Origin: Thermococcus sp. JdFR-02
Lineage (GTDB): Archaea > Methanobacteriota_B > Thermococci > Thermococcales > Thermococcaceae
Direction: 5' to 3'
Length of the DNA: 64,000 bases
Assembly: GCA_002009975.1 (NCBI GenBank)
Contig: MTLP01000012.1
Coordinates: 62,001-126,000 of the forward strand
Shown here: positions 1-64,000 of the stretch, one piece after another
Layout: each line of letters starts with the position of its first letter
How positions within the stretch are numbered: the first letter of the stretch is position 1
Translations under genes and position numbers: made by a program
The notes under the pieces: generated by a model
Told to the model about the DNA's origin: nothing
The model's database searches: none
What the model saw: the letters and a program-made list of their open reading frames with translations, nothing else

Positions 1-8
1 TAATTAAA

Positions 9-461
9 TCAAAGTTCTTCTTTAACAGTTACAAAAGATACCATTGTAACGGTTTGACTAATCCCTTCTATCTCTCTTAATTTATCGATAACAATCTTCC
101 CTATCTCTTCTGCTGAAGATGCTCTAACTTTTATCAATAAATCCCATTCACCGGCTATTATATGGACCTCATGGACACCATCAATTTGGGCAACTTTTTC
201 AGCAACTTCCCTTTGCGTTAATCCTGGAGAGGGGTCATATCGAGCTAAGATAAATGCCGTTGTTCCTAAATTTAACTTCTTGTAATTTGGTTTTATTGTG
301 AATTTTTCTATGATTTTTTCATCCACAAGCTTTTTTATTCTGTAATGGACAGTTGTCCGTGGGATTCCTAATTTCTTACTCAGAGTTGCGATATTTTCTC
401 TTGAGTTGTCTTTGAGTTCTTCGAGCAATTTTAAATCTATCTTATCCAATCCTTCCGCCAT
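9..461 (-). CDS. Lrp/AsnC family transcriptional regulator
   Basis: This is a 150-residue one-domain-pair regulator of the feast/famine type. Residues about 8-60 form the winged helix-turn-helix (TTVHYRIKKLV is the recognition helix region) and about 66-145 form the RAM effector-binding and oligomerisation domain (AGEWDLLIKVRA). Length is normal for the family. The ATG at 461 is preceded by a GAGGGGAAAGGA stretch. A TATA-like AT tract (about 494-507) lies upstream. The gene is transcribed alone, away from its effector or target, so its ligand cannot be named. Lrp-type function is certain from the fold; regulon unknown. Confidence 0.93.
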   Translation of the reverse strand: MAEGLDKIDLKLLEELKDNSRENIATLSKKLGIPRTTVHYRIKKLVDEKIIEKFTIKPNYKKLNLGTTAFILARYDPSPGLTQREVAEKVAQIDGVHEVHIIAGEWDLLIKVRASSAEEIGKIVIDKLREIEGISQTVTMVSFVTVKEEL

Positions 462-527
462 ATCCTTTCCCCTCTAGTCGTTTGTCATTTTTTCAAATAT
501 ATATGTTTTATGTTTGTCGTTTACCCA

Positions 528-1082
528 TTATATAAGGTTTTCTTTTAACCATTTTGAAAACATCCTCAATGCTTTCCCTCTATGGGATATTCTGTTCTTT
601 TCTTCGGTTGTCATTTCTGCAAATGTTTTCTTAAAACCATTCGGGACAAATATTGGGTCAAAACCAAACCCCATAGTCCCTCTTTTTTCAAAAATTATCT
701 CTCCTTTTACAACTCCAGTGAAAATATGTACTTTTCCGTCATAGTATCCAATGACACTTTTAAAGTAGGCTCTCCTATCTTCAATTTCATCCATTAATTT
801 CAAAATTCCATCATTTCCAAGGGTTTTGTAAACGTAAGCAGAATAAACTCCGGGAAATCCATTTAATGCTTCTATAAACAGTCCAGAATCATCTATAAAA
901 AAAGGTTTGTCAATTTTGTTTTTAAGCCAGTTCAATGCAAATTCAACAACTTTTTCCAATTCATTTGCTTGGATTTCTGGATATTCAAATTTCTTCTGAA
1001 CGACTCTGACGCCTAAATTTCCCAGATATTTCTGAGCTTCTTCAACTTTTCCCTTATTTGACGTTATAAACACAATTTCCAC
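528..1082 (-). CDS. rdgB: XTP/dITP pyrophosphatase (HAM1/RdgB family)
   Basis: 184 residues. The protein hydrolyses non-canonical purine nucleoside triphosphates (XTP, ITP, dITP) to the monophosphate and pyrophosphate, cleaning the nucleotide pool. The N-terminal SNKGKVEEA substrate-binding motif, the [17 protein letters not shown] catalytic segment with its acidic pair, and the GFGFDPIF and SHRGKAL motifs are all present in the expected order. It begins at GTG 1082, with GGTGA six bases upstream. It is a stand-alone housekeeping gene, 66 bases downstream-side from the Lrp gene start. Family assignment is firm. Confidence 0.95.
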
Positions 1083-1164
1083 TTTAGCTCACCTGTAAAA
1101 TAGTGTTGGGCATTAAAAATAAACTTTTGGCTAGTTTAGAAAAAAGTTAAGATGGGAATTTAGC

Positions 1165-1653
1165 TCAGTCTATTACGTACCCAATTTTCTCCACTAATGC
1201 TCTTCTCTCTTTTTTCTGCTCTTCAGTCTCTATCTTGTTTGCGGCTTTTCCATCAACGATACCTAAGATTGCTCTTCCCAACTCAGTTTCAGCAATAATT
1301 ACTTGTATTGGGTTTTCACTAGCACCATAAACCATTGCAACTGCAGGATGATTTTTTATGGTATTTAAAACGTTTATTGGGAATGCATTTTTCATAAGTA
1401 CTACAAACGCATGTCCGGCTCCGATTTTCACCGCATTTTTAGCTGCTAATTCCTCTAATTCTTTGTCATTTCCAGTGTATCTTGTTAACTGAGGTTTTGC
1501 TTCATTCATAGCAATTCCAAATTTAATTCCCGGGACAGTCGTTAGCAGAGCTTTAGCCAAATCATCGACAGTAAATATTGAAAAGTTACCTTGTCCTATA
1601 ATGCATTCTACCCCATCTGGTTTTTCAATATCAATCACCTCAATTTTCACCAT
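1165..1653 (-). CDS. Adenosine-specific kinase family protein (DUF355/PF04008 type)
   Basis: About 162 residues. The sequence, including the GQGNFSIFTVDDL and GAGHAFVVLMKNAFPINVL segments and the C-terminal GKAANKIETEEQKKERR tail, fits the small archaeal/bacterial family whose crystal structure bound adenosine and was named adenosine-specific kinase. Real biochemical activity is thinly supported in the family, so the call is by family resemblance. An upstream in-frame TTG at 1665 exists, but the ATG at 1653 is better because GGTGG lies just before it. It is divergent from the regulator at 1715. Confidence 0.8.
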   Translation of the reverse strand: MVKIEVIDIEKPDGVECIIGQGNFSIFTVDDLAKALLTTVPGIKFGIAMNEAKPQLTRYTGNDKELEELAAKNAVKIGAGHAFVVLMKNAFPINVLNTIKNHPAVAMVYGASENPIQVIIAETELGRAILGIVDGKAANKIETEEQKKERRALVEKIGYVID

Positions 1654-1714
1654 AGCAACCACCAAAAATAATATATTAGGATATTTGATAAAACTTTTTC
1701 TTAAGGGAGAGATA

Positions 1715-2626
1715 ATGGATGATGATGTGAAAATCGAAGAAATTGAATTTCTAGTTGAGATACTGAATAAACATCCAAAAGAAAGTTTGCGTAAAATAGC
1801 GAGTATTGAAGGTATTGATTATTATAGATTGAAGCGTCTCTACGATAAATACTATGGAGTAGGCAAACATGTCCAGGTTAATGCTATCTATGATATTGCC
1901 AGAGTAGGTCTTAGAAGTTATGTTGCATTTTTGAGCATGTCCAAAGAGGATATTCCACATGTGGCTTTGAAAATGGCTAATAATCCATTTATAGCTTATA
2001 TAACAGCAACTTTTGGTTTTAAAATTGGGATATCCGCTGTTTTGCATATTCCTAAAGAACAAGTGTCCTTGATTAACGAACTTTTATCTCGATATTCTGA
2101 CGACTATGAATATTATGAGGTTAGAGCTTATCCAGAAAAACCTAAGAGATTTGGGGAGTGGAATCTTAGTTATGAATATGCTTTGTTAATGGATATACTA
2201 AAAGAAGATGCTCGAACCAATATAACAGAGATCTCAAAGAGGCTTGGAAAAACAAGACCAACCGTCAGTTACATGACTAAAAGATTGGAAAAAACTGGAA
2301 TAATAAGGGGCTATCTTGCTGTGTGTGATGTGGATGCATACAATCGGGGTTTTTGTGGAATTAGTGAGGAGCTACCTCCAGATATTATAAAGAAATTTAA
2401 AGAACATGAAATACATGTAGGAGTTCTCAAACCAAAAGGATACATAATAGAGTGGTTCTTCTCTTCAAAGGAAGATATTGGGTTGAAAATTCTGGAATTC
2501 AGTAAATATGTTAAAAAGTTCACAGTCCATTACTTTGATTATATCAAAAACTTGCCGAACCCATATAAGTTCTCGTTGAGGGTAAAAAAAGATGGGAGTG
2601 GATATAGGTCAATATTAGACTTCTAA
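1715..2626 (+). CDS. Tandem Lrp-like HTH transcriptional regulator (two HTH, two RAM-like halves)
   Basis: 303 residues from the ATG at 1715, which has AGGGAGAGA just upstream; the longer frame back to 1601 overlaps the neighbouring gene and lacks such a site. There are two halves. The first has a degenerate HTH at about 5-50 and an alpha/beta effector-like region to about 135. The second has a clear winged HTH at about 145-200 (ITEISKRLGKTRPTVSYMTKRLE) and another alpha/beta region to about 285. It looks like an internal duplication of an Lrp-type unit. Its last 12 bases overlap the convergent SPASM gene. Ligand unknown; regulator role inferred from HTH. Confidence 0.78.
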   Translation: MDDDVKIEEIEFLVEILNKHPKESLRKIASIEGIDYYRLKRLYDKYYGVGKHVQVNAIYDIARVGLRSYVAFLSMSKEDIPHVALKMANNPFIAYITATFGFKIGISAVLHIPKEQVSLINELLSRYSDDYEYYEVRAYPEKPKRFGEWNLSYEYALLMDILKEDARTNITEISKRLGKTRPTVSYMTKRLEKTGIIRGYLAVCDVDAYNRGFCGISEELPPDIIKKFKEHEIHVGVLKPKGYIIEWFFSSKEDIGLKILEFSKYVKKFTVHYFDYIKNLPNPYKFSLRVKKDGSGYRSILDF

Positions 2627-3547
2627 GGGGCAAAATTCTATCCCAAAAGGGTCGCCGCTGGCTTGAAATTCTATTGCTCTACAATCATGGCATATATACC
2701 TAAACGGACAATGTGCACAGCTTTCTATTTCGTTCTTGGTCATTTTCCAAAATTTTCTTAAACGATTCTTCCTTGCCAGTTTTCTAATCCCTTCCTCTTT
2801 TGCATCTCCAATCACGAATCCTCTAAGGAGGGGACAGGGCAGTGCATATCCATCAGCTGTTATGGTTAGATTACCTGAGAGACAATCGTGATAAACATTT
2901 GTATCTGGCTTACGTGTTCTTTTTAGTTCCAGAAGGTTAAGCTTTACCTTTTTTAGTGAACCGGGATAGATTACATCTAAGTATATTTCCCCCTCAAAGT
3001 CTATTGATGTATTTAAGAACTCCTTGTATTTTTCTTGAGTTATTATAATCAACGCTCCATAAGCCCAATTCAAGCTTTCTATCTTTTCAATGTTTTCTCT
3101 GCTGTAAACTGCTTCGACTATTACCTTAACACCTTTAACATAATTTACCTTATCCACATCCTCAATCCTCAGAATCACATACACATTGGGTATGCCTATA
3201 CTTACAGCATACTCTGCGATTTTCATAAGCCGTTCAGCACTGTCATAGTTTGTTAAATATAACTCTCTCCCATTTGCAAGATAGAATTCATTTATGAGTT
3301 CCATCATTCTCTCATCACTTAATGGTTCTCTTCTGAGTATGAAGTTATTGTTTCCAATGCAGCCAATTGATCTTGGAATTCCAGTTATTTCAGAGAATTC
3401 TCCCTTTCCTTCACCTAATTGAAGTATCAGCCGTTCAAGTTTTCCTGAGTGTTTACGGTTTGTCCATGGGGGTTTTGCTATGGAGACGATATTTGGGACC
3501 TTTCTAATGTTGTCATAACTTAATAGTGTCTCCCTTATTTTTTCCAT
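2615..3547 (-). CDS. SPASM-domain protein with degenerate radical SAM core
   Basis: 310 residues from the ATG at 3547 (GGTGAGG upstream; the GTG at 3556 sits inside that ribosome site). The C-terminal third carries a complete SPASM-like cysteine set: CLSG, PCPLLRG, then CAHCPFRYICHDC and a last FCPLEV cysteine, enough for auxiliary 4Fe-4S clusters. The N-terminal part looks like a partial TIM barrel, but where a radical SAM enzyme has CX3CX2C it has only GCIGNNNF, a single cysteine. It is therefore probably not an active SAM-cleaving enzyme. It may be an Fe-S electron carrier or peptide-binding relic. Function unknown. Confidence 0.7.
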   Translation of the reverse strand: MEKIRETLLSYDNIRKVPNIVSIAKPPWTNRKHSGKLERLILQLGEGKGEFSEITGIPRSIGCIGNNNFILRREPLSDERMMELINEFYLANGRELYLTNYDSAERLMKIAEYAVSIGIPNVYVILRIEDVDKVNYVKGVKVIVEAVYSRENIEKIESLNWAYGALIIITQEKYKEFLNTSIDFEGEIYLDVIYPGSLKKVKLNLLELKRTRKPDTNVYHDCLSGNLTITADGYALPCPLLRGFVIGDAKEEGIRKLARKNRLRKFWKMTKNEIESCAHCPFRYICHDCRAIEFQASGDPFGIEFCPLEV

Positions 3548-3727
3548 AAACCTCACCTAATCTCTTTAGAGGGATATTGATATATTAACTTTTTCTATTC
3601 CGATTTTTGTTACTATTAACAGTAGTTTGCAAAATATGCATAGATAACGCTTTGTAATATTATTGAAACCAAAAAGAACTAAATACAATATTTCCATGCA
3701 TTTTCTAAACTTAATGCTGTGAAAAAT

Positions 3728-4594
3728 TCATAATTTAAAACTATTATCATCGCTGAATTTTTTAATTCTATCCTCACTTTGCAGGATAATTGCCCCTAAT
3801 ATTATGAAAAAGGCACCAAGTAGTTGTCTGCTTGTTAGGACTTCTCCAAAGATTAGATAAGCCAAAATTAAAGCTACAACGGGCTCGATTGTTGCAATTA
3901 TTGATGCTTTGCTTGCTTCCACTTCTTTTAGTGCTCTGTTGTATAGAAGGTAAGCTAAGAAGGTTGGAAAGAATGCCAGTGCAAATAAGTATGGTAACGC
4001 TTCAATAGGCACGCTGAATTTGGAGAAAGGCATAAGAAATAATGCCCCAAATCCAATAGTGTATAGGAGCGCTTCCTGCGGTTCGTCATTTCTCATTGCA
4101 ATCTTGCCAAATATTCCATATAACGCATAGGTGAGCCCGGATAAAAGTCCAAGGGTTATGCCTAAAAGATTAATCCTCCCATTAATTTGAGTGACTAACA
4201 TGATCCCAAAGATGACCATGATTAATGAGATGGTTTTCATTTTTGTTATCTTCTCCTTAAAGATTAAGTATCCAAGGATTGTTGAGTATATTGGGGCTGT
4301 GTAGAGTAGTAGGACTGCTAAAGAAACAGAAGATACTTTTACAGCATAGAAATAAACTGAATAAAACAAAAATACAGTAAAGAAGCCATAGGTAGCATAA
4401 AAAGGCAATCGTTCTTTTTTTACTTCTAAACCCTTAACGGTATTATAAATTAATAAGATCAAAAATGCTATGATTGCTCTATAAAAAATTATGGTAAATG
4501 GATCTAAATTGAATCTATATAAAAGCTTGGCAAAAATACCTAGAGTACCCCACATGCTAGCGGCTAAAAAAACTAAAAAATAGCCCTTCTTCAT
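3728..4594 (-). CDS. DMT superfamily permease (EamA type)
   Basis: 288 residues with about ten hydrophobic segments arranged as two EamA repeats (roughly 5-135 and 145-275), the standard drug/metabolite transporter architecture. It starts MKKGYFLVFLAASMWGTLGIFAKL, a typical first helix with the WGT motif. It lies ten bases downstream of nadE on the same strand and is probably cotranscribed, so a nicotinate-related or amino-acid substrate is imaginable but not shown by sequence. The ATG at 4594 follows GAGGG. Transporter family is sure, substrate is not. Confidence 0.9.
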   Translation of the reverse strand: MKKGYFLVFLAASMWGTLGIFAKLLYRFNLDPFTIIFYRAIIAFLILLIYNTVKGLEVKKERLPFYATYGFFTVFLFYSVYFYAVKVSSVSLAVLLLYTAPIYSTILGYLIFKEKITKMKTISLIMVIFGIMLVTQINGRINLLGITLGLLSGLTYALYGIFGKIAMRNDEPQEALLYTIGFGALFLMPFSKFSVPIEALPYLFALAFFPTFLAYLLYNRALKEVEASKASIIATIEPVVALILAYLIFGEVLTSRQLLGAFFIILGAIILQSEDRIKKFSDDNSFKL

Positions 4595-4604
4595 TAGGAA
4601 ACCC

Positions 4605-5369
4605 TCATATTTCTGGTCCTATTGGAAGTCTTCTTTTGTGCTCGCTTTTTTTGACCAATTTTTCAACATGTTCGACTTTTTTCATGGGGATTTCAAGTTC
4701 TTTAGCAATCTTCTCCTTTGGAACCTTTAAATCGATCAAACGATGCAGGATTTCATCTAAGAGTTTATAGCTTATTCCAAGCTCTCCTTCATCTGTTTGT
4801 CCTTCCCAAAGACCAGCAGTTGGTTTTTTATTAATTATCCTTTCGGGAACGCCTAAGCGTTTAGCTAACTCCCAAACTTCTGTTTTATATAAGTTTATTA
4901 GAGGTGCATAGTCACTTGCCCCATCTCCCCATTTTGTGTAATATCCTGTCAAAAGCTCGCTTTTGTTGCTTGTTCCCAAAACGAGCAAGTTTTTGGCATT
5001 TGCATGGGCATAAAGTAAAATCATCCTTGTTCTAACCATTATGTTGCCCTTTGTAACTCTATCAGCTTCAAAATCTAAGCTTTTTTCAAAGACATCAACT
5101 ATGGGCTTTATCGGAATTATCTTGTATTCAATTCCTAAGGTCTCACAAACCAATTTAGCATCCTCAACATCTTGGTTTTCATAATAAGGCAATATTAAGC
5201 CAAGGACTTTTTCTTTTCCCAAGGCTTTTACAGCTAAAAAAGCAGTTGTAGCACTGTCAATTCCACCACTAACACCTATGACAACCCCATTTGTTTTGCT
5301 TTCCTTAACTTTTTCTTGAATAAATAAAACAATTTTATTAATTACCTCATCATAGTTTAGACTCCTCAT
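4605..5369 (-). CDS. nadE: NH3-dependent NAD+ synthetase
   Basis: About 254 residues. It catalyses the last step of NAD biosynthesis, amidating deamido-NAD with ammonia and ATP. The N-type ATP pyrophosphatase P-loop [11 protein letters not shown], the [26 protein letters not shown] signature and the [18 protein letters not shown] motif are all intact. There is no glutaminase domain, so free ammonia is the donor. I chose ATG 5369 because GAGGTGA precedes it by five bases; GTG 5378 is part of that site. It is followed ten bases later by the DMT permease and preceded by a small membrane protein. Confidence 0.96.
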
Positions 5370-5374
5370 GAGGG

Positions 5375-5845
5375 TCACCTCTTCAAGTGTTTTTCCATAA
5401 ATCTAACATAACCAGCCATACTTAATACTGTACCAACAATCATTAAAATAAATGCTAGTATTGAAAGGGAAGAAAAGGGGTAGTTAACTCCATTGACTTT
5501 ATAAGAATAAGTTAAGTTTCCCTTTTGTATATGTATTGTGGGTCTTGAGATTGGGGTTAAGTTTAGGCTCTCATTGTGGAGGAAATAGTATTTTATACTG
5601 TTAGCTTGAATTACGTAAAATGATGCATTTTCAGAAAAGAGTGTGAGAGTTCTGTTTGTTATATAATACCTCTTTTCAAACTCTTCATCACCTATGACAT
5701 GCTCGCCTACACCCAAAACGCCTCTGTTTTCATAACTTTTTTCAACTCCATGCATAGCTAAAAGCGATAAGACTAAAGCAAATATGAGGGACAATATTCC
5801 AAACTTTATCAAAGGAAACTTGATGGCTTCTTTCAGTGAAGTCAT
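5375..5845 (-). CDS. Small membrane protein with extracytoplasmic domain, unknown function
   Basis: About 156 residues. One hydrophobic helix near residues 12-32 and a second near 125-147 flank a polar domain of about 90 residues with several N-x-S/T sites (NRT, NAS, NES, NLT), so the middle likely lies outside the cell. I do not recognise the family. ATG 5845 follows AGGTGA with five-base spacing. The gene ends just before the nadE start and begins 35 bases after the last oligopeptide transporter gene, so it probably belongs to a long operon with both. Confidence 0.75.
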
Positions 5846-5880
5846 GATTTTCACCTAAAAGTAAAGAAGAAAAAGAGGCT

Positions 5881-6888
5881 TTAAATCTTTCCAGCGAGCC
5901 AACATTCTACCCAATGGTTGTGCTCGTATTCGATTAACTGTGGATGCTTAACGTCACAAAGCCCCTTCTCCATATAGATACATCTTGGATGGAATCTACA
6001 TCCTGAAGGAATATTCACTGCGCTTGGAACTTCACCTTTAATTGGCACTTCTTTGATTATGTTTCTTCTTTCTGGAATAGGCTCTGGAACTGCTGCGAGT
6101 AAGGCTCTTGTATATGGGTGGATTGGATTGTCAATAACGACTTTTGCTGGACCCATCTCCACAATTCTTCCCAAGTACATGACTGCAATATAATCGGAGA
6201 AGTACCTTGCTGTTGAAAGGTCGTGTGTAATATAGAGATATGTAACTCCCATTCTCTCTTTAATGTCTTTCATTAGCTCTAAGATCTCTGCTCTAATTGA
6301 AACATCAAGCATTGAAACTGGCTCGTCGGCAACTATAAAGGTTGGATTCAAAATGAGTGCTCTTGCAATAGCAACTCTTTGTCTTTGACCACCACTTAAC
6401 ATGTGTGGGTGTCTTCCAACGTAGTCTTCTGGAGGAACGATTTTGACCATTTCTAGAGCTTTATACACTAATTCCTCTCTCTCAGCTCTTGTTTCACCAA
6501 TTCCATGAATTAATAGTGGTTCTTCCAGAACGTCATAGATTCTAAATCTTGGATTTAATGAAGAAAATGGATCTTGGAAAATCATTTGAACATGTCTTCT
6601 GTAATTTTTTACCTCCTCTTGAGTTTTTAATTCTGTCACATCTTGACCATTTAAGTAAAGTTTACCATCTGTTGGTTCAAGCAACTTCATAACTAACTTT
6701 CCAGTTGTTGTCTTACCACATCCGCTCTCTCCAACCAATGCAAACACTTCTTGCTTGTGAACTTCAAAGCTTACTCCATCCACTGCTCTAACATATCTAT
6801 GGGGTTCTCCTCTAAGTGCTCCAAGTAGTCCTCTCTTAATTGGGAAATATTTCTTAAGATTTTCAACCCTTAAAACTGGCTCAGCCAT
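5881..6888 (-). CDS. oppF: Oligopeptide/dipeptide ABC transporter ATPase (OppF/DppF type)
   Basis: 335 residues. It is one of two ATPases driving peptide-type uptake. Walker A GESGCGKTTTG, signature LSGGQRQRVAIARAL, Walker B FIVADEP and the H-loop THDL are present, followed by the C-terminal oligo_HPY extension with GCRFHPRCIY and two later cysteines. The sequence around FSSLNPRFR (Q-loop region) is normal. It follows oppD by ten bases in the minus-strand operon and starts at ATG 6888 after GAGGGATG. Family certain; that the ligand is a peptide is inferred from the family, since close relatives in Thermococcales also carry oligosaccharides. Confidence 0.95.
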   Translation of the reverse strand: MAEPVLRVENLKKYFPIKRGLLGALRGEPHRYVRAVDGVSFEVHKQEVFALVGESGCGKTTTGKLVMKLLEPTDGKLYLNGQDVTELKTQEEVKNYRRHVQMIFQDPFSSLNPRFRIYDVLEEPLLIHGIGETRAEREELVYKALEMVKIVPPEDYVGRHPHMLSGGQRQRVAIARALILNPTFIVADEPVSMLDVSIRAEILELMKDIKERMGVTYLYITHDLSTARYFSDYIAVMYLGRIVEMGPAKVVIDNPIHPYTRALLAAVPEPIPERRNIIKEVPIKGEVPSAVNIPSGCRFHPRCIYMEKGLCDVKHPQLIEYEHNHWVECWLAGKI

Positions 6889-6898
6889 TTTTCATCCC

Positions 6899-7858
6899 TC
6901 ACAATAACCAGCATGCTGCGTAGTGATCTTCATCAACTTTTGTAAGTTGAGGTATCTGTTCTTTACACACTTGCATTGCATATGGGCATCTTGGGTGGAA
7001 TCTACAGCCTGTTGGTGGTTTAATTAAGTTTGGTGGTTGTCCTGGAATAAATTCAAGCTTTTCAACATCTTCATGCAATCTTGGAATTGCTGATAGCAAT
7101 CTTTGGGTATATGGATGAGCTGGTTCATAGTATACCTTTTGGCTATCTCCAATCTCAACTATTTTTCCAGCATACATGACCGCTAATCTATCGCTAACTT
7201 CTGCCAAAATGCTTAAATCGTGGGTAATGAATATCATTGAGAGCCCAAGCTCTTTCTTAAGCTTCTTAAGCAAGTTTATGATTTGAGCTTGCACTATAAC
7301 GTCCAATGCCGTTGTAGGCTCATCTGCAATAACTACTTCTGGATCTAAAAGCAATGCCATTGCAATGACAACTCTCTGCTTCATTCCACCGCTTAGCTCG
7401 TGTGGGTATCTATAAACAATTTCTGGATCTAATCCTACTAACTCTAAATATCTTTGAGCCTTGTTTAAGGCTTCTTCTTTTTCCATGCCTTTGTGATAGA
7501 GTAAAGGTTCGATCATTTGATAACCAACTGTATAAACTGGGTTTAATGCGTTCATAGCACCTTGGAATATCATTGAGATTTTTTGCCATCTTATTTCTCT
7601 TCTCATAACGTTTTCAGGAAGTCCAACTATTTCCCTTCCATCGATTTTTATGCTTCCTCCAACTATTTTTCCTGGTGGTGTTGGCATGTTCATTAAAGTG
7701 AATCCAAGTGATGATTTACCACATCCGCTCTCTCCTGCTAATCCAAGGACTTCACCCTTCTTTAGCTCAAAGCTGACATCATCTACAGCTTTAACGACAC
7801 CTCTTGAAGTGAAATAATACATCTTGAGGTTTTTAACTTCAAGGACTGGTTTAGCCAT
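6899..7858 (-). CDS. oppD: Oligopeptide/dipeptide ABC transporter ATPase (OppD/DppD type)
   Basis: About 319 residues. Walker A GESGCGKSSLG, signature LSGGMKQRVVIAMAL, Walker B VVIADEPTTALD and THDLSILAEVSDR are present, with the same C-terminal cysteine-containing GCRFHPRCPYAMQVC extension as its partner. ATG 7858 is preferred over the GTG at 7867 because the latter lies in the GAGGTGA ribosome site. The gene sits between the permease (ten bases upstream) and the second ATPase (ten bases downstream), so both ATPases are probably made in equal amounts as a heterodimer. Confidence 0.95.
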   Translation of the reverse strand: MAKPVLEVKNLKMYYFTSRGVVKAVDDVSFELKKGEVLGLAGESGCGKSSLGFTLMNMPTPPGKIVGGSIKIDGREIVGLPENVMRREIRWQKISMIFQGAMNALNPVYTVGYQMIEPLLYHKGMEKEEALNKAQRYLELVGLDPEIVYRYPHELSGGMKQRVVIAMALLLDPEVVIADEPTTALDVIVQAQIINLLKKLKKELGLSMIFITHDLSILAEVSDRLAVMYAGKIVEIGDSQKVYYEPAHPYTQRLLSAIPRLHEDVEKLEFIPGQPPNLIKPPTGCRFHPRCPYAMQVCKEQIPQLTKVDEDHYAACWLL

Positions 7859-7868
7859 TTTACTCACC

Positions 7869-9308
7869 TCACAATCTCTTGAGTCTTGGGTTCAATACTC
7901 TATCTAATGCTACACCGATCAACACGAAGGTTAATGCTACCAGTGCAATTGCCAATCCTGGAGGAATAACCCACCACCAGTAGCCGTTAATTGTAGCACT
8001 TTGTGTTTGAGCATCGTAAAGAATTTGTCCCCATGTAACAGCAGTTGGATCACCTAATCCCAAGAAACTCAATGAAGCTTCAGTAAGAACTGCACCGGGA
8101 ACGTTTAATGCCATTGCAGCGAAAGCATATGGCATGATTTGAGGTAGTATGTGTTTGAAGATTATCCTTCCAGTTCCGGCACCTAAAGCTCTTGCTGCTT
8201 CAACATAAGTTTGCTCCTTAATCTGAAGTGCCATACTTCTTGCAACCTTTGCAATACCTGTCCAGTAAAAGATAACCATTAAGAACACGATTGTCCAAAG
8301 TGTGACGTGTCCCTTAAATGCAGCACCTAGGAGGATTAGGATTGGTAACACTGGTATTGAAGCTACAAACTCATTAACTCTTTGCATGAATTCGTCTCTC
8401 CATCCACCCAAATAGGCACTTGTAACACCGAATGAAATTCCAATCAACACTGTAAGCACAGCAACTGAGACACCAACGGTTAATGAAACTCTTGTTCCCC
8501 ATACCAATCCAGCCCATAGGTCTCTTCCCATATAGTCTGTGCCCATAATTCCATAGGTTCTACCTGTGAGTGTGATAACTATTGGGGTTAAATCTATTTT
8601 ATCGCCTTCATTGAATGTAAAGATTTCAATTAAGAATGTATACTTTCCGTGAAGTGGTTCTGGATTAATTAGTATGCCTGGTTGAGCTTTTGCAAATATT
8701 ACTCTCATAACGTCCATAGTGCTCTTTATAGTCTCTGTCCTTCCGGCAAGAGCTTTAGGGTCTTCAAACTCTGCAGCCCAATTAAATACATTGTTCACAA
8801 CAGCACCTGTTTTTGCTACTTGGAAGGTGGAGCCTTCTCTTAGTTCAGTTGTTAAAAGTTCAACTGTCTGCCCATCGGGTCTTACTAGTGTGATTGTAAT
8901 TTGTGCTGGGGAATTTATATCAGTGAGTTTTACCCCGATATTCTTAATTATCAAATCTTTTGGAGGAAGATCATACTGATTAATGTAGTCAAATTCAATA
9001 GCATAATACTTTATTCCACCACCTAAGTCTTGTTCTGGAGTTATTCTTAGATCATTGTATGTCAAAACTTCGTGAGCAGCCAGCTTTTTATTTGTGAAAT
9101 AATTGTACCAGATTGGAGGGACATTTGTTGGATTTCCTTCCCAGTATGTTGGCCACTTATCTGGAATATCTGGCTCAGTTATATATGGTGCTGCCAATGC
9201 TGTAAAGACTAGAAGGAAGAGTAAGGCTAACCCTAATAATCCACCCTTTTGTCTTCTGAATTCAAACCAGAAATCTTTTACACTCGCTTTAAAATCAACC
9301 CATCTCAT
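7869..9308 (-). CDS. oppC: ABC transporter permease (OppC/DppC type) with large extracytoplasmic insertion
   Basis: 479 residues, against roughly 280-350 for usual OppC proteins. The first membrane helix is at about 22-42. Then about 200 mostly beta-like residues (about 45-245) precede the other five helices. The conserved permease core begins at GTDYMGRDLWAGL and contains the EAARALGAGTGRIIFKHILPQ coupling loop (EAA motif). The inserted domain faces outside and may help dock the binding protein. ATG 9308 has GGTGA six bases upstream. It is the second permease of the operon. Confidence 0.92.
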   Translation of the reverse strand: MRWVDFKASVKDFWFEFRRQKGGLLGLALLFLLVFTALAAPYITEPDIPDKWPTYWEGNPTNVPPIWYNYFTNKKLAAHEVLTYNDLRITPEQDLGGGIKYYAIEFDYINQYDLPPKDLIIKNIGVKLTDINSPAQITITLVRPDGQTVELLTTELREGSTFQVAKTGAVVNNVFNWAAEFEDPKALAGRTETIKSTMDVMRVIFAKAQPGILINPEPLHGKYTFLIEIFTFNEGDKIDLTPIVITLTGRTYGIMGTDYMGRDLWAGLVWGTRVSLTVGVSVAVLTVLIGISFGVTSAYLGGWRDEFMQRVNEFVASIPVLPILILLGAAFKGHVTLWTIVFLMVIFYWTGIAKVARSMALQIKEQTYVEAARALGAGTGRIIFKHILPQIMPYAFAAMALNVPGAVLTEASLSFLGLGDPTAVTWGQILYDAQTQSATINGYWWWVIPPGLAIALVALTFVLIGVALDRVLNPRLKRL

Positions 9309-9319
9309 TTTAGCTCACC

Positions 9320-10381
9320 TCATGTCTGTTGAGAAGCTCCAACTTTAACTCTTGGATCTAGATAACCATAAGCTAGGTCTGCAAGAATCATGCTTATTAA
9401 GTACAAAGCCACTGTAACGAATGTAACACCCATCAAAAGTCTAACCTCATTTTGTTGAAGTGCTGTCCAGTAAAGCCTTCCCATACCGGGCCAACTAAAC
9501 ACAGCTTCGGTAATGATGGCACCACCAATTGAAGCTAAGAGTCCAAAGATTGTCATTGTAATGATTGGAGGAGCTGCAGCCCTCAGAGCATGTCCATAAA
9601 TTACCTTTCTCTCTGGAACACCTTTAGCTCTTGCAACCATAATGAAGTCTTCCTGCATTGTACCTATCATTATGTTTCTTGTTGTCCAAGCCCATCCACC
9701 AAAGAGAACGAAGACTATTGTTCCTACTGGAAGTACCATATGATAGAGAATGTCAGTGTAATAAGCGAATCCTTCTTTTGGGGGAGTTGATGTCATACCA
9801 CCGCTTGGGAACCAACCTAATTCAAAAGAGAACACCAGAATTGCTATCATTCCGAACCACCACATTGGAATACTGCTTGTAAGCATTGCTAATACTGAAA
9901 CACCTCTATCCAAAGTACTTCCTGCTACTTGTGCAGCTTTAACACCCAAGAGAAGACCTATTAAAATAACGAATATTTCTGCAGTTGTGAATAACAAGAC
10001 CGTTCTTGGAATGGCAGTAGCTAATATCTTTTTAACATTTGTTTCACCAAATATCGGCATTTTGGTATTTCCAAAGTTTAAAGTCAGTGTATCCTTTGTT
10101 CTTTTTACTACCCTATACCAGAAGGGCTTATCTAACTCATACACTCTAATAAGTCTATTGTACTCTCTTTGATACCATTCTTGAAACTTTTCTGGATCTG
10201 CACTCAGTTGTTTCTGAAGTTCGGGATTTGCCCTAAGTTTAAAGTTTATTTGCTCTTGAATGCTTGATCTCAGATCCTCTTCTGCAACTTTTGTGAAAAG
10301 GACTGAAACTAATAATGTAACTAAGGCTAGAACCAATGCAGCATTTAACAATCTAATTGCCAAATAACGTCCATATCCCAA
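9320..10381 (-). CDS. oppB: ABC transporter permease (OppB/DppB type)
   Basis: 353 residues with six predicted helices. The first helix (about 10-30) is followed by an extracytoplasmic loop of about 85 residues. The EAA-type loop MVARAKGVPERKVIYGHALRAAAPP is intact. The best start is the TTG at 10381, after GGGGTGTGAGA; no ATG is placed suitably. It is the first gene after a 215-base gap from the binding-protein gene and seems to have its own promoter (10455-10466). It pairs with oppC to form the channel. Confidence 0.92.
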   Translation of the reverse strand: MGYGRYLAIRLLNAALVLALVTLLVSVLFTKVAEEDLRSSIQEQINFKLRANPELQKQLSADPEKFQEWYQREYNRLIRVYELDKPFWYRVVKRTKDTLTLNFGNTKMPIFGETNVKKILATAIPRTVLLFTTAEIFVILIGLLLGVKAAQVAGSTLDRGVSVLAMLTSSIPMWWFGMIAILVFSFELGWFPSGGMTSTPPKEGFAYYTDILYHMVLPVGTIVFVLFGGWAWTTRNIMIGTMQEDFIMVARAKGVPERKVIYGHALRAAAPPIITMTIFGLLASIGGAIITEAVFSWPGMGRLYWTALQQNEVRLLMGVTFVTVALYLISMILADLAYGYLDPRVKVGASQQT

Positions 10382-10454
10382 ATCTCACACCCCCATGTTC
10401 ACATGAGTTCATTTTAGGATTTTATCAATCATCAACATTTTCAATCTTGTAAAA

Positions 10455-10466
10455 CTTTTATATATT
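10455..10466 (-). promoter_or_regulatory. BRE/TATA promoter for oppB
   Basis: Read on the minus strand, GAAAAATATATAAAAG combines a purine-rich BRE with a strong archaeal TATA box. About 25 bases downstream a start site would fall near 10430, giving oppB a leader of about 50 bases. It lets the permease and ATPase genes be transcribed apart from the highly expressed binding protein. The T-rich minus-strand stretch just beyond the binding-protein stop (about 10556-10585) could be that gene's terminator. Confidence 0.6.
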
Positions 10467-10596
10467 TTTCTATATTGACGAAAAAATTGAGAAAATGTTG
10501 TGAAGATTAATAACTGAAAAACTTTAACAGTTGAGAAGAATCAATTGCTAAAAATAATGAAAAATGTTAAAAATAAAGGTTTGAAAGAGAAGGATT

Positions 10597-13365
10597 TCAC
10601 TTCTTTCTTCTTAGAAGCAGTGGTATTAGTGCTAGTCCAAGCAATGCAGCAGGACCACAAACACCCTTAGCTGGTGTTGTTGTTTCTGTTGGTGTTGTCT
10701 CAGTTGGTGTAGTTTCTGTTGGTGTTGTTTCGGTAGGTGTTGTCTCAGTTGGTGTTGTTTCGCTTGGTGTTGTCTTTGGTGCTGGTTTTGGAACTACTAC
10801 TAATGACTTCTTGTCTGTGAATGAGGTTACTCCTTCCATTAAGCCACCCTTGACGTATATGTCATATCTTCCAGACTCGAACTTTGCAGTTTCTGTTCCT
10901 GGAACTACTAATTCAAAGGTTCCTGCTTTTGTTAATTTAGCTTCGCCTGTAAAGACTGTGTTTCCGTTCTCATCCTTGATCTCAATGAAGACGAATCCTT
11001 TGTCTGCTGGTTGTGTACCCTCTGTTGGGTACTCAACTACCATGTTTGCCTTGACTGTAATCTTTAGGTCGTCTCCAGTGAAGAGCTTGGTTGGAACTTG
11101 TATTCCTGCCAATTCAAGCTTTGCTAGGAGGAGTTTTTGCTTCCAGTAGTCCAAGCTGAATGGATATGTTGGGTCTCTGAATGCTTTTAGTTCGATGAAG
11201 ATTTTGTCTGGATCGTATCTTTCAATGTAGAATGGTCCGTTGCTTACGACTGCGTGTCCCTTTGCATCAATCCACTTGATTAATGCATCATAACCAGCGG
11301 TTGGATCACTAACGTCGCCTGCAATTGCTGCTGGAACAGCTTTCTTGGCTTTTAGTGCTTCAAGAACCTTCTTTAAGTCTGCAACGTGGTCTTTAATGAG
11401 CAGGTCTAATTGGGCAACACCTTCGGCTTCTTCACTGAATGAGTACTTTTGTGATGCACCGTACTCTTCACCCTTGGCAACTAACTCGCTCATAGCTTCG
11501 AGTAATTGCCATGGTAGTGTTGGCCAGAATGCGTTGTTGCTTGCTATAACGTCATCAGCAATTGGGTGTGAGAAGTCACTGTAAACTTCATAGGTGTCCT
11601 CATCAACGAATCTTATACCCTTAATTTGGGCTAGGGTTTCAGCAGTTGATTGTAGTTTCTCATCGTAGTATGGATCGTCAGCGCCATCTTGGTGTGACCA
11701 TTCATAGGAGAATGCAATTAAATACTTAAGGTCAGCCATGCTCATTGGGGTTCCGTCGTGCCAGTTGCTCCACTTACAGTCATATGTAACCTTAACCTTA
11801 GCTTCTTCACCAGCGTGTGCAACAACCCACTCATCAGTAGTTGAGTTATATACTACTGCATCATTTGGAACTTTAACATTTCTCTCGACTTTGTATTCAC
11901 ATCTCACTGGAATGTAAGTTCCAGTTGAGAGGTCTGTGAAGAGTGGGTAATCTCTAACAACTCTCCAGATTGCGCTTGAGTAAACGTCATCAATACCACC
12001 GATTGGGTTGAAGGCACTCATGAATAGAGCACCAGTAGCTGAGAACTCAGCGACGTTAACAACTTTGTCTGGGGTTTCGGCTGTGATTAATCCCCATCTA
12101 GTCCAGAGACCGCTTGAAACGTCTCTTGCGATAGCCTTAACTCTGTTCTTGTTAACTGGGAAGTACTCCCATGTTTCGGCTACGAACACTTTTTGTGAGT
12201 CCATTATACCGAGTCCCATTGAGATCTTCTGGAGATCCCAGTATTGGTCTGCGTTGCCCTCTTCAAGGACGTATTTCTTGCCCTTGAATTCTACGTTGTT
12301 TAGAACGAGTAGCTTTGTGATCTCCTCAACTGTCATGTCCATGATCTCATTAAGCTTGTCACCAACATAGTACTTGAGTTCTAATTTTTCAACAGCAGCG
12401 TCAACACCGCCTATGTAGTCAATGAAGTCCTTAACTGTTAGGGTTGGCTTCATTTCCCATCCAACTGGGGCTGGGAGCCATCCATACCAGCTTGCATACC
12501 ACCAAGCGGTGTAGTCGTCAGGCCACTTAACGTTAACAGTGCTAACCCAACCAGCGGTGTAAAGGTTCCACTCATAGTTCTTTGGATCGCTTAAGTAAAC
12601 TGTACTTGAAGCCTTTCTTCTGTCCCAGAGAAGTCTCTCAACCTTAAATCCAGCAAACTTCTCAATTAAGTTAGCAACGTAAAGACCCTCTTCTTTTCTC
12701 TCATCCTCAATTCTGATGATGAACTTAACTGTTACAGGCTCGCCTTGGAAGTACCAGAATCCATCATCACCTTTCTTTAGTTCATAACCTTGCTTTGCTA
12801 AATCAGCAGCAGCCTTTTCTAATGCGTCGTTAATCATCTTTTGAGCCTTTTCAATATCGGCGGTTGCACTAATACCCAATGCCTTATACACAGGCTCAAA
12901 ATATGGGTTTGCACCTGTGCTTGGTCTTATACCACCAAGCATTGGGGCACCAGAACCTTGGAGGACGTTTTGAACAACATATTGCCTACTAATCAACCAG
13001 TTCATTGCAAATCTAACTTCTCTAATAGCAAATGGGTTGAAGTATTTCTTTTCACCAACTGTAACGAGGTATGGGTTGTCATCATCGTGTACTGGGTTCA
13101 TTTCTATGTCATAGTATGCACTGGCAGTCTTGATGAGTCTTAAGTTGTTCAAAATGTCTGATGGTAGATCCTTGAATGATGCACCTCCTACTGACCAAAG
13201 GAAGATGTCTAGGTCTCCCTTTGCAGTGTCAGTTATACCAGTTTCTTGGTTTGTTCTTATGCTGATATAAACGACATCTGGTGCTGGTCCTTGTTCTGCT
13301 GCAGCCAACGGGCTCAACAACATTGCAAAAACAAACAATATTGCCAAAATTCCAGACTTCTTCAT
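10597..13365 (-). CDS. Solute-binding protein of peptide ABC transporter, CGP-CTERM anchored
   Basis: 922 residues. A signal peptide covers about 1-23. A long SBP_bac_5-like region runs to about 740, then a beta domain (about 760-858), a threonine/proline/glutamate linker (865-898) and the CGPAALLGLALIPLLLRRKK C-terminus, the CGP-CTERM sorting signal of Thermococcales. Unusually, the motif that is normally late in this family (FNPFAIREVRFAMNW, about 109-123) comes before the normally early WHDGTPMSMADL (535-545) and SNGPFYIERYDP (709-719), suggesting circular permutation. It starts at ATG 13365 after a GGGGGT. GC content looks higher than in neighbours, consistent with strong expression. Confidence 0.9.
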   Translation of the reverse strand: MKKSGILAILFVFAMLLSPLAAAEQGPAPDVVYISIRTNQETGITDTAKGDLDIFLWSVGGASFKDLPSDILNNLRLIKTASAYYDIEMNPVHDDDNPYLVTVGEKKYFNPFAIREVRFAMNWLISRQYVVQNVLQGSGAPMLGGIRPSTGANPYFEPVYKALGISATADIEKAQKMINDALEKAAADLAKQGYELKKGDDGFWYFQGEPVTVKFIIRIEDERKEEGLYVANLIEKFAGFKVERLLWDRRKASSTVYLSDPKNYEWNLYTAGWVSTVNVKWPDDYTAWWYASWYGWLPAPVGWEMKPTLTVKDFIDYIGGVDAAVEKLELKYYVGDKLNEIMDMTVEEITKLLVLNNVEFKGKKYVLEEGNADQYWDLQKISMGLGIMDSQKVFVAETWEYFPVNKNRVKAIARDVSSGLWTRWGLITAETPDKVVNVAEFSATGALFMSAFNPIGGIDDVYSSAIWRVVRDYPLFTDLSTGTYIPVRCEYKVERNVKVPNDAVVYNSTTDEWVVAHAGEEAKVKVTYDCKWSNWHDGTPMSMADLKYLIAFSYEWSHQDGADDPYYDEKLQSTAETLAQIKGIRFVDEDTYEVYSDFSHPIADDVIASNNAFWPTLPWQLLEAMSELVAKGEEYGASQKYSFSEEAEGVAQLDLLIKDHVADLKKVLEALKAKKAVPAAIAGDVSDPTAGYDALIKWIDAKGHAVVSNGPFYIERYDPDKIFIELKAFRDPTYPFSLDYWKQKLLLAKLELAGIQVPTKLFTGDDLKITVKANMVVEYPTEGTQPADKGFVFIEIKDENGNTVFTGEAKLTKAGTFELVVPGTETAKFESGRYDIYVKGGLMEGVTSFTDKKSLVVVPKPAPKTTPSETTPTETTPTETTPTETTPTETTPTETTTPAKGVCGPAALLGLALIPLLLRRKK
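10675..10763 (-). repeat. Short tandem repeat encoding TTPTE linker
   Basis: About six 15-base units encode the repeated TTPTE/TTPSE segment just ahead of the CGP-CTERM signal. This is a low-complexity, probably O-glycosylated stalk that holds the binding protein off the membrane or S-layer. Copy number could vary between strains by slippage. Confidence 0.75.
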
Positions 13366-13716
13366 ATCTCATTTACCCCCTTAACTTTCTACAGCATTGT
13401 ATTATTTAGGGTATAAAGGCATAAGAATATACATAGCAACCCTATTTAAGAGTTACGTTTTTGAACGCTGCTATCACATATTGAAGGATCCACCATAGTT
13501 CTAAATGAGATCTTGTTGTTTGTCTGTTCAGTATTTGGTAATGTGACCAGAACAGTGTTCAAAATTTGGAGTGAAATATTATCAATGTTCTTTATCCATT
13601 ATGACCTATAGATATTTTTGAAGAAACCCCTTAAAATCATCTGAAACCTTCTTTTACAAGAAAGTAAATCAAAAAATTTAAAACCATGAAAATTTTGAGG
13701 TTAAAGCGGGCATATA
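13366..13716 (+). other. Divergent intergenic region between binding-protein gene and pyrC
   Basis: No gene is seen in these 351 bases. On the minus strand two TATA-like boxes could drive the binding-protein gene: one at about 13411-13418 and another at about 13443-13451 (TCTTAAATAG). On the plus strand a TATA box at about 13676-13684 (AATTTAAAAC) is placed to start transcription about 13 bases before the pyrC GTG. A lone TATCAC half-site at 13472 has no partner. The middle shows no clear structure. Confidence 0.5.
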
Positions 13717-14937
13717 GTGTATGATGTAGTTTTCAAAGGAAAGTTTTTAATTAATGGCAATTTAATTGAAGGCTATATCGGAATTTCTGATGGTAAAATA
13801 GCTAAATTTTCAAAAGCTAAACTTAAAGGTGAAGAGATCTTTAGAACTCAAACCCATGAGGTTATTTTGCCGGGAATGATTGATGTTCATGTTCACTTGA
13901 GAGATTTCAATCAAAAGCATAAGGAGACCATAGAAAGCGGAACAAAAGCGGCTTTGCATGGAGGAGTTACGACTGTGTTTGATATGCCAAATACAGATCC
14001 ACCAATAATTAATAGAACAACTTTTGAAGAAAGAGAGAAACTTTTCATGAAAAAAGCTTTTTCTGATTATGCTTTAAGTTTTTTAATCGCTGATAATTGT
14101 GATGAGGTTCAAAAGGTTGATGCTGACTTTTACAAAATTTTTATGGGAGCTTCAACTGGAGGGATATATTCAAAAAACTTTGAAAAAGACTATTCATGTG
14201 CAAAGGCTAAAGTTAGTGTTCATGCTGAAGATTATGAGCTAATTCAAAAATTCCCCAAAAGGGAGCCCATTGTAGAAATTAAAGCAATTGAAAAAGCCTT
14301 AAGTGTTAGTGAAAGACTCAAAAAACCTTTGCACATTTGCCATGTTTCAACAAAAGAAGGTTTGAGGCTGCTTTTGGAAAAATACTTTCCATGGGTAAGT
14401 TTTGAAGTCACTCCCCATCATTTGTTCTTGACCAAGGATGATTTTGTTAAAAATCAGCTCTTGAAGGTCTATCCACCATTAAGGATAAAGGAACACGCTC
14501 GTTTTCTTTGGGAAAATATCAAAAAAGTACCAATAATAGCGAGTGACCATGCACCACATGCTTTAGAAGAAAAAGAAAATGGCAGTGCTGGATTACCAGG
14601 TTTAGAGACAGAACTAGCTTTGCTCTTTACAGCTTATAATCGGAGACTAATTTCGTTATGGCAAATTGTTGAGAAGACATCTCTAAATCCAGCAAAAGCA
14701 TTTAGTTTAAAAAATAAAGGTTTTGGGATTGGAAAAGATGCTGATTTAATAATTGTGAATTTGAAGGAGGAATGGAGAGTTAAGCCTGAAGAATTTTATA
14801 CTAATGCAAAATGGAGCCCGTTTGAAGGATGGACGCTTAAAGGAAAAGTTGAGCAGACGTTTTTAAGGGGAATGCTTGTTATGGAGGAAGATGAAATTAT
14901 AGGAAAGCCAAGGGGGGAGAGGATTGAAAAGGGTTAA
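13717..14937 (+). CDS. pyrC: Dihydroorotase
   Basis: 406 residues. It closes N-carbamoyl-aspartate to dihydroorotate in pyrimidine synthesis. The metal-binding DVHVHLRDF motif, the lysine in FYKIFMGASTGG that is carbamylated in this class, histidines in SVHAED and HICHVST, and the ASDHAPH catalytic aspartate are all present. The start is GTG 13717, with a stop codon directly upstream in frame. It overlaps pyrK by 14 bases, so the two are cotranscribed and translationally coupled. Confidence 0.95.
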   Translation: MYDVVFKGKFLINGNLIEGYIGISDGKIAKFSKAKLKGEEIFRTQTHEVILPGMIDVHVHLRDFNQKHKETIESGTKAALHGGVTTVFDMPNTDPPIINRTTFEEREKLFMKKAFSDYALSFLIADNCDEVQKVDADFYKIFMGASTGGIYSKNFEKDYSCAKAKVSVHAEDYELIQKFPKREPIVEIKAIEKALSVSERLKKPLHICHVSTKEGLRLLLEKYFPWVSFEVTPHHLFLTKDDFVKNQLLKVYPPLRIKEHARFLWENIKKVPIIASDHAPHALEEKENGSAGLPGLETELALLFTAYNRRLISLWQIVEKTSLNPAKAFSLKNKGFGIGKDADLIIVNLKEEWRVKPEEFYTNAKWSPFEGWTLKGKVEQTFLRGMLVMEEDEIIGKPRGERIEKG

Positions 14938-15667
14938 AATTGCGGAAACATGGGAAGAGGCTGGTAACATTAAGGCTTTTCGCTTTAATGAGACTCTAAA
15001 CTTTATACCGGGGCAGTTCATAATGCTTTGGATCCCTAATGTTGGAGAAAAGCCATTTAGCCTAGCTGATAAAGATTTAATTCTCGTTAAAAAGGTTGGA
15101 CCTTTTACATCCAAACTTTTTGAGCTTGGAGAAGGTGATTATGTTTGGATTAGAGGTCCTTATGGGAGGGGCTTTACACCAAAAGGAAAGAAAATTGCAT
15201 TAATTGCTGGAGGAATTGGAATTCCACCTCTTTATGCTTTAGTCAAACATTTTGGAAACGATTTTGAAAAAATCACGCTAATTTATGGTGCCAGATCTAA
15301 AGAGGAATTCGCTTTGCTTGATATTGAAAATTACGTTGATGAAATAGTTTTCACTACAGATGATGGAAGCTTTGGTCTTAAAGGCTTTCCAACTGATGTT
15401 TTGAGGAGAAGAAAGGGAGAATTTGATTATGTTTACACCTGCGGACCTGAAATAATGATGGCAAAGGTTTTGGAAATCATGAATTTTAAAAATGTTCAAG
15501 TTTCTGCTGAAAGATATATGAAGTGTGGAATCGGCGTTTGCGGCTCTTGCGCCTTAGGGAAATATCTCGTTTGTAAAGATGGACCTGTTTTTTATGGAGA
15601 AGAGCTTAAAGAAACGGAGCTTGGGAGATTTAAGAGAAGTCCAGATGGGAGGATTGGCATGCTTTAA
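14924..15667 (+). CDS. pyrK: Dihydroorotate dehydrogenase electron transfer subunit
   Basis: 247 residues of the ferredoxin-reductase type. The FAD-binding half contains a PGQFIMLWIPN segment followed by KPFSLAD. The NAD-binding half contains ALIAGGIGIPPLYAL. The C-terminal cysteine cluster in CGIGVCGSCALGKYLVCKDGP binds a 2Fe-2S centre. It passes electrons from PyrD to NAD. It starts at TTG 14924 with GGGGGGAGAGGA before it, inside the end of pyrC. pyrD is not in this window, so its partner is encoded elsewhere. Confidence 0.93.
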   Translation: MKRVKIAETWEEAGNIKAFRFNETLNFIPGQFIMLWIPNVGEKPFSLADKDLILVKKVGPFTSKLFELGEGDYVWIRGPYGRGFTPKGKKIALIAGGIGIPPLYALVKHFGNDFEKITLIYGARSKEEFALLDIENYVDEIVFTTDDGSFGLKGFPTDVLRRRKGEFDYVYTCGPEIMMAKVLEIMNFKNVQVSAERYMKCGIGVCGSCALGKYLVCKDGPVFYGEELKETELGRFKRSPDGRIGML

Positions 15668-15723
15668 TTAATTGCTCCACTATCTTTTTAAACTTTTTAA
15701 CTTTGCTCTGATTGGTGAGACCT

Positions 15724-16857
15724 ATGAAATATAGTTGGGAAGAATTTGCGAGAAAGATGGGAATAGAGCCTCAAATATTGGAAAATAAAGAAGCCAAGCT
15801 TTTAAAGAAGTTTGTTGATGACTTAGCCTATCCAACTCACTGTAATTTCTGTCAAGGTCTTAATTTGAGCATTAAAAATCCAGTTCATCATCCTTCTTAT
15901 GAACTAACTCCAGCTTGTAATCATGATTGCATCTTTTGCTATTCTACAGTTGCTGTAAAGCTTGGAAAAGCCCCCAAACCCGGTTATTATGGGTGGGATA
16001 ATCCAAAGGCAATTACTGTTTCGCAATATGGAGAACCTTTGATGTCATCAAGAATAGTTGAAGTGAATAAGATGCTTAGGAAAAAGTTCCCAAACGCCCG
16101 TTTAGATTTGCAGACTAATGGTTCTCTTTTAACGGAAGAACTTTGGGCAAAGCTTGACTTCGATTTGGTTATGATAAGCTTAGACGCAGCATCAAAGAAG
16201 AAACACAAAATGATTACCAATGCAAATACATTTGAAAAGGTTGTAAATGCACTGAGAATTGTTGGACAGGATAAGAGCGTTCGCTCAATTGTGAGGACAA
16301 TCTTTATGCCAGGAATAAATGACAAGGAAATTGCAAGGATAGCTGAACTAGCTTCTTCTCTTGGAATAGACGAGATGATGCTTCAACCTCTGACCATTCA
16401 CAAAATGAATGAAGAACGACTAAGAAGAGCGGGTTTGGACTTTGAAAGAGCTGAAAGTGTTAGGGAGCTTTTAAAAGTTGCTATTGAGGCTAAAAAATAT
16501 ATTGATGTGAGAATTAGGGGTTGTTTATTGGCTCAGCTAAAAAGAATGGATGCCTTAACACTCTATAACGTTTACAAAGTTTCCAGAGATGTTGCGCCTT
16601 TAGTTAAAAGGGAGAGAAAAAGTCTCAACAAAATTGAGGAGACCTGTGATGGCTCATTTAGGCTTATACTGGAAGAGTTTAAACTTGAAAGGCTTATAAA
16701 AACGCTTAATGAAAAGGGCGTTAAATACTCAAAAGCACAGGATTTTGTTAGATTCAAAGATGGTGGTGTCGAAATTGTCGTTTTTAAAAGTGGAAAAGTC
16801 CTCATAAAAAGAGCAAATGAGGAAGAGCTCGAAGAGCTCCTTAAAAAGTACTTCTAA
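15724..16857 (+). CDS. Radical SAM protein, unknown substrate
   Basis: 377 residues. The SAM-cluster motif CNHDCIFC (C65, C69, C72) is intact, followed by VSQYGEPLMSSRI (the GE/GEP motif) and LDLQTNGSLLTEELW. Two more cysteines in HCNFCQG (C40, C43) precede it. The C-terminal 70 residues form a separate small alpha/beta domain (FVRFKDGGVEIVVFKSGKV). ATG 15724 follows GGTGAG. It resembles archaeal MoaA-like or Fe-S-modifying radical enzymes, but I cannot name the substrate. A PP-loop ATPase follows 65 bases later under its own promoter. Confidence 0.88.
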   Translation: MKYSWEEFARKMGIEPQILENKEAKLLKKFVDDLAYPTHCNFCQGLNLSIKNPVHHPSYELTPACNHDCIFCYSTVAVKLGKAPKPGYYGWDNPKAITVSQYGEPLMSSRIVEVNKMLRKKFPNARLDLQTNGSLLTEELWAKLDFDLVMISLDAASKKKHKMITNANTFEKVVNALRIVGQDKSVRSIVRTIFMPGINDKEIARIAELASSLGIDEMMLQPLTIHKMNEERLRRAGLDFERAESVRELLKVAIEAKKYIDVRIRGCLLAQLKRMDALTLYNVYKVSRDVAPLVKRERKSLNKIEETCDGSFRLILEEFKLERLIKTLNEKGVKYSKAQDFVRFKDGGVEIVVFKSGKVLIKRANEEELEELLKKYF

Positions 16858-16922
16858 AACCTTTTATCACCCAGATAAGTGAATAAGATAACCTTTTAAA
16901 TCCACTTTTCCTCTTTTTCTTC

Positions 16923-17744
16923 ATGCTTAGCTGTTCATTATGCATTCATGATGAAAGAACCGCGAAGATAGATATCATCAATGGAAAACCTCTTTGTAGG
17001 GAATGCCGAGATTACTTAGCTCATAAACCTAACAAGGAAAAAATTAGGGCTGAGCTTGAAGAATTGATGAAAAAAGTAGATAAGGCTATTGTAGCATATT
17101 CTGGTGGAAAAGACAGCACAGTTGCTCTTTATTTGGCAAAGGAGAAGTATGAAATTGATGTTGAAGCTGTAATGGTTGATCATGGATTTATGGCAAAAGA
17201 GGCGATAGAGAATGCCAAGAGAATAGCCAAGTATTTGGATGTTCCTTTGACTATTTTGCATCATGATTACTCCGACATTTTCAGAGAAGCTCTTTTAAAA
17301 GCTCAATCTCCATGTAAGAAATGCTCGAGGAGAACTATGGAAAAGCTGAGAAAATACGCGCTAAAGAGGGGAATTAAATACATTATAACTGGACATGAAA
17401 TTCCCTTTGGACATAAGGCTTATCGCTTAATGAAGAATGGGATAATTCAGATACGGCTTTTAACTCTTATGAGCGAAGAGGAAAGGTTTAAAATTTTGGA
17501 AAAGCTGCCTTTTGAGTTTCCAACTCTCTATGGCTATACAACAAACTGTTTGATTTTGGGACCAGCTTTGGAAAGGTATTATGAGCGGTGGGGATATAGT
17601 TTTGAAACGAGAAGAATAGCAGCTTTGGTTAGATATGGACTTTTAGACAGAGAAAAAGCTTTGAGGAAATTGAAAAAGCCAAAGGTTTCAGAAAAGATAA
17701 AGAGCGAAATTTACAGGAGATCAGGACTGGAGGGAATGTTTTAA
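16923..17744 (+). CDS. PP-loop ATPase of the TtcA/TtuA tRNA-thiolation superfamily
   Basis: 273 residues. A zinc ribbon (C4, C7, C25, C28) precedes the PP-loop AYSGGKDSTVALYL, and the pair PCKKCSRR (about 130) resembles the catalytic or Fe-S cysteines of TtcA/TtuA proteins. The family adenylates a tRNA base or a carrier to insert sulfur. Specificity is not evident. There is no SD sequence, and a TATA box at about 16892-16901 sits 24 bases before the ATG, so the mRNA is probably leaderless. The 3' end overlaps the convergent AlaX gene by 24 bases. Confidence 0.85.
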   Translation: MLSCSLCIHDERTAKIDIINGKPLCRECRDYLAHKPNKEKIRAELEELMKKVDKAIVAYSGGKDSTVALYLAKEKYEIDVEAVMVDHGFMAKEAIENAKRIAKYLDVPLTILHHDYSDIFREALLKAQSPCKKCSRRTMEKLRKYALKRGIKYIITGHEIPFGHKAYRLMKNGIIQIRLLTLMSEEERFKILEKLPFEFPTLYGYTTNCLILGPALERYYERWGYSFETRRIAALVRYGLLDREKALRKLKKPKVSEKIKSEIYRRSGLEGMF

Positions 17745-18944
17745 CTTTTCTCTCGCCTTCTTAAGCACTTCTTCGGGCTTTGCTTTAAAACCTCCTCCTT
17801 TTGCTAAAACTTCACCTCCTCCACCGCCGCCACCGAATTCACTTAAAATTTCTTTCAAAAGCTCGACCATTGAAACCTTCTGTATTCCCTTATTTTTAGC
17901 AAAGATTAGATAGCTTTTTCCCATAATTAGAGCAATTGTATTTGGGTTTTTGTCCACTAAATAGATTGCAAAAGCTTCGGCATCTTTCATTGGTAAGCTT
18001 TCAATTCTTGAAACAATTTTAATCCCGTTTATTTCCTCAGCTTCGCTTAAAAGGGCTTTTCCTTTCCACTCCCAAAGCTCTTTCCGAAGTTTTGTTTTTT
18101 CATCTTCCAATGCTTTAAGCCCTTCCTTAAACTCTTTAATTCTCTCAACTAATGGTCTGTTCTTATTTGGCATTTCATTTAAGGACTTCCAGTAATCTTC
18201 TAGAATCTCATCTAAGAATTCCAAAGCTCTGTTTCCACAAACAAATTCAACACGCCAGATGTTTTTGCTCTTCTTGTAGAAGTTTATCACTTTAACGAGA
18301 CCAACCTCTTTAGTGCTTCTTACATGGGTTCCTCCACAAGGTATTATGTCAATATCTCCAACCTTTACAATTCTCACTCTGTCCTTAATTTTATCGGAGA
18401 GCTGTTTTCTAAGTTCTTTGGCAACCTCTTTTGGAAGCTCCTCATAATACTCAACCTTAACTTCTAAATCTTTCCAAATGATTTCATTTGCCAGCTTTTC
18501 TGCCTTTAGTACATGCTCCCAGCTTAACTTTCCATCGAAGTTTATTTCAATCTTATTGTATCTCTCAAAAATTTGAAAGCCCGTTGTATCACTATCATAA
18601 AGCTTCTTTAAAACAGCCGAAAGAACGTGTTGCCCACTGTGTTGCTTCATATTTTCATATCTCCATTCCCAATCGAGAAGTAGCTTAACTTTTTCGCCTT
18701 CTTTTGGTTCTCTACCTTCCAATTTACCTTCGTGCCAAATTTCTTCTTTTCCTTCAGCTTTCTCAACCTTTATTCTAAACCCCTCTCCCTCTATAATTCC
18801 CCTATCACTTGGCTGTCCACCGCCTTCAGGATAGAAAATCGTCCTATCGAGTTTAATTCTTATTTTCTTTCCTTTCCTTTCAACAGATTCAATTTTAGCT
18901 GTTGTTTCCCTTAAATATGGATTTTCATAAAAAAGTTTAAACAA
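17721..18944 (-). CDS. alaX: Alanyl-tRNA editing protein, long form (AlaX-L)
   Basis: 407 residues. It is a free-standing editing domain that deacylates Ser-tRNA(Ala) or Gly-tRNA(Ala). The zinc-binding motif QHSGQHVLSAVL supplies H102 and H106, and PCGGTHV supplies C203 and H207. A coiled-coil linker (about 255-300) leads to the C-terminal DHHA1-like domain with a run of seven glycines, as in the C-Ala region of alanyl-tRNA synthetase. The start is TTG 18944 after GGTGAT. The alternative, a misread AlaRS fragment, is excluded because the gene is complete and lacks a catalytic core. Confidence 0.93.
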   Translation of the reverse strand: MFKLFYENPYLRETTAKIESVERKGKKIRIKLDRTIFYPEGGGQPSDRGIIEGEGFRIKVEKAEGKEEIWHEGKLEGREPKEGEKVKLLLDWEWRYENMKQHSGQHVLSAVLKKLYDSDTTGFQIFERYNKIEINFDGKLSWEHVLKAEKLANEIIWKDLEVKVEYYEELPKEVAKELRKQLSDKIKDRVRIVKVGDIDIIPCGGTHVRSTKEVGLVKVINFYKKSKNIWRVEFVCGNRALEFLDEILEDYWKSLNEMPNKNRPLVERIKEFKEGLKALEDEKTKLRKELWEWKGKALLSEAEEINGIKIVSRIESLPMKDAEAFAIYLVDKNPNTIALIMGKSYLIFAKNKGIQKVSMVELLKEILSEFGGGGGGGEVLAKGGGFKAKPEEVLKKAREKLKHSLQS

Positions 18945-18986
18945 TGTCTATCACCACAAAAAGGTTAGGTTTTGGGTTAATAACAT

Positions 18987-19736
18987 TTATGAGTCTTTTC
19001 TTTTGATGTATTCACCTGCGAGTTCTCTAAGCAGTTCAGCCAAGTCTTTGTTGAATTTTTCCTGCATTTCTGTAAACTTATCTAAAGCTAAGGATATTCC
19101 CTTAAGTCCTTTTATATCGTGAATTACAGCTTCTTGCTCTTCGGAGATTTCTTCGAGTACTTTACTTATCTCTACTATTGCTTCTATATCCTTTCCAAGT
19201 ATCTCAGTTCCTTCTTTTATCTTATCCATCACTGCTAAAGCATCTCGCAGTGTTTCTAACCCACTCATTACCCTGGTATTGAATTCTTTAATTTCCCTAG
19301 TTAACTCCATTGTTTGAACTGCCATTTTTCTTATTTCTTGTGCTACGACTGCAAATCCTCTTCCAGCCTCCCCAGCACGAGCAGCCTCAATTGAAGCATT
19401 TAAGGCTACTAGATTTGTCTGTTTTGCAACATTGCTTATTGAGTCACTTATTTTTGAGATGTATTTAAGATTTTCAACTAGGTTGTTGAATTCTTTAGCA
19501 AAAAGTTCAAATCTCTGAAAGAATGGTAGAAATTCCTCTCTGAACTTATTTAATTCGCCCATAATCTGAGAGAGCTTTTCTATGTTTTGTATTATCAGCT
19601 CATTGTTTTCCAAAAACTGTCCGGTTATCTGATCAGCCAGTCTATTTATTATTTTTGATGTCTCTTTGTTCGAAGACTTTATTCTTAGAGCCTCTGATAG
19701 CACATTTGAAGCATTTTCAATATGTCTAATCTCCAA
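18987..19736 (-). CDS. Soluble methyl-accepting chemotaxis-type signal transducer
   Basis: About 249 residues, entirely helical, with no membrane segment, signal peptide, HAMP or PAS domain. The conserved receptor tip is [18 protein letters not shown] followed by [15 protein letters not shown], the CheA/CheW contact region. About 85 residues of helix precede it. Since it lacks a sensor domain it must receive its input from another protein, most likely the diiron protein encoded directly upstream. The best start is TTG 19736, five bases after GGTGA; GTG 19745 is also in frame but lies in that site. Cotranscription with the upstream gene is near certain. Confidence 0.9.
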
Positions 19737-19746
19737 TGGGGTCACC

Positions 19747-20529
19747 TCATCTAATTAGATCTACCCCGCATTTTAAGTTTTCAAGGAAACTGAAGAATCT
19801 TGGCACATGTTTTTTTGGAATTATGGCAGCATGCTGAGGCAAAATTGCTTCAATATCCAAAAATCTAACCCTTTCAAGCCAAGCTTTTATGGCTTTATTA
19901 CTTGCCATTAGGCGTTCATGAATTGGCTTCATTGCACGTATGTGCTTTTCAATATCTTCAACAACTAGATATAGGTCTTCTAATAATGCAATTCCAATGT
20001 CACCGCTAAATAGAAATTTGCTTCTCTTGTCGTATATTGTGAAGTGTCCGGGGCTGTGGAGAAAGTGGGCGGGGATGAAGTGTAAGGTCGTAGAACCAAA
20101 GTTTAAGACTTCTCCTTCATCCGGTAGTGGATGGGCAACGCTTTTAACGTCTTCAAAACCAAAATGGGGCAGAAATCGTACCCATATCCAGTGGACAAGT
20201 ATTTTGGCATTGCTTATTTCTCTCCATAGAGGAATACTACCTGCCACATCTGGATCTTGATGACACATGTATATGTATTCAATATTTTTTGGGTCTATGT
20301 ACTTTGAAATATTTGATAGAACCTTTGGAAAAATTTTATATCCTCCAGGATCAAGTAGAACTCCTTTTCCTTTATTTATAATGAGGTAGGAATTAACATC
20401 TACATCACCATAGGAGCTTGTTGAGGTTCCAGAAGCCGTTCCCAAGTAGACAACCATGTGTTCATCGTCCCTGTAGAGTATGTGGTCCTTTTGGGGATTT
20501 AAATCTGGGTTGAGGTTATATTCCCCCAT
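19747..20529 (-). CDS. Metallo-beta-lactamase-fold diiron protein, ODP-like oxygen sensor
   Basis: 260 residues, the diiron half of a flavodiiron protein without its flavodoxin domain. Metal ligands appear as HQDPD (H90, D92, D94), a histidine in [11 protein letters not shown] (H155 or H158), D177 in FSGDIG and H233 in LPQHAAI. A stand-alone domain of this kind (ODP) acts as an oxygen/iron sensor feeding chemotaxis in Treponema denticola. Here it is followed at once by a cytoplasmic chemotaxis receptor, so the same use is inferred. The ATG at 20529 has GGTGA five bases upstream. An enzymatic O2/NO reductase role is the alternative. Confidence 0.85.
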
Positions 20530-20582
20530 TTTATCACCCACAAGAAGTTAAAATTCCTCTAATTATTGATTTTCACGTAGAG

Positions 20583-20596
20583 AATATTTAAATATT
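20583..20596. promoter_or_regulatory. Palindromic TATA element shared by sensor operon and sRNA
   Basis: AATATTTAAATATT is a perfect 14-base palindrome. On the minus strand it is placed about 25 bases before a start site for the diiron-sensor gene. On the plus strand it is the same distance from the first C/D box sRNA. One TATA element could thus serve both directions. BRE elements on each side are weak, so direction bias is unclear. Confidence 0.5.
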
Positions 20597-20619
20597 GCTT
20601 TCTTCTATAGAACCTGTGA

Positions 20620-20680
20620 AGGCAATGATGAATGATGGGCGAACCGATTTGTGATGAAGGTTAGGTGATCGCTGAGCTTG
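20620..20680 (+). ncRNA. C/D box sRNA (first of a tandem pair)
   Basis: The order is C box ATGATGA (20625-20631), 12-base guide, D' box CCGA (20644-20647), three-base spacer, C' box GTGATGA (20651-20657), 14-base guide, and D box CTGA (20672-20675). This is the compact layout of archaeal 2'-O-methylation guide RNAs. The D' guide ATGATGGGCGAA pairs with the conserved A-loop sequence UUCGCCCAU of archaeal 23S rRNA (nine pairs plus a wobble). The D guide target is not recognised. Ends are approximate. A TATA palindrome lies about 30 bases upstream. Confidence 0.8.
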
Positions 20681-20715
20681 AAAACCTTTTTAAACTCAAC
20701 AGGATATTTGGATTG

Positions 20716-20772
20716 AAAGATGATGAGTTCAGCCTTATCTGAGGAGTGATGAGGGAGTGACGGACTGATTTG
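20716..20772 (+). ncRNA. C/D box sRNA (second of a tandem pair), probable 16S rRNA guide
   Basis: C box ATGATGA (20720-20726), 12-base guide, D' CTGA (20739-20742), three-base spacer, C' GTGATGA (20746-20752), 12-base guide and D CTGA (20765-20768): all four boxes match consensus. The D guide GGGAGTGACGGA pairs with CCGUCACUCC of the 16S decoding region, and the fifth base before D points to U1406 (E. coli numbering). The D' guide GTTCAGCCTTAT pairs with AAGGCUGAA near G902. Both matches are from recalled conserved rRNA. BRE/TATA GAAAACCTTTTTAAAC (20680-20695) lies correctly upstream. Confidence 0.85.
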
Positions 20773-20819
20773 TTAATTTAAGAATAAACTTTAAATTTCT
20801 CTATACTTATTTTTTGCCG

Positions 20820-21686
20820 ATGAAGATGATAAGAGCTTATAAACCTATCATGGTCAGTATTTTGGGCAATATATCTCTGTCAATATTGAAAATAGGTATT
20901 GGATTAGCTTATTCTAGTTTAGCTTTGATCTCCGATGGTGTTCATTCTCTTTCAGATGTCATAACAAGTATAATAGGCTTCTTTGGGATTAAGATTTCCT
21001 CAAAGCCACCAGACAAGAGCCATCCCTTTGGACATTCAAGATTTGAGCCTCTCTTTGCCATTGCTATTGGATTTGCTCTTTTGTTGGTGGCTTATGAGAT
21101 AGCCAGAGACTCAATCGGCAGGATGCTATTTAAGGAGGTTATATCCGTTAATGCTCTAATGCTTGCCGTTACTTTATTGTCAATTATAGCCAAAGAGGGA
21201 ATGACCCAATATACTTTAAAAATTGGAAAGGAGTTAAATAACCAAATATTAATTGCTGATGCCTATCATCATAGAAGTGATGTTTTAAGTAGTGTGGCGG
21301 TTTTATTTGGCTTATTGGCACAGAGATTTGGTTTTGCATATGGGGACTCTTTAGCAGGTTTTGTGGTGGCTTTATTCATAGCTAAAGTTGCAATTGAAAT
21401 TGTAATTCAAAACGTTAACTATCTAACCGGTTCTTCACCTCCTTTTGAAGTTTGTGAAAAAATAAAGGAAGTCGCTTTAAGCGTTGAGGGTGTCAAGGGG
21501 GTTCATGATTTAAAAGCTCATTACACCGGTCCAAAAATCCATGTTGAGCTTCATATTGAGGTTTCTCCAAATTTAACGCTCAAAGAGGCTCACGATATAA
21601 GCGAGGAGGTTAAAGAAAAGATTGAGGGTTTGGAGGAAGTTGAGAGAGCTTTTATCCATGTGGATATAAAAGGTGTCACAAAATAA
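20820..21686 (+). CDS. Cation diffusion facilitator family efflux protein
   Basis: About 288 residues. Six membrane helices (about 10-200) are followed by a cytoplasmic ferredoxin-like dimerisation domain with histidine-containing strands (KIHVELHIEVSP). Metal-site motifs DGVHSLSD in helix 2 and DAYHHRSDVLSS in helix 5 are intact, as in FieF-type Zn/Fe/Mn exporters. The metal is not determined by these motifs alone. ATG 20820 is preferred over TTG 20814; a TATA-like CTTTAAATTT about 25 bases upstream suggests a leaderless or nearly leaderless message. Its stop abuts the convergent mfnA stop. Confidence 0.92.
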   Translation: MKMIRAYKPIMVSILGNISLSILKIGIGLAYSSLALISDGVHSLSDVITSIIGFFGIKISSKPPDKSHPFGHSRFEPLFAIAIGFALLLVAYEIARDSIGRMLFKEVISVNALMLAVTLLSIIAKEGMTQYTLKIGKELNNQILIADAYHHRSDVLSSVAVLFGLLAQRFGFAYGDSLAGFVVALFIAKVAIEIVIQNVNYLTGSSPPFEVCEKIKEVALSVEGVKGVHDLKAHYTGPKIHVELHIEVSPNLTLKEAHDISEEVKEKIEGLEEVERAFIHVDIKGVTK

Positions 21687-22841
21687 TCAATGCTCACCTA
21701 AAATTTCTTTTAAGTCAATTAGAAAGTTCTCTAAATGCTCTTTCTTCACATGAGGCATCACGACAATTCTAATGTATCCTCTGTGTGCTGAAATTCCCCA
21801 ACCTCTCTTTTTAAGCTCTTTTTCAATCTTTTCTAACTCTTTAGTTCCAAAAGAAACAATATTAAGCATTGGTTCTCTGATAAGGTATGCTCCATCTAAA
21901 GTCTTTATCTGCTCTGCGAACCATCTTGAGAGTTCCATTGCTTCTTTGACAATCTTTTTATATCCTTCAAAGCCGAGATGCTTTAACAAAGCCCAAACTG
22001 CTATTGCATTTGCTCCAGGTCTTGTTCCTGTTATTGTTATGTGGGAAACTTTTCCTCCAGCTAAATAAGGTGCTGGAACACTAATTGAATCTACAAACTT
22101 CTTTTTCCTAAAAATTATCCCTCCAGCAGGAATAGGAGCCATGCCCATTTTATGTGGGTCAATTGTAATACTTTGCACACCTTTGAGCTTGAAATCGAAA
22201 TCTGGCAAATCATATCCTAAGACTTTTGCAAAGGGAATTACAAATCCCCCAAAAGCAGCATCAATGTGTAAGGGTATGCCATAATCTAAAGCCAAATCTG
22301 AAAGAGCTGGAATATCATCTACAACCCCTAATCCAGTCGTCCCGGCTATCCCAACTATCCCGATTGTGTTATCATTAATTTTACGCTCAACATCTTTCAC
22401 ATTTACGGAATAATCATCATTGAGTTCTGCCCACACCAATTTTACCCTTAATAAATCACTTGCTTTTAGAAAGGAGAAGTGGGCACTTTTTGGTAAAATC
22501 AACTCTGGTCTTTCAACATCGTTTATGTTTCTAAAAGCTCTTACAGCTAAGATATTTGCCTCACTTCCCCCAGAAACTATGCTCCCATAGGCTTTTTTTA
22601 AGTTCAAAAGCTCTCCAAGCATCTGAACGGCTTCTTTTTCGATTTCCCTACTTCCCTTATGTAAGCCAGGGTCTCCTAAATTCCTATCCATATATCTGCA
22701 GATTATTTTCTGAGCAAGAGAATGGGGGTAAGTGCACATTGAACCCAGAATTTTACCAGAATTGAAAGTTAAATCAACATTAAGTCTTTTTTCTAATTCA
22801 TTTAGGATTTCTTCTTCACTTGTGCCTTTTTTTGGTAGCAT
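21687..22841 (-). CDS. mfnA: L-aspartate/L-tyrosine decarboxylase, MfnA type
   Basis: 384 residues of PLP-dependent group II decarboxylase. The PLP lysine lies in TIDPHKMGMAPIPAGG, and the GSEANILAVRAFRN and HIDAAFGGFV motifs supply cofactor contacts. In methanogens MfnA makes tyramine for methanofuran. Thermococcales have no methanofuran, and the T. kodakarensis homologue supplies beta-alanine from aspartate for coenzyme A, so that role is inferred here. Its stop is directly adjacent to the stop of the convergent transporter, leaving no intergenic DNA. Confidence 0.92.
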   Translation of the reverse strand: MLPKKGTSEEEILNELEKRLNVDLTFNSGKILGSMCTYPHSLAQKIICRYMDRNLGDPGLHKGSREIEKEAVQMLGELLNLKKAYGSIVSGGSEANILAVRAFRNINDVERPELILPKSAHFSFLKASDLLRVKLVWAELNDDYSVNVKDVERKINDNTIGIVGIAGTTGLGVVDDIPALSDLALDYGIPLHIDAAFGGFVIPFAKVLGYDLPDFDFKLKGVQSITIDPHKMGMAPIPAGGIIFRKKKFVDSISVPAPYLAGGKVSHITITGTRPGANAIAVWALLKHLGFEGYKKIVKEAMELSRWFAEQIKTLDGAYLIREPMLNIVSFGTKELEKIEKELKKRGWGISAHRGYIRIVVMPHVKKEHLENFLIDLKEILGEH

Positions 22842-22881
22842 TTTCTCACCTGCATAAAATTGTGCATTAGACGTTTAAGCT

Positions 22882-24060
22882 TTACTCTCTCCTAATTCTC
22901 TCTAAGTAGAGTCTGAAAAATTGTGGAGTAGTTATTGCTGTAAGCATTGAGACAATAACAATGCTTGCAAACAATGTTTGGTCTATTAGTCCCTTTTCAA
23001 GTCCAAATTTCAAAATTGCAAACTCTAGGCTTCCCCTGCCTCCCATTCCAATTCCTACCAATGTCGCTTTTTTCCAGTCAAAACCAAAAAACTTCATTCC
23101 TAAACTGCAACCAAAGAGCTTTCCAAGAACTGCTGCAGCATATAATAGGGCTATTAGAATTAAGCTTATCTCATTAAAGCTTGGATTGAACAGTAAGCCT
23201 ATGTATATGAAAAAGAGGGGAATGAAAAATTCTGTTAGCACAACCTGTAAATCTTCAATGAGTTCGTTTAGCTTTATTCTGCTTAACACTAGAGGGTCTT
23301 TTCTTTCTCTTAAACGGCTTATTGTAAGTCCAGCTAAATAAGCACCAATTATTTGGTGTAATCCAACTTCTTCAGCTATTATTGCCAAGAAAAAGGTCAA
23401 TATCAATGTGAAGGTGAAGAATATGTTCAGGTTTCTCACTATTCCATAAAACCATTTTGAACGCTTGAATACATATTCAGAAATAAACAACACGCTTATT
23501 ATGAAAAGAACAATTTTAACTGTCAATATTGCCAGAGGGAGTGCACTTAATTGTCCCTTTGCGAGAGCGGTGATTATGCCAATTAAGTAAACTGCTATTA
23601 TGTCATCTGCGAAGGCCGCTCCCATCAATATTGAGGATATTGCTCTCTCCACTCTCTCTTTCATTATAACTCCACTTGTGACCTCTATTGCAGTATTTCC
23701 TAGAGTTACTCCGACAAATATCGCTGCTGCTAAGCCTTTCCCAAAAGCCATTACGGTCAAAAAGCCAAATAAAAATGAAAAGGCTACACCAAAAAAGGCA
23801 ACTACAGTTGCTTTTACTTTATTTGTAGCTATTGCGGAGAAACTGCTTGTCAATCCCATATAGAGCATCATCATTATTAATCCAAATTCTGAAAGCACTT
23901 TTAGTTGCTCAGAGGGTGTTATAAATCCTATTATAAAAGGTCCAAGAATTATTCCGGTTAAAATATGGGCTATTATTGGGTGGACATCCTTCTTTTCAAA
24001 AAGCCATTCTAAACTCTTTGCTGAGAAGAGTAGAATTGAGAGATCTAGGATATATTTCAC
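22882..24060 (-). CDS. Cation:proton antiporter, CPA2 family
   Basis: 392 residues with about twelve membrane helices. The GAAFADDIIAVYLIG segment carries the paired aspartates of electrogenic Na+/H+ antiporters (NapA/KefB group), and GMGGRGSLEFAILKFG is the conserved late-helix motif. No C-terminal TrkA-N domain is present. It starts at GTG 24060, one base after the stop of the small membrane protein upstream, with GGAGGGTG overlapping that stop. This pairing suggests the small protein is an accessory subunit or at least co-expressed. Confidence 0.92.
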   Translation of the reverse strand: MKYILDLSILLFSAKSLEWLFEKKDVHPIIAHILTGIILGPFIIGFITPSEQLKVLSEFGLIMMMLYMGLTSSFSAIATNKVKATVVAFFGVAFSFLFGFLTVMAFGKGLAAAIFVGVTLGNTAIEVTSGVIMKERVERAISSILMGAAFADDIIAVYLIGIITALAKGQLSALPLAILTVKIVLFIISVLFISEYVFKRSKWFYGIVRNLNIFFTFTLILTFFLAIIAEEVGLHQIIGAYLAGLTISRLRERKDPLVLSRIKLNELIEDLQVVLTEFFIPLFFIYIGLLFNPSFNEISLILIALLYAAAVLGKLFGCSLGMKFFGFDWKKATLVGIGMGGRGSLEFAILKFGLEKGLIDQTLFASIVIVSMLTAITTPQFFRLYLERIRRE

Positions 24061-24061
24061 G

Positions 24062-24310
24062 CTACACCCTCCTATTTAACAAAGCCATGAAAATCCAGAG
24101 GAGCATTAAGATTATTGCTAGGATCATTGCCAGAGTTGCGCCCCTCTGAGTTCCAAAGACTATTGGGATAGGACCTATCATTATTACTCCTCCGCTTTCG
24201 ACATCTGTCCCTTCACTCGAAACAGCACTTAGCATTGTTCCTAAGAACACGAGAAAGAATCCTATGAAAATTAATATGATCCCAGTAAAGATTAATATCT
24301 CCCCTCTCAT
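24062..24310 (-). CDS. Small two-helix membrane protein (TIGR00304/DUF131-like)
   Basis: 82 residues: helices at about 5-28 and 58-78 with a short polar loop containing GGVIMIGPIPIVFG. The GPIPIVFG motif is characteristic of the archaeal TIGR00304 family of unknown function. It ends one base before the antiporter start codon. A TATA box (GATTTATACTT, about 24337-24347, minus strand) stands just upstream, so this gene leads the operon. Confidence 0.8.
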   Translation of the reverse strand: MRGEILIFTGIILIFIGFFLVFLGTMLSAVSSEGTDVESGGVIMIGPIPIVFGTQRGATLAMILAIILMLLWIFMALLNRRV

Positions 24311-24411
24311 ACTTATCCCGTTTTAAAGTTTAAAGTATAAATCTTTTAAGCTTTTAGCCATTTTGAGCGAAGGATTAATTAAGCCTTCTTACCAAGAAGT
24401 TTGGGAGTAAA

Positions 24412-25104
24412 ATGTTGGTGTTAGTGGATTTGGATGACACACTGTGCAATACATGGGATGCAGGAAAGTATACCATAGTCCGCTTTTTACCTCACTTATT
24501 AAAAAAGCGAAAGTTTAAAGCTTTATTTTATATCCTAACAGCCAGATACAGGGAATTGGAACAATCAAGAGAGTTTTTAGTTTTAGACCTTGATAAGCTC
24601 TTGCAAAGAATCATGGAGAGAATTTACAAAGAAATTAAAAAGGAAGATTTGGAAGAGATGCTCAATCTGGTTGACAGAACATTTTTCTCCAATCTAAGGC
24701 TCTTTCCTGATGCAAAGCTCTTTTTAGAGGGATTAAAAAAAGAAGGAGCTAAAATAGTTTTAATTACTGATTCCTCATCGTATTGGCAGAGAAAAAAGCT
24801 TGAGGTTTTAGACATTAAGGACTATTTCGATGCTTTGATAATAAGTGGAGAGACAGGTCACAGCAAGCTTGAACCTTACAATTTTTTCCTTGCGAGAAGA
24901 TTATTCCCAAGGGAAGAGGAAATCTATATGGTTGGGGATAGGGATGACACTGACATGAAAGGTGGAAAAGCAATAGGCGCAACGACCATTTTAGTTAAAA
25001 GAGGCTATTTCAGGACGAGAAAGCCTAGGTATGCTGATTATGTTGTTAGAAACCTCAAAGAAGCTTTGGAGGTGATTAAGAGTGAGCATAAAAAGCGAGC
25101 TTAA
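24412..25104 (+). CDS. HAD superfamily hydrolase
   Basis: 230 residues. Motif I is VDLDDTLCNT, motif II is LITDSSS, motif III lysine lies in SKLEPYNF and motif IV is MVGDRDDTDMKGG. A helical cap occupies about 20-100. It is a cytosolic phosphatase of unknown substrate, in the phosphoglycolate-phosphatase/pyrimidine-nucleotidase-like group. Cotranscription with the downstream polyprenol-kinase-like gene (23-base overlap) hints at a lipid or phosphate role, but nothing in the sequence proves it. ATG 24412 follows GGGAG. Confidence 0.88.
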   Translation: MLVLVDLDDTLCNTWDAGKYTIVRFLPHLLKKRKFKALFYILTARYRELEQSREFLVLDLDKLLQRIMERIYKEIKKEDLEEMLNLVDRTFFSNLRLFPDAKLFLEGLKKEGAKIVLITDSSSYWQRKKLEVLDIKDYFDALIISGETGHSKLEPYNFFLARRLFPREEEIYMVGDRDDTDMKGGKAIGATTILVKRGYFRTRKPRYADYVVRNLKEALEVIKSEHKKRA

Positions 25105-25684
25105 AAGAAAAGCATTGCATTTAACTGGATTGTCTGTTCCGGTGATTTATCTCCTTTTTGATAGAAGAGTAACCTTGATTTTTGTATCTCTGGCTTTGAT
25201 AATTTTTATTATTCTCGAACCTTTCAGGATAGTCGAGGAACTTAGGGAGAAAATAAAAGCAAAATTGGGGATTTATGGTGAGCATATTGAAAGAATTGAG
25301 AGGGAGATAGTGAGAGAGCATGAGAGATACACGATTGGTGCTCATATTTATTTTACCGTTGCGGCTCTTTTGATAATCTGGTTTTTTCCAAAGGACATTG
25401 CAATAGGGTCAATAGCTGTTGCAACCCTTGGAGATGCAATTGCCGCTATAGTAGGTAAACCCTTTGGAAGGCATCGCTTTAGCAATGGAAAAAGTTTGGA
25501 AGGAAGTTTGTCTTACTTCATAATAGCCATCCTTATATTAATGCCTTTGATAGATTTGCCCCACGCAATAATTGGGGCATTGGCTGGAACATTAGCAGAA
25601 TTCTATGAATTACCGCCGGATGATAACTTTTCAAACCAGATAGCTGTGGCAATAACGCTCTATGTCTTTAGAATATTAAGCTAA
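25082..25684 (+). CDS. Dolichol/polyprenol kinase-like membrane protein (SEC59/VTE5 family)
   Basis: 200 residues with five or six membrane segments. It opens with the KRKALHLTGLSVPVIYLLF segment and contains the ATLGDAIAAIVGKPFGRHRF motif followed by KSLEGSLSYF, as in CTP-dependent dolichol, phytol and diacylglycerol kinases. Archaeal versions are expected to phosphorylate an isoprenoid alcohol or archaeol precursor. It starts at GTG 25082 within the end of the HAD gene, after GGAGGTGA. Confidence 0.82.
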   Translation: MSIKSELKRKALHLTGLSVPVIYLLFDRRVTLIFVSLALIIFIILEPFRIVEELREKIKAKLGIYGEHIERIEREIVREHERYTIGAHIYFTVAALLIIWFFPKDIAIGSIAVATLGDAIAAIVGKPFGRHRFSNGKSLEGSLSYFIIAILILMPLIDLPHAIIGALAGTLAEFYELPPDDNFSNQIAVAITLYVFRILS

Positions 25685-25701
25685 AGGAAAGAAAAGAAAA
25701 G

Positions 25702-28314
25702 TCAGCTAATTTCGACTTCGGCAAATACGGTTATTGTATCCTCATCTGTCCATTCTTGTCCTACATCGACGTCATGTATGCTTGGATTGTCTGGTAATGT
25801 CTCAACTGCTGAATCACCAGCACTTGCACCTGTTATCCATGCTACAATTGCAATCTTGCTTGGCTTTCCTCCCAGCATATCCCATGGAACTGCGATTTCT
25901 AAAGTTTGAAGTCCTTTTTCTTTTCCTGTCCATGTTGCAAAGCCTATATCTGCCAAGTTGTAGTACTCCCAACCTTCTCCGTTCCATACTGTTAGTTGCA
26001 TTGTTTCAATTGAATCGGTTCCTTTCTCACCAAAGAACTCTCCGAACCACCAGAAGTAAAGCTCATAGTCAATTCCTCTTGAGAAGCTTAATCTTCTTCC
26101 CCATGCATCAGCTCCAGTAGTATAGCCACCTTCTTTTGTATCTAAGGCGATTCCATAGGCAATTCTCCATGATGCCTTGTTTTCTGTCGTTAGAGCTATA
26201 TAAAGGAAGCTATCATCGTAGTCAACATATAAGGCTTTTAAGTTGGCTCCATCTTGTCCAAAGCCGGTTGTGTCTTCATAAACTAAAGTTTCTGGACTCC
26301 AATCGCTTAAATCTCCATCAATGGCTTTTGTTAATTTGGTTGCTAAGAGCTCTCCCTCAACGGCTTGCATGAATGCATTTATTTCTCTTTGAAGTCTTAT
26401 TAAGCTTGAATATGCTGAGAATATTTTCGTGGCTCCACTGAATTGTGAGTGTGCTTCACCTATTAAAGCTTCTCCTTTGCCAAACTTTTCTTTACTTAAA
26501 TTCAATTGTTCATAGAACCTTGTCAGGTTCTCTTGATACTTCAATGGTAGTTTAGCTTCAGAGATGCTCTTTAAGAGTGCTAATGTCTCTGCGTATTTCT
26601 TTTCATAAAGCTTTGGCCATACATAGGTGGCTAAATTAACGAAGTTTCTCTGTGCAATCTCTATCTTTCCAACTTCAACAGTTACAGTTGCTACATTGTT
26701 ATCTTCATTTGCTTCTTCGATTAAATTATCTGGATCCACAATTGCTTTGAATTCATAAGTTCCTGTGGCTGATGGTTTCCATTCATACGTAAGTACTTCG
26801 CTTCCTTTAGCTGTTACATTTACTGTCCAGGTTTTTATAATCTCATCATTTACTAGAAGTTGAACATCAACATTTTTTGCATCTATAATTCCATAGTTTT
26901 CTACAGTGATTGTCAGGTTGGTGGTTTCATACCTCTCAATTTCAAGTTTTGAAGCTTCTAACTTTACTGCAAGCTCTGGTTTGGGTATTGGGATTGAAAG
27001 GACAGCAAAATTGCTTAGATAGTCCTGATCAACCCAGTCATTTCCATCGATATCAGCATCTGCTGGGGTCACATCTACAGCTGAACTTCCATCTCCACCA
27101 GCAACCCATGCCATAATAGCCATTTCTGACGCCTTTCCTCCTAATGCATCCCATGGAATTCTAATTTCTAAGGTTTGAAGTCCATTATTGCCGCCAGTGT
27201 AGGCATATTCAAAACTTGCAAAATTATAATCCCAGCTTTCCCAATAATTATTTCCGATGTATCCATTGTACCTATTGAAGTTAGCTGAAGTTATAGCCTT
27301 ACTTCCTCCACTCCACCAGAAGTAGACCTCATAATCAACGCCTCTTGAAAAGCCTATTTTTCTTCCCCAAGAATCCTGATTTCCAGTATAACCACCATCT
27401 GTTACATCTATACCAATTCCATATGCTACATCCCAACTTTGTGTGTTGTTTGTTTCTAGGGCTATGTACAAATATTGATCGTCATAAGAAACATAGAGCT
27501 TATCCAAATCTGCACCTGCTTGTATAGACAAATTGCTTACTCCAACGACTTCATAGCTTGCCCAATCACTTAAGTTCCCATCAATGGTTTTTGGAGCGAT
27601 TATTATCTCAGCCAAGTTACTAAATGTATCATCGTCATTCCATTCTCCTGAACCATATCTCTCATTTACAACTTCATGCAAAGTTTGATCTTCGGGGAGT
27701 GAATCAACTGCAGAACTGTCATCTCCTCCAGCTATCCATGAGATTAAAGCTATTTTGTTGGGTTTGCCACCTAAAGCGGACCAAGGTATCTTAATCTCTA
27801 GTATTTGCAGACCATTTGAGGTGTCTCCGGTATAAGAAAATGATGCTCCAACATCCCCAAGGGATTTATAGTCCCATCCACTACCAGTCCATGCTATAAA
27901 GTTGTCTGCTGTTATTCCGCTTCCTCCATCCCACCAGAAGTAGACCTCATAGTCTGGATAATAGCCATTGAATGCAATGTGTCTTCCCCATGCATCGGTG
28001 GTTCCATCATACCCATTGGTCGTTCCAGGGTCAACATCAATTGCAAAACCATAAGCCAAGTTCCAGCTTTGTGTATTATCGGTTTTTATGGCAATGTAAA
28101 GATATTCATCATCCCAAGCAACATATAAATCTTTTAAATCTGCTCCGGGACCCCCACCAGGATAATCATTTGTGGCAATCAAATCGAGGGTTCCCCATTC
28201 GTTTAAGTTACCATCTGCAAACTTTGTTCCATATAGCCCCAATGTAAAATTCGTAGGTATTAGGCTCACTAAAAACACAAACAGTAATATACAAGTCTTT
28301 ACATTTCCTCTCAT
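25702..28314 (-). CDS. Secreted protein with three carbohydrate-binding-like modules and a CARDB domain
   Basis: 870 residues with a signal peptide (about 1-26). Three related modules of about 200 residues (about 30-235, 240-440, 665-870) share the pattern DGNLSDW, LKxLYVxxDDxYLYIALxTxNxxSW and the WxxGGxxSA tail, resembling CBM9/DOMON or glucodextranase C-terminal modules. A CARDB-like domain (about 450-555) and a helical spacer lie between modules two and three. No catalytic domain, membrane anchor or CGP-CTERM is visible. It is divergent from the GH57 glucanotransferase and has its own glycolytic motif, so a starch/maltodextrin-binding role is inferred. Confidence 0.82.
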   Translation of the reverse strand: MRGNVKTCILLFVFLVSLIPTNFTLGLYGTKFADGNLNEWGTLDLIATNDYPGGGPGADLKDLYVAWDDEYLYIAIKTDNTQSWNLAYGFAIDVDPGTTNGYDGTTDAWGRHIAFNGYYPDYEVYFWWDGGSGITADNFIAWTGSGWDYKSLGDVGASFSYTGDTSNGLQILEIKIPWSALGGKPNKIALISWIAGGDDSSAVDSLPEDQTLHEVVNERYGSGEWNDDDTFSNLAEIIIAPKTIDGNLSDWASYEVVGVSNLSIQAGADLDKLYVSYDDQYLYIALETNNTQSWDVAYGIGIDVTDGGYTGNQDSWGRKIGFSRGVDYEVYFWWSGGSKAITSANFNRYNGYIGNNYWESWDYNFASFEYAYTGGNNGLQTLEIRIPWDALGGKASEMAIMAWVAGGDGSSAVDVTPADADIDGNDWVDQDYLSNFAVLSIPIPKPELAVKLEASKLEIERYETTNLTITVENYGIIDAKNVDVQLLVNDEIIKTWTVNVTAKGSEVLTYEWKPSATGTYEFKAIVDPDNLIEEANEDNNVATVTVEVGKIEIAQRNFVNLATYVWPKLYEKKYAETLALLKSISEAKLPLKYQENLTRFYEQLNLSKEKFGKGEALIGEAHSQFSGATKIFSAYSSLIRLQREINAFMQAVEGELLATKLTKAIDGDLSDWSPETLVYEDTTGFGQDGANLKALYVDYDDSFLYIALTTENKASWRIAYGIALDTKEGGYTTGADAWGRRLSFSRGIDYELYFWWFGEFFGEKGTDSIETMQLTVWNGEGWEYYNLADIGFATWTGKEKGLQTLEIAVPWDMLGGKPSKIAIVAWITGASAGDSAVETLPDNPSIHDVDVGQEWTDEDTITVFAEVEIS

Positions 28315-28318
28315 GTGT

Positions 28319-28335
28319 AATCACCTCGGGTGATA
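28319..28335 (-). promoter_or_regulatory. Near-perfect Thermococcales glycolytic motif before the secreted-protein gene
   Basis: On the plus strand it reads AATCAC-CTCGG-GTGATA, 11 of 12 matches to TATCAC-N5-GTGATA, the site of the sugar-responsive regulator Tgr/TrmBL1. It overlaps the ribosome-binding sequence GAGGTGA and lies downstream of the minus-strand TATA (CCTATATATC, about 28352-28361). That position is the repression arrangement in this order. Confidence 0.75.
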
Positions 28336-28365
28336 ATTGCTCACCCTTGTTGATATATAGGCATA

Positions 28366-28378
28366 AAATATTTATATA
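28366..28378 (+). promoter_or_regulatory. TATA box for the 4-alpha-glucanotransferase gene
   Basis: AAATATTTATATATC contains a strong archaeal TATA element about 25 bases before the glycolytic motif at 28389. The expected start site (about 28399) lies inside that motif, so regulator binding would block initiation. A second TATA (28352-28361) on the other strand serves the divergent gene. Confidence 0.65.
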
Positions 28379-28388
28379 TCTTTTTAAA

Positions 28389-28405
28389 TATCACTGTTAG
28401 TGATA
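28389..28405 (+). promoter_or_regulatory. Perfect Thermococcales glycolytic motif (TGM) before GH57
   Basis: TATCACTGTTAGTGATA matches TATCAC-N5-GTGATA exactly. In Thermococcales a TGM downstream of the TATA box gives repression by Tgr/TrmBL1 in the absence of maltodextrins, and one upstream of BRE/TATA gives activation of gluconeogenic genes. Here it is downstream, predicting sugar induction of the glucanotransferase. Confidence 0.88.
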
Positions 28406-28426
28406 ATTTTAAATGGAGGTGCAGGA

Positions 28427-30409
28427 ATGGGAAAAATCAATTTCATCTTTGGCATCCATAATCATCAGCCGCTTGGAAACTTCGGTTGGGTCTTTGAAGA
28501 TGCCTATAATAACTCCTACAGACCATTCATGGAGATCCTTGAAGAGTTTCCTCAAATGAAAATGGCTGTTCACTTTAGCGGACCGCTTTTAGAATGGTTA
28601 GAAGAGAACAAACCTGACTATATTGATTTGCTTAAACGTTTGATTAAAAAAGGGCAGTTGGAGATTGTGGTTGCTGGCTTTTATGAGCCAGTTCTGGCAG
28701 CTATTCCTAAAGAAGATAGGCTTTTGCAGATTAAACTCCTTAAAGATTATGCTAAGAAGCTCGGATATGATGCAAAAGGCGTTTGGTTGACGGAAAGGGT
28801 TTGGCAGCCTGAATTAGTTAAAAGTTTAAGGCAAGCTGGTATAGAATATGTCGTCGTTGATGATTACCATTTCATGTCCGCTGGTTTAAGAAAGGAAGAC
28901 TTGTATTGGCCCTATTACACGGAGGATGGAGGGGAGGTAATAGCCGTTTTCCCAATTGATGAGAAGCTTAGATATTTAATCCCATTTAGACCTGTTGAAA
29001 AAACCATAAAATATCTTGAAAGTTTAATCGATAATGATCCTTCAAAATTAGCGGTTTTCCATGATGATGGAGAAAAATTTGGTGTTTGGCCCGGAACACA
29101 TGATTGGGTCTATAATAAGGGTTGGCTTAGGAAGTTTTTTGATGCAATAACGAGCAACGAGAAGATCAACTTAATGACTTATAGTGAATATCTCTCCCTT
29201 TATTCACCTAAGGGTTTGATTTATCTTCCAATTGCTTCCTATTTTGAAATGAGTGAATGGTCTCTCCCTGCTAATCAAGCAAAGCTCTTTGTTGAGTTTG
29301 TTGAGCAATTGAAAAAGGAAGGGAAGTTTGAGAAGTATAGGGTTTTTGTTAGGGGAGGAATCTGGAAGAACTTCTTCTACAAATATCCAGAATCAAACTT
29401 CATGCACAAGAGGATGCTCTATGTTAGCAAATTAGTTAGGAATATCGAAGAAGCACGCCTTTATATTTTAAAAGCCCAATGTAATGATGCTTACTGGCAT
29501 GGTGTCTTTGGCGGTGTTTACTTACCTCATTTGAGGAGAACAGTCTGGGAGAATTTGATAAAAGCCCAAAGCTTTGTTTCAAAGAATGGAGTTAAAATCT
29601 TTGACGTTGACTATGATGGAAGAAAAGAGATAATGATAGAAAATTCAGGATTTATAGCCACAATCAAGCCTCATTACGGTGGGAGCATCTTTGAGCTAAG
29701 CTCAAAGCACAAATTTGTCAATTATAACGATGTGTTGGCTAGAAGATGGGAGCATTATCATGAAGTCCAAGAAGCTGCAACTCCCGAAGAGGAGAGCAAT
29801 GAAGGTGTTGCAAGTATTCATGAGCTTGGAAAAAACATTCCAGAAGAAATAAAGCGTGAATTGGCATATGATTGGCAGTTAAGGGCTATTTTGCAGGATC
29901 ATTTCATTAAAGAAAGTGAAACTTTAGATAATTACCGCTTAGTTAGGTATCAAGAGCTTGGGGATTTCGTTAATCAGCCTTATGAGTTTGAGATTGATGG
30001 GAGAAGAATTAAGCTCTGGCGTGAAGGAGGAATTTATACTGAAGAAAAAATTCCAGCTAAGGTCGAAAAGACTATTGAGCTAACTCAAGATGGCTTTGTT
30101 GCAAAGTATAAAGTAAGCTTAGAAAAGCCGTATAAATCTCTCTTTGGCGTTGAGATAAATTTAGCGGTTCATAGCGTAATGGAAAGTCCAGGGGAGTTTG
30201 AAGCTGATAGAATTGAAGTTAATGACACATATGGAATTGGCAAAGTGGTTATAGAGACGAGCAGGAAGGTTAAGGTTTGGAAATTCCCAATTAAAACTCT
30301 CTCTCAATCAGAGAGTGGATGGGACTTCATACAGCAAGGGGTCAGCTATACTCTGCTTTTCCCAATTGAAAAGGAGCTTGAGTTTGAGATAAGGTTTAAG
30401 GAGATTTGA
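28427..30409 (+). CDS. 4-alpha-glucanotransferase, glycoside hydrolase family 57
   Basis: 660 residues from ATG 28427, which follows GGAGGTG by five bases. It transfers maltodextrin segments between alpha-1,4-glucan chains in maltose/starch use. The nucleophile E123 in WLTERVWQPE and acid/base D214 in FHDDGEKFG fall at exactly the positions known for the Thermococcus litoralis enzyme. The N-terminal GIHNHQPLGNFG motif is intact, and the C-terminal half forms the usual beta-sandwich domains. No signal peptide, so it acts in the cytosol. Controlled by the TGM just upstream. Confidence 0.96.
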   Translation: MGKINFIFGIHNHQPLGNFGWVFEDAYNNSYRPFMEILEEFPQMKMAVHFSGPLLEWLEENKPDYIDLLKRLIKKGQLEIVVAGFYEPVLAAIPKEDRLLQIKLLKDYAKKLGYDAKGVWLTERVWQPELVKSLRQAGIEYVVVDDYHFMSAGLRKEDLYWPYYTEDGGEVIAVFPIDEKLRYLIPFRPVEKTIKYLESLIDNDPSKLAVFHDDGEKFGVWPGTHDWVYNKGWLRKFFDAITSNEKINLMTYSEYLSLYSPKGLIYLPIASYFEMSEWSLPANQAKLFVEFVEQLKKEGKFEKYRVFVRGGIWKNFFYKYPESNFMHKRMLYVSKLVRNIEEARLYILKAQCNDAYWHGVFGGVYLPHLRRTVWENLIKAQSFVSKNGVKIFDVDYDGRKEIMIENSGFIATIKPHYGGSIFELSSKHKFVNYNDVLARRWEHYHEVQEAATPEEESNEGVASIHELGKNIPEEIKRELAYDWQLRAILQDHFIKESETLDNYRLVRYQELGDFVNQPYEFEIDGRRIKLWREGGIYTEEKIPAKVEKTIELTQDGFVAKYKVSLEKPYKSLFGVEINLAVHSVMESPGEFEADRIEVNDTYGIGKVVIETSRKVKVWKFPIKTLSQSESGWDFIQQGVSYTLLFPIEKELEFEIRFKEI

Positions 30410-30413
30410 TTTT

Positions 30414-32105
30414 TTAATTTGTTACAATTTTTATTCCACCGATTTCATAACTGCTCTTACCTTGCCATGCTCCACTTCCTCCCCCATTTATTATCCAATC
30501 GTTCGGGTCAATTATGACCTTTTCAGGCTTATTTTTAAGTTCGAATGTTAAAGTTGCATTCTTATCAACGAATACCCTTTTCAAATAGCTTTTTCCTTGA
30601 GAATCAACAACTTTCACTTCTAATGGCATTTTGAAACCATTTGTTTCCACTATTTGAAGAGTTAAGAAATATTTTCCATCTTTTTGCTCTAAGGTTGCAT
30701 TAGAGACTTCAAAATTGGGATAGCCCGTTTTATAAAACCACTCATCAAAGAACCATTCTAGGCTTTGATTCGAAACTTTCTCAAAAATCTTCTGGATTTG
30801 CTTTAAAGTTGTCATGGTGTCTTGGGCACAATCATTTAGATGACAGTATTCCAGTAGCTCCCTCATTCCTTTGAAGAATGTTTCATTTCCCAAAACAAAC
30901 TGCAAAGAGCGGAAAACAAAAGCATTTTTATAATATAAGGCAATCATATTTTCTCCATTGTTTTCCTTAATTTCTGCAATTGGAGTTCTATCCGTTGAAC
31001 TCAAGCATTTTCTTTCAATATCATCGTATTGAGTTAAATTATTCTCATAAAGCAGGACGGCATAGGTAGCTATTCCCTCATGTATTGGGTAAAGATTGGC
31101 ATAAACACCAAACCAGTTATGTGCTGTCTCATGGGCAATCAACGGAATGTAAAACTGAGTTGCTATTATTCCCCCATCTAGTCCATGCCCCCTGTACTTA
31201 CTCTTTGAGTACTTGATCTGTATATAAAAGTATTCGTCGTTGGGATAAGGCATAAAAACCTTTGAGTAAAAACGTAGGATATCTTTGATATTCTGCAAAA
31301 CCCATTCACCTTCATCTGTGAGAGCAATTATCTTAACGGTTCTGTTTCCAATTTTCATGCTCTCTTCATAGAGGTTCCACTTTCCGAATATTAAATAGAA
31401 ATCGTTTAGGTTTTCTTTTTCAAAGCTTCCATTGTAGAGTAAGGGCTTAAATCTCCAGATCTCTGATTGAAATGGCTGATCCAGTATGATGAGGGTGTAA
31501 TCTTTTGGATAATCGATCCTAACATTAACCCTCTCTTTGTCACTTTGTAAATTATTCCAGATAGTAAAGTATCTTTTTGGAATATAGATATGCAAGGAAT
31601 TTTGACTTAAATGACGGTCTAGATAGCTTTTTGGTTTCTCACGGAAAGGATTGTATCTCACTTTAAAATGAACTTCAACAGTTACAGTTTTGACTTTTGG
31701 GGTTATGTTAAGCAAGATTAGTCTATTTTCTTTGTCTTTAAATCCACTATATGTAGCTGAAGCATTATACACCATAATTTTATCAACCTGCTTAAAATCT
31801 TCAAAAAGGATTGGATATAATGCAGAATGATTCAGGGGGAAAGTGATCCTCTCAGTTCCTACAATTGAGACATGATTGTCGTCTATACTGATATTTAAGA
31901 GATAGTGATAAGAGGCATAGGACGTAAAAAGCTTATTTCCCTGATAAAGTTCATCTAACTTTTCTTTTTCTGTTTTTTGAAAAGTTATCTCTTGAGTAAG
32001 ATTCTCTATTATTAAAACGCTTTTTGGATTTGCTTTGTTCAAAACAAAAGCATAAGAAAAGAGTGTTATAGTGATCATCATGACTAAAAGTATAAACTTT
32101 TTCAT
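30414..32105 (-). CDS. M1-like (gluzincin) membrane-anchored or secreted metallopeptidase, divergent
   Basis: 563 residues from ATG 32105 (GGTGGT upstream). An N-terminal hydrophobic segment (about 4-22) exports or anchors it. A zinc motif HETAH (325-329) is followed by E343 in IHEGIATY, giving 13 residues between the second histidine and the glutamate where typical M1 peptidases have 18. The GxMEN exopeptidase motif is replaced by GHGLDGG. A C-terminal beta domain (about 465-545) resembles the M1 beta-sandwich. Aminopeptidase activity is thus doubtful; an endopeptidase or binding role is possible. Two N-glycosylation-like sites lie in the N-terminal half. Confidence 0.75.
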   Translation of the reverse strand: MKKFILLVMMITITLFSYAFVLNKANPKSVLIIENLTQEITFQKTEKEKLDELYQGNKLFTSYASYHYLLNISIDDNHVSIVGTERITFPLNHSALYPILFEDFKQVDKIMVYNASATYSGFKDKENRLILLNITPKVKTVTVEVHFKVRYNPFREKPKSYLDRHLSQNSLHIYIPKRYFTIWNNLQSDKERVNVRIDYPKDYTLIILDQPFQSEIWRFKPLLYNGSFEKENLNDFYLIFGKWNLYEESMKIGNRTVKIIALTDEGEWVLQNIKDILRFYSKVFMPYPNDEYFYIQIKYSKSKYRGHGLDGGIIATQFYIPLIAHETAHNWFGVYANLYPIHEGIATYAVLLYENNLTQYDDIERKCLSSTDRTPIAEIKENNGENMIALYYKNAFVFRSLQFVLGNETFFKGMRELLEYCHLNDCAQDTMTTLKQIQKIFEKVSNQSLEWFFDEWFYKTGYPNFEVSNATLEQKDGKYFLTLQIVETNGFKMPLEVKVVDSQGKSYLKRVFVDKNATLTFELKNKPEKVIIDPNDWIINGGGSGAWQGKSSYEIGGIKIVTN

Positions 32106-32195
32106 GATTACCACCATTGATGGATTTTTATTCACTACATTATCATGTGATAAAATTTTTAAAATTTTCCATTAAAAGAGAAGAAATTCACAAAT

Positions 32196-33098
32196 TTAAA
32201 TTTTAAAGTTTACTGGCTCATCTAAATGCCAAATTCTGCAAAAGGCGCATCTTTCACCTTGAGTTGGCATTCCGCATACCTTGCATTCATTTAGGGGAAT
32301 CTCTTTAAGCTCAACTTCAAATAGGGACTTTTTCCTCAAAAAGCCTTTAATGAAGTTTATCTTTGTTCCAGGGCTTTTTTCTTCCATTTGATTTAAAATC
32401 TGCTTGTAACTTAACGTTGTTGCACCTCTTGAAAATGGGCACTCTTCGATTATGTATTCAATTCCAACGGCTAGAGCATAAGCTACAACTTCCCTCTCCG
32501 TAAGCTCATAGAGGGGTTTAACTTTCTTTACAAATTTGCCTTCACCTGGCAAAATTGGTCCTTGCTTCCCCAGATACTCTGTATTCCAGTGCATAATATT
32601 GCCAAAGATAAACGAAGCTTCATCATCTAAGTTATGTCCTGTTGCAATAGCATCAAAGCCGTTTTCATAGGCAAATTTGTTGAAGATGTAGCGCTTGGTT
32701 ATTCCACAAATTGAGCAGGTTGGTCTAGAGCCTTTTATCTCTCCCACGCCTTTTCCTAAAAGCTCCCTAACCCTAACTATGTGCAAAGGAATGCTCATTT
32801 GCTTGCATTGTTTTCTTGCATATTCTTCGCTCTTTTGGGAGTATTCTCCAATTCCCAGGTTTATGTGTAAGCATTCTACATTATAGCCAAGCTTTTTGAG
32901 AACGTAAGCTGTTACAGCAGAATCTTTTCCACCACTAACAACGACTAAAATTCTCTCATTCGGCTTTAACAGCTTGTATTTTTTAATTGTTCTCTCAACT
33001 TTACGCTCAAAATAAGCGATAAAGTGCTCTTCACAGAGGAGCATCTTTGGATAATGTAAGCGTATATATGCATCTTTCTCACAGAATTTACACCTCAT
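32196..33098 (-). CDS. ttuA: tRNA 2-thiouridine synthase TtuA family
   Basis: 300 residues. Two zinc fingers are seen: N-terminal C3, C6, C22, H25 and C-terminal C-x2-C then C-x2-C (CKVCGMPTQGERCAFC). Between them lies the PP-loop VVSGGKDSAVTAYV. C128, C131 (PTCSICG) and C220 (EECPFSRGA) match the cluster/catalytic cysteines of TtuA. The enzyme thiolates U54 (or a related uridine) of tRNA with sulfur from a ubiquitin-like carrier, stabilising tRNA at high temperature. ATG 33098 has GGTGA upstream. The MoaD-like and E1-like genes near 51 kb are plausible sulfur-relay partners. Confidence 0.92.
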   Translation of the reverse strand: MRCKFCEKDAYIRLHYPKMLLCEEHFIAYFERKVERTIKKYKLLKPNERILVVVSGGKDSAVTAYVLKKLGYNVECLHINLGIGEYSQKSEEYARKQCKQMSIPLHIVRVRELLGKGVGEIKGSRPTCSICGITKRYIFNKFAYENGFDAIATGHNLDDEASFIFGNIMHWNTEYLGKQGPILPGEGKFVKKVKPLYELTEREVVAYALAVGIEYIIEECPFSRGATTLSYKQILNQMEEKSPGTKINFIKGFLRKKSLFEVELKEIPLNECKVCGMPTQGERCAFCRIWHLDEPVNFKI

Positions 33099-33147
33099 GA
33101 TCTCACCCTAAGGGAAAGAGGAAAAAGAATTTAAAAAGATTATTAAC

Positions 33148-34611
33148 TTAACTCTCAAGTTTTTCTATAGTTTCTTTCCAGTTTCCATGCTTTTTAAATT
33201 CTCTATCTGTATAAAGTCCCTCTTTCTTTAGAATTCCTCTTGCTGCGAGTATTCCCGTTGCTGCTGCATTCACAATATCTCTTGAAAGTCCAGCACCGTC
33301 TCCGGCTGCAAAAATGTTTTCTATGCTTGTTTCTAGGTTCTTATTAACCTCTACTTTCATCGCATAGTACTTAATCTCGGGGGCATAAAGCAATGTATGA
33401 TCACTTGCAACTCCGGGCAATACTTTGTCTAGCTTTTCAAGACCCTCAATTATGTTTGTGACGACTCTATGTGGAAGAGCCATTGCAATATCTCCTGGCG
33501 TGACGTGTCTCAACGTTGGTTCTACATCGCTCTTTCTAATCCTCGACCAAGTGCTTCTCCTTCCTCTTCTTAAATCACCGAGCCTTTGCAACAAAGGCTT
33601 TCCTCCTCCTATTGTTGTTGCCAATTGGGCTATGCTTTTTCCATAAGCAGTTGTATCTTCAACAGGCTCGGTAAGCTCAATTCTTGTTAAGAAGGCAAAG
33701 TTGGTGTTGTTGCTCTTTCTTTCTCTCATTGAGTGTCCGTTTACACCCACATAGCTATCATATTTTTCTTCTACAACGAAACCGTTTGGGTTTGCGCAGA
33801 ATGTCCTAACGAAATCATCATACGTGTCTGTGTAAATGTGGAACTTTGGATCATGATTTATGCTCGTTATTGGTTCCATAACTATTGCTGGAACTTCAAC
33901 CCTAACCCCGACATCGATTGGACCGTGTCTTGCTTTAAGCCCAATTTTTTGAGCAACGTCATGGAACCAATCCGCGCCTCCTCTTCCAGGGGCGACTATT
34001 ATGTACTTGGTTTTTATTGTGAAAACAGTCTTACCTTTTTTTACAACGAGTTCACCTTGTTTAAACTCCTCTACTCTTGTCCAGAGCAGGAAGTTGACTC
34101 CCTTGCTCTCCAAATATTGTTTTATGGATTTTATGACTTCTCCAGTATGATCTGAGCCAATATGCCTTTGAATTATTGGGATGAACTTGACTCCAGCTTG
34201 AGCAGCTTTCCTTTCCCAATGCTTTATTTGATCCTCATCTCCTTTGAAGAGGTTTCTTGGTGCACCATGCTTTAGCAATATTTGATCAACTTCCCAAACG
34301 AGTTGCCAAGAATAGTTTTCATCATGAGTTAACTCGGTCAAATCTCCTCCAATGTCAGGTCTTAGGTTTATCGTTCCATCGCTTAAACCGCCAGCTCCAC
34401 CAACGCCGCTCATTATATGACATGGTTTACAACCAACACAGTAGCCAAGCTCGTACATTGGACAGATTCTTTGATCAACATCTCCACCTTCATCTATCAC
34501 TAAAACTTTAAAATCGCTCTTTTCTGCTAGTTCATAAGCTGCAAAAAGTCCTGCTGGTCCTGCTCCAACAATAACAACGTCAAATTTCTCATTTTCATAG
34601 AATTGACTCAT
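33148..34611 (-). CDS. NAD(P)/FAD-dependent oxidoreductase (COG2509-like)
   Basis: About 487 residues. The N-terminal dinucleotide fold is VVIVGAGPAGLFAAYELAE, followed by a cysteine-rich loop (CPMYELGYCVGCKPCHIMSGVGGAGGLSDG) that could hold an Fe-S or redox cysteine set. GDGAGLSRDIVNAAATGILAARGI near the C-terminus is the second FAD-binding motif. The family is conserved in archaea and anaerobic bacteria, but its substrate is unknown. ATG 34611 is preferred over TTG 34626 because GGTAAGGGA lies between them. Monocistronic by spacing. Confidence 0.85.
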   Translation of the reverse strand: MSQFYENEKFDVVIVGAGPAGLFAAYELAEKSDFKVLVIDEGGDVDQRICPMYELGYCVGCKPCHIMSGVGGAGGLSDGTINLRPDIGGDLTELTHDENYSWQLVWEVDQILLKHGAPRNLFKGDEDQIKHWERKAAQAGVKFIPIIQRHIGSDHTGEVIKSIKQYLESKGVNFLLWTRVEEFKQGELVVKKGKTVFTIKTKYIIVAPGRGGADWFHDVAQKIGLKARHGPIDVGVRVEVPAIVMEPITSINHDPKFHIYTDTYDDFVRTFCANPNGFVVEEKYDSYVGVNGHSMRERKSNNTNFAFLTRIELTEPVEDTTAYGKSIAQLATTIGGGKPLLQRLGDLRRGRRSTWSRIRKSDVEPTLRHVTPGDIAMALPHRVVTNIIEGLEKLDKVLPGVASDHTLLYAPEIKYYAMKVEVNKNLETSIENIFAAGDGAGLSRDIVNAAATGILAARGILKKEGLYTDREFKKHGNWKETIEKLES

Positions 34612-34692
34612 TATTTCCCTTACCAAGATTTGAGTGTATCTATTTATAAATATTACTGTTTCAGAAATGAATTTTTGCCAATTTTGTGTTTA

Positions 34693-35916
34693 TTATTCGA
34701 TATATCTCAAAGCTTCTACTGGGCTTAGATCTGATGCTTTCTTAGCTGGATACAAGCTTGAGAGTATTCCGATAGCCAAGGTAATTAGAAATGCTACTAA
34801 AATTACATATTTGTCAATTATGGGTGGTGGAAGGATTTGTCCCCTTTGTTCAAATATCCATACTACAAATTTTGCAGCACCGATTCCAAAGGCAAAGCCA
34901 AGAATTCCACCTATTACTGTTAAAACAAGCCCTTCGATAAGTATCATTTTTAAAACGAAGCTCTTTTTTGCACCTATTGCTCTGTAAGTTCCAATTTCTC
35001 TTGTTCTCTCCATCACTGAGGTTAACAGAGTGTTCATAACACCTAAGGCTCCAACAAATAAAGCTATACTTCCTATTCCAATTAACAGATTGTGCATTAT
35101 TTTTCTAATTAGAAGCACAACTTCGATGCTTTGCTTTGCAGTAACAACAGTCACTCCCCCAACTTTTTTCTCTATGTCTTTTTTGACTTCATCAATGAAA
35201 TTTACATCATCAACCCAAACTTCAATCATGCTGATTTTTCCTTCCTCATGGAAAAGCTCTTGAGCAGTGTCTAACGGTATTGCAACTATCATATCCAGGA
35301 AACCTGCTAAGAATGATTGACCTATCTCTTCAAAGTTTCCAATAACTTTAAATTCCCATGCTTTTCCGTTCTCGTCGTAGATTATTATCTTATCTCCCGG
35401 TCGTATATCCCAATTAACTGAGGAACCACCGGGACCCATGAACTTTCCATGTGCTAGCAAATAACCTAACACCGCCTTATATCTATCGTTTTTCCTGAGG
35501 AATGCCCCCCTTTCTACATCCATACCTCTTAAAGCATAGAACTTTTCCGCTTTTTTTGGGTCAAGTCCCATTATTGAAAGCTCCACTAAGAGGTCTTCAT
35601 AATAAACAGTTGAAAATTTAAAGAGAATGGGATTTACGGCTTGAACGTGATTAATTTTTTCTATTTTGTCAACTATGCTCTCATCCATGGTGCTTGTTGC
35701 AACCCTTACAATTGAGATGCTCATACCGGGAAGTACCAATAAAACGTTGCTCGTGCTTTCAAGCTGTTCCCTTACAACCTCATTTGAACCTTGTGTGATC
35801 GAAACCAAAGCGGTAACTGAGCCAACTGCTATTACTATTCCTAACATTGTGAAGAACGTCCTTATTTTACGCCTTACCAAGTTTCTCAAGGATATCTTTA
35901 TAAGTTCACTAAGCAC
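34693..35916 (-). CDS. ABC transporter permease of MacB/FtsX type
   Basis: 407 residues. One N-terminal helix (about 20-42), a long extracytoplasmic MacB_PCD-like domain (about 45-280) and three C-terminal helices with the FtsX pattern (ERTREIGTYRAIGAKK, then PAKKASDLSPVEALRY). The start is GTG 35916, overlapping the end of the partner gene by eight bases, with GGAGGAAAG before it. Together with the ATPase and the secreted partner it forms an exporter or mechanotransmission complex. No TolC-type outer channel is expected in an archaeon. Confidence 0.9.
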   Translation of the reverse strand: MLSELIKISLRNLVRRKIRTFFTMLGIVIAVGSVTALVSITQGSNEVVREQLESTSNVLLVLPGMSISIVRVATSTMDESIVDKIEKINHVQAVNPILFKFSTVYYEDLLVELSIMGLDPKKAEKFYALRGMDVERGAFLRKNDRYKAVLGYLLAHGKFMGPGGSSVNWDIRPGDKIIIYDENGKAWEFKVIGNFEEIGQSFLAGFLDMIVAIPLDTAQELFHEEGKISMIEVWVDDVNFIDEVKKDIEKKVGGVTVVTAKQSIEVVLLIRKIMHNLLIGIGSIALFVGALGVMNTLLTSVMERTREIGTYRAIGAKKSFVLKMILIEGLVLTVIGGILGFAFGIGAAKFVVWIFEQRGQILPPPIIDKYVILVAFLITLAIGILSSLYPAKKASDLSPVEALRYIE

Positions 35917-37738
35917 CTTTCCTCCTCCATAGGATAATCATGAAAAGAATCAATGCAACTCCTCCAATTGCATAATAGAAATAGTTTGGCTTTTCTTTAT
36001 AGACAAGAGTTTGAGGAATTCTAATCGTCAAGTTTCTTTCAAACTCCTTTTCTCTGCCCTTCTCGTCCTTATAATAAACTTTTGCGTGAATCGTATACTC
36101 TCCCTTTTGGAGGGTTGTGTTTAGTATACTGTATGTTACACTATCATAATCTCTTCCTGCTATACTCCCTACGTATCTTTGGCCTATTGGGAAAAGCTCC
36201 AGATCATTTGAAGTTACATCAATTGTGACGCTTCTTGCGGTGTCTTTACCTTCGTTCACGATGTAAACTTCAAAGTTGTATTTTCCACCGCTTTCCCAGA
36301 TATTTCCTATGTAAAGGCTCAACAGTGGATAGGAGCTGACCTCAACCCCAAACATTGACTCCTCTTTGTAAGATACACCGTTCTCGTCTTCATACGTTAC
36401 TACCACATAAAGCGGATAAATGCCTCTAGATATGAGTCCAATTCTGAAATAAGCTTCCCCTTCAGCCACTTCTTTAATTTCGTTAAAATATAACATGCTT
36501 TGCTTGCTTATTGGAAATATCTTTGTCTCCTCTGGCATTTCTGGGGAAGATGGGTAAGGGTACATTGTCGCTGTTTTACCTTCTTCGGGCTTTTCAGTTA
36601 AAATGCTAACCTTTACATGCTTTGCTGGAGAGTTTCCAATGTTTCTAATCTTTATTCTCACGGTGAAGTTTGAATCTGGCTCAACAACCTCAGGAATTAT
36701 TTTAAACTCTTCAATAACTATCTTTGGTCTTATCTTATCAACGACAGGTATTCCAACTTGAATGTCTTTGCTCTTCTTTGCCCCTTCTTCATCTTGATAT
36801 TCTAATCTGATGTACAGAGGATAAACATCTTCTCTAAGGTTCTTTGAAGAAATCAAGGTGAATGTTACTTTTTTCTCTTCATTTGGAGTTAGAGATTCGA
36901 TGTATTTTATTGGGCTTTCCCTATAGGCAGCAAAAGGTAGGGATGATTCAAATTCTGGAACTGTTATTGTTGGAATGACTGTCTGCACCTCCTCTGTCTT
37001 AACTTGCTCTTTTGAATACAAATAAACTGTAATAAACCTCGCATCTTTGTTTCCAACGTTCCTTAATGTTATCGTTAAAGTGAATGGAGAGCCTATCTCA
37101 ACTTCCTCAAAATCGATTTTTTCAATGCTTATTTCTGCACCCCTAATTATTGCATATCTTGCGTATTTGGGAGCTTTCAGCTTTAGCTTTACGGTCTTAT
37201 TCGTTATGTTTTCAACATAGATTGAAAGTTCGTTCCAATAGTAATAACCTGTTCCAAAGTAACGATAGTCCATCTTCTTATCCTTTTCATATCTAGCTAA
37301 GAATGTGTTATTTTGAATTTCAACAATCGAAAATGCTATTGGACCGTATCTAAAAATGCTTCTCTCGTGAGCATCTCCATAAAACACTTCAACAGCTTTT
37401 GAATAAATCCTTATCAAAGCTCTTGGATTCTCTTCGAGTGTTATAACAACGAGCTTAATCTTGACATCTTTGTATTGGTACTCTTCTCCCCTGGCTAAAC
37501 TAAATTCTTTTTCCTCAAATTCAACGTTGTCTCTAATTTTAAAAAGAGCCCTCTCTCCAACACTTCCTGGGTTTAAGATATCTTTAAGAATCAAGGTATA
37601 ATTTCCAAAGGTTAAAACATCTCCAATCCCCAAATATCCCGAAAAAGTTAGTAGATATTCTTCACTTTCCTCCTCAGCGCCGATCACAATATTTGAGGTA
37701 AGTAGCATTAATATAATTAACATTACGATTCTTTTCAT
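35909..37738 (-). CDS. Secreted, membrane-tethered multi-domain protein (COG1361-like) of the ABC exporter operon
   Basis: 609 residues. Signal peptide at about 1-21, an N-terminal beta domain (LLTFSGYLGIGDVLTFG onward, to about 190), three or four Ig/NEW3-like repeats (about 200-570, each with a pattern NxGxxxARxVxV), and a C-terminal membrane helix (about 585-603) with a RRKGA tail. It lies between its ATPase and permease genes with four- and eight-base overlaps, so it is an obligate partner, perhaps the extracytoplasmic adaptor. The first domain resembles that of the 904-residue protein at 44390. Confidence 0.82.
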   Translation of the reverse strand: MKRIVMLIILMLLTSNIVIGAEEESEEYLLTFSGYLGIGDVLTFGNYTLILKDILNPGSVGERALFKIRDNVEFEEKEFSLARGEEYQYKDVKIKLVVITLEENPRALIRIYSKAVEVFYGDAHERSIFRYGPIAFSIVEIQNNTFLARYEKDKKMDYRYFGTGYYYWNELSIYVENITNKTVKLKLKAPKYARYAIIRGAEISIEKIDFEEVEIGSPFTLTITLRNVGNKDARFITVYLYSKEQVKTEEVQTVIPTITVPEFESSLPFAAYRESPIKYIESLTPNEEKKVTFTLISSKNLREDVYPLYIRLEYQDEEGAKKSKDIQVGIPVVDKIRPKIVIEEFKIIPEVVEPDSNFTVRIKIRNIGNSPAKHVKVSILTEKPEEGKTATMYPYPSSPEMPEETKIFPISKQSMLYFNEIKEVAEGEAYFRIGLISRGIYPLYVVVTYEDENGVSYKEESMFGVEVSSYPLLSLYIGNIWESGGKYNFEVYIVNEGKDTARSVTIDVTSNDLELFPIGQRYVGSIAGRDYDSVTYSILNTTLQKGEYTIHAKVYYKDEKGREKEFERNLTIRIPQTLVYKEKPNYFYYAIGGVALILFMIILWRRKGA

Positions 37739-38427
37739 GTTCTCACCTCATATAGCAAGCCGTCTCTGATTTGAAGAATTCTCCCAGCTTCTTGTGCTAC
37801 TTCAACATCGTGGGTTACTATTACAAATGTAGTCCCATTTTCTATGTTTATCCTCTTCATTAGGGCTATTATTTCTTTCGATGTTTGCGTATCCAGATTT
37901 CCAGTTGGTTCATCTGCTAGAACTATGCTTGGATTGTTTGCCAAAGCTCTTGCTATAGCTACTCTCTGCTGCTGCCCTCCACTTAGCTCGTTTGGTTTAT
38001 GATCCATAAATTTTTCTAATCCAACAGCTTTTAAGAGATCCTTTGCTCTTCTAATTCTTTCTTTCTTTGGCACTCCAGCTAAGGTCATTGGTAGCTCAAC
38101 ATTCTCTAAAGCGGTTAAAATCGGAACTAGATTGTAATATTGAAAGACAAATCCAATCTTTCTCAATCTAATTTCTGAAAGCTGATTATCGTTTAAATTG
38201 CTGACATCTACACCATCAATGTAAATTTTTCCGCTTGTTGGCCTATCCAAAAGTCCGAGCATGTTTAGAAGGGTTGTTTTTCCACTTCCACTGGGACCTA
38301 ATATAGCTACAAACTCTCCTTCATAAATCTTTAAATTAATGCCTCTAAGTGCAGGAACAACTATCTTTCTTCCAATGTAATAGTTTTTCTTCAACTCCTT
38401 TGTTTCAAGGACTACTCTACGCTCCAT
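37735..38427 (-). CDS. ABC transporter ATPase (LolD/MacB type)
   Basis: 230 residues. Walker A GPSGSGKTTLLN, Q-loop FQYYNLVP, signature LSGGQQQRVAIARAL, Walker B IVLADEPTGNLD and THDVEVAQEAGR are complete. The pattern places it with the ATPases of FtsX-like permeases. ATG 38427 lies about 25 bases after a TATA-like CTATAAACC (38450-38458) with no SD sequence, so the operon message may be leaderless. Confidence 0.94.
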   Translation of the reverse strand: MERRVVLETKELKKNYYIGRKIVVPALRGINLKIYEGEFVAILGPSGSGKTTLLNMLGLLDRPTSGKIYIDGVDVSNLNDNQLSEIRLRKIGFVFQYYNLVPILTALENVELPMTLAGVPKKERIRRAKDLLKAVGLEKFMDHKPNELSGGQQQRVAIARALANNPSIVLADEPTGNLDTQTSKEIIALMKRINIENGTTFVIVTHDVEVAQEAGRILQIRDGLLYEVRT

Positions 38428-38524
38428 GGCAAAAGTTATTATGTTTGCTCGGTTTATAGCTTATTCGATGGAAAGTTAATAAAGTCTAAATAGTTCAAAT
38501 GCGTAGTATAAATTGGTGGTATAA

Positions 38525-39367
38525 ATGTTTGAAAAAATTCTGTTTCCAACAGATTTTTCTGATGTATCTCTGCACGCTCTGAGAAATTGCATCCCTAAAT
38601 TTTTTGAATTAGGTGCTAAAAAGCTCTATTTGATTCACATAGTGGATATAACTGCAACTGATATCGAAGCCCTTGAATTGGTAAAAATTGATGAAGAACA
38701 TATAAACAGGCTTGCTGACGAACTCAGAGCAAAGGGCATAGATGTTGAGACTGTAGTAAAGCTTGGAATTCCTTCAATTGAGATCGCGGATATTGCAAAG
38801 GAAAAGGATGTTGATCTTATCCTAAGTCCCTCTAAGGGTGAGAACATTCTAAGGCAGATGTTCCTTGGAAGTACAGCATCAAATCTCGTAAGGGCAACAA
38901 AAAAACCAGTTTTAATAATCAGATATGAATGGGATGAGGAAAAGAAGGAAATCAAGTGCATAACTGATTGTGAAAAACTTTTTGAAAAACCATTAGTCGC
39001 ATTGGATTTCTCTTCATGCTCTCTTAGAATAATGGAAGTCGTCAAGAAGTTTGAAGAATTGTCAAAGAGGGGAATTCTTCTTCATGTGGTTGATTATGGA
39101 AAGATTGATGAGCTTGAGAGAAACATGGAGAAAGCAAAGCTTCAGCTTGAGAGATATGAAAAAATTGTGAAGTTTCCAGTGGAAAAAGAAGTCCTTGCAG
39201 GTGTTGCTTCTCAAAGCATCATAAGCATATCCTTGGCAAAAGAAGCAACTTTAATAGTAATGGGTAAAAAAGGTAGGAGTGTTCTAAAAGAGTTATTGCT
39301 TGGAAGCACAGCGGAGAGGGTTATAAGGGACGCGAAACTTCCAGTCCTCTTAGTTCCTTGTGAATGA
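38525..39367 (+). CDS. Tandem universal stress protein (two UspA domains)
   Basis: 280 residues: domain 1 (about 1-140) and domain 2 (about 150-280) each repeat the Usp fold. Domain 2 has a clean ATP-binding motif (VMGKKGRSVLKELLLGSTAERV). Domain 1 has a weaker version (SPSKGENILRQMFLGSTASNLV). Usp proteins bind ATP or AMP in starvation and oxidative stress; the specific role is unknown. ATG 38525 follows GGTGGTATAA. It is divergent from the ABC exporter operon. Confidence 0.92.
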   Translation: MFEKILFPTDFSDVSLHALRNCIPKFFELGAKKLYLIHIVDITATDIEALELVKIDEEHINRLADELRAKGIDVETVVKLGIPSIEIADIAKEKDVDLILSPSKGENILRQMFLGSTASNLVRATKKPVLIIRYEWDEEKKEIKCITDCEKLFEKPLVALDFSSCSLRIMEVVKKFEELSKRGILLHVVDYGKIDELERNMEKAKLQLERYEKIVKFPVEKEVLAGVASQSIISISLAKEATLIVMGKKGRSVLKELLLGSTAERVIRDAKLPVLLVPCE

Positions 39368-39380
39368 TTTTATTTTTTCT

Positions 39381-39443
39381 AACCTCAGACTGGAGCGACT
39401 TCCACATCAATTTCGGTAGCTACCCTGATAGTCATCACAGGTT
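39381..39443 (-). ncRNA. C/D box sRNA
   Basis: On the minus strand: AACCT then C box GTGATGA (39438-39432), guide, D' CCGA (39416-39413), two-base spacer, degenerate C' TTGATGT (39410-39404), guide GGAAGTCGCTCCAGT and D box CTGA (39388-39385) followed by GGTT. AACC and GGTT form a terminal stem around the kink-turn. A TATA box (CTTTAAAACC, minus strand, about 39465-39474) sits 25-30 bases upstream, inside the end of the fumarase beta gene. I did not identify targets for either guide. It lies between convergent genes. Confidence 0.75.
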
Positions 39444-39467
39444 ATAGAGAATTAAGTTGCTTAGGTT

Positions 39468-40013
39468 TTAAAGTTTTTTAATTTTCCTTTTGTAGAGTGA
39501 ATTTCCATGCGAATCCATAGCAACAACTAATGGTAGATTTTCAACCTCAAGAACCCAAACAGCTTCAGGAATTCCCAATTCTTCAAGCCAGTAAACATTT
39601 ACAACTTTCTTAATGCTTTTAGCCGCTAAAGCCCCGGCACCACCAGTAAATGCAAAATAAACTCCTTTGTACTTTTTTAGAACTTTTAATGTTCTCTCTC
39701 CCATTCCGCCCTTGCCGATGACTCCCTTTACACCCAAAGCTAGGATTTCTTCACTATATCCTTCCATTCTCGCGCTTGTTGTAGGTCCAGCCGAGACTAT
39801 CTCATATCCTTGAGGAGTTTTTTTGACTACAGGACCGCAATGATAAATTACAGCCCCTTTTAGGTTAAAAGGAAGCTTATCTCTTCTGGCAAGCTCTATG
39901 ATTTTTTTATGCGCTAAGTCCCTTGCTGTATAAATTGTACCTGAAAGATTAACTATATCGCCAGCTTTGAGCTTTAAAACATCTTTTTCGTGCAGAGGGG
40001 TTTTTAAATTCAT
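39468..40013 (-). CDS. Fumarate hydratase (Fe-S, class I) beta subunit
   Basis: 181 residues matching the C-terminal domain of class I fumarases and tartrate dehydratases. It opens with LKTPLHEKDVLKLKAGDIVNLSGTIYTARD, and has GPTTSARMEGY and KGVIGKGGMG as substrate-binding loops. It works as a heterodimer with the alpha subunit encoded upstream, converting fumarate and malate in the partial citric acid pathway. ATG 40013 has GGTGGTGATG before it. It is separated from alpha by 216 bases that hold an insertion relic, where the two are usually close. Confidence 0.93.
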   Translation of the reverse strand: MNLKTPLHEKDVLKLKAGDIVNLSGTIYTARDLAHKKIIELARRDKLPFNLKGAVIYHCGPVVKKTPQGYEIVSAGPTTSARMEGYSEEILALGVKGVIGKGGMGERTLKVLKKYKGVYFAFTGGAGALAAKSIKKVVNVYWLEELGIPEAVWVLEVENLPLVVAMDSHGNSLYKRKIKKL

Positions 40014-40029
40014 GACATCACCACCTTTG

Positions 40030-40228
40030 CGGGCTGGAAGCTTCGCCGTTCACGGCGAGGAGGAAAGCCCGTGAAGTTTATATACCTCATTTTCCATTCC
40101 TCCTTTCGATGATGCCCAACGGTATATCCGTTTGGAGGAGGGCTCTCTGACCGAGCTGTATGAGGTCTACCGCAACCGAAGTTCCCATGTTGGGAACCTC
40201 CCGCCCTTCAGAGCGGGAAGGAGGTCAG
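40030..40228 (+). mobile_element. Non-autonomous IS200/IS605-type relic (MITE-like) between fumarase subunit genes
   Basis: This GC-rich 200-base block stands out in AT-rich surroundings. The left end has a two-part hairpin (CGGGCT 40030-40035 with AGCCCG 40066-40071; CGCCG with CGGCG inside), then a TATA-like GTTTATATAC. The right end has GTTCCCA-TGT-TGGGAAC (40181-40197) and CCCGC..GCGGG (40200-40217), followed by GAAGGAGGTCAG. Subterminal hairpins plus this right-end pattern are typical of IS200/IS605 elements, where the right-end hairpins also form the TnpB guide RNA scaffold. No tnpA or tnpB remains, only a possible C-terminal fragment reading GTSRPSERE-like in one frame. Alternative: a structured RNA of other kind. 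Confidence 0.55.
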
Positions 40229-40229
40229 C

Positions 40230-41084
40230 TCATTGATAAACCTTCACTTTTCCATCTCTCTCAATCTCAACTATTGCTTTTCTATTTGCCCAGCATTGAA
40301 TTATAACCCCTACAGGAAGTGAAGCTGGATGGCGATGAGCATATTCTATCTTAACATCTAGTGCTGTTGTTTTTCCTCCCAGTCCCATTGGTCCTATTCC
40401 CAAAGCATTGATCTCCTCTAAGATTTCTTCTTCAAGCTTTGCGATCTCTTCTTTTTCATGTCTAACTCCTAAAGCTCTTAAAAGGGCTTTTTTAGCAAGT
40501 TTTAGAGCAAAATCAGCTCCACCACCAATTCCAACGCCAACTATTATGGGCGGACAGGGTTTTCCTCCGCCTTCTACAACGGTTTTAACAATAAATCTCT
40601 TAACTCCTTCAATACCCTCACTTGGATTCAACATTGCCAAAGCAGAGCAGTTTTCACTTCCCCCTCCTTTTGGAAGAACATAGATTTTTATTTTATCTCC
40701 CTCGACAAGCTCCCAATGAATTATTGGAACAAAACGACCAGTGTTATCTCCCGAATTTTTGTTTGTTAGTAAATCTACAGCGTTGGGTCTTAAAGGAATT
40801 TCGACTGTTGCTCTCTTCGTTGCATTAATGAGCTTCTCCTTTAATCCTTTTAAATAGGGATTTTCAACTCCAGCTTCAACGAAAAAGGTTATTGTCCCAG
40901 TATCTTGACACATGGGAAGTGAATATTCCTTTCCAAGTTCTATTGTTTTTAAAATATTTTCAAGCTGAAGTTTTGCGATTGAATTTTCTTCCTCTTCATA
41001 CGCTTCCTTTAGTGCCTTAACTGTGTCTTTTGGTAAAGTTGTAACAGCTAAGCGGATTGCCTCGACTAGGGCATCTTCAATAAT
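40230..41084 (-). CDS. Fumarate hydratase (Fe-S, class I) alpha subunit, probable AUU start
   Basis: About 284 residues if begun at ATT 41084. The first ATG in frame is at 40913 (MCQDTGT), in the middle of the conserved domain, whereas family-like sequence (IIEDALVEAIRLAVTTLP, then NSIAKLQLENILKTIEL) continues upstream without a stop to TAG at 41100-41102. That stretch has no ATG, GTG or TTG. GGGGTGG lies just before ATT 41084, and a TATA box (CTTTTTAACC, about 41116-41126) is at the right distance. The cluster cysteines in MCQDTG, the ENCSAL and GKPCPP motifs are intact. A sequence error or mutation of the start codon is the alternative. Confidence 0.82.
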   Translation of the reverse strand: MIEDALVEAIRLAVTTLPKDTVKALKEAYEEEENSIAKLQLENILKTIELGKEYSLPMCQDTGTITFFVEAGVENPYLKGLKEKLINATKRATVEIPLRPNAVDLLTNKNSGDNTGRFVPIIHWELVEGDKIKIYVLPKGGGSENCSALAMLNPSEGIEGVKRFIVKTVVEGGGKPCPPIIVGVGIGGGADFALKLAKKALLRALGVRHEKEEIAKLEEEILEEINALGIGPMGLGGKTTALDVKIEYAHRHPASLPVGVIIQCWANRKAIVEIERDGKVKVYQ

Positions 41085-41131
41085 ACTACCACCCCATAGC
41101 TAACTATCAAAGTGATGGTTAAAAAGGTAAG

Positions 41132-42235
41132 CTAAATCAGAGCTTTTAAAAATTCGACATAGACTTGTTTAACCCTTTTCACTGAACTTAGACTAACCCA
41201 TTCATTGGCAGAATGCCAGTTTTCGCCAATTGGACCAAAAACCAATGTTGGTTTTCCAAGATAAGTCCCAAAATAGTTGAAATCACCGACACTCGCTCCA
41301 TATGTTACCTCCAGTTCTTTCCCAGTTACACTTTCAAAAACTCTCTTAAAGAGCTTAACAATTTTTGAATTCTCTTTGACATAATATGGAAGCATTTCTG
41401 GAGTAGGTCTTTGATACTTTTCTATTTTTATCTGAGCTTTAACTCCAGCACGCTTTAAAACCTTCTCCAAACTTCCCTTTACAAATTCCCAATCTTCTCC
41501 AATAACTACATGTCTATCAATAATCGCCTTTGCATATTCTGGAACACTTAACCCATCTGCGTTTCCCTCTATGCTGAGGACGCAAAAACTTCCTTCTCCA
41601 AGCTTTTTATGCTTCTTTTTTCTTGCTTTGTGCAGATTTGCTAAAACTTTTGAAAGTTCTTCTATTGCATTTATTCCATTTTCAGGTCTTGCTGCATGAG
41701 CTTTTCGTCCAAAAGCCTCTATTTGAATGACAAATCTTCCTCTTGCTCCAAGCATTAGTCTCTCATTAGTTGGCTCTCCTATTAAAACTAAATCAGCCTT
41801 CTCAAGTTTCTTGCTCTTTATCAGCTCCCAAGCTCCGTGGGAGTAACCTTCTTCATCAACGACGGCTGTGAATATTATTTCTGGTCTTTCTCTTCTTGAT
41901 AACATGCTCATTTCTATGAAAGCACTTATTAAAGCGGCTAAGCCGCCCTTCATGTCAGCACTCCCTACACCATAGAACCTATCTCCTTCTTGCTCTCCCC
42001 AGGGATTTTTATTCCAACCATCGCTTAATCCAACGGTGTCCATATGCCCATTTAAAACGATCGTCGTCTTTTTTCCTCTTAAAGAGGCTATCACATTATT
42101 TCCAAAACCTTCAACCTCTTGAATTTGTACCTTTGAGTAATTTTCAAGAAAGTTAGCAATGAATTCAGAAATTTTTTCTTCTTGTCCGAAATGAGAGGGA
42201 ATAGATACTAACTTTTTTAAAAGTTCGAGCTCCAT
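41132..42235 (-). CDS. M20 family metallopeptidase (ArgE/DapE/LysK-like deacylase)
   Basis: 367 residues. Metal-site motifs VLNGHMDTVG, VGSADMKGGLAAL, DEEGYSHGA (with the catalytic glutamates) and the final GENWHSANEWVSL histidine are present, with the lid/dimerisation domain between about 170 and 280. The family removes acyl or amino-acid groups from N-acylated amino acids; ArgE, DapE and LysK cannot be told apart here, as no biosynthetic neighbours are present. ATG 42235 is followed by a typical MELELLKKLVSIPS start. Confidence 0.88.
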   Translation of the reverse strand: MELELLKKLVSIPSHFGQEEKISEFIANFLENYSKVQIQEVEGFGNNVIASLRGKKTTIVLNGHMDTVGLSDGWNKNPWGEQEGDRFYGVGSADMKGGLAALISAFIEMSMLSRRERPEIIFTAVVDEEGYSHGAWELIKSKKLEKADLVLIGEPTNERLMLGARGRFVIQIEAFGRKAHAARPENGINAIEELSKVLANLHKARKKKHKKLGEGSFCVLSIEGNADGLSVPEYAKAIIDRHVVIGEDWEFVKGSLEKVLKRAGVKAQIKIEKYQRPTPEMLPYYVKENSKIVKLFKRVFESVTGKELEVTYGASVGDFNYFGTYLGKPTLVFGPIGENWHSANEWVSLSSVKRVKQVYVEFLKALI

Positions 42236-42391
42236 TGTATCACCACAAGTTACTATATAAAGTGATGATATATAACACTTTTGACAATTATCTTCATGTT
42301 TAGAAGAATATTTGAAATAGATAATGCTATTTAGTTTGTTAGCATGTTTCTATTTAACTTATTAATCGCGTAAAAGAGAGCATAAAAAATT

Positions 42392-42468
42392 TGGTGGACC
42401 GGGCGGGATTTGAACCCGCGGCCTCTGGCTTGCGAAGCCAGCGCTCTACCAAACTGAGCTACCGGCCC
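42392..42468 (-). tRNA. tRNA-Ala, anticodon CGC
   Basis: The minus strand folds into a standard cloverleaf: acceptor GGGCCGG with CCGGTCC, D arm GCTC-AGTTTGGTA-GAGC, anticodon arm CTGGC-TTCGCAA-GCCAG, five-base variable loop AGGCC, T arm GCGGG-TTCAAAT-CCCGC. Anticodon CGC reads GCG (alanine), and the acceptor has the alanine-identity G3:U70 pair. Discriminator A73 and the CCA end are encoded. A BRE/TATA (TTTTTAAATACC, about 42499-42510) lies correctly upstream. Confidence 0.97.
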
Positions 42469-42498
42469 ATTATCCAAAACTTACAAAAACAAAAGTGG

Positions 42499-42510
42499 GT
42501 ATTTAAAAAT
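42499..42510 (-). promoter_or_regulatory. TATA box of tRNA-Ala
   Basis: Minus-strand TCGAAATTTTTAAATACC gives BRE plus TATA about 30-40 bases before the tRNA 5' end, the usual spacing for a short 5' leader removed by RNase P. Confidence 0.6.
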
Positions 42511-42533
42511 TTCGAAAATAGTAAAAAGGAACT

Positions 42534-43427
42534 TTAGGGCATTTGTAGTGCAGAGTTTATTTCATCGATTATGTTCGTTTTTATAGTCTCTTCAAAGCTC
42601 ATAATTTCGAATGTGAAGTTTCTGTTAAACATTGTGGCTTTGAGGTACACTCTAACACTTACTTGACTAGATTCTCCCCTCTTTATATGCTCTACCCATA
42701 CTTTTGGAAGAAGGTCAAGTCTAATCACGCTTTTTACTTTTGCAGTTGCCGAACCTTTAGCCGGCATAACGATATTTTCAATAAGCTCTCCTTCTCCTAA
42801 TTTGTAGCCGTTTATCTTTACTTCGTAACCTATTCCAGAAACCGGTATCGGGAAGTCATTTGGATTGTACAACTCTATATCGCTGTATATTGTTAGGGAG
42901 TTATCTGTTATTGGACCCCATCTTGAAGTTACGCTCTTAACAGCGGGTGTTTTTATCAGATCTCCTTTGCTTTCACTCTGCATAGTTAATTTTGAAAGCA
43001 AGTCTGTATTTACTGGTTGAGAAAATTCTTTCTCAAGTAGTTTTACACCAAAAACAGCTGCAACGACTTTAATCCTGACTTCACTCTTTTCACCATTTTT
43101 TATATGGTTTTTTACAGCCTCTATAATCTTATAATTATCAATAACAAGCGCCCCATCAATTTTGTTGTTCATAAAACTTAGCTTTACATTTTCAGCCTTC
43201 CCTATTTCCACTCCACCCCATTCTACCGTTAACTCCTTTATGCTTGCAGATATAGGCAGTTTTTTATTTAAATAGACATGAAGTCGTAATTCTGTTGATT
43301 TCTCATCAATGTGTCCCCATTCAGCGCTTATTTGAGGCTGCAAATTAATCGCTGCATAGCCTAAGTACGCTATCCATAGTATTATCGCCAAGAAAGCCAA
43401 GAGTATTATCTTAAAAATACCTCTCAC
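42534..43427 (-). CDS. LEA-14-like (LEA type 2/WHy domain) membrane-anchored protein
   Basis: About 297 residues. One N-terminal membrane helix (about 5-25) is followed by two WHy-like beta domains (about 30-135 and 150-290). The second contains YNPNDFPIPVSGIGYEVKINGYKLGEG, the characteristic NPN-[FY]-P motif. Such proteins are associated with desiccation or stress protection in plants and archaea, but the archaeal role is unproven. GTG 43427 is preferred over the upstream GTG because GGTGG lies five bases before it. Confidence 0.85.
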   Translation of the reverse strand: MRGIFKIILLAFLAIILWIAYLGYAAINLQPQISAEWGHIDEKSTELRLHVYLNKKLPISASIKELTVEWGGVEIGKAENVKLSFMNNKIDGALVIDNYKIIEAVKNHIKNGEKSEVRIKVVAAVFGVKLLEKEFSQPVNTDLLSKLTMQSESKGDLIKTPAVKSVTSRWGPITDNSLTIYSDIELYNPNDFPIPVSGIGYEVKINGYKLGEGELIENIVMPAKGSATAKVKSVIRLDLLPKVWVEHIKRGESSQVSVRVYLKATMFNRNFTFEIMSFEETIKTNIIDEINSALQMP

Positions 43428-43502
43428 ATCTCCCACCTACTAGAGAGTTATGTTGTTGATGTTTAAACGTTTTTCTAAATCTAAGATTTTGGAAATATGC
43501 TG

Positions 43503-43997
43503 TTAAGATAACTGTGTGGTCATTGAGTTTAAATCTGAAATAAAGATTCGGAAAAAAGAAGGGGCAATTATGTCTCCATTTGGTGCAATTGCGAATGCTT
43601 TAAAGTTATCAACTCCAGTTCCCATAATCCCAAGAGGTGGATTTCCATGAAATTCAATTGCCCATTTAAGATTTCCCTGACTATCAAGCCTCGCAACTAA
43701 TGGAAGACCGTGAGCACTTATAATGACAATATCACCGTTTGGAGCAAGAGCTAATGAATCGGCTGGTATATCTTTTACCCAGTTTATACTTCCGTCTGGC
43801 TTGAGACTCATAAGAAAATTATCTGCTGCGACTATGATATTCTCATTTAGGGCAACGGCAACTCCTGTTATGCCATCGTGATAATTATCTTTACCATAAC
43901 TTCTAGCCCAATAATTTTGTGATATACTTGCAGCTTCCTCTAGAGAAACCAAGCTTCCAGTTAATAACAACAATATAACTAAGAGGTTTACTCTCAT
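43503..43997 (-). pseudogene. Truncated secreted beta-propeller (PQQ-like/NHL-like repeat) protein
   Basis: 164 residues from ATG 43997. Signal peptide about 1-23, then propeller-like repeats (WARSYGKDNYHDGITGVAVALNENIIVAA, LALAPNGDIVIIS, FAIAPNGDIIAPS). Related Thermococcales surface proteins with WAKTYGG and APNGDI repeats usually run several hundred residues and end in CGP-CTERM. This one stops after about two or three blades with no anchor, so it is probably the 5' remnant of a longer gene. No continuing fragment is seen in the short space to the next gene. Confidence 0.6.
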
Positions 43998-44389
43998 TTC
44001 AATCACTGCTACTTTATGATATGCCGTTGTATGTTAAATCCTTTATGGAGTTTAAGCTGATACTGTCTAGGATAAGTTCTGAGAGGTAGTCATTTTAAGT
44101 TTCTAAAATACTGTGAAAAATAGGAGAGAAAATGACAAGGGTCATTCTGTGTAAGATATTTTAAACTTTATAAAAATCATTATTGAAGAAACAAGATCCT
44201 ATTACAGAAGAAAATTCAAACAACACTATTATTCTCAATGGACTCAGCTACTGATAAGTTGTAGAAGGTATGACTCTCGGTTTAAAGCTCCGTCAGCAGG
44301 TATTACTGAATAGCTTCAGGAAGATGTCAACCTTATCTTGACAGCATCACAGTATCTCTGAGAAATTTGAAAGGTATAAAGGGAAAAGG
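43998..44389. other. Intergenic stretch without recognised gene
   Basis: These 392 bases hold no credible open frame. An AATGAC-AAGG-GTCATT hairpin occurs at 44131-44146, and TATA-like AT runs (TATTTTAAACTTTATAAAAAT) follow it. It may be decayed sequence left by the event that truncated the propeller gene, or the 3' side of the RND operon. Confidence 0.4.
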
Positions 44390-47104
44390 CTACTTTCTTT
44401 TCATGTACGTTACGATGACTGCAAGAGCAACTAAAGCTCCGACTCCTAAACCTAATGTCCTTAATCCTGTTTTTTGCTTTGTGTTCACTTTTATGGGTAC
44501 TTTTATCGAATCTTCGAAGATGTAAATGTTGTCATCACCATTCTCCTTATCACCAACTGCTCTAAGCCTGACTTGAATTGTGTACTCCTTTGGAATCGCA
44601 TCCTTGTTTATACTCAGCTCTATGACTCCTTCTCCGCTTTTTCCTGGATCGAGAGTTCCTATGTAGCCAGTTCTTTTAGTTAGTGTAAATGGTTGGCTGG
44701 CTTTAACGACTCCCTCAATAATAACATTTTCTGCTTGCTCTTCGCCAACGTTCTTAACTCTGACATAAACTTTGACATCTTTGCCCTGCATCGGTGTTTT
44801 GTCGAATCTAACGCCCTCAACTACTATCTTCGGCTTGCCGTTCACTATTATTGGAACAGTTAGGGTTATGTTCTTCGTTTCTCCCAGTGAATCTTTGTAA
44901 GTGATTTCAACTGGAATCTCGTAGGTTCCTCCTTTAATTCCATCTTTTACGTTGATTCTAAAGATAGCTTTAGCTGAATCTCCTTGCCTTAAAGTTCCAA
45001 GGTTTATTACCTGCTCGCTCGTCTCGCTTAGCTCGAATGGATCTTTAGGCTTTGGCTTAAGGAGAATATATCTCGCAGTTCCGCTTCCAATGTTCTCGAC
45101 TTCAAGACTTACTTCAACGTTGTTTGTTCCTGCCAAAACTCTGCTTGGGGAAGTTGAAACTTTTGAGATTATCAGTTCTTCCTTTCCAAGGACGTTGATA
45201 CCCATTAAGCGCTCATCGCTCACTTTCTCATCATCTGGAGTTGAGAGATACTCAATTCCTATTCTCAGTGGATAAACTCCGTTTTCCACTCTGTCATTAG
45301 CTTTTATGTGGAACTCCAATGTTACCTCCTGATTTGGAGCAACCACAGGGACATACTTTGAGTTGTCTTCACCAATTGGCAAAAACGCTTCAACGTTCCT
45401 CTTAGCTAGCTCTTGCATTATCTGGTTTAAGGCTGTTTGAAGGTTTTCACTTATAGCTTGGCTTCCTTGGATGGGCAAATTCTGAAGAGATGACAAATCA
45501 ACGTTCTTTATCTCTCTCTGAACTTCAGCTTTGTAGGCCAAAATCTTAAGCTCAAAGGCCCTCGCAGTTTCCTCTCCAACGTTTTTGATCTTAATCTTAA
45601 GCGTGAACTCATCTCCTGGCTCTATCTTTTTAGGCTCGAGCTCAACGCTCTCAATCTCTATGAATGCCTTTCTTCTCTCAAGAACTTGAACTGAGAACTC
45701 AAAGTTTTGGCTCATGCTTTCCTTTGCATCGCCGCTGTAGTAGGTGAGCTTTAGGATTAGAGGATAGCTTCCAGTCTTTGCGTTCTCAGAAACGTGGAGC
45801 TTGAACTTGTATTCGACTTCCCCATTTGCCCTTACAATGGCAGTGTAGTACTGATTTGGGCTGTTGCTTATTAATATAGCTTTCTCAGGCGAAACTTTTG
45901 GAAGTTGTGATGAATCTTGAATGTTCGGAGTTATAACCGGCTCAAGAGTTACCAAAACATTCTTAGCTTTCTCTCCACCAACGTTCCTGAGCTTCACTTT
46001 AACTTCAAAGTCCTCTCCGGGATAAACAACATCTGGCTTTTCAATGCTCTCAATTACAAAGGTTGCATCACTTTCCCTTGCAACGGTAATTCCAGCGTAG
46101 TTGAAGCTCTGCATCTGCTGCAAGCTTTCTCCCATTCCAACTGAATAGATTACAGTTACATAAACCGGATAAATGCCTGGAGCAGCATTCTCATTGACTT
46201 TAAATTTAAACTCGAGTGTTTTCTCTTCCTTTCCTTCGAGATACTCTATATACTTCGTTGCAGTATCGACAGGCATTAAAAGACTTTGAACGGCACCACT
46301 TTGAGTTAAAGCTTGAGCTAAAGCGTTGCTTGAACTTCCTTGCTCTTCCGCACTCATGCTCATTGGCATCGGGGAAACTATAACATTGATGTATCTCGCT
46401 TTTAAAGCACCTTCGTTCTTCAGGTGAACCTTTATCGTAACTTCATCGCCAGGATTGACGCTCTTTGGCATTTCTATGCTGGTTGTTATGAAAGCGGGTA
46501 GCGTTGATGCTTTCCACTCCTGAGGTCCGCTTATGCTGAGCTTTGCACCGTTTGGGTATATCTGAAGAGCTGTGATTGTGACTTTCTCACCATGAACATC
46601 AAGCTCAATCGTCTCGTTTTCACTTATGTAGTTGTACTTTATCTGAACGTTGACCAAATCCTGAGGAGTCAAACCGAGTTCTGGATGTGCTTGAATGGTT
46701 GCGAGTATTGCGTTAAATATTTCTTCCTCGCTTGCTGTTTGTAGCCATTGATAGAATGCTAACTGGTCTTGTGGATCTGTCATATTGTAGCCAAGCGTTT
46801 CTCCCATTAAGGTTAAGAAGGTTTGGTTGCTGAGCAGGCTCTGAATTAAAGCTGTATTTGGAGTCATTACTGGAGTTGCGACGTTGTTTATGACCTTGCC
46901 ATCCTTAGTTATAACTATTAAAGCTTGATATATGCCGTTTAGGTAGTTCTTCTGTACATCTGCCACCGTTATCACTAACGGACCAACGAGGAGGTACTCC
47001 CCTTTATCCAAATAACCTTCAAAGAGCAATGTATCTTGAGCCAAAACTACGTTAAAGAGGCTCGAAATAAGCAAAAGACCGATTAAAATTCCCGTTTTTT
47101 TCAT
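44390..47104 (-). CDS. Secreted, membrane-tethered multi-domain protein (COG1361-like) of the RND operon
   Basis: 904 residues. Signal peptide about 1-22 and an N-terminal beta domain (LLFEGYLDKGEYLLVGPLVITVADV) to about 200. Then six or so Ig/NEW3-like repeats follow, with motifs such as NVGEETARAFELKI, NIGSGTARYILLKP and NVGEEQAENVIIEG. A C-terminal helix and KRK tail (about 880-904) close the protein. Its start overlaps the RND gene stop by four bases (ATGA), so the two are made together. It is likely the extracytoplasmic partner of the exporter. Binding target unknown. Confidence 0.83.
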   Translation of the reverse strand: MKKTGILIGLLLISSLFNVVLAQDTLLFEGYLDKGEYLLVGPLVITVADVQKNYLNGIYQALIVITKDGKVINNVATPVMTPNTALIQSLLSNQTFLTLMGETLGYNMTDPQDQLAFYQWLQTASEEEIFNAILATIQAHPELGLTPQDLVNVQIKYNYISENETIELDVHGEKVTITALQIYPNGAKLSISGPQEWKASTLPAFITTSIEMPKSVNPGDEVTIKVHLKNEGALKARYINVIVSPMPMSMSAEEQGSSSNALAQALTQSGAVQSLLMPVDTATKYIEYLEGKEEKTLEFKFKVNENAAPGIYPVYVTVIYSVGMGESLQQMQSFNYAGITVARESDATFVIESIEKPDVVYPGEDFEVKVKLRNVGGEKAKNVLVTLEPVITPNIQDSSQLPKVSPEKAILISNSPNQYYTAIVRANGEVEYKFKLHVSENAKTGSYPLILKLTYYSGDAKESMSQNFEFSVQVLERRKAFIEIESVELEPKKIEPGDEFTLKIKIKNVGEETARAFELKILAYKAEVQREIKNVDLSSLQNLPIQGSQAISENLQTALNQIMQELAKRNVEAFLPIGEDNSKYVPVVAPNQEVTLEFHIKANDRVENGVYPLRIGIEYLSTPDDEKVSDERLMGINVLGKEELIISKVSTSPSRVLAGTNNVEVSLEVENIGSGTARYILLKPKPKDPFELSETSEQVINLGTLRQGDSAKAIFRINVKDGIKGGTYEIPVEITYKDSLGETKNITLTVPIIVNGKPKIVVEGVRFDKTPMQGKDVKVYVRVKNVGEEQAENVIIEGVVKASQPFTLTKRTGYIGTLDPGKSGEGVIELSINKDAIPKEYTIQVRLRAVGDKENGDDNIYIFEDSIKVPIKVNTKQKTGLRTLGLGVGALVALAVIVTYMKRK

Positions 47105-49353
47105 TCTTCACCACCTCTAAGCCTTTTTCCATAAAATATCTGCAGTAAAGCAGGGGTAACAAGGAAAGCAGCGAACATTGAGGAAAATATGCCAACAGCC
47201 AAAGTTTTTCCTAAATCGTGGATTGGAGTTAGCTGGCCAACTAGCAGGGCCAAAAATCCACCAGCAGTTGTTAGACCACCGATCAAGATTCCAGGACCAA
47301 CGCTTTTGACAGCAGTAACTATTGGGTGCGGATTTCCTTCATTTAGTTCTTCCATGAATCTGTGAGTTAGATGCATTCCGTAGTCCACTCCTAAACCTAC
47401 AATCATTGAGATAATTCCAGCCAGTGTTTGGCTGAATGGAATTCCAACCCAGCCCATGTAGCCGACAGTCCACAGTGCACCAAGGAACATTGGCATTGCC
47501 ATCGCTACTGAGAGCTTTGCGTTTCTAAAGAGTAGAATGACTATAAGAAGCACAAAGAGCGTTCCGTAGGTTGAGATTTTACCGAGTTCTTGGTTCGTTA
47601 AGTCATCCAAGACATAGCTCAAATAAGTCTCTCCAGCCAGAGAAACCTGTACTCCTGGTGGAAAGTCGGCATTTTCAACTTCATTCTCAAAATACTTCAT
47701 TATTCTCCTAAACTGCTCTTGAGTAACTCCCATGAAGTTTCCTTTGAACCGAATTACTGCCATTGAATAATCCGAGTTCACTAAGCCCTGCCCTTGATAT
47801 TCCTCCAGAGCTTTCTTTATCTTCTCCTTATCATTGGGAATGTAGCCGTACTTCTGAATCACAATGTCAGCGATGCTGTTAGCTTCAAAGACGTTGTTGT
47901 AGTAAGAATCTGCTTTAACGCTCTGCTCAAAGCGGTAAATAGCTCTAACAACACTTGAATCTCTAACGTCATCTGCTTTCACCAAAATATCTACTTCATC
48001 TTGACCTCCGAATTCATACCTAACGTCTTTCATTACCTCTATCTCTGGTATCCCCGCTGGAATCATCTTCTCAAGCCTGACCTCAGTAGTTACTTTGGTT
48101 AAGCCGTACCCAAAAAACAGAGTCACAACAAGTACTAATGCCAAGAAGCTCTTTGGATGATCTCTAACTATTCTTCCAAGGCTTTCAAAAACCCTAGCTA
48201 CAACTCCTGAATGAGCTCTAATCTCTGGAATCTCATAATGACCAGTGAACTTTTTCCTTAAGTCCTCCTCCAGAATTATGATCGCTGGAGTTATCACCAC
48301 AGCATTCAATGCCGCTAAGCTCAAACCCATTATTAAAGCAACACTTAACCTCTGCAGTGAGGGCAATATGGAGAGGCTTAACGCTGCAAATCCAGCTATG
48401 GTTGTCAACGCAGCCCCAAGCAGAGCTTTACCTGTTTCAGTTATGGCTTCTTCAGCTGCATTTTCAATGCTCCTTCCCTTCTTTCTCTCTTCGTAATATC
48501 TGTTCGTTACGTGAACACCATAATCAATACCCATACCTATCAGCATAGCACCGACGGTTGTAGTTGCCATGTCAAGGGGAATTCCCAAAAGCCCCATAAA
48601 TCCGAGAGTCATTATAACCCCAAAGATGAGGGGAATAAGGGGAACTGCTGCTTTTATTGGAGAGCGATAGAAGTAGAGCAGTATCAAAACGACAATCAGA
48701 AAAGCAACTCCCATAGTTTTATTTAAATCGCTCTGCAAAAGCTTCAAAAGTCTATAGGCAATTCCAACAGTTCCAGTTTGAACAACTTCAACGTTTTTAG
48801 GAAACTTTACTTCATTAATGTCCTCTTGGAGTTCTTCATAAACCCTCTGCAGGACTTTAGAATCCTTTTCTCTGTTTAAGGTCACCACTATCATCGTTGT
48901 TCTATAATCAGAGCTTATCAATCCTTGTTTAGCTTCCTCAGGGAGCATGTTCAGAACGAGCCGCACTTCATCTTCGTTTTCTGGCAATCGTCCAAGAGTT
49001 TGAACGTAGATGTCGGCTATGCTTATTGTGCCCGTTACATATTCATGCTCTCTAAGCCTCTGCTCAAGCTCGTAGATTGCTTGGATTACTTGCGGATCCC
49101 TTATGTCATAAACGCCCCCTTCCTCTATGCTGTTAACCTTCACTATAATTATGGCAACATCTCCGCTTTGGAATTCATCTTGAAGTGCATAATAGTCTTT
49201 CACTGCCCTTAAGTCTTCAGGAAGCTGTTTAGATAGATCACTCTCAAAGCTGAGCTTTGTCATGCCGTAGAATGAAAGGATGAGCAAGAATACCGCAATT
49301 AAACCGAAGGTGACTCTGTACTCGACGATGATCTTTGATAATTTTTTGAGCAT
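47101..49353 (-). CDS. RND superfamily exporter (MMPL/HpnN-like)
   Basis: 750 residues with twelve predicted helices in two halves. Each half has one helix, an extracytoplasmic domain of about 170-200 residues and five more helices. The GMGIDYGVHVTNRYYEE and GLGVDYGMHLTHRFMEE segments (proton-relay aspartates in helix 4 and 10) are the hallmark of the MMPL/hopanoid-exporter group. In archaea the cargo is presumably lipidic, or surface-protein related given the fused operon with a COG1361 protein. ATG 49353 follows GGGGGGA. The promoter contains a 24-base palindrome. Confidence 0.92.
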   Translation of the reverse strand: MLKKLSKIIVEYRVTFGLIAVFLLILSFYGMTKLSFESDLSKQLPEDLRAVKDYYALQDEFQSGDVAIIIVKVNSIEEGGVYDIRDPQVIQAIYELEQRLREHEYVTGTISIADIYVQTLGRLPENEDEVRLVLNMLPEEAKQGLISSDYRTTMIVVTLNREKDSKVLQRVYEELQEDINEVKFPKNVEVVQTGTVGIAYRLLKLLQSDLNKTMGVAFLIVVLILLYFYRSPIKAAVPLIPLIFGVIMTLGFMGLLGIPLDMATTTVGAMLIGMGIDYGVHVTNRYYEERKKGRSIENAAEEAITETGKALLGAALTTIAGFAALSLSILPSLQRLSVALIMGLSLAALNAVVITPAIIILEEDLRKKFTGHYEIPEIRAHSGVVARVFESLGRIVRDHPKSFLALVLVVTLFFGYGLTKVTTEVRLEKMIPAGIPEIEVMKDVRYEFGGQDEVDILVKADDVRDSSVVRAIYRFEQSVKADSYYNNVFEANSIADIVIQKYGYIPNDKEKIKKALEEYQGQGLVNSDYSMAVIRFKGNFMGVTQEQFRRIMKYFENEVENADFPPGVQVSLAGETYLSYVLDDLTNQELGKISTYGTLFVLLIVILLFRNAKLSVAMAMPMFLGALWTVGYMGWVGIPFSQTLAGIISMIVGLGVDYGMHLTHRFMEELNEGNPHPIVTAVKSVGPGILIGGLTTAGGFLALLVGQLTPIHDLGKTLAVGIFSSMFAAFLVTPALLQIFYGKRLRGGEE

Positions 49354-49365
49354 TTCAATCCCCCC

Positions 49366-49389
49366 AACTTTCGGAAATTTCCGAAAGTT
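49366..49389. promoter_or_regulatory. 24-base perfect palindrome, operator between RND operon and regulator genes
   Basis: The half-site is AACTTTCGGAAA followed without gap by its exact reverse complement. On the minus strand the TATA box (AATTATAAAA, 49388-49397) ends at the palindrome, which then covers the region down to the expected start site. On the plus strand the same TATA follows CCGAAAG as a BRE for the Lrp-like/GbsR-like pair. Binding of a dimer would block both directions. The GbsR-like protein encoded next to it is the natural candidate. Confidence 0.8.
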
Positions 49390-49442
49390 TTATAATTAAG
49401 AAAGCTTAAAAATCTTTTGGTACAACATTAGGAGATTTAAAA

Positions 49443-49670
49443 ATGATAGCCTTCATCCTCATTACAACCCAAAACGGGAAGGAGAATGAAACTGCAGAAA
49501 ATCTCAAGAAAATTCCAGAGGTTAAAGAGGCATACGCCCTCTATGGGGACTATGATGCCATTGCCAAAGTGGAAGTTGAAAGTTTGCAAAGATTAAGCGA
49601 GCTTAGAAACGAAATCTTAAAAGAGAATAAGGGCATTTTATATACCGAAACTCTAATCTGTGCGAGGTGA
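49443..49670 (+). CDS. Stand-alone Lrp-type ligand-binding (RAM) domain protein
   Basis: 75 residues consisting only of the RAM/AsnC effector domain (MIAFILITTQNGKENETAENL, then ALYGDYDAIAKVEV). There is no DNA-binding helix. Such proteins act as ligand-binding modulators that may form mixed oligomers with full Lrp proteins. It precedes the GbsR-like gene with the stop overlapping that gene's ribosome site. ATG 49443 has AGGAG upstream. Confidence 0.85.
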   Translation: MIAFILITTQNGKENETAENLKKIPEVKEAYALYGDYDAIAKVEVESLQRLSELRNEILKENKGILYTETLICAR

Positions 49671-49675
49671 TTGTG

Positions 49676-50203
49676 TTGGGAATTGAAGAGGCAAGAAGAA
49701 TTATAATGAACCACTTTGCAAATGCCGCAAGAAGATTCGGATTGAGTGAGCTTTATGGATACATTTACGGTGTCCTGTTTTTTGCAGATGAACCATTAAG
49801 CCTAGGTGAAATTGCAGAGAAAACTAGATATTCTCTTTCTCACGTTAGTTCTGCTTTAAAGCTCCTCGAAAGTGTCGGGTTAGTTACAAGAGTTAAAAAG
49901 CCGGGAGATAAAAAGGCATACTTTACAGCAATAAAAAATCTAAAAGAATGGAGAAAGGCCGCATATTATAACAAGCTTCTTGAAGATGTCCAACAAACAA
50001 GAATAAATGTTCAAAAAGCTCTTGAAGAAATCAAGGATGATAAAAGTGAAGAAGCACAAAAAATACGAGAAAAACTTAAATTCATGCTTAAACGGAACGA
50101 AATAACTGAAAGAATTATAAAGCTGATTATAAGGAGCGATGAAGAGAAGCTCCTCGAAAAACTAATCCACTGCCTAGATGAACTTGAAAAGGAAAGAACT
50201 TAA
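49676..50203 (+). CDS. GbsR/MarR-like transcriptional regulator
   Basis: About 175 residues. Winged HTH at about 30-95 (LGEIAEKTRYSLSHVSSALKLLESVGLVTRVKKPGDKKAYF), followed by a long helical dimerisation region (about 105-175) rich in charged residues. This matches the COG1510 (GbsR) group. The start is uncertain: TTG 49676 lies five bases after GAGGTGA, while GTG 49667 is within that site. It is divergent from the RND operon across the 24-base palindrome, so it probably represses both transcripts. Confidence 0.84.
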   Translation: MGIEEARRIIMNHFANAARRFGLSELYGYIYGVLFFADEPLSLGEIAEKTRYSLSHVSSALKLLESVGLVTRVKKPGDKKAYFTAIKNLKEWRKAAYYNKLLEDVQQTRINVQKALEEIKDDKSEEAQKIREKLKFMLKRNEITERIIKLIIRSDEEKLLEKLIHCLDELEKERT

Positions 50204-50237
50204 AAAGGAAAGCAAGTAAACCAATGCAGGTGATCAA

Positions 50238-50744
50238 ATGAACCCTTTAGTAGAGGCACTGTGGTACATACTACCAGCGTATTTTGCTAACTCCTCCCCG
50301 GTACTTTTTAAAGGAAAAACTCCTATGGATTTTGGAAAAAATTTCATTGATGGGAAGAGAATTCTGGGAAATGGAAAAACGTGGAGAGGATTTTTTGGTG
50401 GTTTGTCTGTTGGAGTGCTAATTTCTTGTGTACAATACCAAATAATTCCTTCTTATTACGGCTCTTTTGAGACTGCTCTTAAGCTTGGCTTTGCCCTCTC
50501 TTTTGGCGCACTTTTAGGAGACATAATAGGAAGTTTCATAAAGAGAAGGGCTAATTTACCTCAAGGTTACCCTGCAATAGGATTGGATCAGCTGGGCTTT
50601 TTAATAACCGCTTTGATTTTAGGGTATAATGTAAAAGCTCTCTCAACAGCTCAGGTTCTCTTTTTGTTAGCTGTAACTCCATTTATCCATTGGGGAGCCA
50701 ATATCTTTGCTTATAAGATGGGGTGGAAAAACGTCCCTTGGTGA
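50238..50744 (+). CDS. carS: CDP-archaeol synthase
   Basis: 168 residues with four or five membrane helices. It activates unsaturated archaeol with CTP for phospholipid head-group attachment. The motif GNGKTWRGFFGG in the first loop and GDIIGSFIKRRANLPQGYPAIGLDQ (metal- and CTP-binding) are the CarS signature. Length fits the family. ATG 50238 is preceded by AGGTGATCAA. It follows the GbsR gene closely on the same strand and may be read from it in part. Confidence 0.94.
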   Translation: MNPLVEALWYILPAYFANSSPVLFKGKTPMDFGKNFIDGKRILGNGKTWRGFFGGLSVGVLISCVQYQIIPSYYGSFETALKLGFALSFGALLGDIIGSFIKRRANLPQGYPAIGLDQLGFLITALILGYNVKALSTAQVLFLLAVTPFIHWGANIFAYKMGWKNVPW

Positions 50745-50814
50745 TTTAACATTTCTATTTACTTCTGCGGAAAAATTATAAAAAATTGTTGAGAGCTTTT
50801 ACATGGTGATGTGT

Positions 50815-51078
50815 GTGAGAGTGAAGGTTAGATATTTTGCCCGCTTTAGAGATATTGCTGGAGTTTCAGAGGAAGAGTTTGATATTCCAGATGATGCTAA
50901 AGTGAAGGACTTAATTGAATTAATTAAAAAGAAGCACCCCAAGTTTAATGACGAAATTTTTGAACAAAATGAAGAAGCTGATGTGAATGTTTCTAAGAAT
51001 GGTAGATACGTGGATTTTGACGAAGAACTAAGGGAAGGAGATATTATTGCACTTTTCCCACCAGTGAGCGGTGGTTAG
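50815..51078 (+). CDS. MoaD/SAMP-like ubiquitin-fold sulfur carrier protein
   Basis: About 87 residues, starting at GTG 50815 (GGTGA five bases upstream; the ATGs at 50803 and 50809 fall in or before that site). The protein has the beta-grasp pattern VKVRYFARFRDIAG and ends in PPVSGG, the di-glycine tail that is adenylated and thiocarboxylated. It serves either molybdopterin synthase (with the MoaE at 53858) or archaeal SAMP protein conjugation/tRNA thiolation. The E1-like gene follows with two bases between the stop and its ATG. Confidence 0.9.
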   Translation: MRVKVRYFARFRDIAGVSEEEFDIPDDAKVKDLIELIKKKHPKFNDEIFEQNEEADVNVSKNGRYVDFDEELREGDIIALFPPVSGG

Positions 51079-51079
51079 G

Positions 51080-51778
51080 ATGCTAAGCGAGAAGGAACTG
51101 GAGAGATATGATAGACAAATAAGAATTTTTGGCATTGAGGGCCAGGAGAAGCTTAAAAAAGCAAAGGTTGCTGTTGTTGGGATTGGTGGACTTGGTAGTC
51201 CAGTGGCTTATTATCTTACAGCGGCTGGTATAGGAGAGATCTTACTTATCGATGAACAAATTCCTGAGTTAAGTAATTTGAATAGACAAATCCTCCATTG
51301 GGAAGAAGATTTGGACAAAACCCCAAAATCTTTATCTGCAAAACGGAAGCTTGAAAAGTTAAACTCTGATGTAAAAATTGAAGCTTTTGTTGGAAAACTC
51401 ACAAGAGAGAACATTGAAGATGTTTTGAAAGATGTTGATGTGATTGTTGACTGCTTGGACAATTTCGAGACAAGGTATCTGCTTGATGAGTTTGCACATA
51501 AAAAGGGAGTTCCTTTGGTTCATGCTGCAGTTGAAGGTCTTCATGGTCAAGCTACAACTATAATCCCTGAAAAAACAAAGTCTTTGAGGGAAATATTCCC
51601 AATTCCTCCAAAGAAAAAGGAGAAGTTCCCAATACTTGGAGCAACAGCGGGGGTAATGGGAACCATTCAAGCCGCTGAGGTGATTAAGCTTATAACTGGA
51701 TGTGGGGAACCTTTAGCAAATAAACTTTTGGTGATTGATTTAGCTCACAATGCTTTTGAGATAATTGAGCTTAAATAA
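51080..51778 (+). CDS. E1-like adenylyltransferase (ThiF/MoeB/HesA family), lacking zinc and catalytic cysteines
   Basis: 232 residues from ATG 51080. The Rossmann P-loop VVGIGGLGSP, the arginine in DRQIRIFG, SNLNRQILH and the DCLDNFETR motif are intact, so ATP-dependent adenylation of the MoaD-like partner is expected. Unlike MoeB/ThiF with CxxC zinc pairs and a C in the CAxxGVLG loop, this protein has only C125 and C208; the loop reads ILGATAGVMG. It should therefore adenylate but not form a covalent E1 thioester. It directly follows the MoaD-like gene. Confidence 0.88.
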   Translation: MLSEKELERYDRQIRIFGIEGQEKLKKAKVAVVGIGGLGSPVAYYLTAAGIGEILLIDEQIPELSNLNRQILHWEEDLDKTPKSLSAKRKLEKLNSDVKIEAFVGKLTRENIEDVLKDVDVIVDCLDNFETRYLLDEFAHKKGVPLVHAAVEGLHGQATTIIPEKTKSLREIFPIPPKKKEKFPILGATAGVMGTIQAAEVIKLITGCGEPLANKLLVIDLAHNAFEIIELK

Positions 51779-51797
51779 AACGAAATTTTTCTATTAG

Positions 51798-52187
51798 TTA
51801 AGTCTCAAGTATCTCGATAAGTTCCTCTTTCTTTAAGTTTTTCGTCAATCCAAGCTCTAAAGAGTGCTTTAGCAGATATTCTGGAAATTTTGAATCTTCA
51901 AAAAATGCACGAATTCCCATTTTTGGAATGTAGAAAAAGTAAATTCTCTTTTTTAGTTCTCTGCTGGTGGCAACCATAAAGCCTTTTTCTGCATTAATTC
52001 TAACAACTTCAAAACCAAAAACCTCCGCTAAGCTTAAAAACATCTCAAAGAGCTTTGTCCTTGCATCTTTTAGAGCCTTGTTCACTGCCTGTTTCGATAT
52101 GTCAAGATTTTCAGCTATGTCAATTTCCCTAAGCCCTTTAGCCTTTAAAAGCCAAATTTCCTCCATTCTATCAGGTAGTTTGAACAT
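51798..52187 (-). CDS. Small HTH DNA-binding protein (Tfx/sigma-region-4-like)
   Basis: 129 residues. The N-terminal third is an HTH (WLLKAKGLREIDIAENLDISKQAVNKALKDARTKL, about 13-47). The rest is an alpha/beta region (about 50-125) unlike any domain I can name. It overlaps the end of the upstream membrane-protein gene by 17 bases and ATG 52187 follows GGTGG. It could be the regulator binding the dyad before that operon. Confidence 0.75.
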   Translation of the reverse strand: MFKLPDRMEEIWLLKAKGLREIDIAENLDISKQAVNKALKDARTKLFEMFLSLAEVFGFEVVRINAEKGFMVATSRELKKRIYFFYIPKMGIRAFFEDSKFPEYLLKHSLELGLTKNLKKEELIEILET

Positions 52188-52890
52188 TTTGAGCCACCTT
52201 CCAGAGGGCTTTGATAAACTCCTCAGTGTTCTTCGCTGTTATCAGATACAGTCTCCTAGGGGTTCTTATCACAACATATTCAACACTATAAACTTCCCAA
52301 ATAGCAACTGTGAGGACAAATGCCATAATTATAAACATAAGAATATCATCCGCCGTAATACTTCCGATCTTTAAGTAAAGCATGAGAACTGCAAGAAGCA
52401 CAAAGGAATATGTAAAAATCCCAGTAATTTTTTTCTTTGAGAAAGGTATGGTAAAAGCAGAAATGTAAAATAGTCCAAAGACTATCAACCCAATATCTCC
52501 AAAATAGTACCCTTTCAGAAGTCCATGTGGCAAGATTATTAAATCAAAAAGAGCATAGGCAACAAGAATCATAAACAGAATTATTTCCCACTTAAAATAT
52601 TTGGCAATTGTGCCTTTTTGAAGTTTATTAATGGTTGTTATTTCCTCAATTTCGCTAAAGGGAATCTTTATCTTCAGCTTTCCAAATACATATTTCAGCA
52701 CGATAAAATCCTTTTCGACTTCAGCTCCAGTTCCCCAAGAGGCAAACAAAACAATCCAGCCAAAAATCCAAAAAGGCCAGTAGTTTTCAGGTGTCACCCT
52801 CGGGAGAACAATGATAATAGTAAATGAAATAACCACTAGAACAAACGGAATTCCGCTGAAGTTCATGGGTCTTACATCTTTAAGCTTCAT
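52171..52890 (-). CDS. Multi-pass membrane protein, unknown function
   Basis: About 239 residues. Six hydrophobic segments can be placed (about 15-32, 37-52, 95-115, 125-145, 150-170, 180-200), with a cytoplasmic PH-like stretch between helices 2 and 3 (EKDFIVLKYVFGKLKIKIPFSEIEEI). ATG 52890 follows GTGAT. It is the first gene of a two-gene operon with the HTH protein, resembling membrane-protein/regulator pairs that sense membrane state, but this is inference. Confidence 0.72.
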   Translation of the reverse strand: MKLKDVRPMNFSGIPFVLVVISFTIIIVLPRVTPENYWPFWIFGWIVLFASWGTGAEVEKDFIVLKYVFGKLKIKIPFSEIEEITTINKLQKGTIAKYFKWEIILFMILVAYALFDLIILPHGLLKGYYFGDIGLIVFGLFYISAFTIPFSKKKITGIFTYSFVLLAVLMLYLKIGSITADDILMFIIMAFVLTVAIWEVYSVEYVVIRTPRRLYLITAKNTEEFIKALWKVAQNVQTT

Positions 52891-52908
52891 ATTAATCACT
52901 ATTCAACC

Positions 52909-52934
52909 TTAGTCAACATATATAGGTTGACCAA
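52909..52934. promoter_or_regulatory. Inverted repeat overlapping the TATA box of the membrane-protein/HTH operon
   Basis: GTCAAC-ATATATAG-GTTGAC (52912-52931), with an extra TT/AA pair on each side after one mismatch. The AT-rich centre is itself the minus-strand TATA box (CTATATATG), about 30-40 bases before the ATG at 52890. A dimer bound here would prevent TBP binding, that is repression. Confidence 0.65.
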
Positions 52935-53030
52935 AGTTTATAAATTTTGCGATAATTTGCATGAGTTATATTTTTCAAATGATAAACTTTAAAGTTTCAG
53001 ACTAAGAATTACCTGTTGAGGGAGTTAAAA

Positions 53031-53855
53031 ATGAGTCTTGAAAAACTCTATGAGCTTTTAAGCTGGCCCATGCGTCCAGATGATGAAGTAGCTAGAAGAA
53101 GATTTGAAAAAATTGTGAGAGTTTTTGAGCTTTTAGTTGAGAAAGGGACAATTAGGGTAGAGAAAAGTGTTAAAATACTTGATCTAGCAGCGGGGACAGG
53201 TATAGCGGGAGCGGCTTTAGCTAAAGTTCTTAGGGAGAAAGGAATTGAGATTGAGCTTACGGTTGTTGATGCCAGAGAAAAAGACCTCCCTCTTGTTAAT
53301 GAATGGTTGAAGCTGAGTAAAGCGAGAGATGTAAAAGTCAAAACTATAGTAGCGGATATAAGGAAACTGCACGAGTTTGTTGAGAAAGATAGCCATAATG
53401 TTGCTTTGCTTTGGGGCTTAACTATGCCTCACTTTGACCCTTTTGACGCTGTAAAGATTTTTGCAAATACAGCTTATGCACTAAAAAACGATGGAATTTT
53501 CATGATGGAAGAGTCTGATAGAGTTTATGGAATCCTCTACAGGCAGGGTTACAAAAACTTCCTTGTTGAGACTAAACGTGAGGGGTACACATTAGTCTCA
53601 GTTCATGAAGGATACAACCTCAAGAGGGGAATGTTTAGGAGAACTTATTATAAATTGCCGGGCTTTGAGAAAATTGCTGAAGAAGAGCACAGACTTTGGG
53701 ACATCGCAGGAATTGTTGGAATAGGGAGTATTTTCTTCAGAGAGTTTGAGCTCATGACAAAAAGCACACATGGCATTTTTGGCATTTCCGATGTATTGAT
53801 CTTTAAAAATCCAAGGAAAAGTTTGCCACTTAGTGAATTTTTAACGGAGGGATAA
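53031..53855 (+). CDS. Class I SAM-dependent methyltransferase
   Basis: About 274 residues. SAM-binding motif I is VKILDLAAGTGIAGAALAKVL, motif II acidic loop is TVVDAREKDL, and NVALLWGLTMPHFDPFDAV lies at the post-motif region. The substrate is not evident; the insertion at DRVYGILYRQGYKNF may recognise it. ATG 53031 follows GAGGGAG; the TTG at 53016 is inside the same leader. A TATA-like AAACTTTAAAGTTT palindrome lies upstream. It is two bases ahead of moaE and probably cotranscribed. Confidence 0.85.
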   Translation: MSLEKLYELLSWPMRPDDEVARRRFEKIVRVFELLVEKGTIRVEKSVKILDLAAGTGIAGAALAKVLREKGIEIELTVVDAREKDLPLVNEWLKLSKARDVKVKTIVADIRKLHEFVEKDSHNVALLWGLTMPHFDPFDAVKIFANTAYALKNDGIFMMEESDRVYGILYRQGYKNFLVETKREGYTLVSVHEGYNLKRGMFRRTYYKLPGFEKIAEEEHRLWDIAGIVGIGSIFFREFELMTKSTHGIFGISDVLIFKNPRKSLPLSEFLTEG

Positions 53856-53857
53856 AA

Positions 53858-54289
53858 ATGCTCACAAAGCTCTTCAAAAAGCCAGAGGATTTTGATATCA
53901 ACGAAGCAATAAACTTAGTTTCATCTAGAACAACGGGAGGAATAGTCATTTTTTTAGGAAAAGTTAGGGAGGAGAGTCATGGAAGGAGAGTAAAAAAGCT
54001 GATTTATGAAGCCTATGAAGAAATGGCGATGAAAGAAATGAAGAGAATTAGGGAAGAAGCATTACAAAAGTTTCCAATTGAAGAGATTTTAATATGGCAC
54101 CGTTATGGAGAGCTTGAAGTTGAAGAAAACACGATTTTAATAGTTGCGGCTGGAAAGCATAGGAAGGAATCTTTTGAAGCCTGTATATGGGCAGTTGATG
54201 AAGTGAAAAAAAGAGTTCCCATTTGGAAGAAGGAAATAACTGATGAGGGTGAATTTTGGATTGAAGGAAATAAAGTGAGAAAGGCTTAG
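53858..54289 (+). CDS. moaE: Molybdopterin synthase catalytic subunit
   Basis: 143 residues. The GGIVIFLGKVREESHGRRVKKLIYEAYEEMA start, the HRYGELEVEE segment, KHRKESFEACIWAVDEVKKRVPIWKKE (with the catalytic lysines) are all typical of MoaE. It receives sulfur from a thiocarboxylated MoaD to finish molybdopterin (or tungstopterin) dithiolene. The MoaD-like gene is 2.8 kb upstream on the same strand. The stop overlaps the convergent glnA stop by three bases. Confidence 0.95.
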   Translation: MLTKLFKKPEDFDINEAINLVSSRTTGGIVIFLGKVREESHGRRVKKLIYEAYEEMAMKEMKRIREEALQKFPIEEILIWHRYGELEVEENTILIVAAGKHRKESFEACIWAVDEVKKRVPIWKKEITDEGEFWIEGNKVRKA

Positions 54290-55608
54290 ATATAGAAATA
54301 TCTTTCAAGCTCCCACTCTGTAACCTTTTTGGTCTCTTTTGGAATTTGCTTCTCTTCAAGATAGGCCAAATAGCTTTCCCACTCCTTTTCTTTGTACTCT
54401 ATGAAGTTCTTGTATGCTTTTCCTAGGGCTTCTCTAACCACTTTGTCTTTCTTCAATTCCTCTAAGGCTTCACCTAAGCTCTCTGGCAAAGTTTCAATGC
54501 CAAACTTCTCTCTTTTCTCTTCACTCATGTGATAGACATCTTCCTCTACATAGCCAAAGGGTTCAATTTTGTGCTTGATTCCATCCAATCCAGCCTTGAT
54601 TATAGCCGCAAAGGCTAGGTATGGGTTTGCACTTGGATCTGGGCAGCGATACTCAATTCTTGCTCCTTTTCCTTTGAATGCTGGAACCCTAATTAAAGCG
54701 CTTCTGTTCTTGTATCCCCATGAAATATAAACTGGAGCTTCATAACCTGGAACTAAACGCTTATATGAGTTAACTGTTGGGTTTGTAACAGCTGTTAGAG
54801 CTTTAGCATGCTTTAAAAGTCCCCCAATGAAGTAAAGGGCTAATTCACTTAATCCTTTGTCTCCAACGAATATATTTTCCCCATCTTTCCAGAGGCTTAT
54901 GTGTAAGTGCATTCCGTTTCCGGGCATTCCATAGATTGGTTTTGGCATAAAAGTTGCATACAATCCATGCATTTCTCCAACGGCTTTAACTATGTATTTA
55001 AAGCTTACAATGTTATCAGCTGTTTTCAAAGCCTCAGCAAACCTGAAGTCGATCTCGTGTTGCCCAGCGCCGACTTCATGGTGTAGAACCTCTGGGATTA
55101 AGCCAAAATGGGGCATGTATAATGCGATTTCTCTTTTTATTTCCCTTGCTTTATCGAGATTTACAATATCGAAATATCCACCAACATCTGGAAGCTGCAA
55201 TTCCCATGTGCCGTTTCTCCTGAAGAAGTAAAACTCTGCTTCTGGACCAATATATGCACTTATTCCCTCTTTTGCAAGCTCTTCTAAAGTGGACTTTAGG
55301 ATTCCTCTTGGGTCTGCATAATAAGGTTCATCGTCCTTGTATATATAGCCATAAACCCTTGCAATTCCATCCCATGGAACCTCTGCATAGGTGCTTGGAT
55401 CTGCTTTGAATATTAAATCACTATCTTCAATTCCTTGGAATCCCGGAACTGAGGAACCATCAAAGGAGATGCCATCACTTATTGCTTCTTCATACCTGCT
55501 TATAGGAACTTCCATTCCCTTTGGAACTCCATTTATATCAACGAAAATGAGCTGGACAAACTTGGGTTTCACCTTAACTTCGATTTGTTCTGCTCTCACT
55601 TCGTTCAT
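54286..55608 (-). CDS. glnA: Glutamine synthetase, type I
   Basis: 440 residues from ATG 55608, five bases after GAGGTGA. Motifs DGSSVPGFQGIEDSDLIFKADPST, the ammonium/metal loop GPEAEFYFF, EVGAGQHEIDFRFA, the NGMHLHISLWKDG histidine, and NKSALIRVP-like NRSALIRVP are all present. The short form (about 440) is the archaeal/alpha type, without the 25-residue insertion of enterobacterial enzymes. A palindrome upstream of the promoter (55693) could be its control site. It is a single gene, divergent from the epimerase cluster. Confidence 0.97.
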   Translation of the reverse strand: MNEVRAEQIEVKVKPKFVQLIFVDINGVPKGMEVPISRYEEAISDGISFDGSSVPGFQGIEDSDLIFKADPSTYAEVPWDGIARVYGYIYKDDEPYYADPRGILKSTLEELAKEGISAYIGPEAEFYFFRRNGTWELQLPDVGGYFDIVNLDKAREIKREIALYMPHFGLIPEVLHHEVGAGQHEIDFRFAEALKTADNIVSFKYIVKAVGEMHGLYATFMPKPIYGMPGNGMHLHISLWKDGENIFVGDKGLSELALYFIGGLLKHAKALTAVTNPTVNSYKRLVPGYEAPVYISWGYKNRSALIRVPAFKGKGARIEYRCPDPSANPYLAFAAIIKAGLDGIKHKIEPFGYVEEDVYHMSEEKREKFGIETLPESLGEALEELKKDKVVREALGKAYKNFIEYKEKEWESYLAYLEEKQIPKETKKVTEWELERYFYI

Positions 55609-55692
55609 TTTTATCACCTCTTAATGATTAAATGTTCATCATAAACGATGTATTACTGAACAACTTTTAGAATAAAAGGCTTTTGTTTAGAA

Positions 55693-55711
55693 ATTTGTCA
55701 CTTTGACAAAT
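55693..55711. promoter_or_regulatory. Inverted repeat upstream of glnA promoter
   Basis: ATTTGTCA-CTT-TGACAAAT is a perfect inverted repeat. The likely glnA TATA (CTTTTATTC, minus strand, about 55671-55681) is downstream, so the site is at an activator-like position relative to glnA. Half-sites (TGACAC around 55738, GTCAG around 55790) recur nearby in the same gap. The binding protein is unknown. Confidence 0.5.
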
Positions 55712-55899
55712 GTAATAATGCTTTTCTATCGATTAACTGACACATGTTAAAATTATTCAAAAAATTTCCAAAAATTTACAAATCTATGTCAGTAAAATTC
55801 ATCCTTTTAATGGTGTATTGATAAACGTGTAGCATTGTAATAAATAGACTACAAAAAGAATATATATTTGATGTTTAGACAATGCAAAAGGTGAAGATT

Positions 55900-56856
55900 A
55901 TGGAGATTCTGGTAACCGGTGGTGCTGGTTTTATAGGTTCTCATTTGGTTGATAAATTAATGGAAAAGGGCAACAAGGTTAGAGTTGTTGATGATTTAAG
56001 CGCTGGAAGTTTAAAAAACATTGAAAAATGGTTAGATGATAAAAATTTTGAATTCATTAAAGGTGACCTAAGAGATCCAAAAGTTGCCCTAGAAAGTGTT
56101 AAAGATGTCGATATTGTTTTTCACTTAGCTGCGAATCCAGAAGTGAGGATTGGTGCTCAAAGTCCAGAGCTTCTGTATGAAACCAACGTTTTGATAACCT
56201 ACAACCTTTTGGAAGCTATGAGAAAAGAAAATGTGAAATATCTTGTTTTTACATCTTCTTCAACTGTCTATGGGGATGCTAAAGTTATTCCAACTCCAGA
56301 GGATTATGCTCCCTTAGAGCCGATAAGTGTTTATGGTGGTGTTAAATTAGCAGCTGAAGCATTAATCAGTGGATACGCTCACACTTTTGATATTAAATCT
56401 CTCATCTTCAGGTTAGCGAACATCATAGGTGAAAGGTCAAATCACGGAGTAATCTATGATTTCATCAATAAGCTCAAGAAGACTCCTGAGAGATTAGAAA
56501 TTCTTGGAGATGGGACGCAGAGAAAAAGCTATCTCCATGTTAGTGATACAATTGAAGCAATGCTTTATCTTTTTGAAAAGTTTAAAGAAGAGGAGAAAAT
56601 TTACGATGTTTATAACTTAGGAAGTGAAGACTGGATTACAGTTAAAGAAATAGCAGAAATAGTCAGCAGAGCTATGAACTTAAATCCGGGGTTTTATTTT
56701 ACTGGTGGTGTTGATGGCGGCAGGGGATGGAAAGGCGATGTTAAGTTCATGCGCTTAAGTATTGAGAAAGCTAAAAGTAGAGGTTGGAAGCCAAAGATGA
56801 ATAGCTATCAAGCAGTTGAAAGAACTGTGAGAGAGCTTTTGGAGAGTATGGGTTAG
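55900..56856 (+). CDS. NAD-dependent epimerase/dehydratase (UDP-glucose 4-epimerase-like)
   Basis: 319 residues. Rossmann motif LVTGGAGFIGSHLVDKL, the DDLSAGSLKNI adenine loop, serine-rich SSSTVYG and the YGGVK (YxxxK) catalytic pair are intact, as in GalE/WbpP-type short-chain enzymes. It supplies UDP-galactose or a related sugar for the glycan cluster that follows. ATG 55900 is chosen over ATG 55882 because AAGGTGA lies five bases before it and a TATA (AATATATATTTG, about 55859-55869) gives a short leader. Confidence 0.9.
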   Translation: MEILVTGGAGFIGSHLVDKLMEKGNKVRVVDDLSAGSLKNIEKWLDDKNFEFIKGDLRDPKVALESVKDVDIVFHLAANPEVRIGAQSPELLYETNVLITYNLLEAMRKENVKYLVFTSSSTVYGDAKVIPTPEDYAPLEPISVYGGVKLAAEALISGYAHTFDIKSLIFRLANIIGERSNHGVIYDFINKLKKTPERLEILGDGTQRKSYLHVSDTIEAMLYLFEKFKEEEKIYDVYNLGSEDWITVKEIAEIVSRAMNLNPGFYFTGGVDGGRGWKGDVKFMRLSIEKAKSRGWKPKMNSYQAVERTVRELLESMG

Positions 56857-56893
56857 GTTTTTATATTTTCTCTATGTTTTATGTTTGAGAGCA

Positions 56894-58135
56894 ATGACTG
56901 AAAGTCTAAAATTGAGATTAATAAAAAATGCCAGTTGGTTATTTTCTGCAGAGGTCATATCAAAGATACTTGCCTATGGATTAATTGTTCTTTTAGGAAG
57001 AACTCTTGGTGAAGAAGGGTTAGGACAGTATTCTTTCATATTCTCTTTCGTAGCTTTAACTTCAATTTTCTCCGACTTGGGTGTTAGTTTTTATGTAATG
57101 AGAGAAATTGCAAGGGATAAAAGCAAGACAGAGGATATTTTTCCTTATGCTTTGGGTTTGAAAATTGTTTTAGCTTTAATTAATTTTGGAATTATAGTTG
57201 CTTTAGCCTCACAACTAAATAAGCCAAGCTGGATTAAGGCTTTAATCTATTTAGTTGCTTTTGAAAACATCCTATTTGTGATTTCAAACATTTTCATTCG
57301 TCTTATGTTTGCTTATGAAGTTACAAAGTATGAAGCTATTGCAAAGGCATTAGAGAGGTCTTGGGCATTTTTTATTGGAGGAAGCATTTTGTATTTTAAG
57401 AGACAACTTACACCGTTTATTATTGCTCTCGTTGTCGGGTATTACCTTAGGGAATCTTTGAGAGTTTATTGGGGCTCACGATTCTTAGACAGGCTAAAAA
57501 TGAAGTTTGATGTTAGGGCTTGGCTTGAAATTTTGAAACATTCCTATCCTTTTTGGTTGATTGGACTTTTTATCATAATTTATTACCGTACGGATATAGT
57601 CATGCTTGGCTTGTTAAAAAGCGATTATGATGTTGGAGTTTATAGAGGCGCATACACCTTAATAGAAGTCCCTATGTTCATCCCCAGCATCGTGATTTCA
57701 ACAACTTTGCCCTCAATGGCAAGACTCTGGAAAGAGGATAGAAAAACTCTTGGGGTCTTGTTTAAGAAAAGTTTTCAAGTGTTGGCTTTGATTGGGATTG
57801 TCGGGACTTTGGGGTTTTACTTTTTATCCGACTTTGCTATAAGAATTGTTTTTGGAAGTGGATTTAGAGAAAGTGTGGGAGTTTTGAAAATTTTGGGTTT
57901 TGCTGTTCCGTTTATGTTCTTAAATTCTCTATTTGGGAGTCTTTTGAATGCAACAGGGAGAGAGCTAACTTTTACAAAGATAACCGCTTTTACGGCTTTT
58001 GTCAATGTTGTGTTAAATTATTTCTTGATTCAGGGGTATAGTTATTATGGAGCCGCTGTTGCGACAGTGATGAGTACAGGAATTCAGTGTCTTTTGATGT
58101 TTCATATCTCCAAGATCTCAAAATTTCTTTCTTAG
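56894..58135 (+). CDS. Polysaccharide flippase (Wzx/MATE-like, oligosaccharide exporter)
   Basis: About 413 residues with twelve or more helices. It opens with LRLIKNASWLFSAEVISKILAYGLIVLLGRTLGEEGLGQYSF, a typical first pair of helices for Wzx/RfbX proteins, and contains the GVYRGAYTLIEVPMFIPS and SVGVLKILGFAVPFMFLN segments. It moves lipid-linked glycans to the outer face for S-layer or N-glycan assembly. The start at ATG 56894 is preferred; TTG 56885 is in frame. Its 3' end overlaps the convergent phosphodiesterase gene by 18 bases. Confidence 0.88.
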   Translation: MTESLKLRLIKNASWLFSAEVISKILAYGLIVLLGRTLGEEGLGQYSFIFSFVALTSIFSDLGVSFYVMREIARDKSKTEDIFPYALGLKIVLALINFGIIVALASQLNKPSWIKALIYLVAFENILFVISNIFIRLMFAYEVTKYEAIAKALERSWAFFIGGSILYFKRQLTPFIIALVVGYYLRESLRVYWGSRFLDRLKMKFDVRAWLEILKHSYPFWLIGLFIIIYYRTDIVMLGLLKSDYDVGVYRGAYTLIEVPMFIPSIVISTTLPSMARLWKEDRKTLGVLFKKSFQVLALIGIVGTLGFYFLSDFAIRIVFGSGFRESVGVLKILGFAVPFMFLNSLFGSLLNATGRELTFTKITAFTAFVNVVLNYFLIQGYSYYGAAVATVMSTGIQCLLMFHISKISKFLS

Positions 58136-59701
58136 TTTTTTGATGGTTTTTTTGAGTTTTTCATTTTCTTGTTTTTTGTTATAATAGGTTGGGTCAACAT
58201 ATTTTGGTTTTCTTTTAGCGAATTCTGAGTCTTTTTCAAATATTTCTGTTAGGACTTTTCCGTCCATGTCGTTTGGGATTGGTAGGTTAAAGATGTGGAG
58301 GACTGTGGGGGCAATGTCATAGATTTTTGCATTTTCTATTTTGTAACCTTTCTTAATCCCCGGACCATAAGCAAGAAAAATACCATCTACATGATGGGTT
58401 CCAAATGGTGAGGAAATTTTCTCAATCATTGGAGCACTTAAATCCAAGGACGTCGAAAGACCATAGCCCCTCTTCAACAAGAAAATTATGTCTGGAGCTT
58501 CATCTAGATATGGTCCAGAATACACTTCTTCCTTTTTATAGACAGCTTCAATGATGCGTTCTCCTGTTTCTGGGTCTTTAAGGGTAGACAGCTTAGAGGT
58601 CAATTCATCCCTAAGCTTTTCATATTGTTCTTTGCTCTGAACTTTTTCACGATTGATTGATAGATATTGAGATGCGCTTCCAAATTGAATACCCGCATAA
58701 ACAATGCTTTCCTTGAGATCTACCTCAATAGAAGAAGAAGGAAGCTTTGCCTTGATAGACACAGGAAGGTATTTTCGGATCCAATCCAAACGGAGCTTCC
58801 TGAGTATTCTCAAAACAGAAGCCTGAGTGATGCCAATCTGCATTAATAGTGATTTATCCGGGCCTTCCGGTGGAGTTTCTCTCTTTTTAAGTTTAACATA
58901 TCCCATCTCATAAAGCCATTTAGTGATGTTGAAGTATCTCTTAAGCTCACAGAATCCATGATCAGACATCAGGATAACAAGTGTATCCTCAGGAATAGTC
59001 TTAAGTATAATAGACAGGCTTTTATCTACTTCGGCGTACACTCTAAGCAGTTTTTCTCTATCTTGGAACTGTTTATGTTGAACTACATCTGTCGCTTGGA
59101 ATAATACAAAGAAAAAGTCCCACGGATGATTTTTTATCAAATGGATGACTGTTTTTGTTCTTTTTTGTATCGTTCTTATAAGCTCGTTTATGAATTCCTC
59201 AGTATCCCACTTAGTTCTGACAATTTCTGGATCAGGTTCAATAATATATCCAAGTTTTTCTAGTTCTTCTGAAATCTTATTAGGATACACATAGTCTTCA
59301 GCATTGGGTGGGGTTAACATCCCTGAGATCACTACCCCATTAATTTTTTCAGGAGGGTACGTGACAGGATGATTGATGATTATTGACCTCTTGCCGTAGA
59401 AACTTAGATAATTCCATATCTTTTTTGATCTCACATCAGAAGATTTCACAATCCGAACTTTTCCAGTTTTGGTATCAACTATTATGAAGTTATAAACACC
59501 TAGCTTTGCTGGATTCTTTCCTGTAGCAAAGGAAGGCCATGCTGGCACTGTTACGGGTGGGATTGTGCTTTTTAAAATTCCCCATGTCCCGTTTTCCAAC
59601 AATTTTTTAAATGTCGGTAATTTCCCCTCTTTCACAAATGGCAAAATAACGTCCCAAGTTGCACCATCTAACCCAACAACGAATACTTTTATTTGAGTCA
59701 C
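58118..59701 (-). CDS. Type I phosphodiesterase/alkaline phosphatase superfamily protein
   Basis: About 527 residues from GTG 59701 (GGAGGG five bases upstream; the upstream frame would run into the next gene). Motif FVVGLDGATWDVI holds the metal-binding aspartate, PPVTVPAWPSFATG the nucleophile threonine, and LMSDHGFCELKR and GTHHVDGIFLAYGPGI the further aspartate/histidine ligands. No signal peptide. Family members cleave phosphodiesters or phosphates in nucleotide-sugar or glycolipid turnover. Position in the glycan cluster suggests a nucleotide-sugar or lipid-linked substrate. Confidence 0.87.
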   Translation of the reverse strand: MTQIKVFVVGLDGATWDVILPFVKEGKLPTFKKLLENGTWGILKSTIPPVTVPAWPSFATGKNPAKLGVYNFIIVDTKTGKVRIVKSSDVRSKKIWNYLSFYGKRSIIINHPVTYPPEKINGVVISGMLTPPNAEDYVYPNKISEELEKLGYIIEPDPEIVRTKWDTEEFINELIRTIQKRTKTVIHLIKNHPWDFFFVLFQATDVVQHKQFQDREKLLRVYAEVDKSLSIILKTIPEDTLVILMSDHGFCELKRYFNITKWLYEMGYVKLKKRETPPEGPDKSLLMQIGITQASVLRILRKLRLDWIRKYLPVSIKAKLPSSSIEVDLKESIVYAGIQFGSASQYLSINREKVQSKEQYEKLRDELTSKLSTLKDPETGERIIEAVYKKEEVYSGPYLDEAPDIIFLLKRGYGLSTSLDLSAPMIEKISSPFGTHHVDGIFLAYGPGIKKGYKIENAKIYDIAPTVLHIFNLPIPNDMDGKVLTEIFEKDSEFAKRKPKYVDPTYYNKKQENEKLKKTIKKLRKKF

Positions 59702-59714
59702 TTTTTGCCCTCCA

Positions 59715-60923
59715 CTATTTTTGGTAGTCTTGTAGAACCTTTTCATATATTGCAATTATTTCTCCACTAATCTTTGAATAATCAAATTTCTCTCTCCATT
59801 TTAAAGCGTTTTGTGACAATTTTTTTCTAAGTTCTTCATCAGACTTAAGTTCAAGTATGGCATTTACCAAAATTTGTGGATTCTTAGGAGGTATTAGATA
59901 TGCATCATGCAGATGTGTTAAGATTTTCTCAGTATATCCAACTTTTGTGACTATTGATGGTTTTCCCATACAAAGAGCTTCCTGGAGAGTTGTAGACCAA
60001 ATATTTTCTACAGGTGATAAAGCACAAAAAACATCGCTTAATGCATACCATACTTCAGTATCACTCCTTTTTCCTATGATTATGAGGTTTTTTAAATTAT
60101 TTTTTGCTTTTAATTTTCTGATTTTGCTTTCTAATTTTCCACTACCAACTATTAAGAACATAACGTTTTTTTCATTTCTAAGTATCTTCGCTGCTTTAAC
60201 TAGTGTTTCTGGATCCTTATCCCAGTCTACTCTAGCCAAAAACAAAACTATAAATTTGTCATAAAGTGCCAATTTTTCTCTATATTTCTTTGCATTTTCC
60301 AAAATTTTCTCAGAAAATGGGTTGAATCTTTCTAAGTTTATTCCCTTATATGTAAAATAAATCTTGTACTTCAAGTTGGGATAGTTGGAAAGGAGAAGAT
60401 CCCTTAGTTCTTCATGATGAGTTAGTATTGCATCAGCTTTTTTGATTATAACATCCAACATCATTTTGAGATACTTATTGTCAAAACTTTGGATATAGTT
60501 AGTTAATGGGATTCTAATGTCATTTCCATGGGCAGTTACGATTAATGGTTTCTTATATTTCTCTTTTAGTTTTACTCCCGCATAGCCAGAAGGCCAGGCA
60601 AAATGGGCATGAATTAAATCAAAATCGATATTCTCTTTTTCAATAATCTGGCTAGCAACTTTAAAATAGTTGTTTCCCAGATGCTTTCTGAAAAATGTTA
60701 TTGGAAGGTGAAAGAATCTCGGATAATATACCTTTACATTATCATAATTATAATCTTTGAGATTCCTTTTTGTTCCCAATGGCTGTGGAGAGATGACAGT
60801 TATCTCTTTAAAGTACTTCTTAAGTTCATTAACTTGCTCTTTTACAAAAATACCTCCATAAAAAGAGTTATCTTTATTTGGGAATAGGTTAGATAAGATA
60901 AGTAACCGTCTATTAAATTTCAT
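59715..60923 (-). CDS. Glycosyltransferase family 4
   Basis: 402 residues with two Rossmann-like halves of a GT-B enzyme. The N-terminal half has HAHFAWPSGYAGVKL and VTAHGNDIR. The C-terminal half has VLFLARVDWDKDPETLVKAA and the SPVENIWSTTLQEALCMGKPSIVT donor-binding site (EAL..G..P). It is cytosolic and uses a nucleotide sugar. Its stop is 13 bases from the phosphodiesterase GTG, and its start overlaps wecB by 11 bases. Confidence 0.92.
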   Translation of the reverse strand: MKFNRRLLILSNLFPNKDNSFYGGIFVKEQVNELKKYFKEITVISPQPLGTKRNLKDYNYDNVKVYYPRFFHLPITFFRKHLGNNYFKVASQIIEKENIDFDLIHAHFAWPSGYAGVKLKEKYKKPLIVTAHGNDIRIPLTNYIQSFDNKYLKMMLDVIIKKADAILTHHEELRDLLLSNYPNLKYKIYFTYKGINLERFNPFSEKILENAKKYREKLALYDKFIVLFLARVDWDKDPETLVKAAKILRNEKNVMFLIVGSGKLESKIRKLKAKNNLKNLIIIGKRSDTEVWYALSDVFCALSPVENIWSTTLQEALCMGKPSIVTKVGYTEKILTHLHDAYLIPPKNPQILVNAILELKSDEELRKKLSQNALKWREKFDYSKISGEIIAIYEKVLQDYQK

Positions 60924-61995
60924 TTTTAGTCTCCTCTATCGTTTTTACTATTTTTTCACTTGCTTTTCCGTCCCCGAATTTATAAGTGTAGACTTTTCCA
61001 TTTGGATTGAAGTCTCTGATTGCATTCAATATTTTTTCTTTGTCAGCACCAACTAAGATGTTCCATCCGTCTTCTACGGTCTCAACCCACTCCGTTCTTT
61101 CTCTTAATGTGATGCACGGGACTTTTAAGAAGTATGCTTCTTTTTGAACGCCACCAGAATCTGTTAAAATTTTCCTTGCATTCTCCTCAAGAACCAGCAT
61201 GTCTAAGTAACCAACTGGTGGAATTAGTAGCACATTTCCTGCTTTTTCAAGCTTTTTGAGAAGTTTATAAGCTTTCAAATACTTTTGAGTTCTCGGATGG
61301 GCTGGAAAGACAATTAATTCCCCACTCTTAATGAAGGCTTCAATGATGTTCTCCAAATTCTTTCTGTTATCAGTATTCTCAGCTCTGTGGACTGTTGCTA
61401 ATAAGTATTCTCTGGATTTTAGCCCGAGTTCTTTTAGAATATTTGAGTTTTTCCTTGCAATTTTGATATTATAGAGCAAAGCGTCATACATGACATCACC
61501 GGTCAGATAAACTCCCTCTTTAATTCCTTCATTATATAAGTTTTTGACAGCAGTTTCAGTTGGCGCAAAGAGGAAGTTACTAATGTGGTCTGTCAAAACT
61601 CTGTTAACTTCTTCGGGCATTTTTTTGTTAAAGCTTCTTAAGCCAGCCTCTATGTGAGCGACTTTGATGTGAAGCTTTACAGCGGCTAAGGCACCAGCCA
61701 ATGTTGAGTTGGTGTCGCCGTAAACCAAAACTAAGTCGGGGTTTTCTTTGAGTAGGACTTTTTCAATTTGTTTTAGCATTTCCCCTGTTTGGTAGCCGTG
61801 AGTTCCAGAGCCTACTTCGAGATAATAATCGGGCTTTGGAATGTTTAATTGTTCAAAAAATATTTTGTCCATTTCATAATCATAGTGTTGTCCAGTATGA
61901 ATTACAATCTCATCAAAGTGTTTTCTTAATTCTTTTGAAACAGGAGCCATTTTAATGAACTGCGGACGGGCGCCAACAACCGTAACAATCCTCAT
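60913..61995 (-). CDS. wecB: UDP-N-acetylglucosamine 2-epimerase (non-hydrolysing)
   Basis: 360 residues. It converts UDP-GlcNAc to UDP-ManNAc. The sequence starts RIVTVVGARPQFIKMAPVSKEL and contains VIHTGQHYDYEMDKIFFEQL, VYGDTNSTLAGALAA, HIEAGLRSFNKKMPEEVNR, HRAENTDN, HPRTQK and ILTDSGGVQKEA, the complete family set. UDP-ManNAc (or ManNAcA after oxidation) is a building block of surface glycans in this order. ATG 61995 follows CGAGGGA. It overlaps both neighbouring glycosyltransferase genes slightly, so it belongs to the operon. Confidence 0.95.
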   Translation of the reverse strand: MRIVTVVGARPQFIKMAPVSKELRKHFDEIVIHTGQHYDYEMDKIFFEQLNIPKPDYYLEVGSGTHGYQTGEMLKQIEKVLLKENPDLVLVYGDTNSTLAGALAAVKLHIKVAHIEAGLRSFNKKMPEEVNRVLTDHISNFLFAPTETAVKNLYNEGIKEGVYLTGDVMYDALLYNIKIARKNSNILKELGLKSREYLLATVHRAENTDNRKNLENIIEAFIKSGELIVFPAHPRTQKYLKAYKLLKKLEKAGNVLLIPPVGYLDMLVLEENARKILTDSGGVQKEAYFLKVPCITLRERTEWVETVEDGWNILVGADKEKILNAIRDFNPNGKVYTYKFGDGKASEKIVKTIEETKNEI

Positions 61996-63080
61996 TTTAA
62001 TCCCTCGTATAATCTTAATAATCTATTTTCCATTTTTTCCCAAGTATATTTTGCTAAAAAAACTTTTTTGCCATTGTGTCCCATTTTTTTAATGTACTTG
62101 GGGTTGTTTATTAAATAAAGGAGCTTTTGTTTTGCATCATTTTTGCTATATTTAACGCCTAAACCACATTTCCCTCTTTTAACAATTTCCTCCATTACAG
62201 AACCCTCTGTAACAAGGAGAGGGGTCTTAAGAGCCATTGCTTCAAATAGTTTATTTGGAGATGCAAGTTGGTTATTTTTAGTTGAAGGGTCATAAATTGC
62301 AAAAGTTACATGTGATCTTGAAAGTTCTTTTAACGAGTTATCATGTGATACATATCCGAGAAATCTACACTTATCGTAACATCTTTTTTTGACTTCTTCA
62401 AGAAGTTTGCCTGATCCGGCTATCTTTATTTTAATTCCTAATTTTTTAGCTATGTCAATCATCTCAATAATAAAACGTCCTTCTGATAAAACTCCCGCAT
62501 AAAAAATTGTAAACTCTCTATTCTTTTTTATAGGGAGTTTTATTGGGGAGATAGTGTTCATTACAACAATTATTTTTTCTTTTCGTCCTCTTTCTCTTAA
62601 AATCTTAATAAATCTCTTGTTAACAACTATGATATTATCGCTCCTCTTTATTATCCAGGAGTCGAGATGAGATATAATTTTTGATGCAAGCTTATTTTCT
62701 CTTTCCACAAGACTTTCATACAAGTCATGGATATCATAAATCCACCTCTTTCTCTTTAGCTTTTTTATTAAAAACCCTAAAAAAGCAGTGTCAAAATCGT
62801 GGGTGTGTATTGCATCAAAATTTTCTTTTAGGAGGATTTTTAGAGCTTTGAGATAAAACAATGGGAGCTTAAGAGCGAAATCTGAAAAATTTCCATACTT
62901 TGATCTTAGTTTGATTCTTTTTATTTTAATTCCTTCAAAATTTTCTTCCGTAGGATATTTTCCTTCTCTATCCCAAGCAATTATGGTAACATCATGACCA
63001 TGTTTAATCAAGCTTCTTGCTTCTTTATAAACCCTAGGATCGGGCTTGAAGGGATTACTAAGTGTCATTACGATTTTCAT
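61992..63080 (-). CDS. Glycosyltransferase family 4
   Basis: About 362 residues. HTHDFDTAFLGFLIKK and WIYDIHDLYESL mark the N-terminal acceptor half, and FTIFYAGVLSEGRFIIEMIDIAKKLG, GYVSHDNSLKELSRSHV and SPNKLFEAMALKTPLLVT mark the donor half. The ATG at 63080 follows AGGTGA. The preceding in-frame ATG (63107) would overlap the next gene. Its four-base overlap with wecB (GTGA/ATGA type) indicates coupled translation. Confidence 0.9.
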   Translation of the reverse strand: MKIVMTLSNPFKPDPRVYKEARSLIKHGHDVTIIAWDREGKYPTEENFEGIKIKRIKLRSKYGNFSDFALKLPLFYLKALKILLKENFDAIHTHDFDTAFLGFLIKKLKRKRWIYDIHDLYESLVERENKLASKIISHLDSWIIKRSDNIIVVNKRFIKILRERGRKEKIIVVMNTISPIKLPIKKNREFTIFYAGVLSEGRFIIEMIDIAKKLGIKIKIAGSGKLLEEVKKRCYDKCRFLGYVSHDNSLKELSRSHVTFAIYDPSTKNNQLASPNKLFEAMALKTPLLVTEGSVMEEIVKRGKCGLGVKYSKNDAKQKLLYLINNPKYIKKMGHNGKKVFLAKYTWEKMENRLLRLYEGLK

Positions 63081-63084
63081 TTTC

Positions 63085-64000
63085 TCACCTATAAGCTTTC
63101 TTTCCAAAGATCAGTCCAACAACAAAACCAATTGAAATTAGATTGTGAAACAGAAACATAGCAAAAGGCAATGCTAATGCATCTCTATTCTTGAAGTTGA
63201 GGCTTAATCTAATGCCTTCCATAAACAGGAGAAGCCAATACCCTAAAAACAGCCACAATAGGGGGGGTATAACAGGTAGAATTATTTCAAAACTCAAAAA
63301 TCCAACAGGGAATAACCATAAAGGTGAAAAGTAGCCTTTTCTAATAGCCATAGCTTTGACAATTCCGTAATTAAAAGTTTGTCTCAAAAAGCCTTTCCAA
63401 GTTGAGCGAGCAAAATAGTGACTCTTAATTTCTGGATTAAAGAATAGTTTGTACCCTTTTTTGTTTATTCTCAAATTGAACTCGAAGTCGTTTCCGACGA
63501 TCATATCCTCATCAAACATGCCAATTTCAATGGCTATTTTTTTGTCATAAAGTGCAAAGGCGACTGTTTTCGCAAAATGTGGCTTCTCTTCATACCAAAA
63601 TGTGCTTGCACCAGAAAGAGGAGAGGAGTAGATTAAAGCTACAAACTTGGCTAATCTGTTTTCATAGAGCTTGATTATCTTTCCCCCAACTCCTGCAAGT
63701 CTTGGCTCTCTTTTCTTAACTTCAAGAAATGTTTCAACACTTTTCCTTAAAAAATCTCTTTCAGGATAAGCATGGGCACCAAAAATTATGAATAACTCTC
63801 CATTTGCTTTCCTAATTCCTTCATTGAAGGCATAGACTTGCTTTCTTTTTGAATTGATAAAGTACTTTATCAGATCTGGATACTTTTTTTGAAACTCCTC
63901 AATGATGTTTTCTGTCTCATCTGTGCTCATTCCATTAAAAACAAGGATCTCGTACTTATCTTTTGGATAATCCTGATTAACCCACTCTTCAAGGCATTTT
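63085..64000 (-). CDS. Glycosyltransferase family 2, 5' end beyond window
   Basis: The open frame runs on past ATG 63930 to the window edge, reading CLEEWVNQDYPKDKYEILVFNGMSTDETENI, so the true start lies further upstream. Residues of the GT-A core include NGMSTDETENIIEEF, FIIFGAHAYPERDFL and GNDFEFNLRINKKGYKL. Two or three C-terminal helices (about the last 75 residues) anchor it. It is a polyprenyl-phosphate sugar or glycan-chain transferase of the surface cluster; the specific sugar is unknown. Confidence 0.88.
   Translation of the reverse strand, partial: KCLEEWVNQDYPKDKYEILVFNGMSTDETENIIEEFQKKYPDLIKYFINSKRKQVYAFNEGIRKANGELFIIFGAHAYPERDFLRKSVETFLEVKKREPRLAGVGGKIIKLYENRLAKFVALIYSSPLSGASTFWYEEKPHFAKTVAFALYDKKIAIEIGMFDEDMIVGNDFEFNLRINKKGYKLFFNPEIKSHYFARSTWKGFLRQTFNYGIVKAMAIRKGYFSPLWLFPVGFLSFEIILPVIPPLLWLFLGYWLLLFMEGIRLSLNFKNRDALALPFAMFLFHNLISIGFVVGLIFGKKAYR

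Follow-up and report, generated by a model that had tools for sequence, protein, structure and literature searches.

The divergent gene pair and its intergenic region

Two genes lie back to back in the window (the whole 64-kb stretch of DNA that was analyzed), with a gap of 112 bp between them. Judged from its sequence, the plus-strand gene is a 4-alpha-glucanotransferase of the T. litoralis type (PDB 1k1w); the catalytic, middle, and C-terminal domains are all present in its product, which matches 1k1w over its full length. The minus-strand gene encodes a protein with a signal-like N terminus, three repeats of ~200 amino acids (CBM9-like by fold), and one CARDB domain that matches the CARDB structures of P. 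furiosus PF1109 (3idu/2kl6), and by the same kind of evidence it is a relative of PF1109. The gene identities given in the preliminary description were thus borne out by the Pfam, PDB 1k1w, and CARDB matches. PF1109 is described as an extracellular starch-binding protein of P. furiosus that is up-regulated on starch (PMC3824201). In our model of one repeat (pTM 0.83), the only fold match below an E value of 0.001 was the CBM9 module 1i82 (2.4e-4, TM ~0.4), and the repeat profile gave a weak CBM74 match (E 0.0017). Given the CARDB match to PF1109 together with these CBM9 and CBM74 matches, we infer that the secreted protein likely binds starch. No relatives of the secreted protein were found among viral contigs, and an NCBIfam profile search returned no matches. 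Matches to the secreted gene are broken over several frames in four relatives (G003, G009, G030, and G074), and the GH57 gene is also split in G074, which suggests decay or frameshifts in some relatives. At its other end, the GH57 gene meets a convergent M1-peptidase-like gene, and the two ends are 4 bp apart (window positions 30409-30414). The features considered below are as follows.

28427..30409, plus strand: GH57 4-alpha-glucanotransferase gene, 660 amino acids, Pfam PF03065/PF09094/PF09095
25702..28314, minus strand: secreted protein gene, 870 amino acids, start ATG at 28314, CARDB domain match
28389-28405, plus strand: main TGM operator, TATCACTGTTAGTGATA, 0 mismatches, over the predicted GH57 start (~28400)
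28370..28379, both strands: shared TATA, ATTTATAT on the plus strand (28370-28377) and ATATATAA on the minus strand (28379-28372), top-scoring in the intergenic region on either strand
28364..28369, plus strand: predicted BRE of the GH57 promoter, TAAAAT, a block conserved in relatives
28380..28385, minus strand: predicted secreted-gene BRE, AAAAAG (minus-strand reading), represented in relatives by a C(Y)TTT tract
28339-28355, minus strand: site B, weak TGM-like, GCTCACCCTTGTTGATA, 3 mismatches, centered on the predicted secreted-gene start
28319-28335, minus strand: site A, one-mismatch TGM, AATCACCTCGGGTGATA (TATCACCCGAGGTGATT on the gene strand), in the secreted-gene leader, with one arm forming the Shine-Dalgarno sequence
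28320..28327, minus strand: Shine-Dalgarno sequence of the secreted gene, GAGGTGAT, within site A, ahead of the start ATG at 28314

The TGM consensus was tested as the palindrome TATCAC-N5-GTGATA, with the reversed pattern as the control. The genome (2.36 Mb) contains 3 exact matches versus 0 for the control and 19 matches with up to one mismatch versus 6. Across the whole window, only the main TGM and site A match with 0 or 1 mismatch. These are the two sites described earlier, the exact one behind the GH57 TATA box and the one with a single mismatch that overlaps the secreted-gene leader on the opposite strand, and both are present; the weaker site B had been missed. Site B lies exactly 50 bp from the main TGM, and one of its 3 mismatches falls in the core. 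Site A sits 20 bp further into the secreted-gene leader than site B, wholly within the predicted leader (about +15 to +31), with the Shine-Dalgarno sequence formed by its inner arm. Of 16 GGTGA Shine-Dalgarno sequences in the window, only that of the secreted gene has TCAC in the TGM register; the ribosome site alone therefore does not account for the site A palindrome.

Promoter elements were scored with hand-set parameters from the published P. furiosus consensus, namely, RRAAA, WTTTAAAW, and a start 23 bp past the last TATA base (PMC6640164). This scoring predicted starts at ~28400 for the GH57 gene and ~28349 for the secreted gene, 51 bp apart; the starts of shared-TATA pairs in P. furiosus are 49 to 50 bp apart (PMC6640164). 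The TGM centers fall on these predicted starts (main TGM, 28397; site B, 28347), and the operator on the secreted-gene start is probably site B rather than site A. The predicted elements also uphold the placement of the TGMs downstream of TATA, in the repressed mode, as first proposed. The view of the locus as a divergent promoter pair stands as to its divergence, but the promoters are probably not separate, since one and the same BRE-TATA-BRE element scores best on either strand. A sigma-70 scan gave two weak matches near shuffle level, and the sigma-70 promoter model does not apply to archaea. A terminator-like match from that scan at 28328-28346, which we did not take as a terminator, is the inverted repeat GGGTGA-N7-TCACCC composed of site A and site B arms; it would give the secreted-gene mRNA a 5'-terminal hairpin.

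The candidate regulator and its regulon

A TrmBL1/Tgr gene is present in this genome (locus L241:8513-9538). It encodes 341 amino acids with PF01978 and PF11495, adjoins maltodextrin transporter (mdx) and amylase genes, and carries Y49, D50, G324, and E330, which are listed as key residues of T. kodakarensis Tgr (PMC4158304). Binding of TrmBL1 past the TATA box leads to repression, and maltotriose or maltose releases the protein; binding and maltotriose release have been described only for P. furiosus and T. kodakarensis (PMC4158304, PMC4706686). In P. furiosus, TrmBL1 binds the TGMs of PF0272 and PF1109 in vivo; both are ChIP-seq targets with a downstream TGM (PMC4706686). There are six Regulator_TrmB matches in the genome, i.e., five besides TrmBL1/Tgr, so another paralogue could bind the sites.

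Other TGM sites in the genome precede genes for GH13 enzymes (amylases), GPI, FBPase, two sugar-binding proteins, inositol-phosphate synthase, and a PadR regulator; in P. furiosus, a PadR regulator (PF1476) is a target too. Together, these genes make up the expected regulon. One exact TGM (L062:1077-1093; G000:C6:42076-42092) lies between divergent genes for a rubrerythrin and an ODP-family flavoprotein, which look like oxygen-defense rather than sugar genes. The right half of the TGM doubles as the Shine-Dalgarno sequence in this genome's amylase-type genes and in secreted homologues of another genus, g2, as well (L061:1098-1114, L071:1004-1020, and L245-L248). A one-mismatch TGM before an eIF1A-like gene (L075; G000:C13:46860) is probably only a Shine-Dalgarno coincidence. 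Because of this resemblance between TGM halves and Shine-Dalgarno sequences, a control is needed when start-codon regions are scanned for the motif.

Conservation and association with the divergent gene

We compared GH57 promoters from 80 Thermococcaceae genomes, taking the start of the main TGM as the zero point for offsets. That operator is exact in 73 of the 80 relatives and has one mismatch in one further; it is absent from five genomes of genus g2 and from G107. The core of the second site is kept at fixed distances in 45 relatives, which fall into two classes. Class I comprises 21 loci from five genera, the window locus included, with site A at -70/-71 and site B at -50/-51. Across 9 distinct versions of site A, TCAC-N5-GTGATA is invariant, and the two inner bases next to GTGATA vary (GG, TG, AG, AA, and GA), consistent with the N5 of the TGM being free. 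Site B is present in all class I loci, where it departs from the core at one or two bases and is the weaker of the two. Class II comprises 24 loci, mostly of one genus; here a TCAC-N5-GTGA core without mismatch lies between -49 and -52, most often at -52, and the TGM resemblance at -72 is much weaker. Most Thermococcus have a perfect-core site at -52 in place of the weak -50 site. When ~105 offsets were scanned, the top two after the main site were -70 and -50 in class I and -52 and -72 (the latter weak) in class II. The -50/-52 sites coincide with the predicted reverse start in both classes. A main TGM that is exact in 73 of 80 genomes and a second core at fixed distances in 45 exclude chance, and a chance match as the origin of the second site was ruled out by this conservation together with the Shine-Dalgarno control.

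The second sites track the divergent gene. A perfect second core (at -48 to -54 or -68 to -73) was found at 41 of 43 loci with the divergent gene versus 4 of 31 without it (Fisher 9e-14), and at 14/16 versus 3/24 when one representative was taken per cluster below 80% identity (2.8e-6). The C(Y)TTT tract between TATA and the main TGM behaves in the same way (43/43 versus 9/31; 5.5e-12, or 1.2e-5 with representatives), although neither set of Fisher counts is fully independent of phylogeny. On the other strand this tract is a purine BRE, and so the reverse BRE tracks the divergent gene. The second sites and the reverse BRE have mostly been lost where the secreted gene was lost. The exceptions are G098 and G100, which have the divergent gene without a perfect second core, and G010, G025, G034, and G105, which show a second site with no divergent gene detected. 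Two of the latter (G010, L169; G025, L201) carry a second TGM-like site at -50/-49, as if it served GH57 alone or were a relic. In genus g2, which is probably Pyrococcus, four of the five genomes examined have the secreted homologue elsewhere, with its own TGM (1 to 2 mismatches) after a TATA box and fused to the Shine-Dalgarno sequence. GH57 promoters of this genus (G024, G028, and G011; L234-L236) have no TGM; TTCACCACTCATAGTGACTA is found near the start, as if the halves had moved apart.

A proposed shared sugar-controlled promoter and its relation to known systems

Building on the observed sites, their spacing and conservation, their association with the divergent gene, the TATA that scores best on both strands, and the regulator gene, we propose that the 112-bp gap is probably a single sugar-controlled two-way promoter, in which a shared BRE-TATA-BRE is combined with a TrmBL1/Tgr operator at each predicted start, the additional site A, and joint induction. 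Archaeal symmetrical TATA boxes fire both ways, and two-way BRE-TATA-BRE promoters are known from P. furiosus (PMC6640164). At this locus, the single, nearly symmetrical TATA with a BRE on either side would let TBP and TFB assemble in both directions, giving transcripts that start ~51 bp apart (~28400 for GH57 and ~28349 for the secreted gene). The regulator would sit on each start, at the main TGM for GH57 and at site B for the secreted gene, and site A would serve as a stronger extra operator 20 bp deeper in the secreted-gene leader. In the absence of maltodextrin, TrmBL1/Tgr would occupy the sites and block RNA polymerase both ways; maltodextrins such as maltotriose would release it, and both genes would be induced. 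The actual starts, the binding to sites A and B, and the joint induction are predictions of this model. The preliminary description had likewise expected maltodextrin to co-induce the GH57 and secreted genes, and this expectation is well supported by inference. Points against the shared-promoter model include the weakness of site B, with 3 mismatches, and the place of site A, off the usual operator position at the start, besides the exceptional genomes, the phylogenetic dependence of the Fisher counts, the hand-set TATA scoring, and the TrmB paralogues noted above.

A more elaborate version, which we regard as possible but doubtful, has the operators at 0, -50, and -70 (class II: 0, -52, and a weak -72) bridged by a TrmBL1 tetramer or octamer around the shared TATA, locking both directions. 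The two genes might then compete for TBP/TFB after induction, and the strong and weak roles within the 20-bp pair would have been swapped between lineages. On this reading, the operators would be spaced by nearly whole helical turns because oligomeric TrmBL1 joins them.

We consider it unlikely that each gene has a promoter of its own, with its own TATA and TGM, the secreted gene using CCTATATATC at 28351-28360 and starting in site A while site B is a chance half-site. Such a TATA-like run does exist, site A would cover the resulting start (~28329), and site A is the better TGM match of the two. However, the run is not among the best-scoring elements, lacks a good BRE, and fails to recur in class I relatives, for example G083 and G113. 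Class II, moreover, has only one usable TATA, its -52 operator fits that shared TATA, and site B is kept in all class I loci.

Control of translation or stability by an RNA hairpin in the secreted-gene leader, either GGGUGA...UCACCC or AUCACC...GGUGAU hiding the ribosome site, strikes us as quite improbable, even though the window sequence folds into either stem (-11.1 and -5.7 kcal/mol; z ~ -2.5) and 15 distinct class I versions keep most pairs, with one change on both sides and some G-U pairs. The outer pairs are broken in G027, G081, G106, and G074, and what stays invariant is the TGM core, in which GTGATA lies outside the Shine-Dalgarno sequence. In class II the perfect core falls on the predicted start itself, so that no full hairpin would be transcribed, and such short stems would presumably be weak at the growth temperature, near 85 C. 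Finally, the reading of the second site as a Shine-Dalgarno sequence that resembles a TGM half, with no TrmBL1 control of the secreted gene, has in its favor that one site A arm is a Shine-Dalgarno sequence, that TGM halves resemble the archaeal one (GGTGAT), and that the match at the eIF1A-like gene seems to be such a false positive, but it is nearly excluded by the invariance of the other arm, GTGATA, which is unrelated to the Shine-Dalgarno sequence, by this second arm accompanying only 1 of the 16 Shine-Dalgarno sequences in the window, by the class II site lying away from the Shine-Dalgarno sequence, by the TGMs of the genus g2 homologues, and by PF1109 being a ChIP target (PMC4706686).

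The shared two-way promoter that we favor combines known parts, since the regulon, the regulator, the motif, both target types, and two-way archaeal promoters are already known. Mirrored operators on a shared TATA, kept in many relatives, do not seem to have been described. In the open papers surveyed, which do not extend to the original TGM and Tgr papers (van de Werken 2006, Kanai 2007), we found no account of two real genes that share a TATA promoter and have TGM operators mirrored about it. The locus would represent a natural, conserved, sugar-controlled two-way promoter that places a secreted protein of the starch-binding type and an intracellular glucan-processing enzyme on one core element. 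It would also allow tests in Thermococcus of whether symmetrical promoters serve real gene pairs or are noise, of how a TrmB-family oligomer acts on several operators, and of competition between directions.

The closest known system is the TrmBL1/Tgr regulon of P. furiosus (PF0272 and PF1109), which shares with this locus the motif, its position past TATA and over the start, and the gene families, and whose regulator is encoded here as well. In P. furiosus, however, PF0272 and PF1109 are transcribed as separate units from distinct locations (PMC4706686), whereas the genes here form a divergent pair that has two or three sites placed about a single TATA. The P. furiosus PF1538-PF1535/PF1539 region likewise has one TrmBL1 region for two divergent units, but the proposal for that region is a single site that represses one unit and activates the other (PMC4706686), while here each start has its own predicted repressing site. 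The BRE-TATA-BRE promoters of P. furiosus (PF1918) have the same shared symmetrical TATA with a BRE on each side and starts ~50 bp apart, as predicted here; the products of the published examples are an mRNA plus an antisense RNA regarded as noise (PMC6640164), in contrast to genes in both directions and conserved operators at this locus. Bidirectional promoters of E. coli (PMC12825309) resemble it in having one symmetrical core, two divergent RNAs, and possible polymerase competition, but they are built from bacterial promoter elements, with neither archaeal factors nor a TGM.
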